From Amanita rubescens (Eukaryota > Basidiomycota > Agaricomycetes > Agaricales > Amanitaceae), in NCBI GenBank assembly GCA_015039365.1, contig WION01000096.1:62001-126000 (forward strand): a stretch of 64,000 bases of DNA, read 5' to 3'. Made by a program: the position numbers and the translations under genes. The stretch's first letter is position 1; every line of letters begins with the position of its first letter. The notes beneath the pieces were generated by a model that did no database searches, was not told the DNA's origin, and saw only the letters and a list, made by a program, of their open reading frames with translations. Below are positions 1-64,000 of this stretch, piece after piece.

Positions 1-845
1 AAAACGTTAGGACAGAGACTATTAATGTTGACGTCTTATCATCCTCAAACGGACGGCTCTTCAGAACGAGCCATCCAGACTATGTCTCAAATCCTCCGCG
101 CCGTCGTAAACAATTATCAAACCAACTGGGTTGAGCAACTCCCGTTGGTTGAATTTGCTATGAATTCAGCCACAAGCGCTTCTACTGGACAAGCCCCTTT
201 TGAATCCAATTACGGATGGATGCCTCGTATGATCAAGGGAGTCAATTATGACTCCCCACGCGAAGGCGTCCGACAATTCGCAGAAGACATTAGAAACGTC
301 CTGGACAAAACGTTTGACAAGCTAGTCGTCCAGCGCACAAGACAGGCGATCAAAGCGATAAGAAACAACGCGAAGGACAATGTTTCAAGACGGATGAACT
401 GGTTCTCCTGTCTACGGAGAACCTAAACCTCCCTAAAGGACGCACAAGGAAGCTGTGCCCTAAATATATCGGACCGTACAAGATCCTCAAAGCCTCTCTG
501 GAGAGTTCAACTTACAAGCTAGAACTCTCCCCAGATCTCAAGGCACGACGTATTCATGATACTTTCCATGAGAAAGTATTAAAGCCTTATGTCGGGAACG
601 ACTACGATAAGTTCCCTAAGTGTGAATCACGCGTGCGATATGATATTGGAGACGACCCGGAACAGGAATGGGTCGTCGAAGCAATAGAGGACCACAAATG
701 GTCCCCCCGTCTTACGTTCAAAGTACGATGGGCATTGGGAGATCACACATGGGAACCCTTACATGTTGTCAACGAACTCGAGGCTCTAGATCAATACTTA
801 GAGCTCGAAGGGGTTACCAAACCCTCAGATCTCAGAAAACATTGA
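1..845 (+). pseudogene. Pol C-terminus: integrase end plus chromodomain (frameshifted)
   Basis: The first frame (to about position 380) reads the end of a gypsy integrase core. It has the motif HPQTDGSSER, whose Glu is the third catalytic residue, followed by the usual downstream region containing FAMNSATSASTGQAPF. The protein then continues in another frame from about 384 (FKTDELVLL...), giving the GPY/F-like segment (KYIGPYKI, HDTFHEKVLKPY). A chromodomain-like module follows at about 655-815 (EWVVEAIEDHKW, FKVRWALGDHTWEP) and the protein stops at 845. A one-base indel near 370-384 separates the frames. Chromodomains of this kind direct integration toward particular chromatin in chromoviruses. 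Pol function is certain by motif; the break means this copy cannot make full-length Pol. Confidence 0.85.
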
Positions 846-935
846 CGTTTACGGGGGTGGCTGTGTACTTTAGGACTGGCCTTCCAGCACCCCCTTAAAT
901 TCCCACGAGCCAGATTTCATCCATTAACCACCACC

Positions 936-1958
936 ATGTCAGAACGTCACACACAATGCCAACAGAACGAATCGGGGAAAGAGGAGTCCAGCCGCAAGCA
1001 GATCCGATCTCCCCAGACTCAATATCAAGACATCGGGAGAGACGAACGCCGGCCACGCATGAGCCGCTCTCCCTCAACCTCGTCAAATCAGGCATCGACC
1101 GCGATATCATCGGGGAGATCCACGTCTCCCCAGTTTTTCTTAAATGCGTCGGATATCTTCTCTCAAATGCGCCCAGAATGGCAAATCGAGCCCAAGTCGC
1201 ACCTCCCTTTACACCTCTCAAACTGCCGTGATTGCGCACACTTTGCGCAACATGTCAAGAATGAGACGTCGGGAGGCGCATTGGAGATCTTCAACCAAAA
1301 ACAACGACACCACTGGCGTGAAGCGCTAGATGATGAGATTGAAGATCGCTGCCATGAGGCATACCGACGTGGCCAAAAGGACAACGACAACGAGATATTA
1401 AGGCTGAGAAACGAGCTCAACCGATGCCACAGACAAGTCAAAAACTTAGAGAGAAATATAGATGACCTGGAGCGTCGAAATAACGCGCTCCGTTCCTCTT
1501 ATCAACATGGAGGGTCTCAACGGCCCTCCACCACCTTTGGAAGGGGAGGATCCTGCCCGTTACTAGCGGAAAGAAAAAGATCACTTTCTCCAAAACGTCA
1601 ACTACCCATGCCAACCGCATTGTCGTCAAAGAAACAACTCACTCCACCGCCACAGGAAATGGCTGTTGACACAGAGCCAAAAATGACATCTATCGCAGCC
1701 AAGGGAAAGGAGCCGACCAGGCCCCTCAACCGCATGTACCAATCGGACGAAGAGGACGACGATGACGACGAAGTATCAATCAATAGCGGTAACATGGATC
1801 ATCTCGGAGGCGATAATAACTCGCCTCCTCACACCAATGCCGAAGAGAAAGAAGAAGAACTAGGCCTAATGAGTAGATATATCGGAGACCCGGCACCGTT
1901 CCGTCTCCATAAGAACTCAAAGGCCTTTCAGAGCAAACACGGACACGCATGCATGGAC
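936..1958 (+). pseudogene. Outer-element ORF3, 5' portion (341 codons), interrupted by nested element
   Basis: The ATG at 936 sits in a strong context (CCACCATG), 91 bases after the pol stop. The product is hydrophilic. It begins with a Ser/Arg/Gln-rich N-terminus. A predicted coiled coil follows at about residues 130-190 (ILRLRNELNRCHRQVKNLER and onward), and then a run of acidic residues (EEDDDDDEVS). The frame runs straight into the LTR of the inserted element at 1959 and resumes exactly in frame at 10457 once one copy of the 5-bp duplication is removed. I do not recognise the family. It has no visible signal peptide or membrane segment, so it is not an obvious envelope gene. Confidence 0.7.
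1954..1958. repeat. Target site duplication TGGAC (left)
   Basis: The five bases TGGAC directly precede the 5' LTR of the inserted gypsy element and recur at 10452-10456 directly after its 3' LTR. Five-base duplications are usual for gypsy integrases. Confidence 0.95.
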
Positions 1959-2063
1959 TGTTACAAACGTACGTCATGGCCTATCTTTTCCTTATCTTAT
2001 CATCTATGTCATCCCTCCTATGTCATTTGCATATGCGTTCCTTCCGGAACATTCATCGTTTAT

Positions 2064-2150
2064 CATATGCCAATTACTTTTATCACATGTATGCCGTTTT
2101 CACATGTTAACCGTTTCATTATCACATGTAACCGTTTTCATTATCACATG
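2064..2150 (+). promoter_or_regulatory. U3 array of CATATG/CACATG (E-box-like) motifs
   Basis: One CATATG (about 2064) and four CACATG motifs (2084, 2101, 2123, 2145) occur at spacings of roughly 17-22 bp, mostly within a repeated TTATCACATG context, about 40-130 bp upstream of the TATA box. The array persists in the solo LTR at 54528-55599 and in the minus-strand LTR. It is a candidate activator-binding array; the factor is unknown. Confidence 0.5.
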
Positions 2151-2187
2151 TATATATACTTACCATATTTGCGTATGTACTTTGTAC

Positions 2188-2231
2188 TATATAAATCACG
2201 CAAATATACGACTAGACCTCAGTCTAGTTTT
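2188..2231 (+). promoter_or_regulatory. LTR TATA box and predicted transcription start
   Basis: TATATAAAT starts at 2188. The sequence AGTCTAGTTTT (2221-2231) begins 31 bases after the T of TATAAA at 2190, a typical TATA-to-start distance. The start is placed there because these same bases are complementary to the primer-binding site downstream of the LTR, as expected if the RNA 5' end is the primer. The exact start is inferred. Confidence 0.6.
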
Positions 2232-2386
2232 AACAGTCAAAATCTGTCTCGTTATCGTCTAAGATCCCTTGAGGACTTATCCGATAACACTCTTATTCTT
2301 TGAACGTTCTTAAGTGCCGGAACTCCCTTGAGGAACCTACGGTACCTGATAAGCTTGACTTATTAGTGAACGAACAAACGTAACAA

Positions 2387-2398
2387 TAAAACTAGACT
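2387..2398 (+). other. Self-complementary primer-binding site
   Basis: TAAAACTAGACT lies one base after the 5' LTR and is the exact reverse complement of 2221-2232 in the LTR (12 of 12 bases). In Tf1 of fission yeast the primer for minus-strand DNA is the folded-back 5' end of the element's own RNA, and the site there is 11 bases long. Position, length and complementarity here fit that mechanism. I see no 3'-tRNA complement (TGG start) next to the LTR. Confidence 0.75.
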
Positions 2399-2422
2399 CC
2401 TCTCCGAGCACGATAGCTCTAA

Positions 2423-3211
2423 CGCTCTCACCTCCCATCATTCACTATTGCTCCACGACAATCTAAAAGTACCCCTCCAAATAACGCCAAACGAAACCCC
2501 CTTAACCATCTCTATTATCTCGACGAACATTCCATTCATTGGGATAAACGAGAAAACGGCTGGTGTTATACCGCTTCAGGAAAACCCGTACCAGGTCACC
2601 AGTTTTGGGTAAAACAAAAACTTGGAAGACCACCGAATCAATCCTTCCCATTCGAAGGAGGATTATATCTAAACGAACGCAAACTTGCCTTTCACGAAGG
2701 AAGTAAACGTTGGTACGCCACTGAATCGGAAACAGGAGAAGAACCGTACTTTATTAGAGACGAATACTTTGAAGGAGAACCCTTCATAGGAGAAAAAGAG
2801 GAGTTAACACGAACTGCGCTACAACGTTGGAAGAAAGCGAACGAACTAGAAACCTTAACCACTAGCCAAGAAACTCCCGTTGCATCACCACACATTCATT
2901 ACAGAGAAAGCGCTGAACCGTCAGGAGAGTCCGATAAAGAAGACAATAAAGATTCCTCCTCTGAACAAGAGAAAGAAGAAGAATCCCAAGATAAACTTGA
3001 ATACGCACCTGGAACCGAAGACGTTGTTATACCCACAGTAGAACAACGAGTTGAAGACGAAACCTCAGCTCAACTCATCGCTTCCTTATCCCTTGCAACC
3101 GAATCTAAACTCGAAGCTACACGACCCGCACCATCACCCCCTGTCGTATTTCCATACTTGTTTGCCCCACCAATCAACCCATTTCCTTCTAGAAAAGGAA
3201 AAGAACGAGAT
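2423..3211 (+). CDS. ATG-free open frame giving an N-terminal Gag extension
   Basis: This frame opens after the TAA at 2420 and stays open for 263 codons into gag at 3212. No ATG occurs in any frame from the predicted RNA start (2221) to 3211, where about 15 are expected by chance. The translation looks like protein: W/Y/G-rich motifs (GKPVPGHQFWV, GRPPNQSF, KRWYATESE, DEYFEGEP), then an acidic Ser/Glu/Lys tail. The same domain occurs upstream of gag in the diverged element at 12999-13421, with aligned motifs (GNPVKESEFWI, RPPNESYY, ERWIASETQ, NEYFNTP). Conservation argues for translation, which would need a non-AUG start or an unseen splice. No biochemical function is recognised. Confidence 0.6.
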
Positions 3212-4225
3212 ATGAGTGGATCAGGACCCCGGACCGAACCAAGGTCAGATCTACCGAAGATCAAACCTCCTAAACCGTTCGAAGGAGATCGAAAATATCT
3301 CAATCCGTTCATAGCGAAAGCCGAATTATTCATGAAAATGAATAAAATGACGGATGCTCAAGATAAGATACAGTTCATTATGTATCATATTGATGGCAAC
3401 GCTCAACAATGGCGCGACAACAAAATAACTGAATATGACGCCGAAACGACAAAATACGCCAACTATGACGCTTTTATTAAAGAACTGAAAGAAGATTGGG
3501 GACAAGTAGACGAAGCAGGACTAGCCATGCACAGATTACTCACATGGAGAAAACTCCCAAAGCAATCAATTAATCAATATATTGCGCGCGTCGATCGAGA
3601 CATCAATTTAGCCAAAATCACTGACGATACGACGAAATGTCATCTCCTAGTTTTAGGATTACCAAACACCTTACGAGAAAAACTACGACTAGGAGGTGCC
3701 CCGACAACCTATAAATCATTACGAACTCGTATCCTTGACATAGAAGTGGCGAACACCTTATTCTCCACTTTTGGCCAAGTAAAAGAGTTTGATGACAAAA
3801 TGGAAGTCGACGAGGCTGTACTAGAATTAAACCGACAAGCACGACAAATGCAGATTGCTGAAACCTCCATGGAATGGGTAAAAACCGCTGTATGCTATGG
3901 ATGCGGAAAAACAGGACATTTAATCTCGGACTGCCCTAATCCCAAAAAGAAACGACAAAACCTTGGGAATTCACGAGGAAGGGCAGCCCCTAGAGGACAA
4001 TTTCGAGGAAAACCACGCAGCCGAAATAATAACTGCAACAAAGGGAAAGGAAAAGGAAAAAGAATCAGAGCGCTGGATGCGGATAGCGATGAAGACGACA
4101 GTGGCTCGTCAAATGAAGAATCCAACAGTGAAAACGACGAAGACCAGAGAATCGCCGTCATACGAGAAATGGCGAAAACATTACCACGTAGCGCCCGCCG
4201 AAAATTGAACAAAAAGGGTTTTTAG
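3212..4225 (+). CDS. gag: Gag (capsid/nucleocapsid), 337 aa from first ATG
   Basis: The start is at 3212, the first ATG after the predicted RNA start; the same frame is open upstream (see 2423-3211). Residues about 30-200 form a retrotransposon Gag capsid-like region, with KPFEGDRKYLNPFIAK, then GNAQQWRDNK and FIKELKEDWG. A CCHC zinc knuckle CYGCGKTGHLISDC (CX2CX4HX4C) lies at residues 228-241. It is followed by a basic stretch rich in Arg and Lys and an acidic segment before the TAG at 4223-4225. Gag packages the RNA into particles. The pol frame overlaps the last codons in -1, with a slippery site at the stop. The gene is intact in this copy. Confidence 0.9.
   Translation: MSGSGPRTEPRSDLPKIKPPKPFEGDRKYLNPFIAKAELFMKMNKMTDAQDKIQFIMYHIDGNAQQWRDNKITEYDAETTKYANYDAFIKELKEDWGQVDEAGLAMHRLLTWRKLPKQSINQYIARVDRDINLAKITDDTTKCHLLVLGLPNTLREKLRLGGAPTTYKSLRTRILDIEVANTLFSTFGQVKEFDDKMEVDEAVLELNRQARQMQIAETSMEWVKTAVCYGCGKTGHLISDCPNPKKKRQNLGNSRGRAAPRGQFRGKPRSRNNNCNKGKGKGKRIRALDADSDEDDSGSSNEESNSENDEDQRIAVIREMAKTLPRSARRKLNKKGF
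4216..4225 (+). promoter_or_regulatory. Probable -1 frameshift site at the gag stop
   Basis: In the gag phase the codons are AAG GGT TTT TAG, so GGGTTTT is a correctly phased X XXY YYZ heptamer right before the stop. A slip of -1 reads TTT TTA GAA and enters the open pol frame. The related element at 13-20 kb ends gag with GAT TTT TAA and also has pol in -1, so the T5-TAR arrangement is shared. No downstream pseudoknot was modelled. Confidence 0.6.
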
Positions 4226-7200
4226 AACGAGACGACGATGAATCAGCGTCCGTCGTCTCTGAAGACGAACAACTATGTATAAATGGTGTAACAGTATCTT
4301 CTATGTCCAGAAATAAAATCACCATTCCCATTACCAAATGTTCGAATCTAAAAACCGCTGAAACCAAAGCCCTTATCGACTCAGGCGCACAAGGAAAATT
4401 CGTCGATAGCTCACTCGTCAATTGGAACGAAATCACTCGCTTAAAGAAACCCATCCCAGTGCGAAATGTGGACGGAACAAATAACAAGTCTGGAGATATA
4501 CGGTATAAAATCCAGATAAGCTATAACATCAAAAACAACCGGTTTAAAGACTGGTTTTATGTCACACGACTAGGCGATCAACGACTGATACTAGGATTAC
4601 CTTGGCTCCGAGAAATCAACCCCAGAATAGATTGGTCTGAAGGAACAGTTAGATTCCCCGACGAAAGGAAGATCGATCCGGAAGAAGAAACTACGTTTGA
4701 TTACGACGAAGAAACCGAAATGTACCTTCGGTATATCCAAAAAGAAGAAGAATTGAACGAAGATGAGGACGAAGATCTCGAGACTGATCACCTTTGGATC
4801 CAAGCGAAAACATCAGCGTCTCAAGCGCTCGCACATGAACACGAAGATAAATCTACGAAAGTAGAATTACCCCCTGAATATGACAAATGGAGAAAAGTTT
4901 TTGATAAACAAACATCAGAACGATTTCCCATTTCACGACAATGGGATCATGCGATAGATCTAAATGAAGGGTTTAAACCTAAAGTGGCGAAGAACTACCC
5001 GTTATCAATCCACGAGGAACAGCTAATGAATAAATGGGTCGACGAACAACTCAAAAAAGGCTACATTCGACCATCACAATCTCCGCAAGCGTCTCCTTTC
5101 TTTTACGTTGCAAAGAAAGAAAAAGGAGAGTTGAGACCTTGCCAAGATTACCGATACATCAATAGCTGGACGAAACGAAATGCCTATCCCCTTCCTTTAG
5201 TATCCGACTTATTATTAAAACTAAGAAAAGCAAAATACTTCTCCAAGTTAGACCTCCGATGGGGTTACAATAATGTGCGAATAAAGAAAGGCGACGAATG
5301 GAAAGCCGCGTTCACGACAAACCGTGGTCTCTTCGAGCCTACTGTAATGCTCTTTGGATTATGCAATTCACCGTCAACATTTCAAACGATGATGAACGAA
5401 TACTTCCGTGACATGATAGCCGAAGGATGGCTAGTCGTCTATATTGACGATATGTTGATATATGGAGCGAACGAGGAAGAAACGAGGGAGCGCACTAAGC
5501 AAGTCTTGCAATGGCTGAAAGAAAACGATCTGTTCCTGAAACTGGAAAAATGTAAATTCGTCGCCAAGGAAGTCGAATTCCTTGGGATGATCGTCAAAGA
5601 AGGAAAGATCATGATGGACCCCGTAAAACTCGCTGGAATCAGCAAATGGCCCGAACCGAAAACTGTTAAACAAATACGGTCATTTCTAGGGTTCGCGAAC
5701 TTTTACAGGAAATTTATAGGAAATTACGCCGAAATAGTAGCTCCGCTCACGGAACTTACGAAGAAAACAGTTCCCTTCCGATGGGATGCAGAATGTCAGA
5801 AAGCATTTGACACGTTAAAGGAGAAATTCCTAAAAGAACCGGTTCTAGTTATGCCAGATCCAACGAAACCATTTTTATTAGAGACCGATGCGTCAAACTG
5901 GGCGGTAGGAGCCGTCCTGAAACAACGGGGATCTGATGGAGAACTGCACCCATGCGGATTTATCAGTCATCGGTTAAGTGATACCGAACAAAGATATCAA
6001 GTATACGATCGCGAGTTATTAGCAATAAAGAAAGCGTTTGAAACCTGGAGACACCTTCTTAAAGGAAGCCCACATACAATTATGATCCACTGTGATCATA
6101 AGAATTTATCATATTACAAACATCCGCAAAAGATGACCGCCAGACAGTCACGCTGGTGGCAAGAAATCACGGAGTTTGATATCAAGTTAGAACATGTCCC
6201 TGGATCAAAACTTATTCAGGCAGATGCTTTATCGAGACGCCCTGACCATATTAACGAAGAAGAGGCAAAAGCAAAAGAAATCCCACAAACCATGATCTCT
6301 GATGACATGGTTATCGCCGCGATCAATGCATCTTGGGCAGACAAAATCACCGAATTATTGCCACAAGATAAATTTGCTAAAGTTGTAATCGACGGTCTCA
6401 AACACGGAAAACTACCCCTCCGATCAAAGTTTAATGACTGGAAGAACGATAACAACATCATTCGTTATCAAGGACGCGTTTATGTTCCTCAAAACGAAGA
6501 ATTACGAAACGAAATAATCAAGTCACATCACGACCCCGTAGTTATGGGTCACCCTGGACGATTGAAGACACTAGAGCTTATCCGCCGCGACTATTATTGG
6601 CCTGGAATGACAACGACCGTATCTAAATGGGTCGAAGGCTGTGCCTTATGTCAACAAATGAAGGTTAATACACATCCGATCACACCGGGTTTGATGCCTA
6701 TTAAATCCCACGCCACACGCCCATTCGAACAAGTTTCAATGGACTTCATCACAGATCTACCAATTATCGACGGTTTTGATTCTGTTTTGACCGTGGTCGA
6801 TCAAGGCTTAACAAAGGGCGTAATATTCATACCATGCAAAAAATCTTTTACCGCTATGGATACCGCCAACTCTTACATTAACGACGTTTACAAACGATAC
6901 GGGTTACCGACAACCCTCATCTCCGATAGAGGACCACAATTTACCTCTAAGGTTTTCGAAGAAATCTGCAAGATCTTCGGAATTAACCATAGAAAGTCGA
7001 CCGCCTTTCATCCGCAAACTGACGGAGAATCGGAACGACTCAATCAGGAGCTAGAAACCTACCTCCGGTTATACTGCGTTGATCATCCAAAACAGTGGAA
7101 AGATCACCTGCCATTAGCAGAATTCGCGCACAATCAACGGATACATCAATCTACCAAGATGACGCCGTTTGAAATCATGTTTGGAATAGAGCCTGTGGCT

Positions 7201-7812
7201 ATCCCCACAGCATTCCCGCGAATCAACGTACCCGCCGCTGAAGACCGCTTCAAGGTCTTAACACAAATACGAGACGAAGCTCTCGCCGCACACGAATTAG
7301 CTAGACAGCTAATGACTCAACGTGTCAAAGGGAAATCTCCCGCATTTAAAGAAGGAGACTTGGTATGGCTAGACTCACGAAACCTGAAAACTGGACAAAT
7401 AAGAAAATTCTCGCCTAGATGAGAAGGACCGTTCAAGATCGAAAAGATCTTAGGACCTATCACCGCTAAACTTGAACTTCCCCCAAGATGGAAGATTCAC
7501 CCTGTTTTTCATGTTTCACTCCTTACCCCTTATCATGAAAACGAAACACATGGTCCAAACTTTACTAGACCAACCCCAGACCTTATAGATAACAAAGAAG
7601 AATATGAAATCGAGACGATTGTCTCGCACCGAAGAAAAGGAAACCAATGGCAATTTTTAGTCAAATGGAAAGGTTATCCGACATCTGACAATTCATGGGA
7701 AACCGAGGAAAACTTAGAACACTCCGAGGAGACCTTAAACGAATATAAGGAACAACATGGAATTACAGCAATTGTCCCCACTACTCGTAAATCACGAAAA
7801 TGCCGTTCTTGA
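4216..7812 (+). pseudogene. pol: Pol polyprotein: PR-RT-RH-IN-chromodomain, one TGA
   Basis: Numbering from the ATG at 4303, the protease motif DSGAQG is at about residue 27, the RT catalytic YIDDM at about 380 and RNase H TDASNW at about 528. The integrase zinc motif (HH...CALC) is at about 741-785. The integrase core has MDFITD near 814, SDRGPQF near 876 and E in GESERLN near 911, giving a D-x35-E spacing. A TGA at 7420-7422 interrupts SPR-EGPFKI; the minus-strand copy has CGA (Arg) there. After it, the GPY/F region and a chromodomain (EYEIETIVSHRRKGNQWQF, VKWKGYPTSDNSWE) continue to 7812. Expression is expected by -1 slippage from gag. The C-terminus overlaps ORF3 by 56 bases. Confidence 0.92.
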
Positions 7813-9967
7813 AACCATGTCCTCCCCCATTAACAACCCGTCCGCCGCTGCTACTCCAGCCGCTTCAACAGTCGTTGAGGAAACCATCCCTCCGACCCCT
7901 TCTAGGGAAGAATCGCCAGCACCACTGCCAATTCCTCCTCCTACCTGTATGTTACATTATACATCCATCGGTACAGAATGGTTCCCTATAATTCCTTCTG
8001 ACGAGGAATTCGTACCCCGAAATGAAGATTCTTCATCTTCTGACTCATCCTATACCTTCCCATCATCGAACACTTCTACGATAGAAGAACTAATGCGAAA
8101 CGTCACAGATATGGGGAACGCTATTCTCCCTAACACTCCTGTGCCACCTGAAATGCAGGAAATGGTAGCTCAAGTATTCGCCACCAGAGACCAAATGGTC
8201 ATCACCTACGCACGCGGACCACGTCCTGACACTACCCCTGAGGATATCCGGATCATGTGAGAAGGACTACTCATGTTCAATGCCACCGCTTTTACCCTGG
8301 GAGTTCCTCCCATTGATGAAGAACTCGTCGACGACTACCTTGAAAGGGCAAGGACCATCGCCGCCACCAATGCTGCAACCACCGCCGCCATCTCTGCCGC
8401 CGCTAATGCTGTTGCCGCCGAAATCGATACCATCACCGTTAATGCTGCTATCGATGACGAGATCAATGAAAGACTCGTCAATCCCATCTCGATCCCTATT
8501 GTCTTCCCAGAAGACGCTCCATCGCCAAGGCCCCTTTACACCCCGTTGGATTTAATGAGGGAAACCCACGCTCGATCCATGAGCCCAATACCTAGACTCC
8601 CTGCCGAAGGACCTATTCCTAGGTTCTATTTCCAGCACGCCTCTGTCAATGACGACAACTTTAACGTGCCCGCACCCGACATTCCCGCTATAAACGTCAT
8701 CTTAACACATTACGCCATCCCCTCCTTCATCGATCCAATAATTCGACGAGCCTTTTACCGAATCTGGACGCTCTTCACGTCCTGGACCTTTGCCAACAAC
8801 TATCTATTCATCTTAAATAGATATGTTCATCCTGATCTGATGGCCCTCGTTAACGTCATCATTAATCTCACCCGTCGGTTCCGAGAACCGCAACGTAACC
8901 GCTGGATCACTTTGATGATCTGGAATAATATTCATTGGTTTTGCGACCTACGAGGAGACGTATACCTCGAAGAAGCAACCCGTCTTACCACCGCCAGACA
9001 TCGTCACCATTTCATCCAACCAACACGACAACCTGCTTTAGACACTGGCATGGCCTGGATGCACGGACGCCCTGTATTTCCCCGCACTCCCGTCAATGCC
9101 ACGATCGAACGAATTCGAACCCTTAGTGACCGACTCAACCCGATGATAACCCCTGATGGTTGGGACATAACTATATTACGACAACTACAAACGACGATTA
9201 ACAATCTCGTGTGGAGGCACGATCGTAACCCTAATAGACCCAATGCCAGTAACGAATACCAAGACGCCGCCGTCATCGCACTCCAAACAGGACATACAAT
9301 TGAAGGACGCGATGTCCCTATCCTTGAAAACCCGACACGTCGCACCATCTTTCACCTGCACGGACCTGATCCCTCAGCCGAACGATTGGTATCATTCGAA
9401 CCAAATAACCTAGCCTTCGAGGGAGAAGACATCCCTGGAACTCAAGGTTGTTACATGTGCGGAGCCCCGCATCATACTACCGAACACCATCGACGACGAG
9501 AAATACGCCGAGGACCGGTACATGAGGAAACCCCGCCTCCCACTTATCCAGACGCTATAACACAATCATCGCTGCCCACGCCGTTTGAACAAATCCCTGA
9601 AAGACGAATTTCTACCGCTTCGCCCGCTACTACTATCGATTCCGCCCAACTCGAACAAGGCGAACCTTCCCCGCTTATCGAAAGAAGACGACGAGGGACA
9701 AATACTCGTCCTCCAGGCAACCGCTTCACTACTACTGCTACTGGACCTCCACCCTCACGACGAAACCTTGGAAACCGTCGAGGCCAATCCACACGAGGAC
9801 AGTCGACACGACATGTCGCCACTATGACCGCCTCAAACACACGAGAAGAGCGACCGACTCTTCAAGAACGACTTACTGACAACCGCCGCCGCCGTCGTCA
9901 TCCCTGGCAAGGAAATGAAGACTCTTATACCTACGACAGCGATGCTGAACACAATCGTGACATGTAG
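7757..9967 (+). pseudogene. ORF3: third protein after pol, 736 codons, one TGA
   Basis: The ATG at 7757 lies inside the end of pol, in another frame. The TGA at 8258-8260 is CGA in the minus-strand copy, so the ancestral product was about 736 aa. It has a Pro/Ser-rich N-terminus with acidic stretches, an Ala-rich helix-like run near residues 200-225, and a hydrophobic aromatic segment at about 332-352 (FYRIWTLFTSWTFANNYLFI). A zinc-knuckle-like CX2CX4HX4H motif follows at 565-578 (CYMCGAPHHTTEHH), then an Arg-rich C-terminus. The knuckle differs from Gag's only in ending with His. It could be a second nucleic-acid-binding structural protein. I see no signal peptide, and one hydrophobic stretch is weak evidence for an envelope. 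Confidence 0.75.
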
Positions 9968-9980
9968 TCACAGGTAAATT

Positions 9981-9999
9981 CAATATTCGGCGAATATTG
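9981..9999. repeat. Small palindrome before the 3' polypurine tract
   Basis: CAATATTCG, a one-base spacer and CGAATATTG form 9-bp perfect arms between the ORF3 stop and the polypurine tract. The minus-strand copy retains most of it (near 60769-60787). It may be an RNA hairpin at the 3' end of the internal region. Confidence 0.4.
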
Positions 10000-10011
10000 G
10001 ACTTCGTATGT

Positions 10012-10024
10012 AGGAGAAGGGCTA
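10012..10024 (+). other. Polypurine tract
   Basis: AGGAGAAGGGCTA lies directly upstream of the 3' LTR, where the plus-strand primer is made in LTR retrotransposons. The minus-strand copy has the same purine run next to its LTR. Confidence 0.7.
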
Positions 10025-10451
10025 TGTTACAAACGTACGTCATGGCCTATCTTTTCCTTATCTTATCATCTATGTCATCCCTCCTATGTCATTTGCATAT
10101 GCGTTCCTTCCGGAACATTCATCGTTTATCATATGCCAATTACTTTTATCACATGTATGCCGTTTTCACATGTTAACCGTTTCATTATCACATGTAACCG
10201 TTTTCATTATCACATGTATATATACTTACCATATTTGCGTATGTACTTTGTACTATATAAATCACGCAAATATACGACTAGACCTCAGTCTAGTTTTAAC
10301 AGTCAAAATCTGTCTCGTTATCGTCTAAGATCCCTTGAGGACTTATCCGATAACACTCTTATTCTTTGAACGTTCTTAAGTGCCGGAACTCCCTTGAGGA
10401 ACCTACGGTACCTGATAAGCTTGACTTATTAGTGAACGAACAAACGTAACA
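10025..10451 (+). repeat. 3' LTR (427 bp)
   Basis: Same length as 1959-2385 and no difference seen by eye. It is followed at 10452-10456 by TGGAC, the second target duplication. Confidence 0.95.
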
Positions 10452-10456
10452 TGGAC

Positions 10457-11203
10457 TGGAGAGACGGCACCAACTGGAACACGACCAGCTTCAAGCTGTT
10501 CAGAAAACGAGATGCAAACAAGACCAGCCGCTGGATGTGGAGTAGCAGCTTCCCTATGCAGATGGCTTGGGAGGCCGCAATAATTCCATTTGACCAATGA
10601 TCGCTTGCACAACGATGGACGATTCGAGAGGCCACCCGAGCCAGGTTCCTGCTGCTGGACGATACCAGCGAGGAGCCAGACGTCGAATCCCTAGCGAAAG
10701 ACGGTCGTCTACCCGCATACATATGCCGAGGAGAAGGCAATTGTCTCAACGTCAAGGACGTCACCACCTGGCTCCTCTTCAAGATGACGGAGCCAGAAGA
10801 GCCAGAACTAGCCGAATGGTTCTGGTGGGCGTCATGCACTCTATTCAGCGAACTTGGACGATACGCAAACGAGATGTCCACACTCGGTCTCAAAGACGAT
10901 GGCCAAACTCTGGCCCCCCTACGTTTTGTTCAGAACGGGGAGCCAAATCAAGAAACACTTGTTCGGCACTTCAAGCAATGCGGCATCCGAATACAAGATG
11001 CAAACGAACACCTTCTGGACTTCAGCAAGATATACATCACGAACATCAAGCCACCGACGGTACCAGACTGGTCCCAGATACCCCCATCCAACCCTAGGGT
11101 ATCCCGACCATCTATCAACCAATGGCGTAAATGTGGCAACAAGGCATTCGTCGATCGAAACTTACCTGTACCTGGACGCAGTCAAAGGCACCTCGTCGAC
11201 TGA
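10457..11203 (+). pseudogene. Outer-element ORF3, 3' portion (248 codons, one TGA)
   Basis: This is the continuation of the ORF starting at 936. Joining 1958 to 10457 keeps the frame, reading ...HACMD then WRDGTNWNTTSFKLF. A TGA at about 10588-10590 breaks the frame after AAIIPFDQ. The same frame then continues to 11203 with RFLLLDDTSEEPDVES, PELAEWFWWASCTLFSELGR and NQETLVRHFKQCGIRIQDA. Without the insertion and the stop the protein would be about 589 aa. The C-terminal half is Trp-rich and mildly acidic. The family is not recognised. Confidence 0.65.
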
Positions 11204-11416
11204 ATCAGCGACGGGTCTCATGCCAGCTCTCACACGTTGTTACCGCCAGTTTACATCGACAGGACACCGTCAGGCTCTGCTCCTGAATTCCCTTCTGAAC
11301 CGCAGACCGGGAATTCATCACGGCCTCCTACAAACGAAGACCGTATGCACGTCGAATGATATTTAGGCACAACCTTAGATATCAGATCTCCCTCATCTTA
11401 CCCTCGGGTTGATCTT

Positions 11417-11427
11417 GTGGGGGAGGG
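11417..11427 (+). other. Polypurine tract of outer element
   Basis: GTGGGGGAGGG directly precedes the 3' LTR that starts at 11428. Confidence 0.75.
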
Positions 11428-11701
11428 TGTAACGGGTCGCTCGGAGGCTTATATATTCAAGATATCCTAGGATGGGAGCTAATCCTAGCTCCCTCATTAT
11501 TCCCTGTATATAGTTTCCTTTTATAGTAGGTAGTCACTTAGTATACCATATACGCTAGTCACGCAGTGACGGACACTTTTACTTAACTTGTACTCACCAC
11601 ACGCGCACCCGCACGGTCTCAATAGACATTGATCCAGTGCAAGGTGCAAGGTGCGAACAGTCCCGGAACCATCCCCTGGTTCCGTCTTAGTAAACGTTAC
11701 A
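11428..11701 (+). repeat. 3' LTR of outer gypsy element (274 bp)
   Basis: Begins TGTAAC and ends GTTACA, a perfect 6-bp inverted repeat, directly after a polypurine tract. It contains short T/A-rich promoter-like stretches (CTGTATATAG). It shows no similarity by eye to the 427-bp LTR family, so it belongs to a different lineage. Confidence 0.85.
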
Positions 11702-11872
11702 AGGGGTAACCCCAGGGTTTTCAGAGCCCAACCCTTACCCTTACCCCCCCAAAACCCTCACCCTTGGCCAGGGGTGGAGGGTTTACCCCTCAAAACCCTA
11801 GGGGTACACAAGGGGTTGCCCAAGGGTACAAGGGTACAAAAATACCCCAGGGTTTGACCCAAAGGGTTATTA
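11702..11872. repeat. G/C-run repeat (CAGGGGTA-type family)
   Basis: About 170 bp made largely of GGGGT, CCCTT and CCCAGGG runs, starting AGGGGTAACCCCAGGGTTTT. Closely similar sequence occurs at 41919-42073. The outer gypsy LTR abuts it, so that element probably inserted into this repeat. It resembles degenerate telomere-like sequence and could form G-quadruplexes. Confidence 0.55.
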
Positions 11873-12655
11873 GTAGTGGTACTACTTCTTTGTCATATGG
11901 CACTGTGATATACATATGTACATATCATGATATATATATAAGGTGCTAAAAGTGACCAACCAGGCTCTACTGCCACTGGTGACATGTTTCCCAACCTTGG
12001 CAATGGGTGCCTTTTTTACAACACCTACATATGTGCTCTATAATTATTGAAGGCTCTATCTATGTATATATGTATCATTCAGGAGGTTGGCAATATTAAA
12101 TACCCAATGATTTGAACACCATATGCAGTAGTAAGTCATTAGCCAAGCTCTAACAAATTGCCATTACCTGTCAACCTCTGACTAATATTAGGCATTGAAT
12201 GTTAGGGACTCACGGCTATTATTTTGAAGTTACATATTGCAAAAGCAACTAACTACTTTGTATTGTAACAATGCTGTTGTCATACACACTTCCATTTATA
12301 TTGATAGATATGTATGAGCATTCACTCATTGAATACTTCAATGACTAAGGTACATATCCTTCAAGTCAGTTTGAAGCCACATGGCTGTACAGACATACCC
12401 AATTATTCCATTCCCATTTGAAGAATGTCTAGGATTAGTGAGGGATTACATGCCATTGAACATTACATTAGTGTAGTAGGTGCTTTATTTCCCTTCATCT
12501 TCTTAATTTAACCATACTTACATGTATGCCCTTTGTTAGTGTTCTTTGTTTGTTCCTCATTGAAGATAAAACTATATTATTATCATTGAGCATAGCCAGT
12601 TTAATCTTATCTGGGTGCATATCATTCTTTTTGAAGTCTTTGGTGGCTGTGGTCC
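11873..12655. other. AT-rich stretch with no recognisable gene
   Basis: I see no coding region, inverted termini or known repeat here. It is AT-rich with short ATATAC runs and lies between two members of the G/C-run repeat family. Confidence 0.5.
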
Positions 12656-12774
12656 CAGGGGTATGAAGGGTTAATCCTTATAGGGAGGGGTTGGGAGGGG
12701 TAGACAGGCTCCAACCCTTACCCCTACCCTCCACCAAACCCTCCATGAAGGGTGAGGGGTTGCCCATACCCCTG
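12656..12774. repeat. Short inverted-terminus G/C-run element (119 bp)
   Basis: Begins CAGGGGTATG and ends CATACCCCTG, a perfect 10-bp terminal inverted repeat around G- and C-runs. No flanking duplication is visible. The bases from 12775 to about 12998 hold nothing recognisable. Confidence 0.55.
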
Positions 12775-12998
12775 CCATTCTCTACTTGTAATCGTGACTA
12801 GAGTTGCCTTTGCAACTTAGGTTGAGATTAACAAGTTCATAACAATTAAGTCAAACTTTTCAATAAGCCTGAACATCAATTCATTGGCATTTGATAACAC
12901 ACACTTCAATGAACTTCCGGAAAGCCAGCCCGTAGGTTACTGGCCACGTTGTCAAAACAGATTGGAGAGCTCCACCAAATAGAGCTACACGAGATTGA

Positions 12999-13421
12999 AA
13001 AGGGAACTATGTTCTTGACGGATACTTCGTCAGACTAAACGGTGCAAAACGAATCTGGGAAGATACAGGTGGAAATCCAGTTAAAGAATCAGAATTCTGG
13101 ATACCCCAAAAAGAAACTAGACCTCCGAACGAATCATACTACTACTTTGCAGATCTATATCTTGAACAACTACATATCAGATTCGATCACCTCACAGAAC
13201 GTTGGATAGCATCCGAAACACAAGAATTTGTCCCTAACGAATACTTCAACACCCCTGTCTGGATACAAGGGACTGTTGACGCTCTACCAGAAAACTTAAG
13301 ACCGAGACATCTCCTCTCCACACCGACAACTACAAAAGGCAAAAAGAAAGCAAGCTTTAGCCTAAACAATAGTGACCGAGAAAGAGGATACAACAGATCA
13401 AAAACCCGATCTATCCCTTGA
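12999..13421 (+). pseudogene. Conserved Gag N-terminal extension domain (element 2)
   Basis: The frame opens after a TGA at 12996 and reads NYVLDGYFVRLNGAKRIWED, then GGNPVKESEFWIPQK, RPPNESYYYFADLYLE and ERWIASETQEFVPNEYFNTP. It aligns along its length with the ATG-free extension at 2423-3211. No ATG occurs in any frame from 13012 to 13620. The domain is one frame away from gag here (gag frame opens at 13366), probably a decay indel. A non-frame ATG at 13009 gives only nine codons. Confidence 0.65.
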
Positions 13422-14679
13422 TTTTCTCAGTGACCTTTCAGTTGGAACAACACCAACACCTGCCCAACAACCGACCAATCCCAAACCAGGTCCTTCGAAC
13501 CCTACAGAACAAAAGGACGAAGAAGACCCGTTTAACCCTGACAGAATTGAAGTAGACGAACCTAAACCCAACCCAACACCACCACACCGAGACCCATCAC
13601 CCTCACCATCACCAACAAGAATGTCTGGAGGAACCACAGACCCCACACCCAACCCACAAATCCCTAGTCTCATCGGAGATCTCCCTGAATTTAAGGGAAA
13701 GCGAAAGGATGCCAACACGTTCATAGAAGACATTGAAATCTTCTTTGACATGAACCCTGAGCGGATGAATACCGACTGCTTAAAGATCCTCGCTGCCCTG
13801 AATAAGATCTCAGATGGAGCTAGACAATGGAAAAAGAATAAGTTAGCGGATCTACGAAAATCTCGTGTCACCACCGAAGGAGGTGTTACGAGACCTGCCT
13901 TATTCAATGATTGGGATGCATTTAAACTGTCATTCTTGACAGATTGGGGAGAAGTTGATCCTAGTGGAAACACATACACAAAAATTCTCAATCTACAGAA
14001 CAGATTGTCCATGAAAGGAAAGAAACAGATGACCTTACCCAATTACGTTAATCAGTTCAAGGAACAAATTACGAAAGCCAGAATCAAAGGAGAAGCAGCA
14101 TTCCATATGTTCGGAAAAGGACTTACAGCACCTGAGTTCGAAAAAGCAATGCTCATGAATCCAAAAACACTACAGGATTGGTACGACATTGCTATCAAAC
14201 TCGACAACATCCGAACCCGTTCATATGCCTATTCACCTCGATCTGGAAACGGTCATTCATCATCCTCTCACAACAACGAATCATGGGCAATGCAGATTGA
14301 TCACAAATATCTTGAAAGGGATGAAGACCCAGAATTAGAACTTGTGATCAGATCTATGTCCAAAGAAGAAAGAGAACACTACATCAGAGACGGTTTATGT
14401 TTCATCTGCGGAATCAAAGGACACATGTCAGGGCAATGCCCAAAGAAGAAAAGAAACAAAGGGAAAGGTTGATTTAAAGGAGGAAAGAAAAGAGGATTCG
14501 CACCCAAACGTCACATTCGAGCCACATCAGAAGATGGTGACGGAAACTGGGAAGAAGAAGAAGTCCGAGAGTCTAAACCAAATTACACCAAGAACATCCG
14601 AGCGCTGATGAAAGGGATGTCACCCGACAAAAAGAACGATCTATTACTATCTCTTGCCAATGATAACGAGGATTTTTAA
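13366..14679 (+). pseudogene. gag: Gag of element 2 (first ATG 13621; internal TGA)
   Basis: The first ATG in the frame, 13621, starts MSGGTTDP, matching the MSGSGPRT start of the other element. A Pro/Asp-rich region lies upstream in the same frame. The capsid-like part follows (LPEFKGKRKDANTFIEDIEI, ISDGARQWKKNK, FKLSFLTDWGEVDP), then a CCHC knuckle CFICGIKGHMSGQC and basic residues. A TGA at 14470-14472 interrupts GKG-FKGGKKRG, possibly from CGA. The frame continues to TAA at 14677-14679 with the acidic tail WEEEEVRES and the ending NDNEDF. The layout matches the other Gag, so the two are homologous. Confidence 0.8.
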
Positions 14680-14682
14680 CTG
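14671..14682 (+). promoter_or_regulatory. Putative -1 frameshift site, gag/pol of element 2
   Basis: Gag codons GAT TTT TAA meet the -1 pol frame TTT TTA ACT GTG at the stop. The T-run before a TAR stop is the same arrangement as at 4216-4225, although the first half of the heptamer (GAT) does not fit the classic pattern. Slippage of Phe-tRNA over a stop-codon pause is the likely mode. Confidence 0.45.
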
Positions 14683-15222
14683 TGGGACTCATGACAGTGG
14701 ATGAAGTTCCAGATTTACCAATTTCAACTCTCGATATATCTCATGTAACAGTACAATCCATTTCGAAACGAAGATTATCTGTCCCTATCAAGGTTGAAAC
14801 TGAAAATAACACTGAAAACCTTGTCGCCCTTGTCGACTGCGGAGCCGAAGGGGTATTTATCAACAAAAAGATAGCACACAAATGGAGAAAACGAAGAACT
14901 CCACGACCAATTAGAGTTTATAACGTCGATGGCACCATAAACAAAGAAGGAGAAATTGATGAACAATGTCTTATCACCTTCAAAATGAACGGAAAACGCA
15001 TGACCGAATGGTTTTACGTATCAGCAATAGGAAAACAAATGATTATACTGGGGCTTCCTTGGCTAGAGAAGCATAACCCTGACGTAAATTGGAGAGAAAA
15101 GACTCTAGAGTTCCGAGACTCTGAACAGGACAAAATCAAGGCATCACTTTGGAGCATCTGTCAACAGATCGACAGAATAGCTATGCCTGAATGGGAAGAA
15201 GAACTCGTCATCGGATATTTGA
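14673..15222 (+). pseudogene. pol: Pol of element 2, protease part
   Basis: In the -1 frame from gag, this reads an aspartic protease with VDCGAEGVFINKK (the usual DSGA is DCGA), then YNVDGTINKEGEIDE, FYVSAIGKQMIILGLPWLEK and NPDVNWREKTLEF. These match the protease-linker region of the 4303 pol. The frame is cut at 15222 by the DNA transposon. Joining 15222 to 19522 gives EEELVIGYL-MSHKGSQMTDQRW in one frame. Confidence 0.8.
15218..15222. repeat. Target site duplication TTTGA
   Basis: TTTGA precedes the transposon start and recurs at 19517-19521 after its end. Removing one copy plus the element restores the pol frame, which supports the boundaries. Confidence 0.85.
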
Positions 15223-15238
15223 TTGGGTGCGCGCAATC
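15223..15238 (+). repeat. Left terminal inverted repeat
   Basis: TTGGGTGCGCGCAATC; partner at 19501-19516 with two mismatches. CGCGCAATC is the longest shared run. Confidence 0.8.
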
Positions 15239-16276
15239 GTTACCTAAAATAGACATATTTGTAAACATTCCCACGGCCCTATACAGCCGCAAAAGTTGTC
15301 CCAGTTTACAAATACATTGCTACAGCATTCCTCTGCCCATGGATGGAAAAACTTTGAGTGACAAAAATGTTTTGAATTTGATTATCTTGAGATTGTTCTC
15401 AGCACAACCTTTGTTTTGTAAGTATCCATTGATATTTGGCCAAATTACTGACTTTACTGTCCTTAAATTGAATAAAAACAAATTTCTGCTGAGAACAATC
15501 TGATAAAAACATTAATAGAAGCATATATGTCCACCAAAATTAGTTGCAGAAATGCTTGTGGAACCTTCTGGCGATGTATTTTAGAAATGATACATTTGGG
15601 TGGAGGTGGCTGTGCTGGAGGTGTCCAAATCGGGAATATTCGATTCAGCCTTGATTTCAGCCTTTACTCTCATCATCCTGCTAGATCCATTGCTCAGGGT
15701 GGGTGTCCAGATGGTCTGTGGACTAAAGTAAATGGTCTCCATGCTAAAATACATACATTAGGGCCTCAGAACTGAGGTTGCAGCCAGAAGTTCAAAACAT
15801 TGCAATTTAATTTGCTGCTGCAGTGTTTTGCTATCTGGTAAGCATCTGTGGTATCTATTAAATGTAAATAAACTAATAGATCATGGTGCATTGTGTTTCA
15901 ATACAATAATGTAGTCCTATCTGTTCCTCCACTCTGAATTGGAGGAGAGATTGTGCTTTCTTTCTGCTACAATTGGCTTAGCCATATCTTGGTTCAGGTG
16001 AGTAATACTATGCATAATGTACATTTAGGCAACTAACAGTATATATTTAGCCTATATATATATCCTCTACCAGCTGTTTGACTAGCTTCCAGTAAAATCT
16101 TGAAAGAATTGTGATTTAATCAGAATACCCCATCCTGTGAGCTCATAAAAAATCTGAAACCATGTAAACCACTCTGAAATACATTTTTCATGAACCTCAA
16201 CCACAATAACAGCTTATTTTGCTAAAAAAACCAAAACCTTGTCCTTCAAGTTCTTCCATATTCTTTGTTTTCATCA

Positions 16277-19200
16277 ATGCCTCGTGGTGTTGCCCCCCCC
16301 AAAGGGCGTAAGAGATCAGTTGCACAGATTCAGAGTATGCAAAAAGCTAGACTTGCTTCTACTTCAGCAGCAAAGGAAGCAGCTATGGGTCATACCACTT
16401 CTGGTATTGTTGAAAAGCCTGTGGCTACTCAGGCTGGTGGATCTATTCACCATGACAAAAAACTTACTCTAGCAGAGCTTGTGGAGAGACTTTCTCTTAA
16501 AGAAGAGGAAGTACTGGAGAAAAATGTGGAAATTCTTGAACAGGGTATTGCATTGCAGACAGCAAAGATTTTGCTTGACAAAAGCCATGATAGTGTCCAG
16601 GCTGCTAAGGAGAGAGGAAATATGTGGCATAAGAAATACCGTGTAGATCATAAGAAGTTGCAGCGAACAGAGGTCATGAAGGAGCAGTTGAAGGAGCAAC
16701 TTAAAATGGTGCAAGGCTTGCACCTAGCATCTCAGAAGGATGCTAATATAGTACTTCATGTCCTGGAGAAAAGCAATGAAGCCAATGCATCTACAACTGA
16801 ACAGTTATCAGACCTCATGAGTGATTGTGCTTCTGAGGTATTATTCTGGAAGAAAAAATTAGCAGATTCCAAAACACTTGTTCGGAACCTGCAGGCACGC
16901 ATAAACCGAGCACCTGAAACTCAGAAGAGAGCTGTTGCCAAAGCCCTTGGTCAACTACAAAAGGACCAGCATGTATATGACCTTGTGAAGAAAGGAGTTT
17001 ACACTCCTCAAGCAAGGGCTTTAGCTCGTTCCCTGGTTACAGCTGGATGTTCACAAGAATTTGTTGGGATTTTGGTTCAAAAAATTTGTCAAACAGTTGG
17101 GGTAGATGTTCCACAGAGAATGAGCCGGCGGACAGTTCAACGAGCAATTACAGAAGGAGGCATTGCTGCAAAAATGCAATTAGGGATGCAGATAGCTCTT
17201 GCTACTGGCATTACTGGAAGCTCTGATGCAACAACTCATAGGCACACTGAAGTTGTTGCACATCACCTAAATTTTTTAGATGATGATGGAAAGCATCGGA
17301 GTCATCTTCTTGGAGTCTACCCTGCTGTAGAGCACTCAAGCCAGGCTCAGTTGGACAATTGGAAGAAGCATGTTACTGAGATCTCTGACATATTCTCCAG
17401 AAGCCCTTTGTTTGGCACAGCGATCCAATACTGCTTTGAAATATGAGGACTTTATAAAAAAACTCAAAGGCACCAATAGTGATCATGCCAATGATCAGAA
17501 AAAGTTACATGAGCTCTTGAAGGACCTAAAGGAGGAATTGTCACTGCAGACACTAGGAGGGGAGAGGCTGGTGGAAATGCCTGTGACAGAGCTTCACCAG
17601 CTGCTAGTGGCTGAGAATATGAAGAAAGTTGACAATGCTGGTGGATCCAATGCATGGAATGCACTTAGTGAGAAGGAAAAGCAGGAGTTAAATGATGACA
17701 TGATGAGTGATTTGACTCATACCCTTGGTGAAGAAGTATATGAAGCATTGCCTGAGGCTGAGAAGCGGGATCTGGATCTATTTGTCTGGGCTGGGTGCTC
17801 AATGCACAAGGATCTTAACAGTGTTAAAGGTGGAAATAAAGCTATGATGTCATGGTGGTCTGAGAATGGAGAAACAGGCCCAGTTCGTTTGGCAAATAGA
17901 GACAATGCTGCTGTTCTAAATAATATGGCAACAGAGGATGTTCCAAATCCTGCTGAACGCCGAGCAATGGATGTCACAACCTGTGGTGGTGTGAAAGCAG
18001 CTAGTATTGCTGGACACATTTTCAGCAACAAAGATGACAAGAAGGGATATCAGGATTTACACAAAAGACACTTTGAACCCATCACTGGAAAATGGGTGCG
18101 GTTCCCAGATACCTCAAATACATGGTATCAGTCCTTTAGTGAGGCTGCTGCAGAACTTCTGGTATATCGATCAGACTACCAGAATCTTATGGAAACTGTC
18201 CGACTTACCAAAATAAAACAAACTCTCAATCACATGGAGTCAAATCTGAAAGCTGCTTTGGATGATATTCCTACCTTAACTGAGCTTGCAGTTCTGACAC
18301 TTTATGCTCAAGCAATAAGCCACCCATATATGAAAAAAGTTCGAGGACCAGGAACTGAGTACCTCAACATGCTGGACATGGGTCCATTGCATGAAGAGGT
18401 CAAACAGCACATTCAGAAGATAATTGATGACCCAGATATTCTCCTTGGTGATGGTGCTTCATACCAACAAGATGCACTACATGGACAGAAATGGCACCGA
18501 CCAGATGCATTTGAAGCTGTGCATAAGCTATCCCCTCAGTTACCTCATTTAAAGCCAGTTCTTGTAGCCTTCTTCAAGGGTGCTCTGATAACCTTTGAGC
18601 GTTTCACCTCTGAATTTGCTCCAGGCAGTCCAATTGATCTTGCATCTGCCACAGAAAAGGAGTTGGCTTGGATGCCACCTACAAATGATGTGAATGAAGG
18701 GGCTTTAGGTTCATACAGGCTTTACATTAGAAAGAAGCCCACCACAACAGTTCAGCAGTACAATGCTCTAGCAATGTTCAATTTCAATGGTACAGAGGAG
18801 TGGATGGACAAAGGATTCACAGCAGAGGATCATCAATGGCTCATGGGAGAAGGGCGAAAGGCTGATAATGATCACAGTGAAAAGAAGTTTAGGGAAATAT
18901 TGAGGGCAGATAAGCTTGCAAAGGCTGCAGTGGCAGCTCAGAAGGCACTTGATAGAGCAGCAACAGTACAGAAAAAGGCAGATGAATTGGCAGTGGTGGT
19001 AAGAACAGAGACAATTGGAGTGCTCAAGGATTGGAATATGAAGGCTTTGGAGGATCAGCTACAGCTCTACAGAAATTTAGGAGTCCCCACCAATATTATT
19101 CCAAAATTCAAGAGTCATCTGAAGAATAATACAGCCAGATGGGAGGCCCTAAAAGCTGGCATTGATTGGTATAAATCTCAGTCCAATAGCACTACAGAGC

Positions 19201-19295
19201 CTTCTGCAGAGGGTACCCCAGCCAATGCTGTGAGCCAAGACATAGGGGAAGACACAGGGGATGGGTATGGATCAGGGTCTGATTTGGACAATTAG
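16277..19295 (+). pseudogene. Putative transposase of an uncharacterised mushroom family
   Basis: The start is the ATG at 16277 (MPRGVAPPKGRKRSVAQIQS). The N-terminal 60-180 residues are a long coiled coil, followed by a helix-turn-helix-like region (VPQRMSRRTVQRAITEGGIA). Candidate acidic catalytic residues are SSDATTH (about residue 315), NSDHANDQKK just after the frame break, and DVNEGALGSYR (about 18690-18720). FVWAGCSMHKDLNSVKGG near 17780-17840 is a striking Cys/His block. This pattern suggests an RNase H-fold (DDE) enzyme. The frame changes near 17400-17430, so this copy is broken, or the gene has a small splice I cannot place. I recall many uncharacterised agaricomycete proteins of this type. 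The C-terminus is helical and acidic. Confidence 0.7.
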
Positions 19296-19500
19296 GATAT
19301 TTCATTTGGCCTCCTGAATCAATATATCACAGTTTGATTGACTATAGACATCTTTTACATGTACATACAGTATATTTACAGGGTTGAACACAAAAAGAAT
19401 GAGCCAAAACCATCGAGAATTGCTCAATTAACAAGGTGGGACAATAAATGAGCTAAATTTGGACACTTTCCATAAAAGGAAGTCACGTGACGTGAACCGG

Positions 19501-19516
19501 GATTGCGCGGCCCCAA
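19501..19516 (-). repeat. Right terminal inverted repeat
   Basis: Reverse complement TTGGGGCCGCGCAATC, pairing with 15223-15238. Confidence 0.8.
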
Positions 19517-19521
19517 TTTGA

Positions 19522-20432
19522 TGTCACACAAAGGATCACAGATGACAGATCAACGATGGAACACACATACATTTGAGGCTATAGGAAGCTGGTCAGAAGA
19601 CGAATACGATCAAGTAACTATCGCATGATATACACCAGCTCAACAAATGGAACACAAATACCATCAAACAGAGGAGGTTTACACGCTCCCTCCTGAATAC
19701 TTGGCATGGAAAGACGTATTCGAGAAAAAAGCAAGTGAACAATTCCCAGAAAGCCGATCTTGGGATCACTAGATAGAACTTCGCAATGATTTCATACCAA
19801 AAAGAGGAAAAATCTATCCCTTATCTCCGAAACAGCAGAATACACTGGACGAATGGATTAAAGAACACGTCGAAAAAGGCTACATCAGACCATCGAAATC
19901 GCCGCAGGCATCACCTTTCTTCTTTGTAAAGAAGAAAGAAGCACAAAATTACGACCCTGCCAAGACTATCAATATTTGAATGAATATACTAAACCAAATG
20001 CATATCCACTACCCCTCATCTCCGACCTTATGATCAAACTCAAAGATTTGGAATATTTTACGAAATTGGATATCCATTGGGGATACAATAACGTCATGTT
20101 CTTTGGATTACGAAATTCACCAGCAATGTTTCAAGCTATGATGGACAATTATTTTAGGGATTTTACAGAAAAAGGATGGCTCGTCATCTACATGGATGAC
20201 ATGCTAATACACGCGCACACTAAAGAAGAACTCGAGATTCGAACGAAACAAGTACTTGAACAATTACAGAAACACGATCTTTACCTCAAGCTTGAAAAGT
20301 GTAAATTCGCTGCCAAAGAAGTTGATTTTCTAGGCACCGTCATATCCAAAAATACAATAAAAATGGACCCGATCAAACTTGCCGGAATCAGGGACTGGCC
20401 AGCCCCTTCTACCGTTAAACAAGTTATGCTCT
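19522..20432 (+). pseudogene. pol: Pol of element 2, linker and reverse transcriptase part
   Basis: This continues the protease part. It reads TFEAIGSWSEDEYDQVTIA, a TGA, YTPAQQMEHKYHQTEEVYTLPPEYLAW, a TAG within RSWDH-IELRND, and then RT blocks ([42 protein letters not shown]). About 25 residues are missing after GYNNV. The catalytic box is YMDDM instead of YIDDM. The reading ends at DPIKLAGIRDWPAPSTVKQV, where the sequence switches to the inverted RNase H half. Confidence 0.8.
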
Positions 20433-22108
20433 GATAAGGAATCTTCAGGTTCCTAGACTCTAATCATACTTTGTCATTGACTTTGAACGGTTTAGTCTTT
20501 CTCGTTGTTCTTTCCATCATCTTAGCTCATGCTAGATCATGTGCGGCGAGTGCTTCTTCTCGTGCGCGGAACAAAGAGCTGATGCGATTATTGGCGGTTG
20601 GCGTGTTCGTCTTATTAGAGACAAGGGGAAGTGCAACCGGGGATGTTCCATACATCAGTTGAAAGGGCAATTGTTTCAACGCTTCATGAGTGCGTGAATT
20701 ATGCGTGAATTGTGCTATTGGTATCATCTTGTTCCAAGTATCTGGTTCATAGGCACAGAATATTTGGAGATAAGCTTCTAATTTGGCATTATATTGTTCT
20801 GTTTGTCCATCAGTTTGTGGATGGAAGGCGGTACTCATTTTGTGTTTGATCTTTAATGAGTCCATTATGCCATTAAAGACATGTGATGCGAACTGGGGTC
20901 CTTGATCGGAGATCATGACATCGGGTAAACCGAAGTTTTTGAATACATTCCGAATGTAGAGGTCAGCGGTTTCGTCGGCGGTGATAGTTTTATTACAAGG
21001 CATGAGAATTACTCCCTTTGTAAGTCCTTGATCAACCATGATAAAGATAGAATCAAAACCGTTACTTGTGGGTAAATCGGTGATGAAATCTATAGTTATT
21101 TGTTGAAAGGGTTGGTGTGCATGTGACTTGATTGGCATCAAAGGTGCGGCAGTACATGCATCCGTCGATAAACTGTTTAACCATTTTGGACATTAATGGC
21201 CACCAGTAATATTCCTTTAATAAGGCGAGAGTTTTGAAGAAACCAGGGTGTCCGCTTTTGGTGATTCATGAAATTCTTTAATGATATCTTGGCGAAGATC
21301 AGTGTTGGAAGGGATATAGGATTTCCCTTTGTAAAGTATTAATTTGTTGTCAAGGGTCCAATCAGAAAGGGCAGTGCATAAAGGCGGTGTTCCCTTTTCT
21401 TTTAGACATTTCTTGATTGATTGGGCGAATTCATCGTTGACAGTTATTTCTATTGCTCTGTCACGGAGATCTTTGGCGATTGTGCGAACAAAGAGTTCTT
21501 TTGGGAGCATAGTTATTAACTCTTCTGGTTCGTCTTTTGTCATATGATCGGGTTGGCGGGATAATGTATCTGCTATTATTAGTTTTGCTCCAGGGACATG
21601 CATTAATTTAATATTAAATCAAGACAAGTTGTTCCACCATTGGGCTTGGTGGTTTGTAAGACGTTGTGGTTCTCGATAATAGAGTAGATTCTTATGGTTG
21701 CAATGAATAATGACTGGATGTTCTGCTCCTTCAAGCAGGTATCTCCATTCGTTGTAAAGAGCGTAGTAGATGGTGAATAATTCTCGGTCATAGATTTGCC
21801 ATTGTGTTTCAGTCGGCGTTAAAGCGTGGGATAGGTATCCGCATGGGTGTAAGTCGCCATTGTCATCTTTCTGCATGAGAACTGCTCCGATAGCACGGTC
21901 TGATGCATCCGTTTGTAGAACAAGGGGTTTGTTAACATCGGGCATCATTAAGACGGGTGCGGATGTGAAGCATTCTTTTAATAGATCAAATGTGACTTGG
22001 CATTCTGCGGTCCATGTCCATAGTTTGTTTTTCTTTGTTAGGTCATGCAGGGGTCGTGCAAGGTGGGCGAATCCAAAAATAAACCTTTGATAGTAATTTT
22101 CGAATTGC
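20433..22108 (-). pseudogene. pol: RNase H and integrase half of element 2, inverted
   Basis: On the minus strand from about 22108: FGFAHLARPLHDLTKKNKLW, RNase H (LQTDASDRAIGAVLMQ, YDRELFTIYYALYNEW, IIHCNHKNLLYY), a broken linker with VPGAKLIIADTLSRQPDH, then the integrase core. The core has IDFITDLP, SDQGPQFAS and HPQTDGQTEQ (the catalytic Glu is present). The reading ends near LESRNLKIPYQ, next to the RT breakpoint at 20432. Several stops and frameshifts are present. The zinc-binding part of integrase is largely lost. The piece begins just after the point where the plus-strand RT stops, so it is probably the same element rearranged. Confidence 0.8.
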
Positions 22109-23696
22109 AGCCTGAGATGAATTCAATGGGAAAATAACATCATTGGCAAGGTCTTCCACATCTGGCATATTGTCAAGGTCACATTCCTTCTGTCAAGATC
22201 TGCATGAAGTTGACCTCATTGACCTCATCTATATCTTCATAAGTGTCCAATTCAGTGATAGCTCCAATCGCTAATGCTGATGTCCCTCCAGTGTTCAAAT
22301 CTTCTTCCAACAGAGCAGCACTCACATCCAGATCCCTTGATCTCAACCTTGAGCTCTCAGAGTTAGGGCCTGAATGTTAGCAAATGGGTTTCCTGTGTTT
22401 TTTGAGACTTTCAACCACCTGACCCCTTCACAGGCTCTTCAGCAAGAACTGTCACCAGGTCAGTGTTCATATCTACATATAACCATTCCCTTCAAGGCTA
22501 ACCCATTTTCAGCCTTGCACCTATCCTATTTATCCATGGCTATCCATCCCCATCAATGCCTTAGTGTCCAATGTCCTATCAGCCAACCAGCTCTCTCTTG
22601 TAGCACTCACTCTGACGATGACCCATTTGTCATCATGAAGGCCTTCTTGTCCAAGAAGAGAATTGAGCCACAAATGAGGATAATGTGAAAGAAAGGAAAT
22701 TGATCATGAGCAGCAAATAGTCATGACTCATTATTGCTCACAGAAATTTCAATAAAATTCATCAAGAAGTAGTTAAGATAATCAACTTTGCCATCCTAGT
22801 ACATCTTCTAAATTACATGTACATCATGAAAGAACACTAAAGGTGCTTTAAATGCAAACCGTATTCATTGAATAAAATTCATCAAGTAGCTAAGAATATA
22901 AGGCAATCAACTTTGTCATCCTAGTGAATCTTCTAGTAATGCTACCTAATACTGTGGTGAGATTATAGCATCCACTCATAGGGGCATAAGCATCAGTGTC
23001 ACCTTCACTTCAACTATGTTGTCCCCACACAGAAAGTTACAGGTGTGATTGCTTGATACCTTTTGTTTCATGGTAAATTAATAATTATCTGATTGCAAGG
23101 TGAACATACTTAATCATTATTCTGCCTTTGTTGACACTTTGATTATATATAGTATTTTACTTTGTTTTGTTCTGTATGCATGAATTGGACATTTGTAGGC
23201 TCTGTTAAAATGCCATGAGGTCAACCTCCATTGGAAAATCAACTGAATGTTCTGCTTGGGATTCTCATTGAGTGGTGAAATAACAATTAGTAAGATGAAT
23301 GCCAAAATGGTTTTCACAATTGTTGATGATGGTGATTTCATCTAAGGCAAGTGTCTGTTGAAAAATACCTGAATGGTATGAAGACTTTGGATACCAGCCT
23401 CAAAGGTATCATCAGTCCCAAATCCAGTTAAGGTTATGCTTTGATGCAGGAATTGAATTCTGACCATTTGGTCATGAGTGCAGTGTGCATTTCAGCATCT
23501 TAAAAGTGACTGTAGATATTATACATGTATACCACTCACTGAACTTTTTGGGTAAATGTATGACATGCAGTATTGGCATTTATTCAGACTTGCAACTTGG
23601 GGCCTTCCTACTCTATACTTCCAACTTTATACCTACTTCATACTACCAACTACCATGACTTCCAACTTCCAACTTCCAACTACCGTGACATCCAAC
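22109..23696. other. Unassigned region with a short tandem duplication
   Basis: No supported gene. Two related segments, AATAAAATTCATCAAG(A/T)AG... near 22752 and 22872, form a diverged local duplication about 120 bp apart. A low-complexity CTTCCAACT/ACTACCATGAC run occurs at 23615-23695, just before a copia LTR. Confidence 0.45.
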
Positions 23697-24073
23697 TGTT
23701 AAAAATGCACCAAGTGTTGTTGCAACTCACTACAAATATTGTAGTAGTTGTCTAGCCCGCTGATAGACTTAATACACACTTTAGATGTTCACAAATGCGG
23801 TCTATAATAGTTGATAGCAGTTATATCAAGTCTATATCCAAGTGTAGGTACTGTAGTTCCCTACATGTAAGGAAACCTGGCCTGTTTGGTTCTATTTACT
23901 ACCTATCCCATCAGGCGTGGGTTTAGGTGTCCACTATATTGCGTTTTGTCCACAGACACAACCGCTACACCTATAAACTAGCTCATTATACACAAAATAA
24001 AGAATATAGTATTGTAACACTAAATATAAAGCATTTGAGCGATATCTGATGTTTAATCACTCAATATTCAACA
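23697..24073 (-). repeat. Copia-family LTR (about 377 bp)
   Basis: On the plus strand it reads TGTTAAAAATGC to ATTCAACA and closely matches 31876-32252, the 5' LTR of the minus-strand copia element, in the same orientation. Flanks are CCAAC and ACAAC, so at best an imperfect 5-bp duplication. It is either a solo LTR or the distant 3' LTR of the truncated copia element. Confidence 0.8.
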
Positions 24074-24089
24074 ACAACATCAGCAAGCT

Positions 24090-25370
24090 CTAGATGAATC
24101 CCATTTTGGTCATCCCACAGTTGTTGAAACTGTATACACAGGTTCACAAGGTTGGCCATCAATTCAAATTGATCCAGAATTTCTTTGTTGGGCATACTCT
24201 CTTCATTCAATTGAAAACATTTCCATTTTCTTAGGAGTAAGTCATTGTCTTACAACAGCAACTTCTTGAATACAGTATTGTTGAGCCCCTACAACAGCCA
24301 GCCAATCTCGTGCCTCCTCAGACTCTTCCTTCACCTCTTCTAAACATTGTTGAACAACAACTTGAAGGTCTGGAAAATGTCAACAACGATGACCTGCTTG
24401 ATCCTGTATCAACACATAGTACATCTGAACTGCCTAGTACTGGTTCCCTGGGCCAGCCCATCATAACATCGTACACAGCTCCTCAAACAGAAATTAGTGA
24501 TGATGATCTAGATATTCTCATTCTGCATCTTTGTCACCATTTCAGGTGAGCTGGTATAGCTATGCTTGGAGGCATGCTTCTGCGACTTGGTTATCACATT
24601 CCCTGTGAATGTATTTGCCATGCCTTGATTCACATTGATCCTTTGCATTGGGTCTTCCAGTGAATCCGCATCTGCAGGCACACTTATAATGTTCCAGGCC
24701 CAAATTTCCTGTGGCATCATGATGGACAGCATGGTAAGCAGACCATTGGGTGCACCTTTCCCATGATGGCAAGCAATCTTAATTTTATTCAAAGGTCTAA
24801 TACACTGGGGTATTGTGATCCATGGTTTTATAGATGGCTATTCTTGTTTAATCACAGGCCTTCAAGCACATAACAACAATTTTGCACAAACTGTTCTGGA
24901 ATTATTTCTGGATGCAGCTGGTCGGTACGGTGCTCCATCCTGTATGCATGGTGACCATGGAGTGGAGAATCTCTGTGTTGCAACTTGGATGGACAAGAAT
25001 CTTGGTCCTTTTCATGGGTCTTATATTTGGGGATGGTGTGTACTATTATATATGTGAAAACATCTATAATATCAATACTCATTGTGTTGAATTGTTAGAA
25101 GCATTCACAATGTCCGAATTGAGCGTATGTGGGTTGATGTAATTGCTCAAGTGGGCTCCCTCTGGGCAGAAGCCTTTCTCCTCCTTGAACTTCGCCATGG
25201 CTTAGATATCAATAACCCCAATCACATCCATCTCCTCCATTACCTCTTCCTCAGACAAATCAATGAGCAGCTTCATTTTTTTTGCCGAGGGATGGAATCA
25301 ACATAAAATTAATGTGCACAATGGTCCTAATCGGTCACCTGCTGATATGTTTGGCTTTGACCTTAGTTAC
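24090..25370 (+). pseudogene. Integrase-core (DDE) protein of a mushroom transposon family, decayed
   Basis: Fragments in several frames add up to an integrase-like protein. HPTVVETVYTGSQGWPSIQI and FLCWAYSLHSIENISIFLGV are the N-terminal helix-turn-helix part. PNFLWHHDGQHG carries the first catalytic Asp, followed by GIVIHGFIDGYSCLITGLQAHNNN. HGDHGVENLCVATWMDKNLG has the second Asp, and IHNVRIERMWVDVIAQVG has the Glu. RSPADMFGFDL ends the protein. A GT-AG intron is probable at about 25034-25097, between YIWG and IHNVRIER. Stops lie at several places. From memory, this matches the 'integrase core' proteins common in agaricomycetes; the mobile unit's ends are not identified. Confidence 0.7.
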
Positions 25371-25615
25371 GTTTCTTCAAAGTGGCCAAGGTCAGGATAT
25401 AGCTGAATTATGGGTACCTTGGGTTTGGCTAGATGTTTGCATCTTAATAAATTTTAATGTATTGGACAAGTCACTGGTATTCTGTTTGGATGCAGCCTGT
25501 GTTATGCTGGTTTGTGAGAATGTTAACTCAAGGCTGATGTGTACTGTGTGTTCCTCAAGGCACTCTAAGTCACAAACTAGGGTGTAGCAAGTCATCAAGT
25601 GAACTTGGACAGATT

Positions 25616-25780
25616 TGACTGTTAATACTAGACTGAGGTCTTTGAGTAGTTGTATATTTGCATGGGTTTTATACTACAAGTAATCATACAAATATAGTAG
25701 GGGTAGACATGTGAATATAAGAAGCATATGATAATCATTAACATGTGAAAAGGAATGCATGTGATAAAGTAAATGAAAGT
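25616..25780 (-). repeat. Diverged fragment of the 427-bp gypsy LTR family
   Basis: Reverse-complement matches include GACTGTTAA-ACTAGACTGAGGTCT, GTATATTTGCATG and several CATGTGA motifs in the order seen in the LTR. Much more diverged than the other copies and without clear ends. Confidence 0.65.
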
Positions 25781-26379
25781 TTGAGCAAGTTGGAGATGAA
25801 GTGAGAGGCAAACAATAAATAAGTACAAAGAGAGAATAAGAGAGTCTAAGAGAACATAAGAGAACATGCATCTTTACTGTGCATTCAAAGCAGGTCAATG
25901 TTGTTTCAACTTTCACTTAGGTCTCAGAAGTTAGAACATTAACAATAGCAATGTAATTTATACTGAAAAATCATGGGTAACAAGACCACAGGTTGTATTG
26001 GAAGCTAGTTACTAGTACTAGCACTGTACCCTACTACTCATTTTGGTGGTATCTGGGGTATATTTTTCAACTATAAAATAGAAGAATGAAATATCACTGT
26101 ATACTAGTAGAGGATGAAGAAGTCCACAGCTTCCAATGGATCAAACAATTCAAATCATACTGTGGTGTCCAATGGCATCAATATCTGAATAAGCAGCCAA
26201 TCATGACAAGCTGCTGTAAAGGAGCTGGGCTCTTGGTTGCTATTGTAGGTAGCTGAAGCAAGCTGAAGGACAAAGCTTGTTGGGAACTTGACTGAATGAA
26301 GGCATGTATGGAATGAAATGGTCCCCAAGCTAGTAACACCTCCAGGGAATTCTTGGTCTTCTCCAGCAGTAATCTGAGA
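25781..26379. other. No recognisable gene
   Basis: AT-rich sequence between the LTR fragment and the minus-strand gene. I see no coding signal or repeat boundary. Confidence 0.4.
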
Positions 26380-27308
26380 CCAAAGTCAGTGATATTGGTA
26401 AGAAAAATGGCTAAGGCTTACACCAATAGGATCACCAGCTGAGCTGCCTTGAAGAAGAGGTGAGCCTGTTGCTGCCCCTACAAACATGCAACTACAAAAT
26501 GCTGGGGTATCCATTACAGCTAGGTCAGTGAGATCAATGATGCTGCTAAACATTTCTTGAATAGTGAGAAAATGCTGTGGACAGGGTATGCCTGTGCTGC
26601 TCAGAAAATCCAACCATAGGCCTTTAAATGTGAAGTCAGGAAGCTGAGCCACATCACCTATTTGGTGCTGAATCTGAGAATAGATGGGTCGATCATAGAT
26701 GATGAGGCAATCATGGATTGAATCTAATCCTGATATGTAGGATGTGGCAATTTGTCATAGAAATACCTCAGGACCACCTGCAAATGACTGAAGAATCTGG
26801 GAAAAAGAGGTTAACAGGTAAAAGTTTATACATATATAAACAGTGCACATCAGTGAAAACCCATTGGAACAAGGAAGTTGGAATCCAGAAATAAACTCAG
26901 GATGGTGATGTGAGTGAGGTCCCAGAATGGAGTTGATCAGCATATCGGCAGCAAACATTTGGTGTGTAATTTCATCTTGGTCAGCTAATGCAGAAAGCTA
27001 TAAAATAGAATCTGAGTAATGTATATGAAGGGCTTTTCTTAATAGATACCTGTAAACTGTGATAGGATGCAAAATGGTCAGCAAATAGCTGAGGATGTGG
27101 TTCTGATTCCATTGACTCAGAGAGAGGATGCTTTGGAGCCCAGCAGCTTTTGGAACATCCCTCTTTGGTCTGTTACCATGACCATCTGTTTACCATTCGA
27201 TGCATAGCAGCTTTGGACCACCGTTATTGGATTACTTGAGGGCTCAGGCCCATCTCGCTGCTCACGTCGTACAGTCCCAGTAGTGTCAATTCCTCTTGGA
27301 ATTGGCAC
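26380..27308 (-). pseudogene. Unrecognised spliced gene, possible partner of the integrase-like gene
   Basis: Read on the minus strand, protein-like exons alternate with short GT-AG gaps. The first reads MPIPRGIDTTGTVRREQRDG and, further on, VVQSCYASNGKQMVMVTDQR. It is followed by EPHPQLFADHFASYHSLQ, then LADQDEITHQMFAADMLINS, GPHSHHHPEFISGFQLP and ILQSFAGGPEVFL. The last piece reads FTFKGLWLDFLSSTGIPCPQ and, further on, FCSCMFVGAATGSPLL. An intron begins near 27046 (GTATCTATTAAG in minus orientation). I recall similar uncharacterised agaricomycete proteins but no function. It converges on the integrase-like pseudogene at 24090-25370. The 3' end and any frameshifts are uncertain. Confidence 0.45.
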
Positions 27309-27442
27309 AATTTGTCCTCATCGCCACACGTGGCTTTCACCGCCACTTCCTGGGCTCGTTTTGAGCTCTTCTAGCACACCTCACAGCATTCCTGTCGACG
27401 TCTACACCCCTCCGGATATCATAACTACCTACCGGCCCACCA

Positions 27443-28687
27443 TGGGTCGGAAACAAAAGAAAGTAAAGGCGACGACCAATGACTTGGTCTATGAACATGA
27501 GGACCTGTCTATTTTTGGACAGAGTCCTCCCTGTCAACACTATATGCACAGCGATACTTGCGTAAAGCACAACTGCACTGCCCCCGTACATGGCAAACAC
27601 ACCATTTGCACCATCCCTCTAGCAGCCACCGATGTTGGCACTTCCCGATTTCAAAACCTAGATGAGTGTTTCGCTTGTCTGCATCACTACCTTGACAGCA
27701 TTGCTGAGCCGACCGAAATCCTGGTTGCACTCAATACACCATTCCGGCGTCATCTGATTGACGACCGACACAGGAACGCCTGTTACCAAACAATCTCACA
27801 TCCTAACTGGACGCAAATAGCCCCCTCTCCATCCATTGTGGTTCAATCAAAGACCGCTGTCTTCATCAACAAGCACCTAGGTGCTTTTTACGACCTCAAT
27901 GTCTATCCAGACATATGTGGATATCCTCCATGTCACTCTAACTGAGAAAACCGAATACTCTCGTGCTTGCCACGATTGCCGTACCACCACGATCAAACTC
28001 CGTCTAGGTGACATGTATGATCACATACAATACTACTCCCACTCCCTTGTCAATGAGCACGAAGTTTGCTCTGTTGATGAATGTGAGCACGTCGGGTTCA
28101 ATAGACCCGCCAATGAAATACAAATCAAAGCTGCTGTGCTTTGTCCCGAAACCATCATTGAGGCCCCTGCGCCTTGTCTTGACGCCAAATCTGAGGAAAA
28201 CGACGAACCTCAAAATCATTGCCCTACCTTTCCCAAAGTTGACTCTCTGACTATCAACCCCAAGTTGCTCTTGAAACATGTCCACTGATATGTGTTCAAG
28301 ACTGCCATCAGCACCACTGAAGACTGGCTCGATGAAATTTTCGAGTTCAGCATTGTACCAACGCCAACACCGACCGTTGACATCTGGGAGGCCTTTGGCC
28401 TTAAATGGGAACCCCTGCCTCCCATCCCAAGCAAACTTATCAAGGAGACTGCCTCAACACTATCACCACCTACTCTTCCTGAAGAAATGACTTCAGCACC
28501 ACTGCTACCACCATCAGGCTACCCACCTGCCTCCATTACCATTGAGGTCTTTGGACCTCCTATCCTACTCACACCTTCGAGTGCTAACAACAACATTGAT
28601 GCCTCCGGGCTCATCATGGCTTCCTCAATGGGGTCCCGAAGATCCCCATTCCTTTGTCGACACGTGCATCCCATTCGTCGACAGTGA
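27443..28687 (+). pseudogene. Unknown Cys/His-rich protein (about 410 codons), broken
   Basis: The ATG at 27443 starts MGRKQKKVKATTNDLVYEHE. It is followed by clusters of Cys and His (CQHYMHSDTCVKHNCTAPVH, DECFACLHHYLDS, RACHDCRTTTIKLRLGDMYD and EVCSVDECEHVG). The frame moves by one near 27880-27940. A TGA at 28286-28288 interrupts KHVH-YVFKTAISTTEDW, possibly an old CGA. The last part is Pro/Thr-rich with WEAFGLKWEPLPPIPSK. Paired Cys/His may bind zinc. The head of a minus-strand gene lies about 135 bp upstream, so a shared promoter region is possible. No family recognised. Confidence 0.45.
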
Positions 28688-28753
28688 CCTACATTTGGCA
28701 AGCCTCTCGTCAAACCTGTAACTAACACCCCAGGTGCCACCTATCTGGTATGG

Positions 28754-28790
28754 TCATTCAGGGGCGTCCCTTGGGACGTCCACTGAATGA
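28754..28790. repeat. Near-perfect 37-bp palindrome
   Basis: TCATTCAG...CGTCCC-TT-GGGACG...CTGAATGA folds into an almost uninterrupted hairpin. It lies between the Cys-rich pseudogene and the breakpoint of the truncated copia element. Confidence 0.6.
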
Positions 28791-28959
28791 ATCGCCAGAA
28801 GGGTAGGCCTCATGCGCCCAAACTGTCTTTCATGGTACACTTTTAGTACCTTCCACTGCTACAACACCAGATGGTGGTGCTGGTTTATCAGAAGCCCACA
28901 TCCTGAAGTTTCGTGCTTACACCAAGAGATCTGCTAGACCCAATGCTGATAGTGATGCT

Positions 28960-30900
28960 GGAGGGCAATCTCCACTCCTTGCCCAAAGCAGGCAGCTTTT
29001 CCAACACCCATGTCCCATTGTTCAATTGTGCATTTAGTTCCTCCAAAGCAGCCTCATGCCACCTCTGTGCATCTGGGCCAGCCATTGCTTCAGCATAACT
29101 GTTAGGTTCATTTCCAGTTAATGATGATGTATGAACACATTCAGCATCTTCTTCCCCCTCATCATCATCATTATACCTCAAGAAATGAGGTTTCACCTTC
29201 CACCATTCACCAGGAGGTTGCACATTTTGTCTTTCACATCTCTGTGCTAATGGGACCTCTGGCTCAACTGGTACTGGCCAGTCATGGTGGTGGAGTAACT
29301 GGCCTTTCTTCCTGTTCAGCTTCAGCTTCAGCCTCTGGTTGCACATCTCGTTCCTCCTGTGGCTGCTCTTCCTCCTCCTCCTGCTGCTCCTGTTGCTCCG
29401 GCAATGGCGCCTGTATGCTGTCATCATCATCATCATCAGCTTCCACCTGTATAGCTGGTATTGGAATGTAACGTTGCTCTGTATGTGTGTCATTCATTTC
29501 ATTTCTAGTTTCCTGAGGTCGTTGAACAGAGTGTGAGCCAAGCATGTAACGTTGTTCATCAAACTCTGCTCTTTCCGAAATGATTGTTTTCTTTGTAATA
29601 GGATTGTAGAATTTCCAACCCTTATAACCATCAGGATACCCAATGAATATGCACTTTTCCATATGTGATCCAAGAGCAATACGTTTATCCTTTTGCACAT
29701 GCACATAAGCAGTGCACCCCCAAATTCTTAGATGACTAACATCAGGCTTCTTGCCATGCCATAACTCAAATGGGGTTTTCTTAGCAACTGCAGATGTTGG
29801 ACATCTGTTCCAAACATGAACGAGTGCTGCCAAACACTCTCCCCAAAATTTGTTAGACAAACCAGACTCTTCTAACATAGCCGTGATCCTTTCTGACAAG
29901 GTCCTATTTGCATGCTCTGCTACACCATTCTGCTGTGGCCTATTTCGCACTGTGTGTTGCCTGGCAATCCCACATTCATCTGTAAATCGCAAAAATGCGT
30001 TTGACATGTACTCCCCTCCCTTATCATCCCTCAATGTTTTAATTTTATGACCAGTTTGATTCTCAGCATAAGCTTTGAATTGTTTAAATGCATCAAACAC
30101 CATGTCTTTCGTCTTTATAGGGAGTACAATACGAAGTCGAGAATAGTCATCAATGAATGTAACCCAATATTGATAGCCAGAATGTGTAGTAGTGCCCACT
30201 TTGTGTGCATCAGTGTGTACAAGCTGCAATAGCTTTGTCGACCGATTTTTCGAAGAAGGGAATGGATTGGCATGCATTTTCCCTGCCAGACATGGCTCAC
30301 AGATCGGATCAGGCTTGTCATTAGAGGTCATGGTAAGTCCCTCAACCATGCTGTCACAAACCATACTCTTGACACTCTCATACCCATGGTGTGCTAGCCT
30401 CCTATGCCACAAAGTCAAGTCCAGAGGCAGAGTGGACGATGCAACAGCCGATTTAACATACTCTTGGTCTACAATGGTCTCACCAGCAAGATAACCAACA
30501 TTATCATCTCCCACTTTGGCAACAAAAGGTATATGACCATCTTTTTCAAATTTCATTATAGACTTTGAGATATGTACATTAAACCCTCTATGTTGTGTAA
30601 GGTATAAGACAGAGAAAAGATTATTCTGTAAGTCCGGTACATGTAACACTCTAGCAAATTCAACCTCTCTAGCTGGTTTTCCATCTATAACTGGTTTAAT
30701 TAAATACAACAGACCCAACTCCCTCTGTATATATCACAGTATGATCTGCCAACCTAACCTCTTTTCGCATTTTGGTGTAGGTTTTGAACCAATGTCTATG
30801 TGGGGTCATATGAGAAGTGGCCCCCGAGTCTGTATTCCAGTCAAAATGATGGTCAGCAGAAGTCCCAAATGCATTATAATGAACATTCCTGCCTTTTCAG
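28960..30900 (-). pseudogene. pol: Copia pol: protease, integrase, start of RT (frameshifted)
   Basis: The protease motif NTDSGATSHMTP lies at about 30800-30835, one frame away from gag. After a frame change near 30720 the integrase is long and intact to 29282. It has the zinc motif (HRRLAHHGY...CEPCLAGK), catalytic VHTDAHK and FIDDYSR, and E in RPQQNGVAEHANRT. It ends in a Glu/Gln-rich linker. A further shift leads to NSYAEAMAGPDAQRWHEAAL, the conserved lead-in to copia RT, and the homology stops near 28960. No polymerase motifs remain, so it cannot be autonomous. Confidence 0.85.
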
Positions 30901-31720
30901 CAGTCTCTGCCTCCTTTCCCTCCTCTGCCTTATTGGCACTAGGTGCAGCTGTCACCTTGTTTTTCGGACATTTTGCCACCATATGCCCTTCCTCTCCACA
31001 TAAGAAGCATGTAAGCTTCGTTTTGAATCCATTATGGTGACCACCACCTCTGCCACCTCTGCCACCACCTCTTCCACCTCTATAACTCGATGTCCCTGCT
31101 CTATTGGCCCTCTCCCCCACATCAGCTCGACGTTTTTGGTTTAATTCCTCCGATTTGAAGGCTTGGAGGATTACACTCTTGTCCAATTTATCCACTAATA
31201 ACAAATTGGAAGTCAAATTGGCGAAGCTCTCTGGTAGAGCATGAATCATTGCCATACACAGCAATTCATCGTCCAATTTGTCCAATGTGAAGTCACTAGG
31301 ACGAAGATTTTTAATGTTGGACATTGCCTTCTCCACTCTGGTTGCCACAGCCATGAGTGTTTCATCGTCTGCCTTGTGGATAGAGAACAGCTCATCATAG
31401 GCATTGAATCTTGCACCTGGCTTTTGGTGCAAGTGAGCCTTTTTGAGACTGTCCCACATAGCTTTTGGATCATCCACTTGATCTTGAAAATGGACTCTTT
31501 GGTCACTTTCTACACCCAAGTAGATTTCACCAGCAGCTTTCTCTACTTTTGTCTCCCACTTTGCCAATTCATCATCACTGGTTTTGGCTGGTTTTGTAAC
31601 CTTGCCAGACACCACACTCCATAGCCCACTGCGCATTAAAAGCGCCCTCATTTCCCCTGACCACTCCTGGTAGTTACCATTGGATAGTGGCTTGATTTTT
31701 ATTGTAGAATGATCCGACAT
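30806..31720 (-). pseudogene. gag: Copia Gag (304 aa frame)
   Basis: The ATG at 31720 gives MSDHSTIKIKPLSNGNYQEW, a typical copia Gag start. A UBN2-like helical capsid region follows (AMWDSLKKAHLHQKPGARF, FTLDKLDDELLCMAMIHALP), then an Arg/Gly-rich stretch (RGGRGGGRGGRGGG) and a zinc knuckle CFLCGEEGHMVAKC. The last about 25 residues look out of frame. The expected continuation (GTSADHHFDWNTDSGATSHM) is in another frame, so a one-base change near 30880-30890 probably split a single gag-pol frame. Confidence 0.82.
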
Positions 31721-31859
31721 TTTTTTTTTGTCAAAGTCCCAAAGTCCAAGTCCCAATGTAGTTGTTTAGCCAATGGCCAAAAAAGCGTCCAATCAATAAG
31801 TAGACTGTCCAAAATGGCCAGTCTAGTCCAAAACACAATAGCAGTTCTCTAGCAGTAAA

Positions 31860-31875
31860 GGCCGGGCCCATAACC
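31860..31875 (-). other. Primer-binding site matching the anticodon arm of initiator Met-tRNA
   Basis: Immediately after the 5' LTR on the minus strand the sequence is GGTTATGGGCCCGGCC. The first 12 bases are complementary to GGGCCCAUAACC, the anticodon-loop region of initiator Met-tRNA. Drosophila copia uses a half-tRNA primer ending there. I infer the same priming here. Confidence 0.75.
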
Positions 31876-32252
31876 TGTTAAAAATGCGCAAAGTGTTGAT
31901 GCAACTCACTACAAATGTTGTAGTAGTTGTCTAGCCCTCTGATAGACTCAATACATGCTTTAGACGTTCACAAATGCGGTCTATAACAATTGATAGCAGT
32001 GATATTAAGTCTATATCCAAGTGTAGGTACTGTAGTTCCCTACATGTAAGGAAACCTGGCCTGTTTGGTTCTATTTACTACCTATCCCATCAGGTGTGAG
32101 TTTAGGTGTCCACTATATCGCGTTTTGTACACAGACACAACCGCTACACCTATAAACTAGCTCATTATACACAAAATAAAGAATATAGTATTGTAACACT
32201 AAATATAAAGCATTTGAGTGATATCTGATGTTTAATCACTCAATATTCAACA
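31876..32252 (-). repeat. 5' LTR of copia element (377 bp)
   Basis: In the sense direction it starts TGTTGAATATT and ends TTTTTAACA. It is followed by the primer site on its internal side. The external flank is CTACA (32253-32257). 32253-32773 holds no recognised gene. Confidence 0.85.
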
Positions 32253-32773
32253 CTACAAGCATCAACCAAGCAGCCCCAGGTATCATCTGAAGCATGTAAC
32301 ATTTTTGTTACAGCCAATTTCCTCCCTCCATCTCTGTCACCAACTACCCAACTCTACTGAACTGCAAACCATATGATGTGTTGGCAAACGACAGGTAGAT
32401 TGAACAGAGTCACTTGCAAGGTCAGTAGGATAAAGGATGGTCCCAGGTGACAGTGCGCACTGGGATGAAGGCGATGCGGTTAATGATGCAGGGACCCATC
32501 AGTTTCAACCATTTCTTGCTGCTTGCAACATCTGGTATGAGTCACCTTGCTCTGAAGATGAAGAGTCCTCCTGTGTACCAACAACCCATGATGGACTCCC
32601 CATCCATGTACTGCTTAGGAGTGTAAGTGCAGGGGGGAGAAAGATATCACATGAATGCAGAGGAGTGAAAGGCAGTATATTCGATGTCCATACAGTATAA
32701 TGAAGCTATATATAAACTAATATGCACAAGGCGTAGTCACCGCAATCATCTTATGCTCCTCTGATGGTTTGTG

Positions 32774-33138
32774 TGTTGAATATTGATTGAGTGATTAAAC
32801 ATCAGATATCGCTCAAATCCTTTATATTTAGTGTTACTATACTATATTCTTTGTAATGAGTTAGTTTATAGGTGTAGCAGTTGTGTCTGTGGACAAAACA
32901 CAATATAGTGGACACCTAAACTCACGCCTGATGGGATAGGTAGTAAGTAAATAGAACCAAACAGGCCAGGAAGGGAACTACAGTACCTACACTTGGATTC
33001 TATACTTGACATTACTGCTATCAACTGTTATAGACCACATTTGTGAACATCTAAAGCGTGTATTAAGTCTATCAGAGGGCTAGACAACTACTACAACATT
33101 TGTAGTGAGTTCCAACAACACTTGGCGCATTTTTAACA
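32774..33138 (+). repeat. Copia-family LTR, opposite orientation (365 bp)
   Basis: Reads TGTTGAATATTG to TTTTTAACA on the plus strand, with small deletions compared with 34782-35157. Flanks TTGTG and AAATG do not match. Confidence 0.8.
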
Positions 33139-34781
33139 AAATGTTTCACTAATCTGCTTCCTTTCATCCCCCCTTTATCACAAGCTTGTCACTCATTGCT
33201 TTTGCTCATCACTCCTTTGTGCTCTTACCATCGCTGGTTGCTCATCGTTGGCATCATTGCTCATTGCTCATCATCGGCATCATTAGGCTTACTCATTGCT
33301 CATCATTGGTGTCATTTGATTATATGGACTATCATCAACCTGAGATAATGACAAACTCAGCAGCACAGCAACCAATGAGGCCCCCATTAGTGCACCTTAC
33401 CAAAGTGTCCACCCCTTACCCCCTCCCTCCCTGTGAATGTGCCTGCCACTTCTCAGCCTTTCTTGGGATTCTCTTCACTAGCACCCTCTTCCATTGCTGA
33501 CATGGCAGGCAAACCAAGCACATTTATCCTCTGCATCAGCAACTATCCCTTGTCAACCACAGGTACAGTCATGGAGTAGAACCTCACACAGAGGCACTGC
33601 CACAGTCCGAGGAGGAGGGCGAGGATTGCCACCATGACCGCGACTTTTGAATGGCAGGGACACCCACCAAGAATGTATTGAGGACTGCCTTGTTGCAGAT
33701 GCTAATCCCCCTTCTTTGTGCATCCAGGTCAGGGTTCTGCCACCTCTTGTAAGCATTACTACTTAACAATTTTTCTTGCATTTGGAGAATTTCTCTGGAG
33801 TCATAACTTGCTTTACAATCTTATTTTCCCTCTCAACTTGCTGGTTGGTCATGAGGATTATGGAACATGTTGCAGCTGCAATGAGCACATCTGCCTCTTG
33901 CTATTCATTTTCTATCATTCCAAGATATGCTGGCAACACTATGAATCTCTCCCTGCTTCAGCTGTGTAACAGAGGGGAGCCACATGGATGCAACAGGCAA
34001 AGATTTCTTAGGGTTCATCCATTCAACCCTTCAAAGACATTGTTAGAGGACATTGCCAACGATGGCTATAACTTTTCAAAACCATCCATATCAATTTACC
34101 AGGGACGTTTAATCATTCACCTGTGTGAGTTGCCATGACATGTGTTTCTGAAATGCCTTTTTGACCCTCATCCATCAATAAATATAATACTAGGTATATT
34201 ATAGCACACTCACCATTCAGCTACATTGAAGAGGGAAGGCAACACAGCCGTCTGCATGAAAGAATTCAATCCATCTTTCCCTTTGATGGCATTGTCAACA
34301 ATGATGATTGGGGATGTGAATCTGGAGGGGAGGATGTTCCTACTGATATTGATAGTGATGACAGCCCTCCACCTGAAAGTGATGATGCCCTGGTCCTATA
34401 GTACCACTTGTAAGTTTTCTTAAGATGGTTTTCCTAAGTCTTCCATTTTTCAAAACAACCTTTTCTAACACTAAGTTTACAGCCAAGACAATGTCATACT
34501 AGGACTGCAGGGACTACCCACATGGGATGCGTTTCATGTTCCAAAAAATCTGAATTAAAAGCATTTATTAACAACTGCAGACAAATTCTAACCAGGCAAG
34601 TTTCTGATTTCTTTCAAGTTTACAATACTATTAATGCTTTCTTTCTATTAGGTACAATTGCAGCATGAGCTATCCATTGCTCAGCATGTTACAAGCTCTC
34701 TCCATCCTTCAATTTGGAATGGGGCAGAGCCTGGATCCCTCCTCCTCCTCCTGTCGTATCTACCATCTGAATGGGTTTACT
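33139..34781. other. Unassigned segment between two same-orientation copia LTRs
   Basis: Tandem GCTCATC/TTGGCATCATT motifs occur near 33210-33310. A protein-like stretch (HPFNPSKTLLEDIANDGYNF) occurs near 34020-34080. Neither can be assigned to a gene. No primer site next to the left LTR and no gag or pol motifs are visible. Confidence 0.4.
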
Positions 34782-35157
34782 GTTGAATATTGAGTGATTA
34801 AACATCAGATATCGCTCAAATGCTTTATATTTAGTGTTACAATACTATATTCTTTATTTTGTTTATAATGAGCTAGTTTATAGGTGTAGCGGTTGTGTCT
34901 GTGGACAAAACGCGATATAGTGGACACCTAAACTCACGCCTGATGGGATAGGTAGTAAATAGAACCAAACAGGCCAGGTTTCCTTACATGTAGGGAACTA
35001 CAGTACCTACACTTAGATATAGACTTAATATCACTGCTATCAATTGTTATAGACCGCATTTGTGAACGTCTAAAGCGTGTATTGAGTCTATCAGAGGGCT
35101 AGACAACTACTACAACATTTGTAGTGAGTTGCAACTACACTTGGCGCATTTTTAACA
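34782..35157 (+). repeat. Copia-family LTR (376 bp)
   Basis: TGTTGAATATTGAG to TTTTTAACA, plus-strand orientation. Flanks TTTAC and GGAAC do not match, so it may derive from recombination rather than be a simple solo LTR. Confidence 0.82.
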
Positions 35158-36353
35158 GGAACATGTATTTCATTCTGTTGTGCCATCAGTAGATAGTACT
35201 AGTCTATGAAGGTTCCCAAATTACCTGTAAAGCCTCTTGAAGATGACGGAAGAGGGAGCCATGAAATGTGCTATAAAGTTTGCATGGGGCCGGCATTATT
35301 CAATAAGCCACTCAAGTTCATCTGCATCCAACTCAAGGTGAGCAGGCATGTCAGCATCTGGGAGATGGAGAGATCTTGAGAGATCATTTCAGATCAAAAT
35401 TTTCAAAAAAGGAGATGTAACTTGCGCCTGAGCTACATCTCCTTTTTTGGAAGGAAGCTGGAGGGATTGTTAACTGCAGGTGAAGCAGACTCTTGAATGG
35501 AGTGATTAGAAAAGTACATTGTCATCCTTGGTGGTGGAATACTAGCAGGCCTGTCCAGCACATTCCACCTCTCCCAATGTGCGCATCATGCTCATCAAGA
35601 AAAAAGGTGAGTCTACATGTAACATCACACACTGCCAGTGGTTTGAGGTTTTATGGTGGCCACCTCCAAGGATCCTGTGGCCTCTGTTTGCTGCCTATGA
35701 TATGCCCTTTGCCTATGCCCTTTGCTGGCCTCTAATGCCCAATTCCAGTGAGTGTACCATAATACTCGTTTCTATTTCTTTAATGATGACTTGAGTATCA
35801 GGCAATCTGGAACCTTCAGAGTCTGGTGGACAGATTCATCAGAGGCAAGGGAGTGTTGAATGATAAGCTCTTGCTAGCTGCCCTCCATCTTTTGAAGGAG
35901 CTTTGATGTATTGGGATTGCTTTTGAACAATCCCAGGATAAGGTGAGTGTGTTTCACTCTCCGTTGGAGCTATACTGATGATGCATAGGCTACATCCAAC
36001 GTCACCTTGATACCACTTCAATAAGTGGTTTGAACTCATCTAGGGTCTGACAAGGGGTTTGTGGCTGCAGATGAAGGGAATGACAATGCAGCAGGACAGT
36101 GGATGGGCTGTGTGAGGGCTGCTGCAGTACTAGCCTCAGGTAAGCATATATCTTTGTTTGTACCATTTTGAATCTTGAAGACACCTAGTGCATGTTGTTC
36201 AGCTACCACCTTAACAGGTGGCTTGAATTCATCCAAAGGTGTATGGATGAATGCGGCTCACAGTGGGAAGATGGGTTAGATGGCAGGAGTGGAGATTAAC
36301 AGTGTGGAGGCTGTTGAAACATTAGGTGAGGGCATATCCTCGCTTTTCTTATT
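35158..36353. other. No supported gene
   Basis: Short open stretches but no coherent protein. Two similar segments around 36100-36150 and 36290-36340 (GGCTG...AGGTAAGCATAT and GGCTG...AGGTGAGGGCATAT) look like a duplicated exon end with a splice donor. An ACATCTCCTTTTTT inverted pair lies near 35410-35450 (AAAAAAGGAGATGTAA...TTACATCTCC-like arms). Confidence 0.35.
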
Positions 36354-37095
36354 ATGAATGAAGTTGACCAGTGTCATAGACCCGTTGTTCCCCGATTTCA
36401 CCTGAAAGAAGAAAAATTTGGGCTCATTTGCAGAAGCCGGATTGAACAGAGCACCCAATGGAGCACTCTGTTGTATGAACTTCCCTCAATTTTAACAGTT
36501 TGTTTGGACTGTTTGGCTTCTCCTGCAACAGGAGAAGAAGAGCTTTCACCAGACGGTGATGAGAAGGATTCATGGGAGACCCAAGTCCGTCTTATGATGG
36601 TAAGCCTTGTTGGTTGTTTTTTGACTACATATTAACGACATTCTGCACACATCATTTCAAAACCCTATATAGGCAAGGATGGTGGTTCACCAAACTGCAG
36701 GTTTGCAGCTGGTGTTGATGCTCTCGCACAAGTATCAAGTTTTTGGTGAGGCATTCTGTTCACTGTTTGCTTCGTATTAACAACACTAGGCTTGCATCAT
36801 TCAGAAACAACAGACAAGGACAGTTTAAGCTCATTTGTGAGCTGGTGAGAAGGACGGCTGTAAGGAAGAAACAGGCATGGATTTTAGCAGCAAGGGGGCT
36901 GCCTTGGGCAAAGGTACATGTTCATGTGCGTTCACTTACTTTTTGGTACTAATCATTTTTTTTATGTGTAAAACTTCATTTCAAGCCTTTATTGGCTCTG
37001 CAGACTTGTTCTGGGCACTCTGTAGAAGTTCCTGTGCTTCAGGAAGGGAGTCCAGCTTCAATGAGCTCAGACATGCTAGAGCACTAGTCATTTGA
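36354..37095 (+). pseudogene. Possible multi-exon gene fragment, unknown product
   Basis: Protein-like exons join across short GT-AG gaps. The first contains RPVVPRFHLKEEKFGLICRS and ends DEKDSWETQVRLMM, with a gap near 36601-36673. ARMVVHQTAGLQLVLMLSHK and YQVFG follow, with a gap near 36747-36789. LASFRNNRQGQFKLICELVR and AVRKKQAWILAARGLPWAK come next, then a gap ending in TCTGCAG near 37003. The last piece reads LFWALCRSSCASGRESSFNE to a stop at 37095. The family is not recognised and the 5' end is not defined; the splice sites are my reading only. Confidence 0.3.
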
Positions 37096-37298
37096 ACTTG
37101 TCTCAGTGCGTTTTGAGACTCAGATCTCAGAGGTCAAGCCTCTTGTTGTGTCCATGGGAATTACTTGTAGGCACATTTCTTCATGAGAAGCAGGCCATGG
37201 TGGACTGGGATGTATGGGTGAAGAGGCAGGAGAAGGTGTCAGATGCATGATGACCACAGTTGCATCAAGGGAAGCATTTTCATTTTTTATTTGATGTA

Positions 37299-38356
37299 CA
37301 GTTGTGGACAATCAAAGTCCACTTGTTTTATTCTGAGGGAATGGCTTGTGGAAATTGTTTGATATTACAGGATCATATTGGGACTGTGAAAAGGAGTTGA
37401 TTTAGCATTTTTTCATATTTTTCCTGAATTGTTTAGGGGGTGGCCAAAATTTTGGGTCAAAAAATTTCAAAAAATTTATATACAGAGTCTATGTACCATA
37501 ATGTGAGCCTCTAAAATTGAAGGTCTATAATATTTTTACTCTGCCTATCCTTTCACCCCTTCTAAAGCCTTCATGGCCTTCTCTGAGACACTCCTATGAC
37601 CCTTCTGTTTCCTCACAACCCATGCTGCAGCCCAGCCTGCTAGCCCATTTCTGTAGGCATCAATAAATCTCCATGACCAATTAATAAACCTTTGAATGAC
37701 TTCAGGAGGGCATGCATCAAGAACCTGAAAAGCTTTCTCTTTTGCCATAGCAAAATTTCTTTTGGTGTCTGCTGGTATCTGTATTTGCACCATCCCCAGT
37801 ACTTAGCCATCTAATCAGCTGATGGTCTTCAATTAAATATAACAAGGTTGGACTCACCATTTCAATTGGGTTCAATTCACAGACCCTTCTCCTTGATCAT
37901 TAGCTCTAACATAGAAGGCTGATCCATGAAGTCTTCTTGCTGTGACAACAACTGAGCCATGCAGCAGCCTTGGCTTTCATCCTGTTTCTTGGATTTTTGG
38001 CCAGGTGAACAGGTTGTGAGTGGTGACAAGTCACAAGGATGTGATGTTGCAGCAGACCTTTGGGATTTATTTGTGAATAATTGGCTTGTGGAATCTTTGA
38101 ATTTTATACAGAATCACATCCACATACTTAAAAGGAAGAGTTTGGCCATTTTTTTTGTGATTTTGGGAGCAAATTTAGGGGGTGGCCAAATTTTGGAGGA
38201 AAAAAAAAAGAAATGCTGAAATTCAGGAATTGGCTCATGCAAATCTCATCATAATGATTCTAAATAGCCTATTATACATAATAGATGTACTCTGATGGAT
38301 TGTAGAGCTGTAGAAATAAAATGGGAAAAAAAGCGGACTTTGATTGTCCACAACTG
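37299..38356 (-). mobile_element. Tc1/mariner remnant with TA duplications (1058 bp)
   Basis: Starts CAGTTGTGGACAATCAAAGT and ends with its reverse complement; the inverted repeat is a perfect 22 bp. TA dinucleotides flank it at 37297-37298 and 38357-38358. It retains only the end of a transposase gene, so it was reduced by internal deletion. Two internal segments, near 37340-37470 and 38080-38200, are diverged direct repeats sharing TTAGGGGGTGGCCAAA. Confidence 0.85.
37545..37793 (-). pseudogene. C-terminal remnant of Tc1-like transposase
   Basis: 82 residues, including KAFQVLDACPPEVIQRFINW, SWRFIDAYRNGLAGWAAAWV and VRKQKGHRSVSEKAMKALEG. The F-x-x-x-SWR-FIDAYR-GL-G-AA-V-K-K-HR pattern is what I recall from the C-terminus of agaricomycete Tc1-type transposases. 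The catalytic DDE domain is missing. Confidence 0.7.
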
Positions 38357-38428
38357 TAGGTGCTATGCCCACTATCCCCAACATCCTTGAAGATGTGAGC
38401 TGCACTGAGTATCCTGATGTATTTTTGG

Positions 38429-39791
38429 TAGTGATTACAAGTCTGGTCAAGTCCAGTTTTTCATTCCAAATTAGGAAAACCGGAACCAAAACCATTTGTG
38501 ACTGACTCTGCAGGTGCCACATGCCCAGTTGTCACAGAGGTGTGACCCACCATAATGCGTCACCAGCAACAACAACAGGCATGAACCACCACCTGTGGCC
38601 TCCAACGAGGCTGTCCACTGAAGGTTGAAGACTGCGTGAAGGTGGTTATGGCAGCCGGTGAGTCCTACATTTTCAAGTTCTCCATTTTTTGCATTGACAT
38701 CATAGTAGATATGCTCTCCACCCATACTGAGCCCACCACCCACCTCCTGCACTCACCAACAGCTTCCAGCAACTCTGACAAAGTCACCTCCAATATATCC
38801 ACCTCCCACACCCACCAACAACCTCCCATGAGGTCATTTCCACGACTGTGCCCACCACCCCACCTCCGGTGCTCACCAACGCCCTCAAATGACTCATTTC
38901 CACCACATTCGCCTCCTGTGGGCCTGCCAACAACCTCCAATGAGGTTGTTTTCACCACTGTGCCCACCATCCCACTCCTTTGCTCACCAAGACTCATTTT
39001 CACCACGTTCGCCTCCTGCGCCTGTCAACAACCTCCAATGAGGTTGTTTTCACCACCACACCCACCACCTGACTTTTTTCGCTCACCAGTGACCTCCAAT
39101 GAGGTTGTTTTCACCACCACGCCCACCAGCACCTGCCACCCCACCTCCTTCGCTCACCGAGAGTCGTTTCCACTGCAGGAGCCTCCTGTGCCTGTCAACA
39201 ACCTCCGAGGAGGTGGTTTTCACCACCACACCCACCACCTGACTTTTTTTGCTCACCAGTGACCCCCAGCAAGGTCATGTTCACCACCACGCCCACCAGC
39301 CCATTTTCTTCACTCACCAACGACCTCCAACAAGGTTCTTTCCACCACCGTGCCCACTGCCCCCACCTCCTGTGCTCGCCAGTGCTCACCAGCACCCTCT
39401 AACAAGTCATTTCCACCACATTCATCTCCCGTGCCCACCATGTGTCTACCATTGACCTTGCACGAGGTCGTTTCCACCATCATGACTGCCACCCCACTTT
39501 CTGTGCTCACCAATAGTACCCTCAAATGACTTTGATGTACATACTAAATAGCAGTAGAATATATATAAATGATTGCCACCACCGTTCCACCTCATGTACC
39601 CCTAAGTTTTCAGCCATGACTGGTCATAACTGGTTACACATCGGTTACACAAACTCAGGCATGAGATATGACTGTGACCAAAACCGGGTATCGACCAGTA
39701 AAACCGTGACCGATGGTCCGGTCATAACTGGTAGCAGTTGGGTCCGGTTATGGTTATTTTCCGGTCACCATGACCTGACCTGTAATCACTA
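38429..39791. mobile_element. hAT-like non-autonomous element G (1363 bp)
   Basis: Left end TAGTGATTACAAGTCTGGTC and right end (reverse complement) TAGTGATTACAGGTCAGGTC are inverted repeats. A perfect 8-bp duplication ATTTTTGG flanks it (38421-38428 and 39792-39799). Eight-base duplications and TAGTG ends fit hAT transposons. Near the right end are many AACTGGTTA/ACCGGT motifs. No transposase is encoded; the centre is a minisatellite. Confidence 0.85.
38740..39530. repeat. CCACC/ACCTCC-rich minisatellite inside element G
   Basis: Irregular units of about 80-110 bp, with CAACCTCC(A)ATGAGGTTGTTTTCACCACC recurring near 38815, 38930, 39030, 39090 and 39200. The strand is nearly free of G runs. 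Open frames across it are by-products of the repeat. Confidence 0.7.
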
Positions 39792-39799
39792 ATTTTTGG

Positions 39800-40783
39800 C
39801 ATCAGTAAGCATCTCTTGTGCTGATCAGCTGGTCCTGTTTCTTCTGCTTGACCCACCTTGTTGTTTCTTCTCAATGTTCATGAAGATGTTACTTGCACTG
39901 AGTGTGCACTGATTGCTTCTTTCTGCACTTATCCACTATGTTAGAATGTAAAAAATGCAAATGGTTTCTGTCAGAATGCAACATGTCTTGCTCACTGTTG
40001 ACAACAGTGAGGAGCCACAAATGACAATATCTCCATCAATACTGGTTATTTCTGTGGTGCTTTTTTTGGTATGCCCTTATTAGGCATATAGGAAGGTATT
40101 TGGAATGTTAGAGTGCAAATAGTATGCACAAATCATGCACAAATAAAATTGGTGTGCTCACTAATGAGCAGCCATATCTCCACCAAAACAAGATCTTTCA
40201 GTGGCGCTTTTTTGGACTTTGACTTGGATTTCTTATGATAACAGAGTGTCATTCAGGGTGTCTGGAAGCAGATTACCCCGCCAATTAATGTGTAATTTTC
40301 ACTTTCATGATAAGAGTCTGAAATGATACAAAACAATGCTAGGTTCCAGTGATACAAATTTTATGCAGATGCTTGTGATGCATACAAGGAGGCTCTTGAA
40401 GAAGGCAATATTTGCCTTCTATGATTATTGACTTACATCACCCTTACCATATATGTACATATGTCAAAATCCCTAAGCCAAAATAAGAATGAAGAAATGA
40501 TCAATTAATGATCTTTTATTGGACTTGATACATTAACTTGTGATGATGAAACATGTTTCAAGAAATGTTGTACTGACGAGGAGAAGGAGACAGAGCAGAG
40601 GAAAGGGAAAAAGAAAGGAATATGGTGCACCCCACTTTTTTTCTAATATATTAAGCTTACATTTACAGAAAAACATTGGCCACTCATGCTTGAGAGGATG
40701 CAGTAGCTGATGAAGCATCAATGAGCACACAGGAATGTAAAGGGTGCATAACACCCTCTTTTTTTTCATTCATTTACTGATGT
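39800..40783. other. No recognisable gene
   Basis: AT-rich, with two similar segments (ATCTCCA-CAA-AC...TTTTTTGG near 40030-40075 and 40171-40215), suggesting an old duplication. Nothing else supportable. Confidence 0.4.
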
Positions 40784-41400
40784 ATGGTCTTTCCTCACTC
40801 CTACCCACCACCTGACATCAACACTATTGTAATGGCACCACCAACTTGCAAAACAGCATCCCCCACACTGTCGTACCACCCTTGTCCCACCCTTGTGCCT
40901 CATACCTCCCCTGCTCTCCCATATCTTGCCTTTGTCACCACCAACACCACCAACACCACCAACAACACCATACACCTAACCACCTACCCACCTCCACTGA
41001 CAACTTGGCACCTCCCCAGTTTTGCCCACCCACCCACATCCTTCCCACGCTGCAGGCCATGCTCTCCCGTATATCACCCACAACACCACCAACACCACCA
41101 ATACCACCAACACCATCAACCCTGCACACCTAACCACAGGCTACCCACCTCCACTGACAACTTGGCACCTCCCTGGTTTCATCTGCCCACCCACACCCTT
41201 CCCACGCTGCTGGCACGGCCAAACATGTCCCAACCCTCACCATTTACCCACCTCCCACCCATCACAACTCAACTGACCCCCTCATCAATGTACCAACCAC
41301 CTCCCTTGCACCCAAAAACACATAAACTGGCACACCACCACCCACCGTCACCCATAAAATGGTACCAGCCCCTCTTGGCATTTCCCAAATGCATCACATT
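40784..41400. repeat. C/A-rich strand-asymmetric tract with internal duplication
   Basis: Dominated by CACCACCAACACCAC and CCACC runs with very little G. Segments near 40925-41060 and 41075-41200 share CACCTCCACTGACAACTTGG and CCTTCCCACGCTGC, so it holds a two-copy repeat of about 150 bp. The long open frame through it is Thr/Pro/His-rich low complexity and probably not a gene. Confidence 0.6.
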
Positions 41401-41587
41401 TTTTATTAACAATTACTGTCCATTAACTTCAACTGCATCCCACATACCTATTACCTCAATTGCTCACCCTATGAAAATATATCACATCATAGAGGCTTGA
41501 AACAGATGACAATCATTTATTGGATACACCTACCATCCAACAAGATGACAAAATCACAACTGAAGTAGCAATATCACTTGATAAATT

Positions 41588-41790
41588 TAGTGTTTAAAAG
41601 TCTGGTTCAGTCTGGTTTTTTGCCCAAATTTGGGAAAACCATGACCATAACTGGTCACTGAGCTTGTCTCGAAAGCAAGAACCAAAACTGAACCACACAT
41701 AACTGGTTACATGCGGTTTGGTTGCATCCAGTTTTCGGTTCTGACTGGTCACAAGAGAACTCAGTTGGTCACAAGTCACAACTGGTTAGA
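41588..41790. mobile_element. Remnant of the hAT-like family
   Basis: Starts TAGTGTTTAAAAGTCTGGTT, then AACTGGTCA/ACTGGTTA motifs to about 41790. The matching right end and 8-bp duplication are absent. Confidence 0.5.
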
Positions 41791-41918
41791 ACCAAGTAGT
41801 ATAACAAGGAGTATAATACAACTAGAGAATATTATGATGAATCTATTGACAAATTTTGCACCCTGCCTACCTCACCATTGGATTCAGTGACCTCAGGAAC
41901 CACAGAGATAGTGATTGT

Positions 41919-42073
41919 CAGGGGTAACCCCAGGGTTTTCAAGAGCCAACCCCTACCCCTACCCCTGAAACCTCTGACCTTCACGAGGGGTTGGGGGGTT
42001 ACCCCTCACAGGGGTAGGGGTCAGTGAGGGGTAGAGGGGTCAAAGCAACCCTGGGGGTTTACCCTCAAGGGTA
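41919..42073. repeat. G/C-run repeat with inverted ends
   Basis: CAGGGGTAACCCCAGGGTTT at the left; reverse complement of the right end is GGGTAAACCCCCAGGGTT. Closely similar to 11702-11872. The centre alternates CCCCTA and GGGGT runs. Confidence 0.6.
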
Positions 42074-42111
42074 TAGCTAAAAGACATGATGTAGCTACCT
42101 GGAATAGTATC

Positions 42112-42290
42112 ATTTTATTGTTATACAATCACAACCCTCAACTTCACCATGAAGCCAAGCATACCAGCTGGTTTGTTGGCCATTCAACTGCTGTGGCTGT
42201 CTAAAGTAACCCTTGAGATGAAAATGACTGTCCTGCACTTGCAATACTAGTATCATTTTATTGTTATACAATCACAACCCTCAAATTCAC
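42112..42290. repeat. 37-bp direct repeat, two copies
   Basis: AGTATCATTTTATTGTTATA continuing to CAATCACAACCCTCAA occurs at about 42112-42150 and 42249-42285. Confidence 0.6.
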
Positions 42291-42644
42291 CCTCATGCTC
42301 TGTTAGGGTGAGCTAGGGTATCCCAACTGTTAAACATGCCATACCCATACTCTATCCATAAGCATAGGGGTAGAGACAGAGGGGAACAATGTAGGATTGA
42401 ACCAAAGATGTACTCTTCATTTTGCTTTAACTCTACTCATTGAATGTTATCTCTGCCACTAGTGTACAATCTTTACCAATTTATCACTATGTTTGACAGT
42501 TATATCATCCTGCCTTTCCACCCTGGATCTGACAGCCTCCTCAATCTTGAATCAACCAAGGGGAATGTTGCCATTTAGGTTTCACTCCACACGACATTCC
42601 CAATGATTGATGTGTGATGAATAGCATTCAGCAATAACTTCCCT

Positions 42645-42787
42645 CAGGCTGATCAAGATAGACTGGTACCTTTATAGAGGGGTAAATGATGAGTGATAAA
42701 TCTTGGAGCATTGCAATAATCCTGAGGCTGATCAAGATAAACTTGTACCCTTGTAGAGGGGTAAATGATGAGTGATAAATCTTGGAT
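42645..42787. repeat. Two-copy tandem repeat, unit about 72 bp
   Basis: AGGCTGATCAAGATA...GTACC through GAGTGATAAATCTTGGA occurs twice in tandem with few differences. Confidence 0.65.
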
Positions 42788-45700
42788 TCCCACTACGTAA
42801 GTAGTGGGTTCAGTCAGATGAATGACTGAGGCCCAGCAGTCACCTGACATTTGTGATGGTCACAAATGAGTGACAAAATCCCCACTACATGGTATGATCG
42901 GAAAGAAACATTCTCAGCACTTTTCAACGACGTGATCGAATAAAGGCTCCACTCTACATCTGGCAGAGGTCTCCTGAAACATCCGGCAAATCCACAAGAC
43001 TAAAAGTAAAATCCACAGCTTCGTCGCTCTGAAAATGTATGAGCTGCTCATGAAGTCAGTGTGAGGTCGTGATCACAGCGCTTTCATCGTTTTGATCCAC
43101 ATCCATTTACGTCGCTCGCAACTCACACAGTTGTGATCGGATTGCTCCATTCATCGTTCCACAAAAAGCATCCTGCGCAGTTGTGATCACAGTGTAGTAA
43201 ATGTCTTGTGATGAATGCCTGATCGCTTTCAGTGAAGTTACTGCTAAGATCAACACGCTGCATGCGAAATTCATGAAAGAAGAACACTTACAGCCTTGTA
43301 AGCTCCGAGGGAGCATAAGGGCCGAAGGGCCGCGTGGACAAGGGGCATTAATATAAGTGGCAGTAGGAGCCATTTTGGTGCGTTATTTGACATACTTCCC
43401 ATTCTGACATTGCTTGATTACAAGTAATGTCTCAAACTCAAACCGTGCATTGCATGATGTTTGAAGAGGTCTGATGCCACTGTACACTACTGTACATCAG
43501 CAAAACAGCAACTTCCGCTTTCGCCGCTCTGGCCGCTTTTCAGAGCGGTCAAAGCCGCCAAAGCCGTAAAAGCGGCTGTCCGCTTTTTTAGGCAAGGTAC
43601 ACTGCTCCCAGAGCCGAATCAGTGGCTCTGAAAGCTATTTGATCGCTCTGAGAGTGGTTTTTCCAGCTTTCTTAAGCTTCACACAAAATCAAATGCAGCA
43701 AAAAAGCGGTTTTATTATTGATTGTAATGATGGGAGCCAACAGTAGTAATGTAGCAGGGGAGAGCGGGTGATAGGAATCGGAATCGGTGGTTCAAATGGT
43801 GCAAGAAACTTGGGTGGAATCAGGATCGACACATAGCAATGTAGTAGTACAGCTTGCAAGGAAAGTGATGATAACGAAACAGAGAACGGTTTGACAGCGG
43901 TTGACAGTGATGATAGCGAAACAGTGATGATTTTTGAGAACGGTTGATAGCGAAGTGATAGCAAAATAGCAATGGCTTGAGAGTGACTGATAGTGATTGA
44001 TTCCGGGCGCTCTTGAAAGCGAGAAATTGCAAATAACTATATAGCAACGTCAGGATGTGCTTGTAGAATAGTAATAAAATGGCACCGTCTTATTCAACAT
44101 TCGTGACAAAATCGCCGTCTGGAATCTGGATCAAGCTCCTTGTCCTCATCGTTGACAAGGGTGCTAGAGCTGGTGCCAGAGCGGTCTCTGGATTGGGGGA
44201 TAGCGTTGTTCTTTTCCCTGAGAAGGTGATTCTGCACTTTGGTGATGATGTTGACCCAGTGGGCGTTGCTCAAGTTGCGTAAAGAGGCAAAGACCGTAAC
44301 GTGTTGGACTTTCGCCTTCCTCGTGGTGCCGTCCATCCTCACCGTAATCCTCGTGTCACCATAGTTCTCAGACGAATGTTTGGTTTTTGCCATCTGAGAG
44401 CTCTCCTGATTCCCAGCGTTGAAGCGCGCAGCCAGCCAACGAACAGCCTGGCGGGCGCGCGATGTGAAACAGGCAAGATCAAATGCATGAGCAGCTGCAT
44501 GGTGCCATATGTTGTAAATGGGATGACGTGTGAGGCGAAGTGGCCAGGAGGCAAAAATTACCTTATCTTGATAATTGAGAGCGAGCAGTTGGTGACTTGC
44601 AACGCCTGACGAGGGGGCGGGACACGAAAATGAGTTTTGTTGTAAGATAAGTCATCAGGAACACAGAAAACCCCATATATGTGTGGACTTACTTCAGTGC
44701 AATTTCGCTTGCTGAGCGAGTTCAGCTGATCTTTTCGTCAACTGCAAGATAATGGTATGTCGAATGGTTTATGTGTGAGTAAATACAGCATATAGTTGTT
44801 ATACTGAGCTCTAGGAGGTGTCAGGAGAAGGTGTACTGTGAAGAAAGAGAGAACTCATCTTCGTGTCATGTATAACAGTCATAAACCTATCATGGACCAT
44901 TTTCTCAAGCGTGGAGTCGCTATATGTGCACCATTACTTACCCGTGATCCTTTTTGCATGGGACGAAAGAGAGAGAGACGGAGGAAGGGAAGGATAAAGT
45001 CCAGCATCTCGGAACGGTGATGTCACAGTCAGTTATTTGGTAGTGTTTGCATGTTCACCCAAAATTCTTCAAGTCCCAATCCCACCCGCCATTCAGCAGT
45101 GTGCAGGCAAAGCAACCGCATCATGGGTTTGCTTTCTTCATCTTCATCACAATTGAACCACTTTTTTTGTAGGCTCACAGGAGGTATTGAATGGCATGTC
45201 ATTCTGCAGAAATGAAACGAAGACAAGGCAACATCAGCTGGCCAACAAACTGATCAGTAAGTACTCGTCATCATCCGCACCTATCCGTTCTATGGTCATC
45301 AGTCATGATAGGTTTTTTGGCTGGGCGAAGAACGCATGGGATGGAGAGTCGGGAGGCATTGCTCACTCAAAGCTGTCGTGTCCGACCCGGAGATGAGTTA
45401 TCATAACGACCTGCCTTTGCTATATCAGCAACGCCAGCGTCAGAGCCACATGGATTGCGTATTTTTGACACCCAGAGCATGATTTGTCCAACATTTCTAG
45501 ACTCCCACCAATGACAACCTCCACATACTCCCAAAGAAAAGCCCACAATTGTATGTCTATTCTGTTTCTTCCTGTATGTGTGTTGTATAATGCGATACTC
45601 TCCCTTGCCCGTGGAGTTCGTGGGGTATGTGACCTGAACCCATTCTACAACTACGCGAAGAAAGAAACACATGGAGTCACCTGCGGAATCCTTCCTTCCG

Positions 45701-46438
45701 AACATCCCAACTTCTCACCAGACATCCATTGCCTGCCAATGCTCCTCTTCCTACGTGGCCCACCAAGAGTCGCACCAAACGCGAGGATCTGCGAGAGTCT
45801 CTTACCTCCCCAACGGACCCAAGTTGTGGCACAATTGCACTTAATTCGGGTCAACAATGCTTCCACATAACCTTTCTCATTGACACAGCAGTAGACATAG
45901 AGGTAGACGAATAATGAACTTGTTGATCATGATATTCCTCAGACCCCAAACACTACATTGACCCAATCCAGTACCCTAAGCCCTAAGCAGACAAGTTGAT
46001 AGGTGAGTGAGCAGAAACCGAGTGAAGAAACCACGCTGCGATGCGGAACAGGCAGTGTGAGCAATGATTTTTCCGTTGAGGCCCTGCAGCGAGAATCAGT
46101 GAGCAGTAGAATGGCTTGGTGGATTGTGGTCAACAGCGAGCGGGACAGAGGGGAAGGGGTGGGCCCGGAGTTGGCAGGGTGCTGATGAGTGTTAGGCTGG
46201 GAGTTGGAGTGAAAGTGGGCACTCACTGCCACACCTAAAGTCGCGAGCGATCACCACCAGAGCTGGAGCAGCCGAAGTGGTCATGGCCTGAGCCAGGAGC
46301 TACAAAAGATGACGTCTGCAGAGCTGGAGCAGATGAAGCGTTGTTTGTCGGAGCATGGAGTGATCGAAGCGGAAACTCCCGTTTTGCTGATGTAGGGACT
46401 TGAAGTATCTCCTGAGTCCTGCTTGGGAGCGTAGAAAT
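42788..46438. other. Low-repeat region without a recognisable gene
   Basis: The least repetitive stretch of the right half. At 43505-43590 there is a GC-rich cluster of CCGCTTT/AGAGCGG motifs. At 43820-44000 there are GATAGCGAAACAGTGATGA repeats. An unrecognised minus-strand frame of 99 residues (44094-44393, MAKTKHSSENYGDTRITVRM) has protein-like composition and is the best small-gene candidate, but I cannot assign it. Frames at 45367-45870 overlap on both strands and I would not call either. Confidence 0.35.
44094..44393 (-). CDS. Possible small gene or first exon, unknown
   Basis: The ATG at 44393 gives 99 codons with KVQHVTVFASLRNLSNAHWV, IITKVQNHLLREKNNAIPQS and a Ser/Asp-rich end. Composition is protein-like and not low complexity. 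No family recognised. It could be an exon or a chance frame. Confidence 0.2.
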   Translation of the reverse strand: MAKTKHSSENYGDTRITVRMDGTTRKAKVQHVTVFASLRNLSNAHWVNIITKVQNHLLREKNNAIPQSRDRSGTSSSTLVNDEDKELDPDSRRRFCHEC

Positions 46439-47263
46439 TAGTGTTTACAGGTCATGTCACAATAACCAGAAAATAACTGTAACCTGACCTAACCGCTACC
46501 AGTTATAACCTGACCATTGGTCACAGTTATACCAGTCAGTGATCAGTTACAGTTACAGTTATGGCAAATGGCTCAATTGGTATAACTGGTCTATAACTGG
46601 TCATGACTGGTTATGATGACCAACTTGAAATGGGTTATTTGTTGTGAACTACACTGTCTATATTATCTTGAATTACCCTATGTCTTGAGCTCTAAAAGTG
46701 ATACAACTCCAACTTACCCATGTATTTAAAAAGAATTTTTGAAAAAGATGACTACATGACCACTATACCTCCCAATTCTCTACCTCACAATCTTCAGAGA
46801 AATAGCAAAATACTCTGCCAATAATGACACTGCAATTGGCAGAGCATTTTCTATTTTTATTTTGCAGATTATCATATACATGCCACCACCCACCATCAGA
46901 AAAAATAGCAAAATACTCTGCCAATGACAACACTGCAATTAGTGGAGCATTTTCTATGTCTATTTGCAAATTATCCTATACATACATGCCACTAACCCTC
47001 AGAAAGAATAGCAAAATACTCTGCTGGTGATGAGACTAAAATTGGTGGAGCATTTTCAATTTCTATTTGCAGATTTTTAACTGGTCATGACCGGTTATGA
47101 ACTGGTCATAACTGGTTATGCAAGGTTAACCTGACCAGTTGTGACCGGTTACAACTGGTCAGGTTACAGTTACTAGGTTTAGGGGTCATTCAATAACTGG
47201 TTACAGTCACAGTTATTCAAAATTTGGGCAAATAACCTAACCTGACCTGACCTGTAAACACTA
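46439..47263. mobile_element. hAT-like non-autonomous element D (825 bp)
   Basis: TAGTGTTTACAGGTCATGTC at the left; reverse complement of the right end is TAGTGTTTACAGGTCAGGTC. A perfect 8-bp duplication GTAGAAAT lies at 46431-46438 and 47264-47271. Both subterminal regions are packed with ACTGGTTA/ACCGGTTA motifs. The centre holds three hairpin repeats (46800-47075). Confidence 0.88.
46800..47075. repeat. Three tandem hairpin units inside element D
   Basis: Each unit reads AGCAAAATACTCTGCCAAT...ATTGGCAGAGCATTTTCTAT, so ACTCTGCCAAT faces ATTGGCAGAGC. Copies begin near 46805, 46907 and 47009. The same unit type forms the array in element C (57433-57890). Confidence 0.75.
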
Positions 47264-47435
47264 GTAGAAATGGGTATAGACAATGTTTAAATGTTTATTA
47301 TACAAATTTTATCATTCTTCCACATAGCGGGACCTGCGGCACTCGTGCCGCCATCAATAAGTTTATTATTTAGATTATTTTGCTGAGCTATATAGGTATG
47401 GGTGCCATGTCACATGTTACTGTGACACTTAAGCC

Positions 47436-48392
47436 AAGACCCCTTGGGGGGGAGGGGTTGAGTGAGGGTCAGAGCCAGGGGTAGGGGTTGAGAGGGGGTC
47501 AGACCCATGCAACCCCTACCCCTACCTAGTGTTTTAAAGTCCGGTTCAGTCCGGTCTTTTTTCCATTTTTGGAAAGACCAGACCAAGACCGGTCTTTTGA
47601 ATTTTGAGATTTGGAAAGACCAGACCGAAACCGGAAAAAACCGGTCTTGCGGTCTTGCAAGTGAGTTGGCAACCAGTTGCAACCGGTCGCAACCGGTTTT
47701 CACCCTCGACACTTATGTAATAGTGAAAAAATTGAACTTTGTTAAAAATATAAGTACATAACATTCTAAAGTGAGAAAAAGTGATGTTGTGGGCATTAGA
47801 TAATATGTTATTCTTCAAGATCTGACTATTGCTACACTAATGCAAGGTGTTGAATGGGTGGATGCGTAAATGGGTGCTTGGATGACGTTACTAAAATTAG
47901 AATTGTTTCTAATTTTAGCAATGTCATCCAAGGTGACACTCGCCAATCCACCCCTCGTCGCTAAAGTTCAAGAACAAAAATGTCATTAATATATTATAAT
48001 AATCATTGTAAAGGGTCTGAGCTATGTTGTAGGGATTGGATATGTTACTTTTCAACAATGACATTGGAAATTGTTTCTAAAATTAGCAATGTCATCCGAG
48101 TTGCCACTGGCCAATCCACCCCTCCACCCCTCTCAACGGTCACCATCAAAGACCAGTTGTGACCAGTTGTGACCGGTTTTCAACCGGTCTTTGATTCTAG
48201 CCCAAAGGCCCAGACCGCAATTGGGCAGAAGTCAAATCTACCAAAACCGGCAACCACGGTTCAGTTGCAACCAGTAACGGTCCAGTCCGGTTGCCGGTTT
48301 TTTACCGGTTGCACAACTGGACTTTAAAACACTACCCCTACCCCTGGCTGACCCCTCCCAAAACCCCCAGGGTTGGGCCAACCCCTGGCAAT
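47436..48392. repeat. G/C-run repeat split by element A
   Basis: 47436-47526 (CCCCTTGGGGG, GGGGTAGGGG and CCCCTACC runs) and 48335-48392 (CCCCTACCCCTGG to CCAACCCCTGG) are two halves of one G/C-run element interrupted by the hAT-like element A. Confidence 0.6.
47527..48334. mobile_element. hAT-like non-autonomous element A (808 bp)
   Basis: Starts TAGTGTTTTAAAGTCCGGTT and ends ACTTTAAAACACTA. The 8-bp flanks CCCCTACC (47519-47526 and 48335-48342) match, although the target is itself CCCCTA-periodic. ACCGGT, AACCGGTC and TTGCAACCGGT motifs crowd both ends. It is nearly identical to element B (52076-52883) in the opposite orientation. Confidence 0.88.
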
Positions 48393-48394
48393 CA

Positions 48395-48850
48395 CTACAC
48401 AGAGACAGTGTTGGAGGTGTAGGGAAAGGTGGTCATAGTGCTAGTTTATATATTCTGGGGTGATAATGTGTCAAAATGCTCTAGCGGATCTGTTAATGAA
48501 CCACATGCCACACTGACTTCACCATTGGATTCAGCGACCTCAGAAACCCCAGAAACAGTTCAGAGGTGTAGGAAAAGGTGGTCATAGTGCTAGTGTATAT
48601 ATCAACAATAGAACCGGTCAGGACCGGTCATAACCAGTTGTAACTGGGGTTTTTGAGGTCACTGAATCTGATGGTGAAGTCAGTGTGGCACAAAATTCAT
48701 TAACAGATTTGCTAGAGCATTTTGACTCTTTTTGAGACATTAGATCCAAACTTAGTATGACTTGCCAGCACTATGACCAGCTGTCCCTATCTTTCCAACA
48801 TTGTTTCTGGGGTTCCTGAGGTCACTGAATCCAATGGTGAAGTTGGTGTG
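48395..48850. repeat. Nested inverted/direct repeat block
   Basis: Arms of about 80 bp at 48471-48550 and 48645-48726 are inverted copies (CAAAATGCTCTAGC...CACACTGACTTCACCAT...GACCTCA). GGTGTAGG(G/A)AAAGGTGGTC is directly repeated at about 48415 and 48567. A further copy of the TTCACCATTGGATTCA unit, inverted, lies near 48815-48845, and another near 41867-41900. Confidence 0.65.
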
Positions 48851-51800
48851 GCCATCTGCTTCTTGACCTCTTACCATGACCACCCCTTTTTCTCGCTCGT
48901 CTTTGTGGGCCTCTGGGCCCACTACGGGCTTTGCTTATCAGCGTTTATTGGTCCTTGTGGAAATCTTGTACGTACTGGTGCCTTTGAGCACCATTTTTGT
49001 TAGGCAATGGCGCAGATACTTTTACAGATACTGTCCACTGTATCTGTATCTGTCCCTTCAAAGGTAAGTATCTGTGCAGTCACAGATAATCCATGGATAA
49101 TCCACAGATACATCCACAGATTACCCAAGGGTTTATAGCCATTCAGCAAGTTTGTACCTAGACTAGTAGTAAGCTATGTCGTAGTAGTTTAAGTGTTCAG
49201 ACAGTATTTAGTTAACTCTATCTCAACCTACACATCATCTAAATGTGCCACTGCTTCTACATCTTCATTTCTTACAATGACCATAAGCTCAAACATACTG
49301 GAAGTGCATGTGTTGACTTAACTGAAAGCCAACTATGGGTTAGGGAAAGCACAAGATGCCCACAGCTGAAAAGCCTGCTGTTTCACACCCTTCAGACAGA
49401 ATAATAAAGTAGTTATTTATACCCATGACAACCCTTATGTCAATCATGGGTCTGGGCCAGGACCACTGCACATGGCATCCTGTTAACATCCTGGAGAAGG
49501 ACAGAAATTATATCAGTACCTATGGCATGAATGCCATCCATCTGTGATAGCTCAAGGATGAGAAGATGGTTAGCACTATCAATGGTTTTAACCTTGAGAC
49601 TGAGCCAGATGACAAAGCTGAGATTCATCTTCAGCAGTTATTGGAAGACAAGAATTTTGAATGGTGTACTATGGCATGATCACCACCACTTCCCTTGCAA
49701 ATGATGCACATGAGATTGGCTGTATCATTCATAGCTTAAGACACTTTTGCAAAATTCTGGTGGTGGAACCATGGAATTTGGTTCAAGATTCGGAAAACTA
49801 ACAATGCTGGAAGATGTGCAGCTGGTAGATCTTTGAGAAGCTATCCCTCAGCTTAACAGCTTCAACAAGAAAACAATGCTTCTGTCATGCATGCACTTGT
49901 GCAGCTACAGCCAGGCTCAGGTCACCCAGGCCATATATAGGCACCCTACTAACAAAGCTAGGAAATGTGAAGAGAGTTAGCAGTTAGGGTGATCTCTGTG
50001 CTTTTAGCATGAGATTTGAGGTTAACAGATAGTCACAGATTACAGATACCTCTGACCAGTGAGCAGAAGAATTGGCATCATTGATGCCAATTCTTCTGCT
50101 CTTGTGGGAATGGACGAAGGTCCTACTGTGATTGGACAGCCAATTATTCAACAAATAACCAAGGCCAACATTGATGCTGACTTATTCCACAACTCACAGA
50201 CTTCAGTGTACCCTGACAACTCAAAGGTATCCTCTCCTTTGATTGCTGCACATATTGCTTTAGTGAGGGTATTAGTCTGCTCCTCTGTAAGATGTGCATC
50301 AAGTATAACCTTTGCTATCATAAATTCTGCTCAAGAACAAAAGGGGTGCCACAGGTTTTGATTAGAAGGCAAGAGAAATTCTGGGCCAGACCTCCAACAG
50401 TAGTCCTGGTAATCAGTTATTGTTGGTGAGCGACAGCTATGCAGGTGGAACTCTGTTTTAATGTTGTGTTTGTCATTGGCTGGGGTGGTTATCCCTTGTT
50501 CAGATCATCAGTTACAACAATTTGAGTTGGAAATCAATGAAATACATACCTGATTCCAAGTCATGATCATCAGAAATACTAGTCAATGATGGCCCAGGTC
50601 CTATATCCAAATCATTGGAAGAAGCCAGTCTTAGCGGATTAGTGCCATCTGTAGCCTGCCATAAACAACTTAGCATGATAAGTGATTAGATATTTTATCA
50701 CTCACCTAGGTTTTGCTAGGGCGGAAGCAGGGTGACAGCCTGTAATCCTATAGACTATAGTAGTGCCATAGGTGCAAAATGGTCAACATATAATGTCACT
50801 GGCAAAATAAGTAATGCACCTTGAATATGCACCCCTCTGATGCTGCTTTGCCCATAAATCCCTCTTAACCTCTTCATTGGCCTGTTTCTGTAGTTGTTTA
50901 TTCTGGCATTTTGATTTGTGATTTGATAGGCCACAGATGTGATAGGATTGTTGGCAATATGGGCAAGGTACCTTCTGATTGTTGCCTTTATTCTGCAGGT
51001 TGCATGATTTTGAGGGTGAAGTGTGTGCCATAGTAAGTGAAGCTGGCCAAGGTAGGTACAGCTGATTGTACAGATAATGATTGGAGAGGACTCTAGTAAC
51101 AAGTGACAATGGATGCTTGATGGCAAGAATAGCTTGATATATTTATTGACTAAAATCAGTTGAGAAGTCAGTGAGATACAAGCATGAGCAGATAATGTAC
51201 ATACCAGGTAGACAACATGGACAGATGAAAGTGGCACATTCATGAGAATGTCTGCTGTAACACAACAATATTGCTGTTTTATCACCTGAATGACTTGCCT
51301 GCACCCCAACAGACTGCACATTGCAGAGCATGTATACACAGTTATAACTATTCATTAAAGTCCTATCACAATCAACTCCTCAAATCACAAGTTGATTATG
51401 ACCGCTGCTTGCAATTGTGATCCAATCATTATTGATTTATTATTAATTGTGATGCCATTACAAGTGCTGACTAATCATAATCACCTGGGAAGTTTTCCAA
51501 CACTCCTGAAGGCAAAATACCTGAATGCCCAGTGCAAGTCACAGTTGACACCACATTTCATTTAGTAGAAAGTGGGAAGGAGCTGTAAATATAGCACAAG
51601 TAAATAAGAATCACATTTTTATAAGACATGTGATGTTTTGATTTGCTGTTGGACTTCACGCAGATCTGAAGCAAGGTTGGTGGTGCCAATGCAGGCAGCG
51701 CTTCCCAAGTATATAATCATGTCTAATTAGCAAGATACATTTTTCCTGATGAAGTACCCAAAGCCTCTCAAAACCAGGAAAGCAACTTGAAGGTGTGGGC

Positions 51801-52004
51801 CACCAAGTGGCAGATCTGAGGCCAGATTTTTTATTTTTTAATTTATGTAGTTAATAATAGATCTAAGATAGGGTGTGGCTGGGCACATTCTGGACATATA
51901 ACCTAAACAGGCTCTATTTCCTTGTTTGATATGGTTTTTATTTTTCCAGTGAATTTCCCTGATTTGTTATATGGACAAAGCCCCAGGAACTTGGCCAATT
52001 CATC
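48851..52004. other. No supported gene; short repeats only
   Basis: CAGATA/CACAGAT-rich short repeats occur at 49010-49125 and again at 50020-50055, perhaps the ends of an old element. A 41-bp perfect palindrome lies at 50061-50101. A minus-strand frame near 50783-51339 is low in coding character. Confidence 0.4.
50061..50101. repeat. Perfect 41-bp palindrome (20-bp arms, 1-base spacer)
   Basis: GAGCAGAAGAATTGGCATCA, then T, then TGATGCCAATTCTTCTGCTC. All 20 pairs match. Confidence 0.9.
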
Positions 52005-52955
52005 TAGTGTTTAAAGGTCCGGTCATGAGAACCAGAAAAAAACTGGAACTGGACCAAACTGCAACCGGTTGTGACTAGTGTTTTAAAGTCCAGTTGTGCA
52101 ACCGGTAAAAAACCGGCAACCGGACTGGACCGTTACCGGTTGCAACTGAACCGCGGTTGCCGGTTTTGGTAGATTTGACTTCTGCCCGATTGCGGTCTGG
52201 GCCTTTGGGCTAGAATCAAAGACCGGTTGAAAACCGGTCACAACTGGTCACAACTGGTCTTTGATGGTGACCGTTGAGAGGGGTGGAGGGGTGGATTGGC
52301 CAGTGGCAACTCGGATGACATTGCTAATTTTAGAAACAATTTCCAATGTCATTGTTGAAAAGTAACATATCCAATCCCTACAACATAGCTCAGACCCTTT
52401 ACAATGATTATTATAATATATTAATGACATTTTTGTTCTTGAACTTTAGCGACGAGGGGTGGATTGGCGAGTGTCACCTTGGATGACATTGCTAAAATTA
52501 GAAACAATTCTAATTTTAGTAACGTCATCCAAGCACCCATTTACGCATCCACCCATTCAACACCTTGCATTAGTGTAGCAATAGTCAGATCTTGAAGAAT
52601 AACATAGTATCTAATGCCCACAACATCACTTTTTCTCACTTTAGAATGTTATGTACTTATATTTTTAACAAAGTTCAATTTTTTCACTATTACATAAGTG
52701 TCGAGGGTGAAAACCGGTTGCGACCGGTTGCAACTGGTTGCCAACTCACTTGCAAGACCGCAAGACCGGTTTTTTCCGGTTTCGGTCTGGTCTTTCCAAA
52801 TCTCAAAATTCAAAAGACCGGTCTTGGTCCGGTCTTTCCAAAAATGGAAAAAAGACCGGACTGAACCGGACTTTAAAACACTAGTTGTGACTGAACCACT
52901 GCCATTGGTCACAGTTTGGTCAGTTGGGAAGCAGTTGCAGTTACGGTTTTGGTGC
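52005..52955. mobile_element. Remnant H of the hAT-like family, host of element B
   Basis: Begins TAGTGTTTAAAGGTCCGGTC with ACCGGTT-type motifs. It is split by element B and resumes as GTTGTGACTGAACC to about 52955. No matching right end was found. Confidence 0.55.
52076..52883. mobile_element. hAT-like non-autonomous element B (808 bp)
   Basis: TAGTGTTTTAAAGTCCAGTT at the left, ACTTTAAAACACTA at the right, perfect 8-bp duplication GTTGTGAC (52068-52075 and 52884-52891). Same length as element A and almost the same sequence in inverse orientation; no transposase gene. Confidence 0.92.
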
Positions 52956-53166
52956 ACCTGCGGCTCATGTTCACAAGTATAGGCTATATACATACCAGCA
53001 GTGTTACCAGAGGTACTAGTTTTCTCACAATTTAGGTGTCAAGTGGAAATGTGACAATGGCAATGTGGCCACTGCTAATGCTGGCTTCCACATAGCATTG
53101 TGATATATGTATGACTCAGCCTAATCACATTGATTTTTCCATATATTTTAAGACTTTTGAAATTTA

Positions 53167-53789
53167 TGATGAAGTTGGGTTCTCCTCAGAGTCATGGAGT
53201 CCAACGCAGCAGCGCAGCGCATGTGACTGAGTAAGGAGCCTACTTACTAAGAAGGTAGGAGTGTGTGGGGGACTTTATAGGAGCTGAGGCTCAACTATAA
53301 GATGTGGAGATGAGAGTAAGAAGTTAGGAGGATACGACAAATTGTCCCTCCTTATATATTGTCTGAGATACAAATAAGTGTAAACTATGCTATCTACGGA
53401 CCTTATCCTATTGGATGATAAGGTGTGTATTGTATTACACAGCTATCGTCATATAGACTCATCATATGACAATATGTGAGTCATAACGTATCATATGATC
53501 TATTCCTAGTCATAATGATTGACAGAAATTATAGGGTTCTGTCATATCTGACATATTGCTGTATGACAGATATTATAGAGTTCATTCTTGACAGATTGCT
53601 GTAGAATGACGATATATGATTCATAAGGAATCATATCTAGTAACTATGACGCAAGTGTATTTATATCTACTTAATCTATACTAAAGGAGATAGATAAGAT
53701 AAGATAATATGATAAAGATAATATGATAAGATAAGAAAATATCTACGATATATTATCATTATAATATATGGTTTTATATATTTTCATCA
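53167..53789 (-). repeat. Solo LTR of a second LTR family (623 bp)
   Basis: TGATGAAGTT... to ...TTTTCATCA on the plus strand with a perfect 5-bp duplication ATTTA (53162-53166 and 53790-53794). It is an inverted copy of the LTR at 54625-55261. A TATATAAGGAGGGACAA-type promoter-like box is conserved in both copies. Confidence 0.88.
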
Positions 53790-53794
53790 ATTTA

Positions 53795-54522
53795 GTCTTG
53801 TTTGGCATGTTCATTCCTGCACATTTGAGATGCCACAATTTTTTAGGCATTTTTTTGCAGATTGTTTGAGGCATGTCACAAACATGTCACACACCCCTGT
53901 CACACATGTCCATTCTCAAACATCCTAACAAATGTGGTGAAAGAAGCTGAATATTCTCCATTTTCCACCAAACATATAAACAAATATAAACAAATACAAA
54001 TATTAGCACTACATAATTTTTGGGTATTTTTCAACATTTTTTTAGATTTTTTAAGAGGGTTTTGGTGCTTTCAGCACTGTTTCTAGAGGTATTTAAACAT
54101 CAGAAGTGGAGCCCACAGCACCTACCACTTTCAAATATATGTAAATATATACAAACAAGCTCAAAATAGCAATACTACATGTCTTTCTACTGTATTTATG
54201 CATAGTCTGATTAAACTCTTATTAAACTCCCATAGGATGAGTCCTATTCACTCCTATTAAAGTCCAATAACTCCAATAGGACTCTCATTGGAATGAAGTA
54301 GGATTTCTCAGCCAAAATGGCTGACAACCATATGTATCAGAATCCTATAGGATTCCTATGGGTAAGGGGGGGGGAGTGTAATGACCTCCATAATTAAAGT
54401 GTTAATACATATTAGTTGTCCCACAGTTCCAACAAGACATTCAACTGAGTTGGGGCACTCGAGGGAGCAACTAGTATGTGGCTGATGCTCCCAAGGCTCA
54501 ATATTGGCCTGTGCTCTCACAT
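53795..54522. other. No recognisable gene
   Basis: AT-rich. Near 54200-54300 short inverted segments (AGTCCTATT / AATAGGACT) are visible. Nothing coding. Confidence 0.4.
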
Positions 54523-54527
54523 CTATT

Positions 54528-55599
54528 TGTTACAAACGTACGTCATGGCCCATCTTTTTCTTTATCTTATCGACTATGTCATCCCTCCTACGTCATTGTT
54601 CGCATATGCGTTCCTTCCGGAACATGATGAAAATATATAAACTATATATTATATTGATAATATATTGTAAATATATTCTTATCTTATCAGATTTTCTTAT
54701 CATATCTAAGATAAGATGATACTGATCTTATCTATCTCCTTTAGTATAGATTAAGTAGATATAAATACGCTTGCGTCATAGTTACTAGATATGATTCCTT
54801 ATGAATCATATATCATCATTCTACAGCAATCTGTCAAGAATGAACTCTATAATATCTGTCATACAGCAATATGTCAGATGTGACAGAACCCTATAATTTC
54901 TGTCAATCATTATGACTAGAAATAGATCATATGATACGTTATGACTGACATATTGTCATATGATGAGTCAATATGACGATAGCTGTGTAATACAAAACAC
55001 ACCTTATCATCCAATAGGATAAGGTCCGTAGATAGCATAGTTTACACTTATTTGTATCTCAGACAATATATAAGGAGGGACAATTTGTCGTTCCCTCCTA
55101 ACTTCTTACTCTCATCCACACATCTTATAGTTGAGCCTCAGCTCCTATAAAGTCCTTCAAACCAACCTCCCACCTTCACAGTAAGTCGGTTCCTTACTCA
55201 GTACCATGTACACTGCGCTGCTGCGTTGGACTCCATGATGAGGAGACTTCCAACTTCTTCAGAACATTCATCGTTTATCATATGCTATTTCGTTTATCAC
55301 ATGCATGTCAATTATCACATGTAAACCATTTCATTATCACATGCAACTGTTTCGTTATCACATGCAAACTTACTTACCATATTTGCGTATATACCTTGTA
55401 CTATATAAAACATGCAAATATACGACTAGACCTCAGTCTAGTTTTAACAGTCAAAATCTGTCTCGTTATCATCTAAGCTCCCTTGAGGACTTATCCGATA
55501 ATACTCTTATTCTTTGAACGTTCTTAAGTGCCGGAACTCCCTTGAGGAACCTATGGTACCTGATAGGCTTGACTTACCAGTGAACGAACAAATGTAACA
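54528..55599 (+). repeat. Solo LTR of the 427-bp gypsy family, split by another LTR
   Basis: Starts TGTTACAAACG and ends AAATGTAACA with a perfect duplication CTATT (54523-54527 and 55600-55604). The LTR is interrupted after CCGGAACA by the solo LTR 54625-55261 and resumes TTCATCGTTTATC. It keeps the CACATG array, TATA box (CTATATAAAAC) and the AGTCTAGTTTT start region. Confidence 0.92.
54625..55261 (+). repeat. Nested solo LTR of the second family (637 bp)
   Basis: TGATGAAAATATATAA to CCAACTTCTTCA with a perfect 5-bp duplication GAACA (54620-54624 and 55262-55266) inside the gypsy LTR. Same family as 53167-53789, opposite orientation, about 0.8 kb apart. Confidence 0.9.
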
Positions 55600-55604
55600 C
55601 TATT

Positions 55605-57212
55605 GTTTTGACTTGCATACTGCATAATATGTGCCCTTAGAGCTGTATTATATAAGCAGGGGAAACCTGTGGGCATGTTAGCAGAATCATTAACCATAAA
55701 GTTGAATTTCATTTTGAAGACTTTATTGAAAGAAGCCCTAAAGTGCCCCAAATGCCTCTGCTAGAGCTGGATGAGAGCATCTGCTCCACCTCTAATTAGA
55801 CAGGGTTAGTGGGAGCTACAGGTGCATGACCTTTGCATTTTTAACATATGTAGGCATGTCACCTGCTCTCATCTCATACACCCCCACACTGTATGGGATC
55901 ACATGCTTGCCTGTCACAACCCTCTTGTCAAAATCTGTAAAAAAATGCTTGATGATACCCATATCATTTTCCCATAAAAAACACTGCCAAACAACTGTGG
56001 GAGTAACCCTCTTGTCAAAATCTGTGAAAACAATGTTGTCTGATGATACCCATATCATCTTTCCCATAAAAACATGGCCAAACAACTGTGGGAACACATC
56101 AATTTATGATATCACATCCCCTTGTAACAAAGAAATGCTATCTGATGAGTCCTATATTGTTTTCCTATGTCACATGACCAAAAAACACTGCCAAACATCC
56201 TCCTACTTCCCCATATATGCATCACAGCACTCAAAATATGTCAAGTCCTGGCCAAGTGCACCTAATTCGAGGTAGTTACAGAACCTGGTTTCTCTGCACC
56301 AGAATCAGGCCAACTTGGAAATCTGGGCCACTGCTGCGCACAGCAGGTCCAAGGCCATCTTATAATTATATTATTGAGTCAATGTGCACATGTTTGTTTG
56401 GGAATTACTGGCACTTACCAAAAAGGAAATAATTGTGTCTCAAGATTCGGAATAAAACCAAGTCCTTCATTACACTCAGCCTCAGAATTATTGCTACATT
56501 TGCTCATACTCACAGGATAAGTGTTAAAGAGGATTTGCTGACTAATGTTGATGCAAATGCAACATTGTATGCAGAATCTCTATTGTAAATGTTATGTTGA
56601 TTGCAGAAATTGCTGGTATGTCTTGTGCTGTCAACTCTTTTGCGAATATATTGGATGAGGCAAGGGTCAGCAAGGTTTACTATCTGGGCATTCATACCAA
56701 AGCTCTCCTTGGGCTGCTTGCAGGACACCATGGCATTAATGCAATGCTCACAATGAGTTTGGACCCCAATCAGAAGAGCACTGTTCAAGCCCAGCCCTCC
56801 TTGGATCAGGTACATTATGTATCTTACATCCATTCACCACCTATTGATGGTTGTATTCATTTATAGGATGTACTGGATAAAACTCTGATTTCCAGCTTTT
56901 GTGTATCTTGAACCAAGATGGGTGACACAACCTGATTGCTTGTGGCTGTCACTTTGCCAGAACAGTGGATTCCAATAAAGACTATTATTTTGACACCATA
57001 GCAATCAGCCAGACCTGCCCCAGTTCCAAACTCATAGGTGGGACTAGGCTAACAGACTTGAATTTCTTAGACTATAATTCAGAATCCCATTTGTTTGGCT
57101 GCAGTGATGATTTTGAGTTAATACAGGTACATCTGCACCCAGCTCAACCTACATTACACTGCTCATAACTTCCAAGTATCTGGACCAGCATGGTTGACAG
57201 TAATGTAGGCTG
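55605..57212. other. Unassigned region with a two-copy tandem repeat
   Basis: At 55917-56095 a unit of about 85-90 bp (CCCTCTTGTCAAAATCTGT...AAACAACTGTGGGA) occurs twice, and a third diverged piece follows to about 56200. Plus-strand frames near 56594-56866 (VYYLGIHTKALLGLLAGHHG) may be gene remnants but no family is recognised. Confidence 0.4.
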
Positions 57213-58207
57213 TAGGGTTTTAAAGTCTGGTTTGGTCTGGTTTTTTAGCTATTTTTAGGGCAACCGGACCAAGACTGGTCTTTCAGAATGCCTAAATCTG
57301 GAAGGACTGGACTGCAACTGCAAAAGACCAGTTGCATGCAGTCTTTTGCAGTTGTGCAACTGGTTTGGACTGGTTGCAACTGGATTTTGTCACAAACCAA
57401 CCAGTCTTAACTTGTCATGAACTGGTCAACCAAGGTAAAAAAAACTCCGCCAATGGTGATACTGTAATGGGCAGATTATTTTTAGGTCAATTTAGGTCAA
57501 CTAAGGTAAAAAAAAACTCCACCAATGGTGATACTATAATGGGCAGAGTATTTTTAGGTCAACTAAGGTAAAAAAAAAACTCCACCAATGGTGATACCAT
57601 AATGGGTGGAGTATTTTTAGATCAACTAGGGTAATAAAAAAAACTCCGCCAATGGTGATACTGTAATGGGCAGAGTATTTTGAGGTCAACTAAGGTATAA
57701 AAAATACTCTGCCAATGGTGATGCTGTAATGGGTGGAGTATTTTGAGGTCAACTAAGGTATAAAAAATGCTCTGCCAATGGTGATGCTGTAATGGGTGGA
57801 GTATTTTTAAGTCAACTAAATTAGAAATACTACTCCGCTGATGATGACACTGTAATTAGTGGAGTATTTTTATGTCAACTGAGGTAAAAATGCTTGGATG
57901 ATTGTCATATTTTCAAAATTTATGTACATTGAAACTATTCTAAGGGTATATGCTAAATATAGAAGGTCAGGTAGGTGCATGGATGCATGAATTTGAGGGT
58001 TACTGAGCAGATATGGAGTGTTGGAGGAGTAGATGCATGAAGTGACTCTTGGATGACATTGACATTGTTATTTGTAAAAATAACCAGTTGCAACCAGTTG
58101 CTCCTGTCAAATCAGGCAACCACAACCAATGGTCCAGTTGCAGACCAGTCCAGTCTCGGTCTGGTCCGGTCTTTTTTTGGTCCTTGCAACTGGACTTTAA
58201 AACCCTA
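57213..58207. mobile_element. hAT-like non-autonomous element C (995 bp)
   Basis: TAGGGTTTTAAAGTCTGGTT at the left; reverse complement of the right end is TAGGGTTTTAAAGTCCAGTT. Perfect 8-bp duplication GTAGGCTG (57205-57212 and 58208-58215). Subterminal GACTGGTTGCAACTGG motifs; the centre is a tandem array. Confidence 0.92.
57433..57890. repeat. Minisatellite in element C, unit about 63 bp, about 7 copies
   Basis: The unit reads CAACTAAGGTA(A)n, then ACTCCGCCAATGGTGATACT and GTAATGGGCAGAGTATTTTTAGGT. Each unit can fold (CTC-GCCAAT facing AT-GGC-GAG). Related to the unit in element D. Confidence 0.85.
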
Positions 58208-58358
58208 GTAGGCTGTTGGTGTCAAGAAGTCAGATCTTGATGCTAATTTTTGGTGCTGATTGGCAAATGAGCTCCACTGTGTTTTCCCATGATTTGAGCA
58301 ACAAAGGTTTGACTTCACTTCACAAGCTTATTGACTTTGTGTACCTGGCTGCTCTACA

Positions 58359-58934
58359 TCAAGGAAGTTTGATCAGCTTCATCACTGTGTTTACAGTGAA
58401 AACATTACAAACCTTTCCCAAATCTACCATCATTAGGTCAAGATCAACATTATGGCTTGATGGGCCCTCTGGCAGTACCCCCAACTTGGGGTTGGTTTGG
58501 GCTTCATTGCCATCATTTAAGTTGGCTGTCCTGCTTCTGTTACTATTCTTCAATGTTTCCTGGATTCTGGCTTCCAACAATTTCCTTATCCCTTGCTTGT
58601 ACCCAAAGTGCAAATAAGAAGCATAGTCTTGGCACTTGGGCATAAGTTTGTCCACATCATCCCCATCTTTTGTAATGATCCTGATATGGGATTTATATGC
58701 ATGTGAGGAAAAGATGTAGGTTACAAGTTGGAGGACCATACCAGTGAACTTGAGTTTCTCTGTCTTTTCCACACTGAATTCCTTCTTGTTGTTTGCCTTT
58801 CCAAACTCAATCCTGAGTGACATTCTCAACAATAAAAGGCTGGCAAGAATGAGAAGATTAGGGTCAGAAGAAACCCCTGCTCTTTTGTTGAATGTACAAT
58901 CACAAGTGCATGCATCTTGGACTCTTGGGTGCAA
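58359..58934 (-). CDS. Hypothetical protein, 191-codon frame
   Basis: An open frame with protein-like composition (KKEFSVEKTEKLKFTGMVLQ, HIRIITKDGDDVDKLMPKCQ, YKQGIRKLLEARIQETLKNS). It begins near 58934 with an N-terminus containing CTCDCTF and ends at a stop at 58359. It lies just outside element C. No family recognised; the true start and any introns are unknown, and it may be a remnant. Confidence 0.35.
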   Translation of the reverse strand: MHPRVQDACTCDCTFNKRAGVSSDPNLLILASLLLLRMSLRIEFGKANNKKEFSVEKTEKLKFTGMVLQLVTYIFSSHAYKSHIRIITKDGDDVDKLMPKCQDYASYLHFGYKQGIRKLLEARIQETLKNSNRSRTANLNDGNEAQTNPKLGVLPEGPSSHNVDLDLMMVDLGKVCNVFTVNTVMKLIKLP

Positions 58935-58939
58935 TCATT

Positions 58940-60086
58940 GAGCACGGGAACACATCATTCCCATTTTGGTACAGTTTTGATCCTGATGCTTGTTATATTA
59001 ACTATACAGTTTCTCGTATATATTGACATTGTGGCTTGCTCCATATACCTCAGTCGTTTCTCACACACAACTGAGGTGAGCTTATGTTTTCCCCTTATAT
59101 CATTTACGTTGTAACGTACCGATTCCGGTTACGTTGTGCAGCAGGCATCCGCAGCCCAATATTCCGACGCACTTAAACCTTCGCACCTCAACACGCATAC
59201 ACGATGCCAAGGGCTCAACCCGCCGACTCGACATATTCATACAGCAAGGCATTCTGCATACGTGCACAGACCATTGGAGGAGCTCAGGATGATTGCAGTG
59301 AGTGCGCCTCATGCATATTGGTTTATATACGGCTTCATTGTACTGTATGGACATTGAATATACTGCCCCTCTCTCCTCTGCATCCGTCTGATATCTCTCC
59401 ATCGCAACTTCGTTGCACTCACGTTCCTTTATGTCACGGGTTCACTCCATCATCGTTGTACGCTTTCGCACTTGTCTGACATCTTTCCGTTGCGACACAT
59501 CTTCATCGGACTTACATCCGTTTGCATTGCAGGTTTACTCCGTCACCGTCGAACCCTCCGTCTCCATACTCCGTACAATCCCATTTGTTAAGCCTTTCCT
59601 TTGGACCCCTTTGGGCAAACAAGTACATCGCACGCCCTTCTCACACGTTTCAACATGATTACTTATTATAGTTTAGCTTGATACTCATTCTACAGGTAGC
59701 TAAACTAATAAAGTTGTTTCTCACACATGACTGAGCTCAATACTCATTCTACATCTTTGTGACCACCTAGAATGATAATCAGCTCACTTGGAAAATTGTT
59801 GCAACATCCTCTGTTGTATGCCTATGCTGACACACATCAATGTGCCAATCTGATATAAACAGAGGACCATGTACCACAGCACTCATCTGCTCCACTCTGT
59901 TTGCCTGATCTTTCAATTCATCAACTGTCCAATCAATTCATTCCGTACCCCACCAAAGTTCATGGATATCATCATGGAAACCTTCAGTGATTTGATTCAG
60001 CTGATTCAACTGATCCTGCCATTGCAAGTCTCCTTTACATGAGTCTATGGCAATAGCAAAGGGCAGTACACATGCTGTGAGTAGTG
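58940..60086. other. No supported gene
   Basis: Less repetitive sequence with a higher GC part at 59110-59650. CGTTGCACTCACGTTCC-like and CGTTGTACGCTTTCGCAC-like phrases hint at short repeats. No convincing frame. Confidence 0.35.
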
Positions 60087-60272
60087 TTTGAAAGTCCAGT
60101 CCATTAGGACTGAAAAACCTGGAACCAGACCAGACTGTGACCAGATTAGGACTGGGATGGTCCTTGGTCACACAGGGTCCTTCCTGAAGTGGACCAGTCT
60201 TTTTTCAGATTTTTAAAAATAAAAAAACTGCAAAAAACCAGTTTGGACCAGTTTGGACTGGTCCTTTTAGTC
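60087..60272. mobile_element. Remnant of the hAT-like family
   Basis: Starts TAGTGTTTGAAAGTCCAGTC with ACCAGTTTGGACTGGTCC motifs. The right end and duplication are missing. Confidence 0.45.
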
Positions 60273-60312
60273 CTATATACATGGAACCTATTTTACATTT
60301 GTTACCCTCTAT

Positions 60313-60742
60313 TGTTATGTTTGTTCGTTCACTGATAAGTCAAGCCTATCAGGCACCGTAGGTTCCTCAAGGGAGTTCCGGCACTTAAGAACGTTCAAGA
60401 AATAAGAGTGTTATCAGATAAGTCCTCAAGGGAGCTTATACGATAACGAGACAGATTTTGACTGTTAAAACTAGACTGAGGTCTAGTCGTATATTTGCAT
60501 GTCTTATATAGTACAAGGTATATACGCAAATATAGTAAGTAGGAATGCATGTGATAACGAAACGGTCGCATGTGATAATGAAACGGTTTACATGTGATAA
60601 TCGACATGCATGTGATAAAATGAAATGGCATATGATAAACGATGAATGTTCCTGAAGGAACACATATGCAAACAGTGACATAGGAGGAATAACGGAAGTG
60701 ATAAGATAAGAAAAAGATAGGCCATGACGTACGTTTGTAACA
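60313..60742 (-). repeat. 3' LTR of second gypsy copy (430 bp)
   Basis: Reads TGTTATGTTTG to TTTGTAACA on the plus strand. The expected terminal TGTTAC is TGTTAT (one transition). It keeps the TATA box (CTATATAAG), the AGTCTAGTTTT start region and the CACATG/CATGTG array. Confidence 0.9.
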
Positions 60743-60799
60743 TAGCCCTTCTCCTACATACGAAGTCCAATATTCACCGAATATTGAAATAATTTGTGA

Positions 60800-62911
60800 C
60801 TACGTGTCACGATTGTGTTCGGCGTCGCTGTCATAGGTGTAAGAGTCTTCGTTTTCTTGCCAAGGATGATGGCGGCGGCGGCGGTTATCGGTAAGACGTT
60901 CTTGAAGAGTCGGTCGCTCTTCTCGTGTATTGGAGGCAGTCATAGTGGCAACAGGACGTGACTGTCCTCGTGTCGATTGGCCTCGGCGATTTCCAAGGTT
61001 TCGTCGTGACAGTGGGGGTCCGGTGGTAGTAGTGGTGAAGCGGTTGCCTGGTGGGCGAGTATTTGTTCCTCGTCGTCTTCTTTCGATAAGCGGGGAAGGT
61101 TCGCCTTGTTCGAGTTGGGCGGAATCAATAGTAGTAGCGGGTGAAGCGGTAGAAATTCGTCGTTCAGGGATTTGTTCAAATGGCGTGGGTAGCGACGATT
61201 GTGTTATAGCGTCTGGATAAGTGGGAGGCGGGGTTTCCTCATGTATCGATCCTCGGCGTATTTCTCATCGTTGATGGTGCTCGGTAGTGTGATGTGGGGC
61301 TCCGCACATGTAACAGCCTTGAGTTCCAGGGATATCTTCTCCTTCAAAGGCTAAGTTATTCGGTTCGAATGATACCAATCGTTCAGCTGAGGGGTCAGGT
61401 CCGTGCAGGTGAAAGATAGTGCGACGTGTCGTATTTTCAGGGATAGGGACATCGCGTCCTTCAATTTTAATCGTCGTTTGTAGTTGTCGTAGTATAGTTA
61501 CATCCCAACCATCAGGAGTCATCATTGGGTTGAGACGGTCGCTAAGGGTTCGAATACGTTCGAACGTAGCATTGACGGGAGTGCGGGGAAATACAGGGCG
61601 TCCGTGCATCCAGGCCATGCCAGTGTCTAAAGCGGGTTGTCGTGTTGGTTGGATGAAATGGTGACGATGTCCGGCAGTGGTAAGACGGGTTGCTTCTTCG
61701 AGGTATACGTCTCCTCGTAAGTCACAAAACCAATGAATATTGTTCCAGATCATCAGGGTGATCCAGCGGTTGCGTTGCGGTTCTCGGAACCGGCGGGTGA
61801 GATTAATGATGATGTTAACGAGGGCCATCAGATCAGGGCGAACATATCTATTCAAGATGAACAGATAGTTGTTGGCAAAGGTCCAGGACGTAAATAATGT
61901 CCAGATTCGATAAAAGGCTCGTCGAATTATCGGATCAACGAAGGAAGGGATGGCGTAGTGCGTCAAGATGACGTCAATAGCAGGGATATCAGGTGCAGGC
62001 ACATTAAAATTGTCGTCGTTGACAGAAGCGTACTGAAATAAGAACCTAGGAATAGGTCCTTCGGCAGGGAGTCTAGGCACTGGGCTCATAGATTGAGTAT
62101 AGGTTTCCCTCATTAAATCTAATGGGGTGTAAAGGGGCCTTGGCGATGGGGTGTTTTCTGGGAAGACAATAGGGATTGAGATGGGATTGACGAGTCTTTC
62201 ATTGATCTCGTCATCGGTGATGGCGTTAGCGGTGACAACATCGAGTTCGGCAGCAACAGCGTTAGCAGCAGTGGAAATGGCGGCGGTGGTTGCAGCATTG
62301 GTGGCGGCGATGGTCCTTGCTCTTTCAAGGTAGTTGTTAACGAGTTCTTCATCAATGGGAGGAATTCCCATAGTAAAAGCGGTGGTATTGAACATGAGTA
62401 ATCCTTCTCGCATTATCCGGATGTCTTCAGGGGTGGTGTCGGGACGTGGTCCGCGTGCATAGGTGATGACCATTTGGTCTCTGGTGGCGAATACTTGAGC
62501 TACCATTTCCTGCATCTCAAGTGGCACAGGAGTATTAGGGGGAATAGCGTTCCCCATATCTGTGACGTTTCGCATTAGTTCTTCTATCGTAGAATCGTTC
62601 GATGATGGAAGGGTATAGGACAAATCAGAAGATAAAGAGTCTTCATTTCGGGGTATGAATTCCTCGTCAGAAGGAATTATAGGGAACCATTCTGTACCGA
62701 TAGATGTATAATGTAACATACAGATGGGAGGAGGAATTGGCAATGGCGCGGGCGATTCCTCTCTAGAAGGGGTCGGAGGGACGGTTTCCTCGACGACTGT
62801 TGAAGCGGCTGGAGTAGCAGCGGCGGACAGGTTGTTAATGGGGGAGGACATGGTTTCAAGAACGGCGTTTTCATGATTTACGAGTAGTGGGGATAATTGC
62901 TGTGATTCCAT
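60800..62911 (-). pseudogene. ORF3 of second copy (703 codons, one TGA, 33-residue deletion)
   Basis: The ATG at 62911 gives MESQQLSPLLVNHENAVLET, matching the other ORF3. The position that is TGA there (8258) is CGA here. A TGA at 61265-61267 falls in HHQR-EIRR, where the first copy has CGA. About 33 residues present in the first copy after QTTI are missing in frame near 61466. The zinc-like CYMCGAPHHTTEHH motif is unchanged. The frame then continues to TAG at 60800-60802. Comparing the two shows that the whole 736-codon frame was ancestral. Confidence 0.8.
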
Positions 62912-64000
62912 GTTGTTCCTTATATTCGTTTAAGGTCTCCTCGGAGTGTTCTAGGTTTTCCTCGGTTTCCCATGAATTGTCAGATGTCGGATAGCCTTTC
63001 CATTTGACTAAAAATTGCCATTGGTTTCCTTTTCTTCGGTGCGAGACAATTGTCTCGATTTCGTATTCTTCTTTGTTATCTATAAGGTCTGGGGTTGGTC
63101 TAGTAAAGTTTGGACCATGTGTTTCGTTCTCGTGGTAAGGAGTAAGGAGTGAAACATGAAAAACGGGGTGAATCTTCCATCTTGGGGGAAGTTCAAGTTT
63201 AGCGGTGACAGGTCCTAAGATCTTCTCGATCTTGAACGGTCCTTCTCGTCTAGGCGAGAATTTTCTTATTTATCCTGTTTTCAGGTTTCGTGAGTCTAGC
63301 CATACCAAGTCTCCTTCTTTAAATGTGGGAGATTTCCCTTTGACACGTTGAGTCATTAGCTGTCTGGCTAATTCGTGTGCAGCGAGAGCTTCATCTCGTA
63401 TTTGCGTTAAGACCTTGAAGCGGTCTTCAGCGGCGGGTACGTTGATTCGCGGGAATGCTGTGGGGATAGCCACAGGCTCTATTCCAAACATGATTTCAAA
63501 TGGCGTCATCTTGGTAGATTGATGTATCCGTTGATTGTGCGCGAATTCTGCTAATGGCAGATGATCTTTCCACTGTTTTGGATGATCAACGCAGTATAAC
63601 CGGAGGTAGGTTTCTAGCTCCTGATTGAGTCATTCCGATTCTCCGTCAGTTTGCGGATGAAAGGCGGTTGACTTTCTATGATCAATTCCGAAGATTTTGC
63701 AGATTTCTTCGAAAACGTTGGAGGTAAATTGTGGTCTTCTATCAGATATGAGGATTGTCGGTAACCCGTAACGTTTGTAAACGTCGTTAATGTAAGAATT
63801 GGCAGTATCCATAGCGGTAAAAGATTTTTTGCATGGTATGAATATTACGCCCTTTGTTAAGCCTTGATCGACCATGGTCAAAACAGAATCAAAACCGTCG
63901 ATAATTGGCAGATCTGTGATGAAGTCCATCGAAACTTGTTCGAATGGGCGTGTGGCGTGGGATTTAATAGGCATCAAACCCGGTGTGATCGGGTGTGTAT
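62856..64000 (-). pseudogene. pol: Pol C-terminus of second copy (integrase, chromodomain)
   Basis: Reads the integrase core from TPGLMPIKSHATRPFEQVSM. Catalytic Asp residues are present (MDFITD, SDRRPQFTS; the first copy has SDRGPQF), and Glu is in DGESE. A TGA at 63630-63632 replaces the Arg codon after GESE, and a TAA at 63270-63272 replaces CAA in KTG-IRKF. SPRREGPFKI is intact. The chromodomain follows at about 62930-63070. It overlaps the ORF3 start as in the first copy. Confidence 0.85.

Follow-up and report, generated by a model that had tools for sequence, protein, structure and literature searches.

Glycosylated Gag (glyco-Gag) of murine gammaretroviruses carries an in-frame N-terminal extension upstream of Gag. 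The extension starts at a CUG codon and provides for membrane insertion and glycosylation. Another non-AUG codon, AUU, reportedly figures in a study of PTEN. Among retroelements, the Ty3/gypsy group is defined by a Pol order of reverse transcriptase, RNase H and integrase.

In ribosome profiling of MuLV, the density in the glyco-Gag extension is reported as 6.7% of the gag density, coverage at the CUG is low, and further start sites are suggested (PMC5778647). In Neurospora crassa cpc-1, the near-cognate codons conserved in an N-terminal extension include AUU and ACG, and at least four near-cognate codons are reported to initiate in vitro (PMC5487733). In Tf1 and Tj1, the primer site is described as complementary to the 5' end of the mRNA (PMC4600332). 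No non-AUG Gag isoform of a fungal or Ty3/gypsy element is named in the titles and abstract openings searched, a set that takes in few subscription papers.

Structure of element 1

The window is the whole stretch of 64,000 nucleotides analysed here (Amanita rubescens contig WION01000096.1, positions 62,001 to 126,000), and coordinates are counted from its first letter. It contains an LTR retrotransposon at 1959-10451, element 1 of family A, whose 5' and 3' LTRs are identical at 427 of 427 aligned nt. The features of its 5' part are as follows.

1959-2385, + strand: 5' LTR of element 1, TGTTAC...GTAACA, matching the 3' LTR at 10025-10451 by alignment
2190-2195, + strand: TATA box TATAAA, 31 nt above the predicted RNA start
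2221-2232, + strand: predicted RNA 5' end (start of R) and putative self-primer AGTCTAGTTTTA, the exact reverse complement of 2387-2398
2387-2398, + strand: primer binding site TAAAACTAGACT for Tf1-type self-priming, just 3' of the 5' LTR, the reverse complement of 2221-2232
2221-3211, + strand: leader of 991 nt that is ATG-free in all frames, by sequence and by comparison of copies across the family
2423-3211, + strand: in-frame Gag extension of 263 codons without Met, from the open frame and a selection test
2447-2449, + strand: candidate non-AUG start codon AUU with A at -3 and G at +4, invariant in 30/30 family A copies
2471-2626, + strand: leader domain, half 1 (PPN...YYL...W...FW), by sequence comparison
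2627-2821, + strand: leader domain, half 2, which resembles half 1 (internal repeat), by profile comparison with controls
2822-3211, + strand: acidic, Pro-rich linker from the domain to Gag under weaker constraint, by dN/dS-like ratios and charge
3212-4225, + strand: short Gag from the AUG (MSGSG...) with a Ty3 capsid-like domain and a CCHC zinc knuckle, by Pfam
4216-4225, + strand: GGGTTTT heptamer at the gag stop TAG, with pol following in the -1 frame; GGGTTTTTAG in 27/30 family A copies

The predicted RNA start is placed at 2221 because 2387-2398 complements 2221-2232 in a self-priming layout. This position, proposed in the earlier note, is supported by the 12-nt complementarity and by the TATA box 31 nt upstream. 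The LTR-adjacent primer site thus complements the RNA 5' end, itself a predicted position, as in Tf1-type self-priming. Families B and C have the same primer-site layout with other letters, and in families A, B and C the primer site is exactly complementary to the predicted RNA start over 12 nt.

Gag matches PF19259 and PF00098. Pol matches, in order, PF00078, PF17917/PF17919, PF17921 and PF00665, which correspond to reverse transcriptase, RNase H and integrase. The Ty3-like capsid and CCHC of Gag and this Pol order are those of Ty3/gypsy. Judged from its sequence, the element at 1959-10451 is a recent self-priming Ty3/gypsy retrotransposon. The heptamer at 4216-4225 suggests that Gag-Pol is probably made by -1 frameshifting. 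Two open frames, 7757-8260 (167 codons) and 8273-9967 (564 codons), sit between pol and the 3' LTR; the latter contains a CxxC...HH stretch and its sole Pfam match is weak (PF20151, E 0.4). To the left of element 1, a 455-codon frame (936-2303) enters the 5' LTR and is probably host or older-element sequence hit by the insertion.

Comparison with described systems

Element 1 shares with Tf1 and Tj1 the layout of the primer site (PMC4600332), and its Gag and Pol domains are of Ty3/gypsy type. It differs from the Tf1 and Tj1 elements as described there in the extra leader domain on Gag and in having Gag and Pol in different frames, with GGGTTTT at the gag stop. The leaders of the three families resemble the reported part of cpc-1 in that each is a long fungal mRNA leader with a conserved in-frame extension and AUU or ACG codons (PMC5487733). 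As presented there, cpc-1 is a host gene with AUG uORFs, whereas the present leaders belong to a retroelement and are without AUG.

The earlier note compared the leader with glyco-Gag. The comparison holds for the proposed translation strategy only. Both have an in-frame upstream Gag extension without AUG. It does not hold for the extension itself, which has no hydrophobic segment, nor for the candidate codons, which are AUU and ACG rather than CUG. In-frame CTG is absent from the window leader and from the first 40 codons of the listed family B and C frames. The membrane feature of glyco-Gag is absent, with maximum 19-residue hydropathies of 0.63, 0.28 and -0.22 in single copies of A, B and C, respectively; the same leaders contain 1, 2 and 0 NXS/T sites. 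Unlike glyco-Gag, the present extension occurs in a fungal host and consists of a domain of two similar halves and an acidic linker.

Element families and sampled copies

The leader domain is found in three element families of the genome: A, represented in the window by element 1, B, represented in the window by element 2, and C. Between representatives, leader identity over aligned codons is 46% for B and C, 35% for A and C, and 27% for A and B.

A protein search of the element's own 75.7 Mb genome with the element 1 leader finds at least 146 places. Exactly 600 open codons, as in the window, are present in 49 of these; 13 are distant (approximately 30% identity) and represent family C, and the remainder comprise further or damaged copies of family A and fragments. 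The element 2 leader finds 150 places among the matches listed, of which 110 belong to family B and 40 to family C. One family C leader is a 94% match to an Amanita rubescens protein.

The family A sample is the best 30 of the at least 146 matches. The start motif is present in 15 of 16 family B loci and in 20 of 22 family C loci examined. Sampled copies are the best-scoring matches, part of them restricted to the + strand and mostly to long open frames, so that the sample is biased towards intact copies. Eight family C copies were set aside: L032, L034, L040 and L075 have no recognisable R, L031 and L033 have an in-frame stop, and L036 and L037 are broken before Gag. The family C copy L041 (1981-2471, turned strand) has approximately 400 extra nt with several ATGs between the primer site and the leader frame.

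The window copy of family B is decayed. Its features are as follows.

12999-13418, + strand: leader domain of element 2, decayed and out of frame with its Gag, by alignment
13621-13623, + strand: Gag AUG (MSGG) of element 2, by sequence

The earlier note had aligned the leader domain of element 1 with this region, and the alignment is reproduced over 12999-13418. The stretch 13012-13620 is ATG-free, as had been observed. The further claim that the first ATG starts MSG in both elements is correct for element 1 and for ATG-free family B copies, and is incorrect for the window copy of family B. The domain of this copy contains an ATG at 13009, which is absent from the four other family B copies compared. 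It also has ATGs at 12663, 12745 and 12909, which may lie in the leader; its primer site is not found by pattern. The domain of element 2 is in a different frame from its Gag. This shift is peculiar to the decayed element, as 69 of the 110 family B rows among the matches listed read straight through (573-581 codons).

Protein-level selection on the leader

The frame reported as open from 2423 into gag does run uninterrupted to 4225. Selection on it is estimated with dN/dS-like ratios that are corrected for the mutation spectrum and leave out codons with two or three changes. The family A test uses 15 disjoint nearest pairs as well as far pairs; the tests of B and C use 15 and 13 copies.

In family A nearest pairs, the ratio is 0.39 for the leader, 0.32 for the domain, 0.49 for the linker and 0.11-0.18 for Gag. 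In far pairs, it is 0.26 for the domain and 0.63 for the linker. The two other frames of the leader, tested in family A only, have ratios of 1.74 and 1.39. In family B, the leader ratios are 0.31 and 0.24 and the domain ratio is 0.14. In family C, they are 0.25 and 0.26 for the leader and 0.13 and 0.15 for the domain. The domain of B and C is constrained about as strictly as the Gag of A. Between families, the ratios are 0.18 (B/C), 0.22 (A/C) and 0.44 (A/B).

The observed synonymous count is attained in 0 of 5000 simulations for the leader and the domain of all three families, and in 8 of 5000 (nearest pairs) and 18 of 5000 (far pairs) for the family A linker. There are no indels in 2423-3211 among the 30 family A copies, and many in U3.

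The pattern of these substitutions bears on a non-coding explanation, in which the leader is kept as RNA (for packaging, priming or as an internal ribosome entry site) and its open frame is incidental. The whole family A leader is indeed more stable when folded than all 20 of its shuffles (z -4.2), and in an alignment of B and C, both sides have changed in 2 of the 19 pairs predicted downstream of the primer site. However, substitutions gather at third positions of the leader frame: counts at codon positions 1, 2 and 3 are 33, 27 and 70 in A (nearest pairs), 31, 32 and 135 in B (far pairs), and 39, 36 and 114 in C (far pairs). Amino acids are kept at 27-46% identity between families, and six short windows around the start are no more stable than shuffles. 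Conservation as RNA alone is highly improbable as the explanation. No role is claimed for RNA folding, since the short windows are unremarkable and the covarying pairs come from two lineages. By eye, CCCGTAGGTTA is kept at the start of the leader frame in B (L051:737-757) and C (L038:2529-2549) between the arms GCCAG/CTGGC and ACCGG/CCGGT. For the CCCGTAGGTTA region of B and C, RNAalifold favours another pairing, and the two doubly changed pairs lie further upstream.

With leader ratios of 0.24-0.39, domain ratios of 0.13-0.32, and other frames above 1 in family A, the data indicate that the leader is translated as protein. A leader ratio near 1, raised in the earlier note as an argument against translation, is far from these values. 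Upstream of the Gag AUG there is thus selection at the protein level with no in-frame AUG before it, the pattern of a non-AUG N-terminal extension. The conserved in-frame protein and the selection on it are each present in three families.

Absence of ATG from the leader

The stretch 2221-3211 is ATG-free, in agreement with the earlier note; the nearest ATGs are at 2175 and 3212. The expectation of about 15 ATGs given there is an overestimate. Dinucleotide shuffles contain a mean of 7.3, and 0 of 500 are without ATG. CAT, which is ATG on the opposite strand, occurs 15 times in the same stretch.

The leaders from R to Gag of eight representatives (1 A, 3 B and 4 C; 952-1057 nt) all contain 0 ATG. 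Their dinucleotide shuffles contain a mean of 6.8-9.7 ATGs, with 0 of 500 free of ATG every time. When the protein is held fixed and synonymous codons are permuted, 4.2-7.9 out-of-frame ATGs are expected, and 10 of 11 leaders contain none; the exception is an older family A copy (L047) with two. For a fixed protein, a leader without ATG has a probability of no more than 0.001 if codons are permuted, and of no more than 0.007 if they are sampled according to the codon usage of Gag. In-frame Met is absent from all 11 leaders and occurs 9-13 times in the first 329-333 residues of their Gags.

Other copies seldom contain ATGs in the leader, a point on which the earlier note had asked for a check. 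The leader is ATG-free in 24 of 30 family A copies (the best 30 of at least 146), in 10 of 15 family B copies, and in 8 of 12 family C copies with an intact frame; the remaining 6, 5 and 4 copies contain at least one ATG. Among the 30 family A copies, no ATG site is fixed and eight are private (seven singletons and one identical pair), compared with 7-13 fixed sites for each of six control words. One ATG is common to three family B copies, in a weak context and with a frame of six codons.

U3 is rich in ATG, with 11 in 262 nt in A, 7 in 258 nt in each of two B copies, and 9 in 293 nt in each of two C copies. In five copies from the three families, the ATG-free zone begins 22-46 nt above the predicted RNA start. 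The avoidance is therefore a property of the transcript. There is selection against AUG in the leader in all three families.

An ordinary AUG hidden from this analysis, supplied by an alternative upstream transcription start or by a spliced exon joined near the start of the frame, is an unlikely source of a long Gag. It is favoured by an A. rubescens gene model (P0002), in which an upstream stretch, MSASTEEALE, is joined to a family C leader frame right after CCCGTAG. The stretch is not found in 54 loci (words MSAST and STEEA, six frames), and thus probably lies outside the element. Splicing after CCCGTAG such that the junction itself forms an AUG was rejected by hand, as the resulting frame is not the leader frame. 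Three related proteins (P0005, P0007 and P0008) also speak for a hidden AUG: their frame is open further upstream through the primer site and their first residue is M. By eye, this M aligns with a GTG of family A at 2366-2368, which is near the end of U5 and in the leader frame, but is followed by stops in family A. If it is a true ATG, these relatives would have an AUG start in U5 that is absent from families A-C. The DNA of P0005 was sought in viral and prokaryote contigs and was not found there. Against a hidden AUG, none of the eight representatives has an ATG between the predicted RNA start and Gag, which bears on the earlier note's concern that an upstream AUG might be supplied. The ATG-free zone of the three families sets in at the predicted RNA start, and in the window, the leader frame is interrupted by stops between U3 and the leader.

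Candidate start codons and two probable forms of Gag

Before the first PPN, each family has one near-cognate codon with A at -3, and this A is present in 65 of 65 copies. The codon is A-ATT-G in 30 of 30 family A copies, A-ACG-G in 15 of 15 family B copies, and ATT with A at -3 in 20 of 20 family C copies. Two family C copies (L038 and L039) contain an additional AGG with C at -3. Just 5' of the candidate lies a codon whose second base is variable in C and among older A copies, with A retained at -3. At least one near-cognate codon with A at -3 is expected by chance in 33-43% of such stretches, depending on the family, so that the codon assignment is weak alone and is a pointer rather than proof.

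All 30 family A copies share one context of the Gag AUG, CGAGATATGA. Gag begins with M-S in A and B, with M-T in intact C, and with M-A in five relatives (P0001, P0004, P0005, P0009 and P0014). In one further relative, P0015, M-M is present at the expected Gag start.

These observations bear on a single long Gag, started by all ribosomes at a non-AUG codon, in which the Met at 3212 is merely the first methionine. Its leader frame would be continuous and conserved, as it is here. Such a Gag is nevertheless very unlikely. Within the open frame, the avoidance of ATG extends to both of the other frames, which would matter only if scanning reaches 3212, and this avoidance suggests that ribosomes also scan through to that AUG. 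The identical CGAGATATGA context in all 30 copies and the S, T or A that follows Met in A, B, intact C and five relatives (P0015 excepted) point in the same direction.

The earlier note proposed a long Gag from a non-AUG codon and a short Gag from the AUG. The ratios, the rarity of ATG and the absence of an intervening AUG each failed to refute this proposal, which the sequence comparisons support. From the translation of the leader, the scanning through to 3212, and the M-S, M-T or M-A starts of Gag, the elements quite probably make two Gags: a long one, in minor amount, that starts at a near-cognate codon, and a short one that leaky scanning produces from the AUG.

For the two Gags, the following mechanism is proposed. 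The RNA of element 1 would begin at approximately 2221, and scanning ribosomes would find no AUG before that of Gag at 3212, approximately 1 kb downstream. The majority would pass the leader by leaky scanning and produce the short Gag. A minority would initiate at a near-cognate codon in good context, putatively AUU in A (at 2447) and C, and ACG in B. The long Gag would consist of the N-terminal two-repeat domain, the acidic linker and Gag, and is presumed to be the minor form. As a minor subunit, it would use the shared capsid to assemble with the short Gag in the particle and would present the domain for host or RNA contact.

The leader domain and its relatives

The signature of the domain is PPN...YYL...W...(E/Q)FW...Q...PPN...YL...F...RW...F...F. 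In a profile comparison, half 1 and half 2 match with 87.6% probability (E 3.5e-6, 31 columns), compared with 0.1% in two control comparisons with a piece of Gag. Whole leaders have a net charge of -10 to -18, with the acidic linker C-terminal to the domain.

The domain has no significant match in Pfam or among solved structures. In NCBIfam, the A leader has two chance-level matches (E 0.22 and 0.46) and the B and C leaders have none. In 5.8 billion proteins, searches restricted to particular lengths and shared words return 16 distinct proteins, some of which match the linker and Gag only. The fusion of the domain to Gag is also present in P0001 and P0004 (source ena) and P0005 (source src). 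Four other proteins (P0003, P0010, P0011 and P0012) have other, unrelated N-terminal beginnings. P0001 is filed under a Methylomirabilota bin and has a fungal-type leader-Gag fusion; it is probably a fungal contaminant.

On balance, the evidence favours a fungal self-priming Ty3/gypsy group, with at least three families here and relatives in public protein sets, that encodes a previously undescribed two-repeat domain, one confined to the N terminus of a minor Gag with a non-AUG start. Under this reading, the dual-Gag strategy would be independent of gammaretroviral glyco-Gag, and the domain would be hidden from annotation because it is without AUG.

Implications

Gene callers that require AUG would miss the leader domain. 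More such elements may be found by a simple signature, an ATG desert that extends from the RNA start and encloses a reading frame subject to purifying selection. The finding raises the question of what role a Gag with an extra domain has in the retrotransposon particle. If the two Gag forms are real, the choice of start codon yields two forms of Gag in LTR retrotransposons outside vertebrates too.
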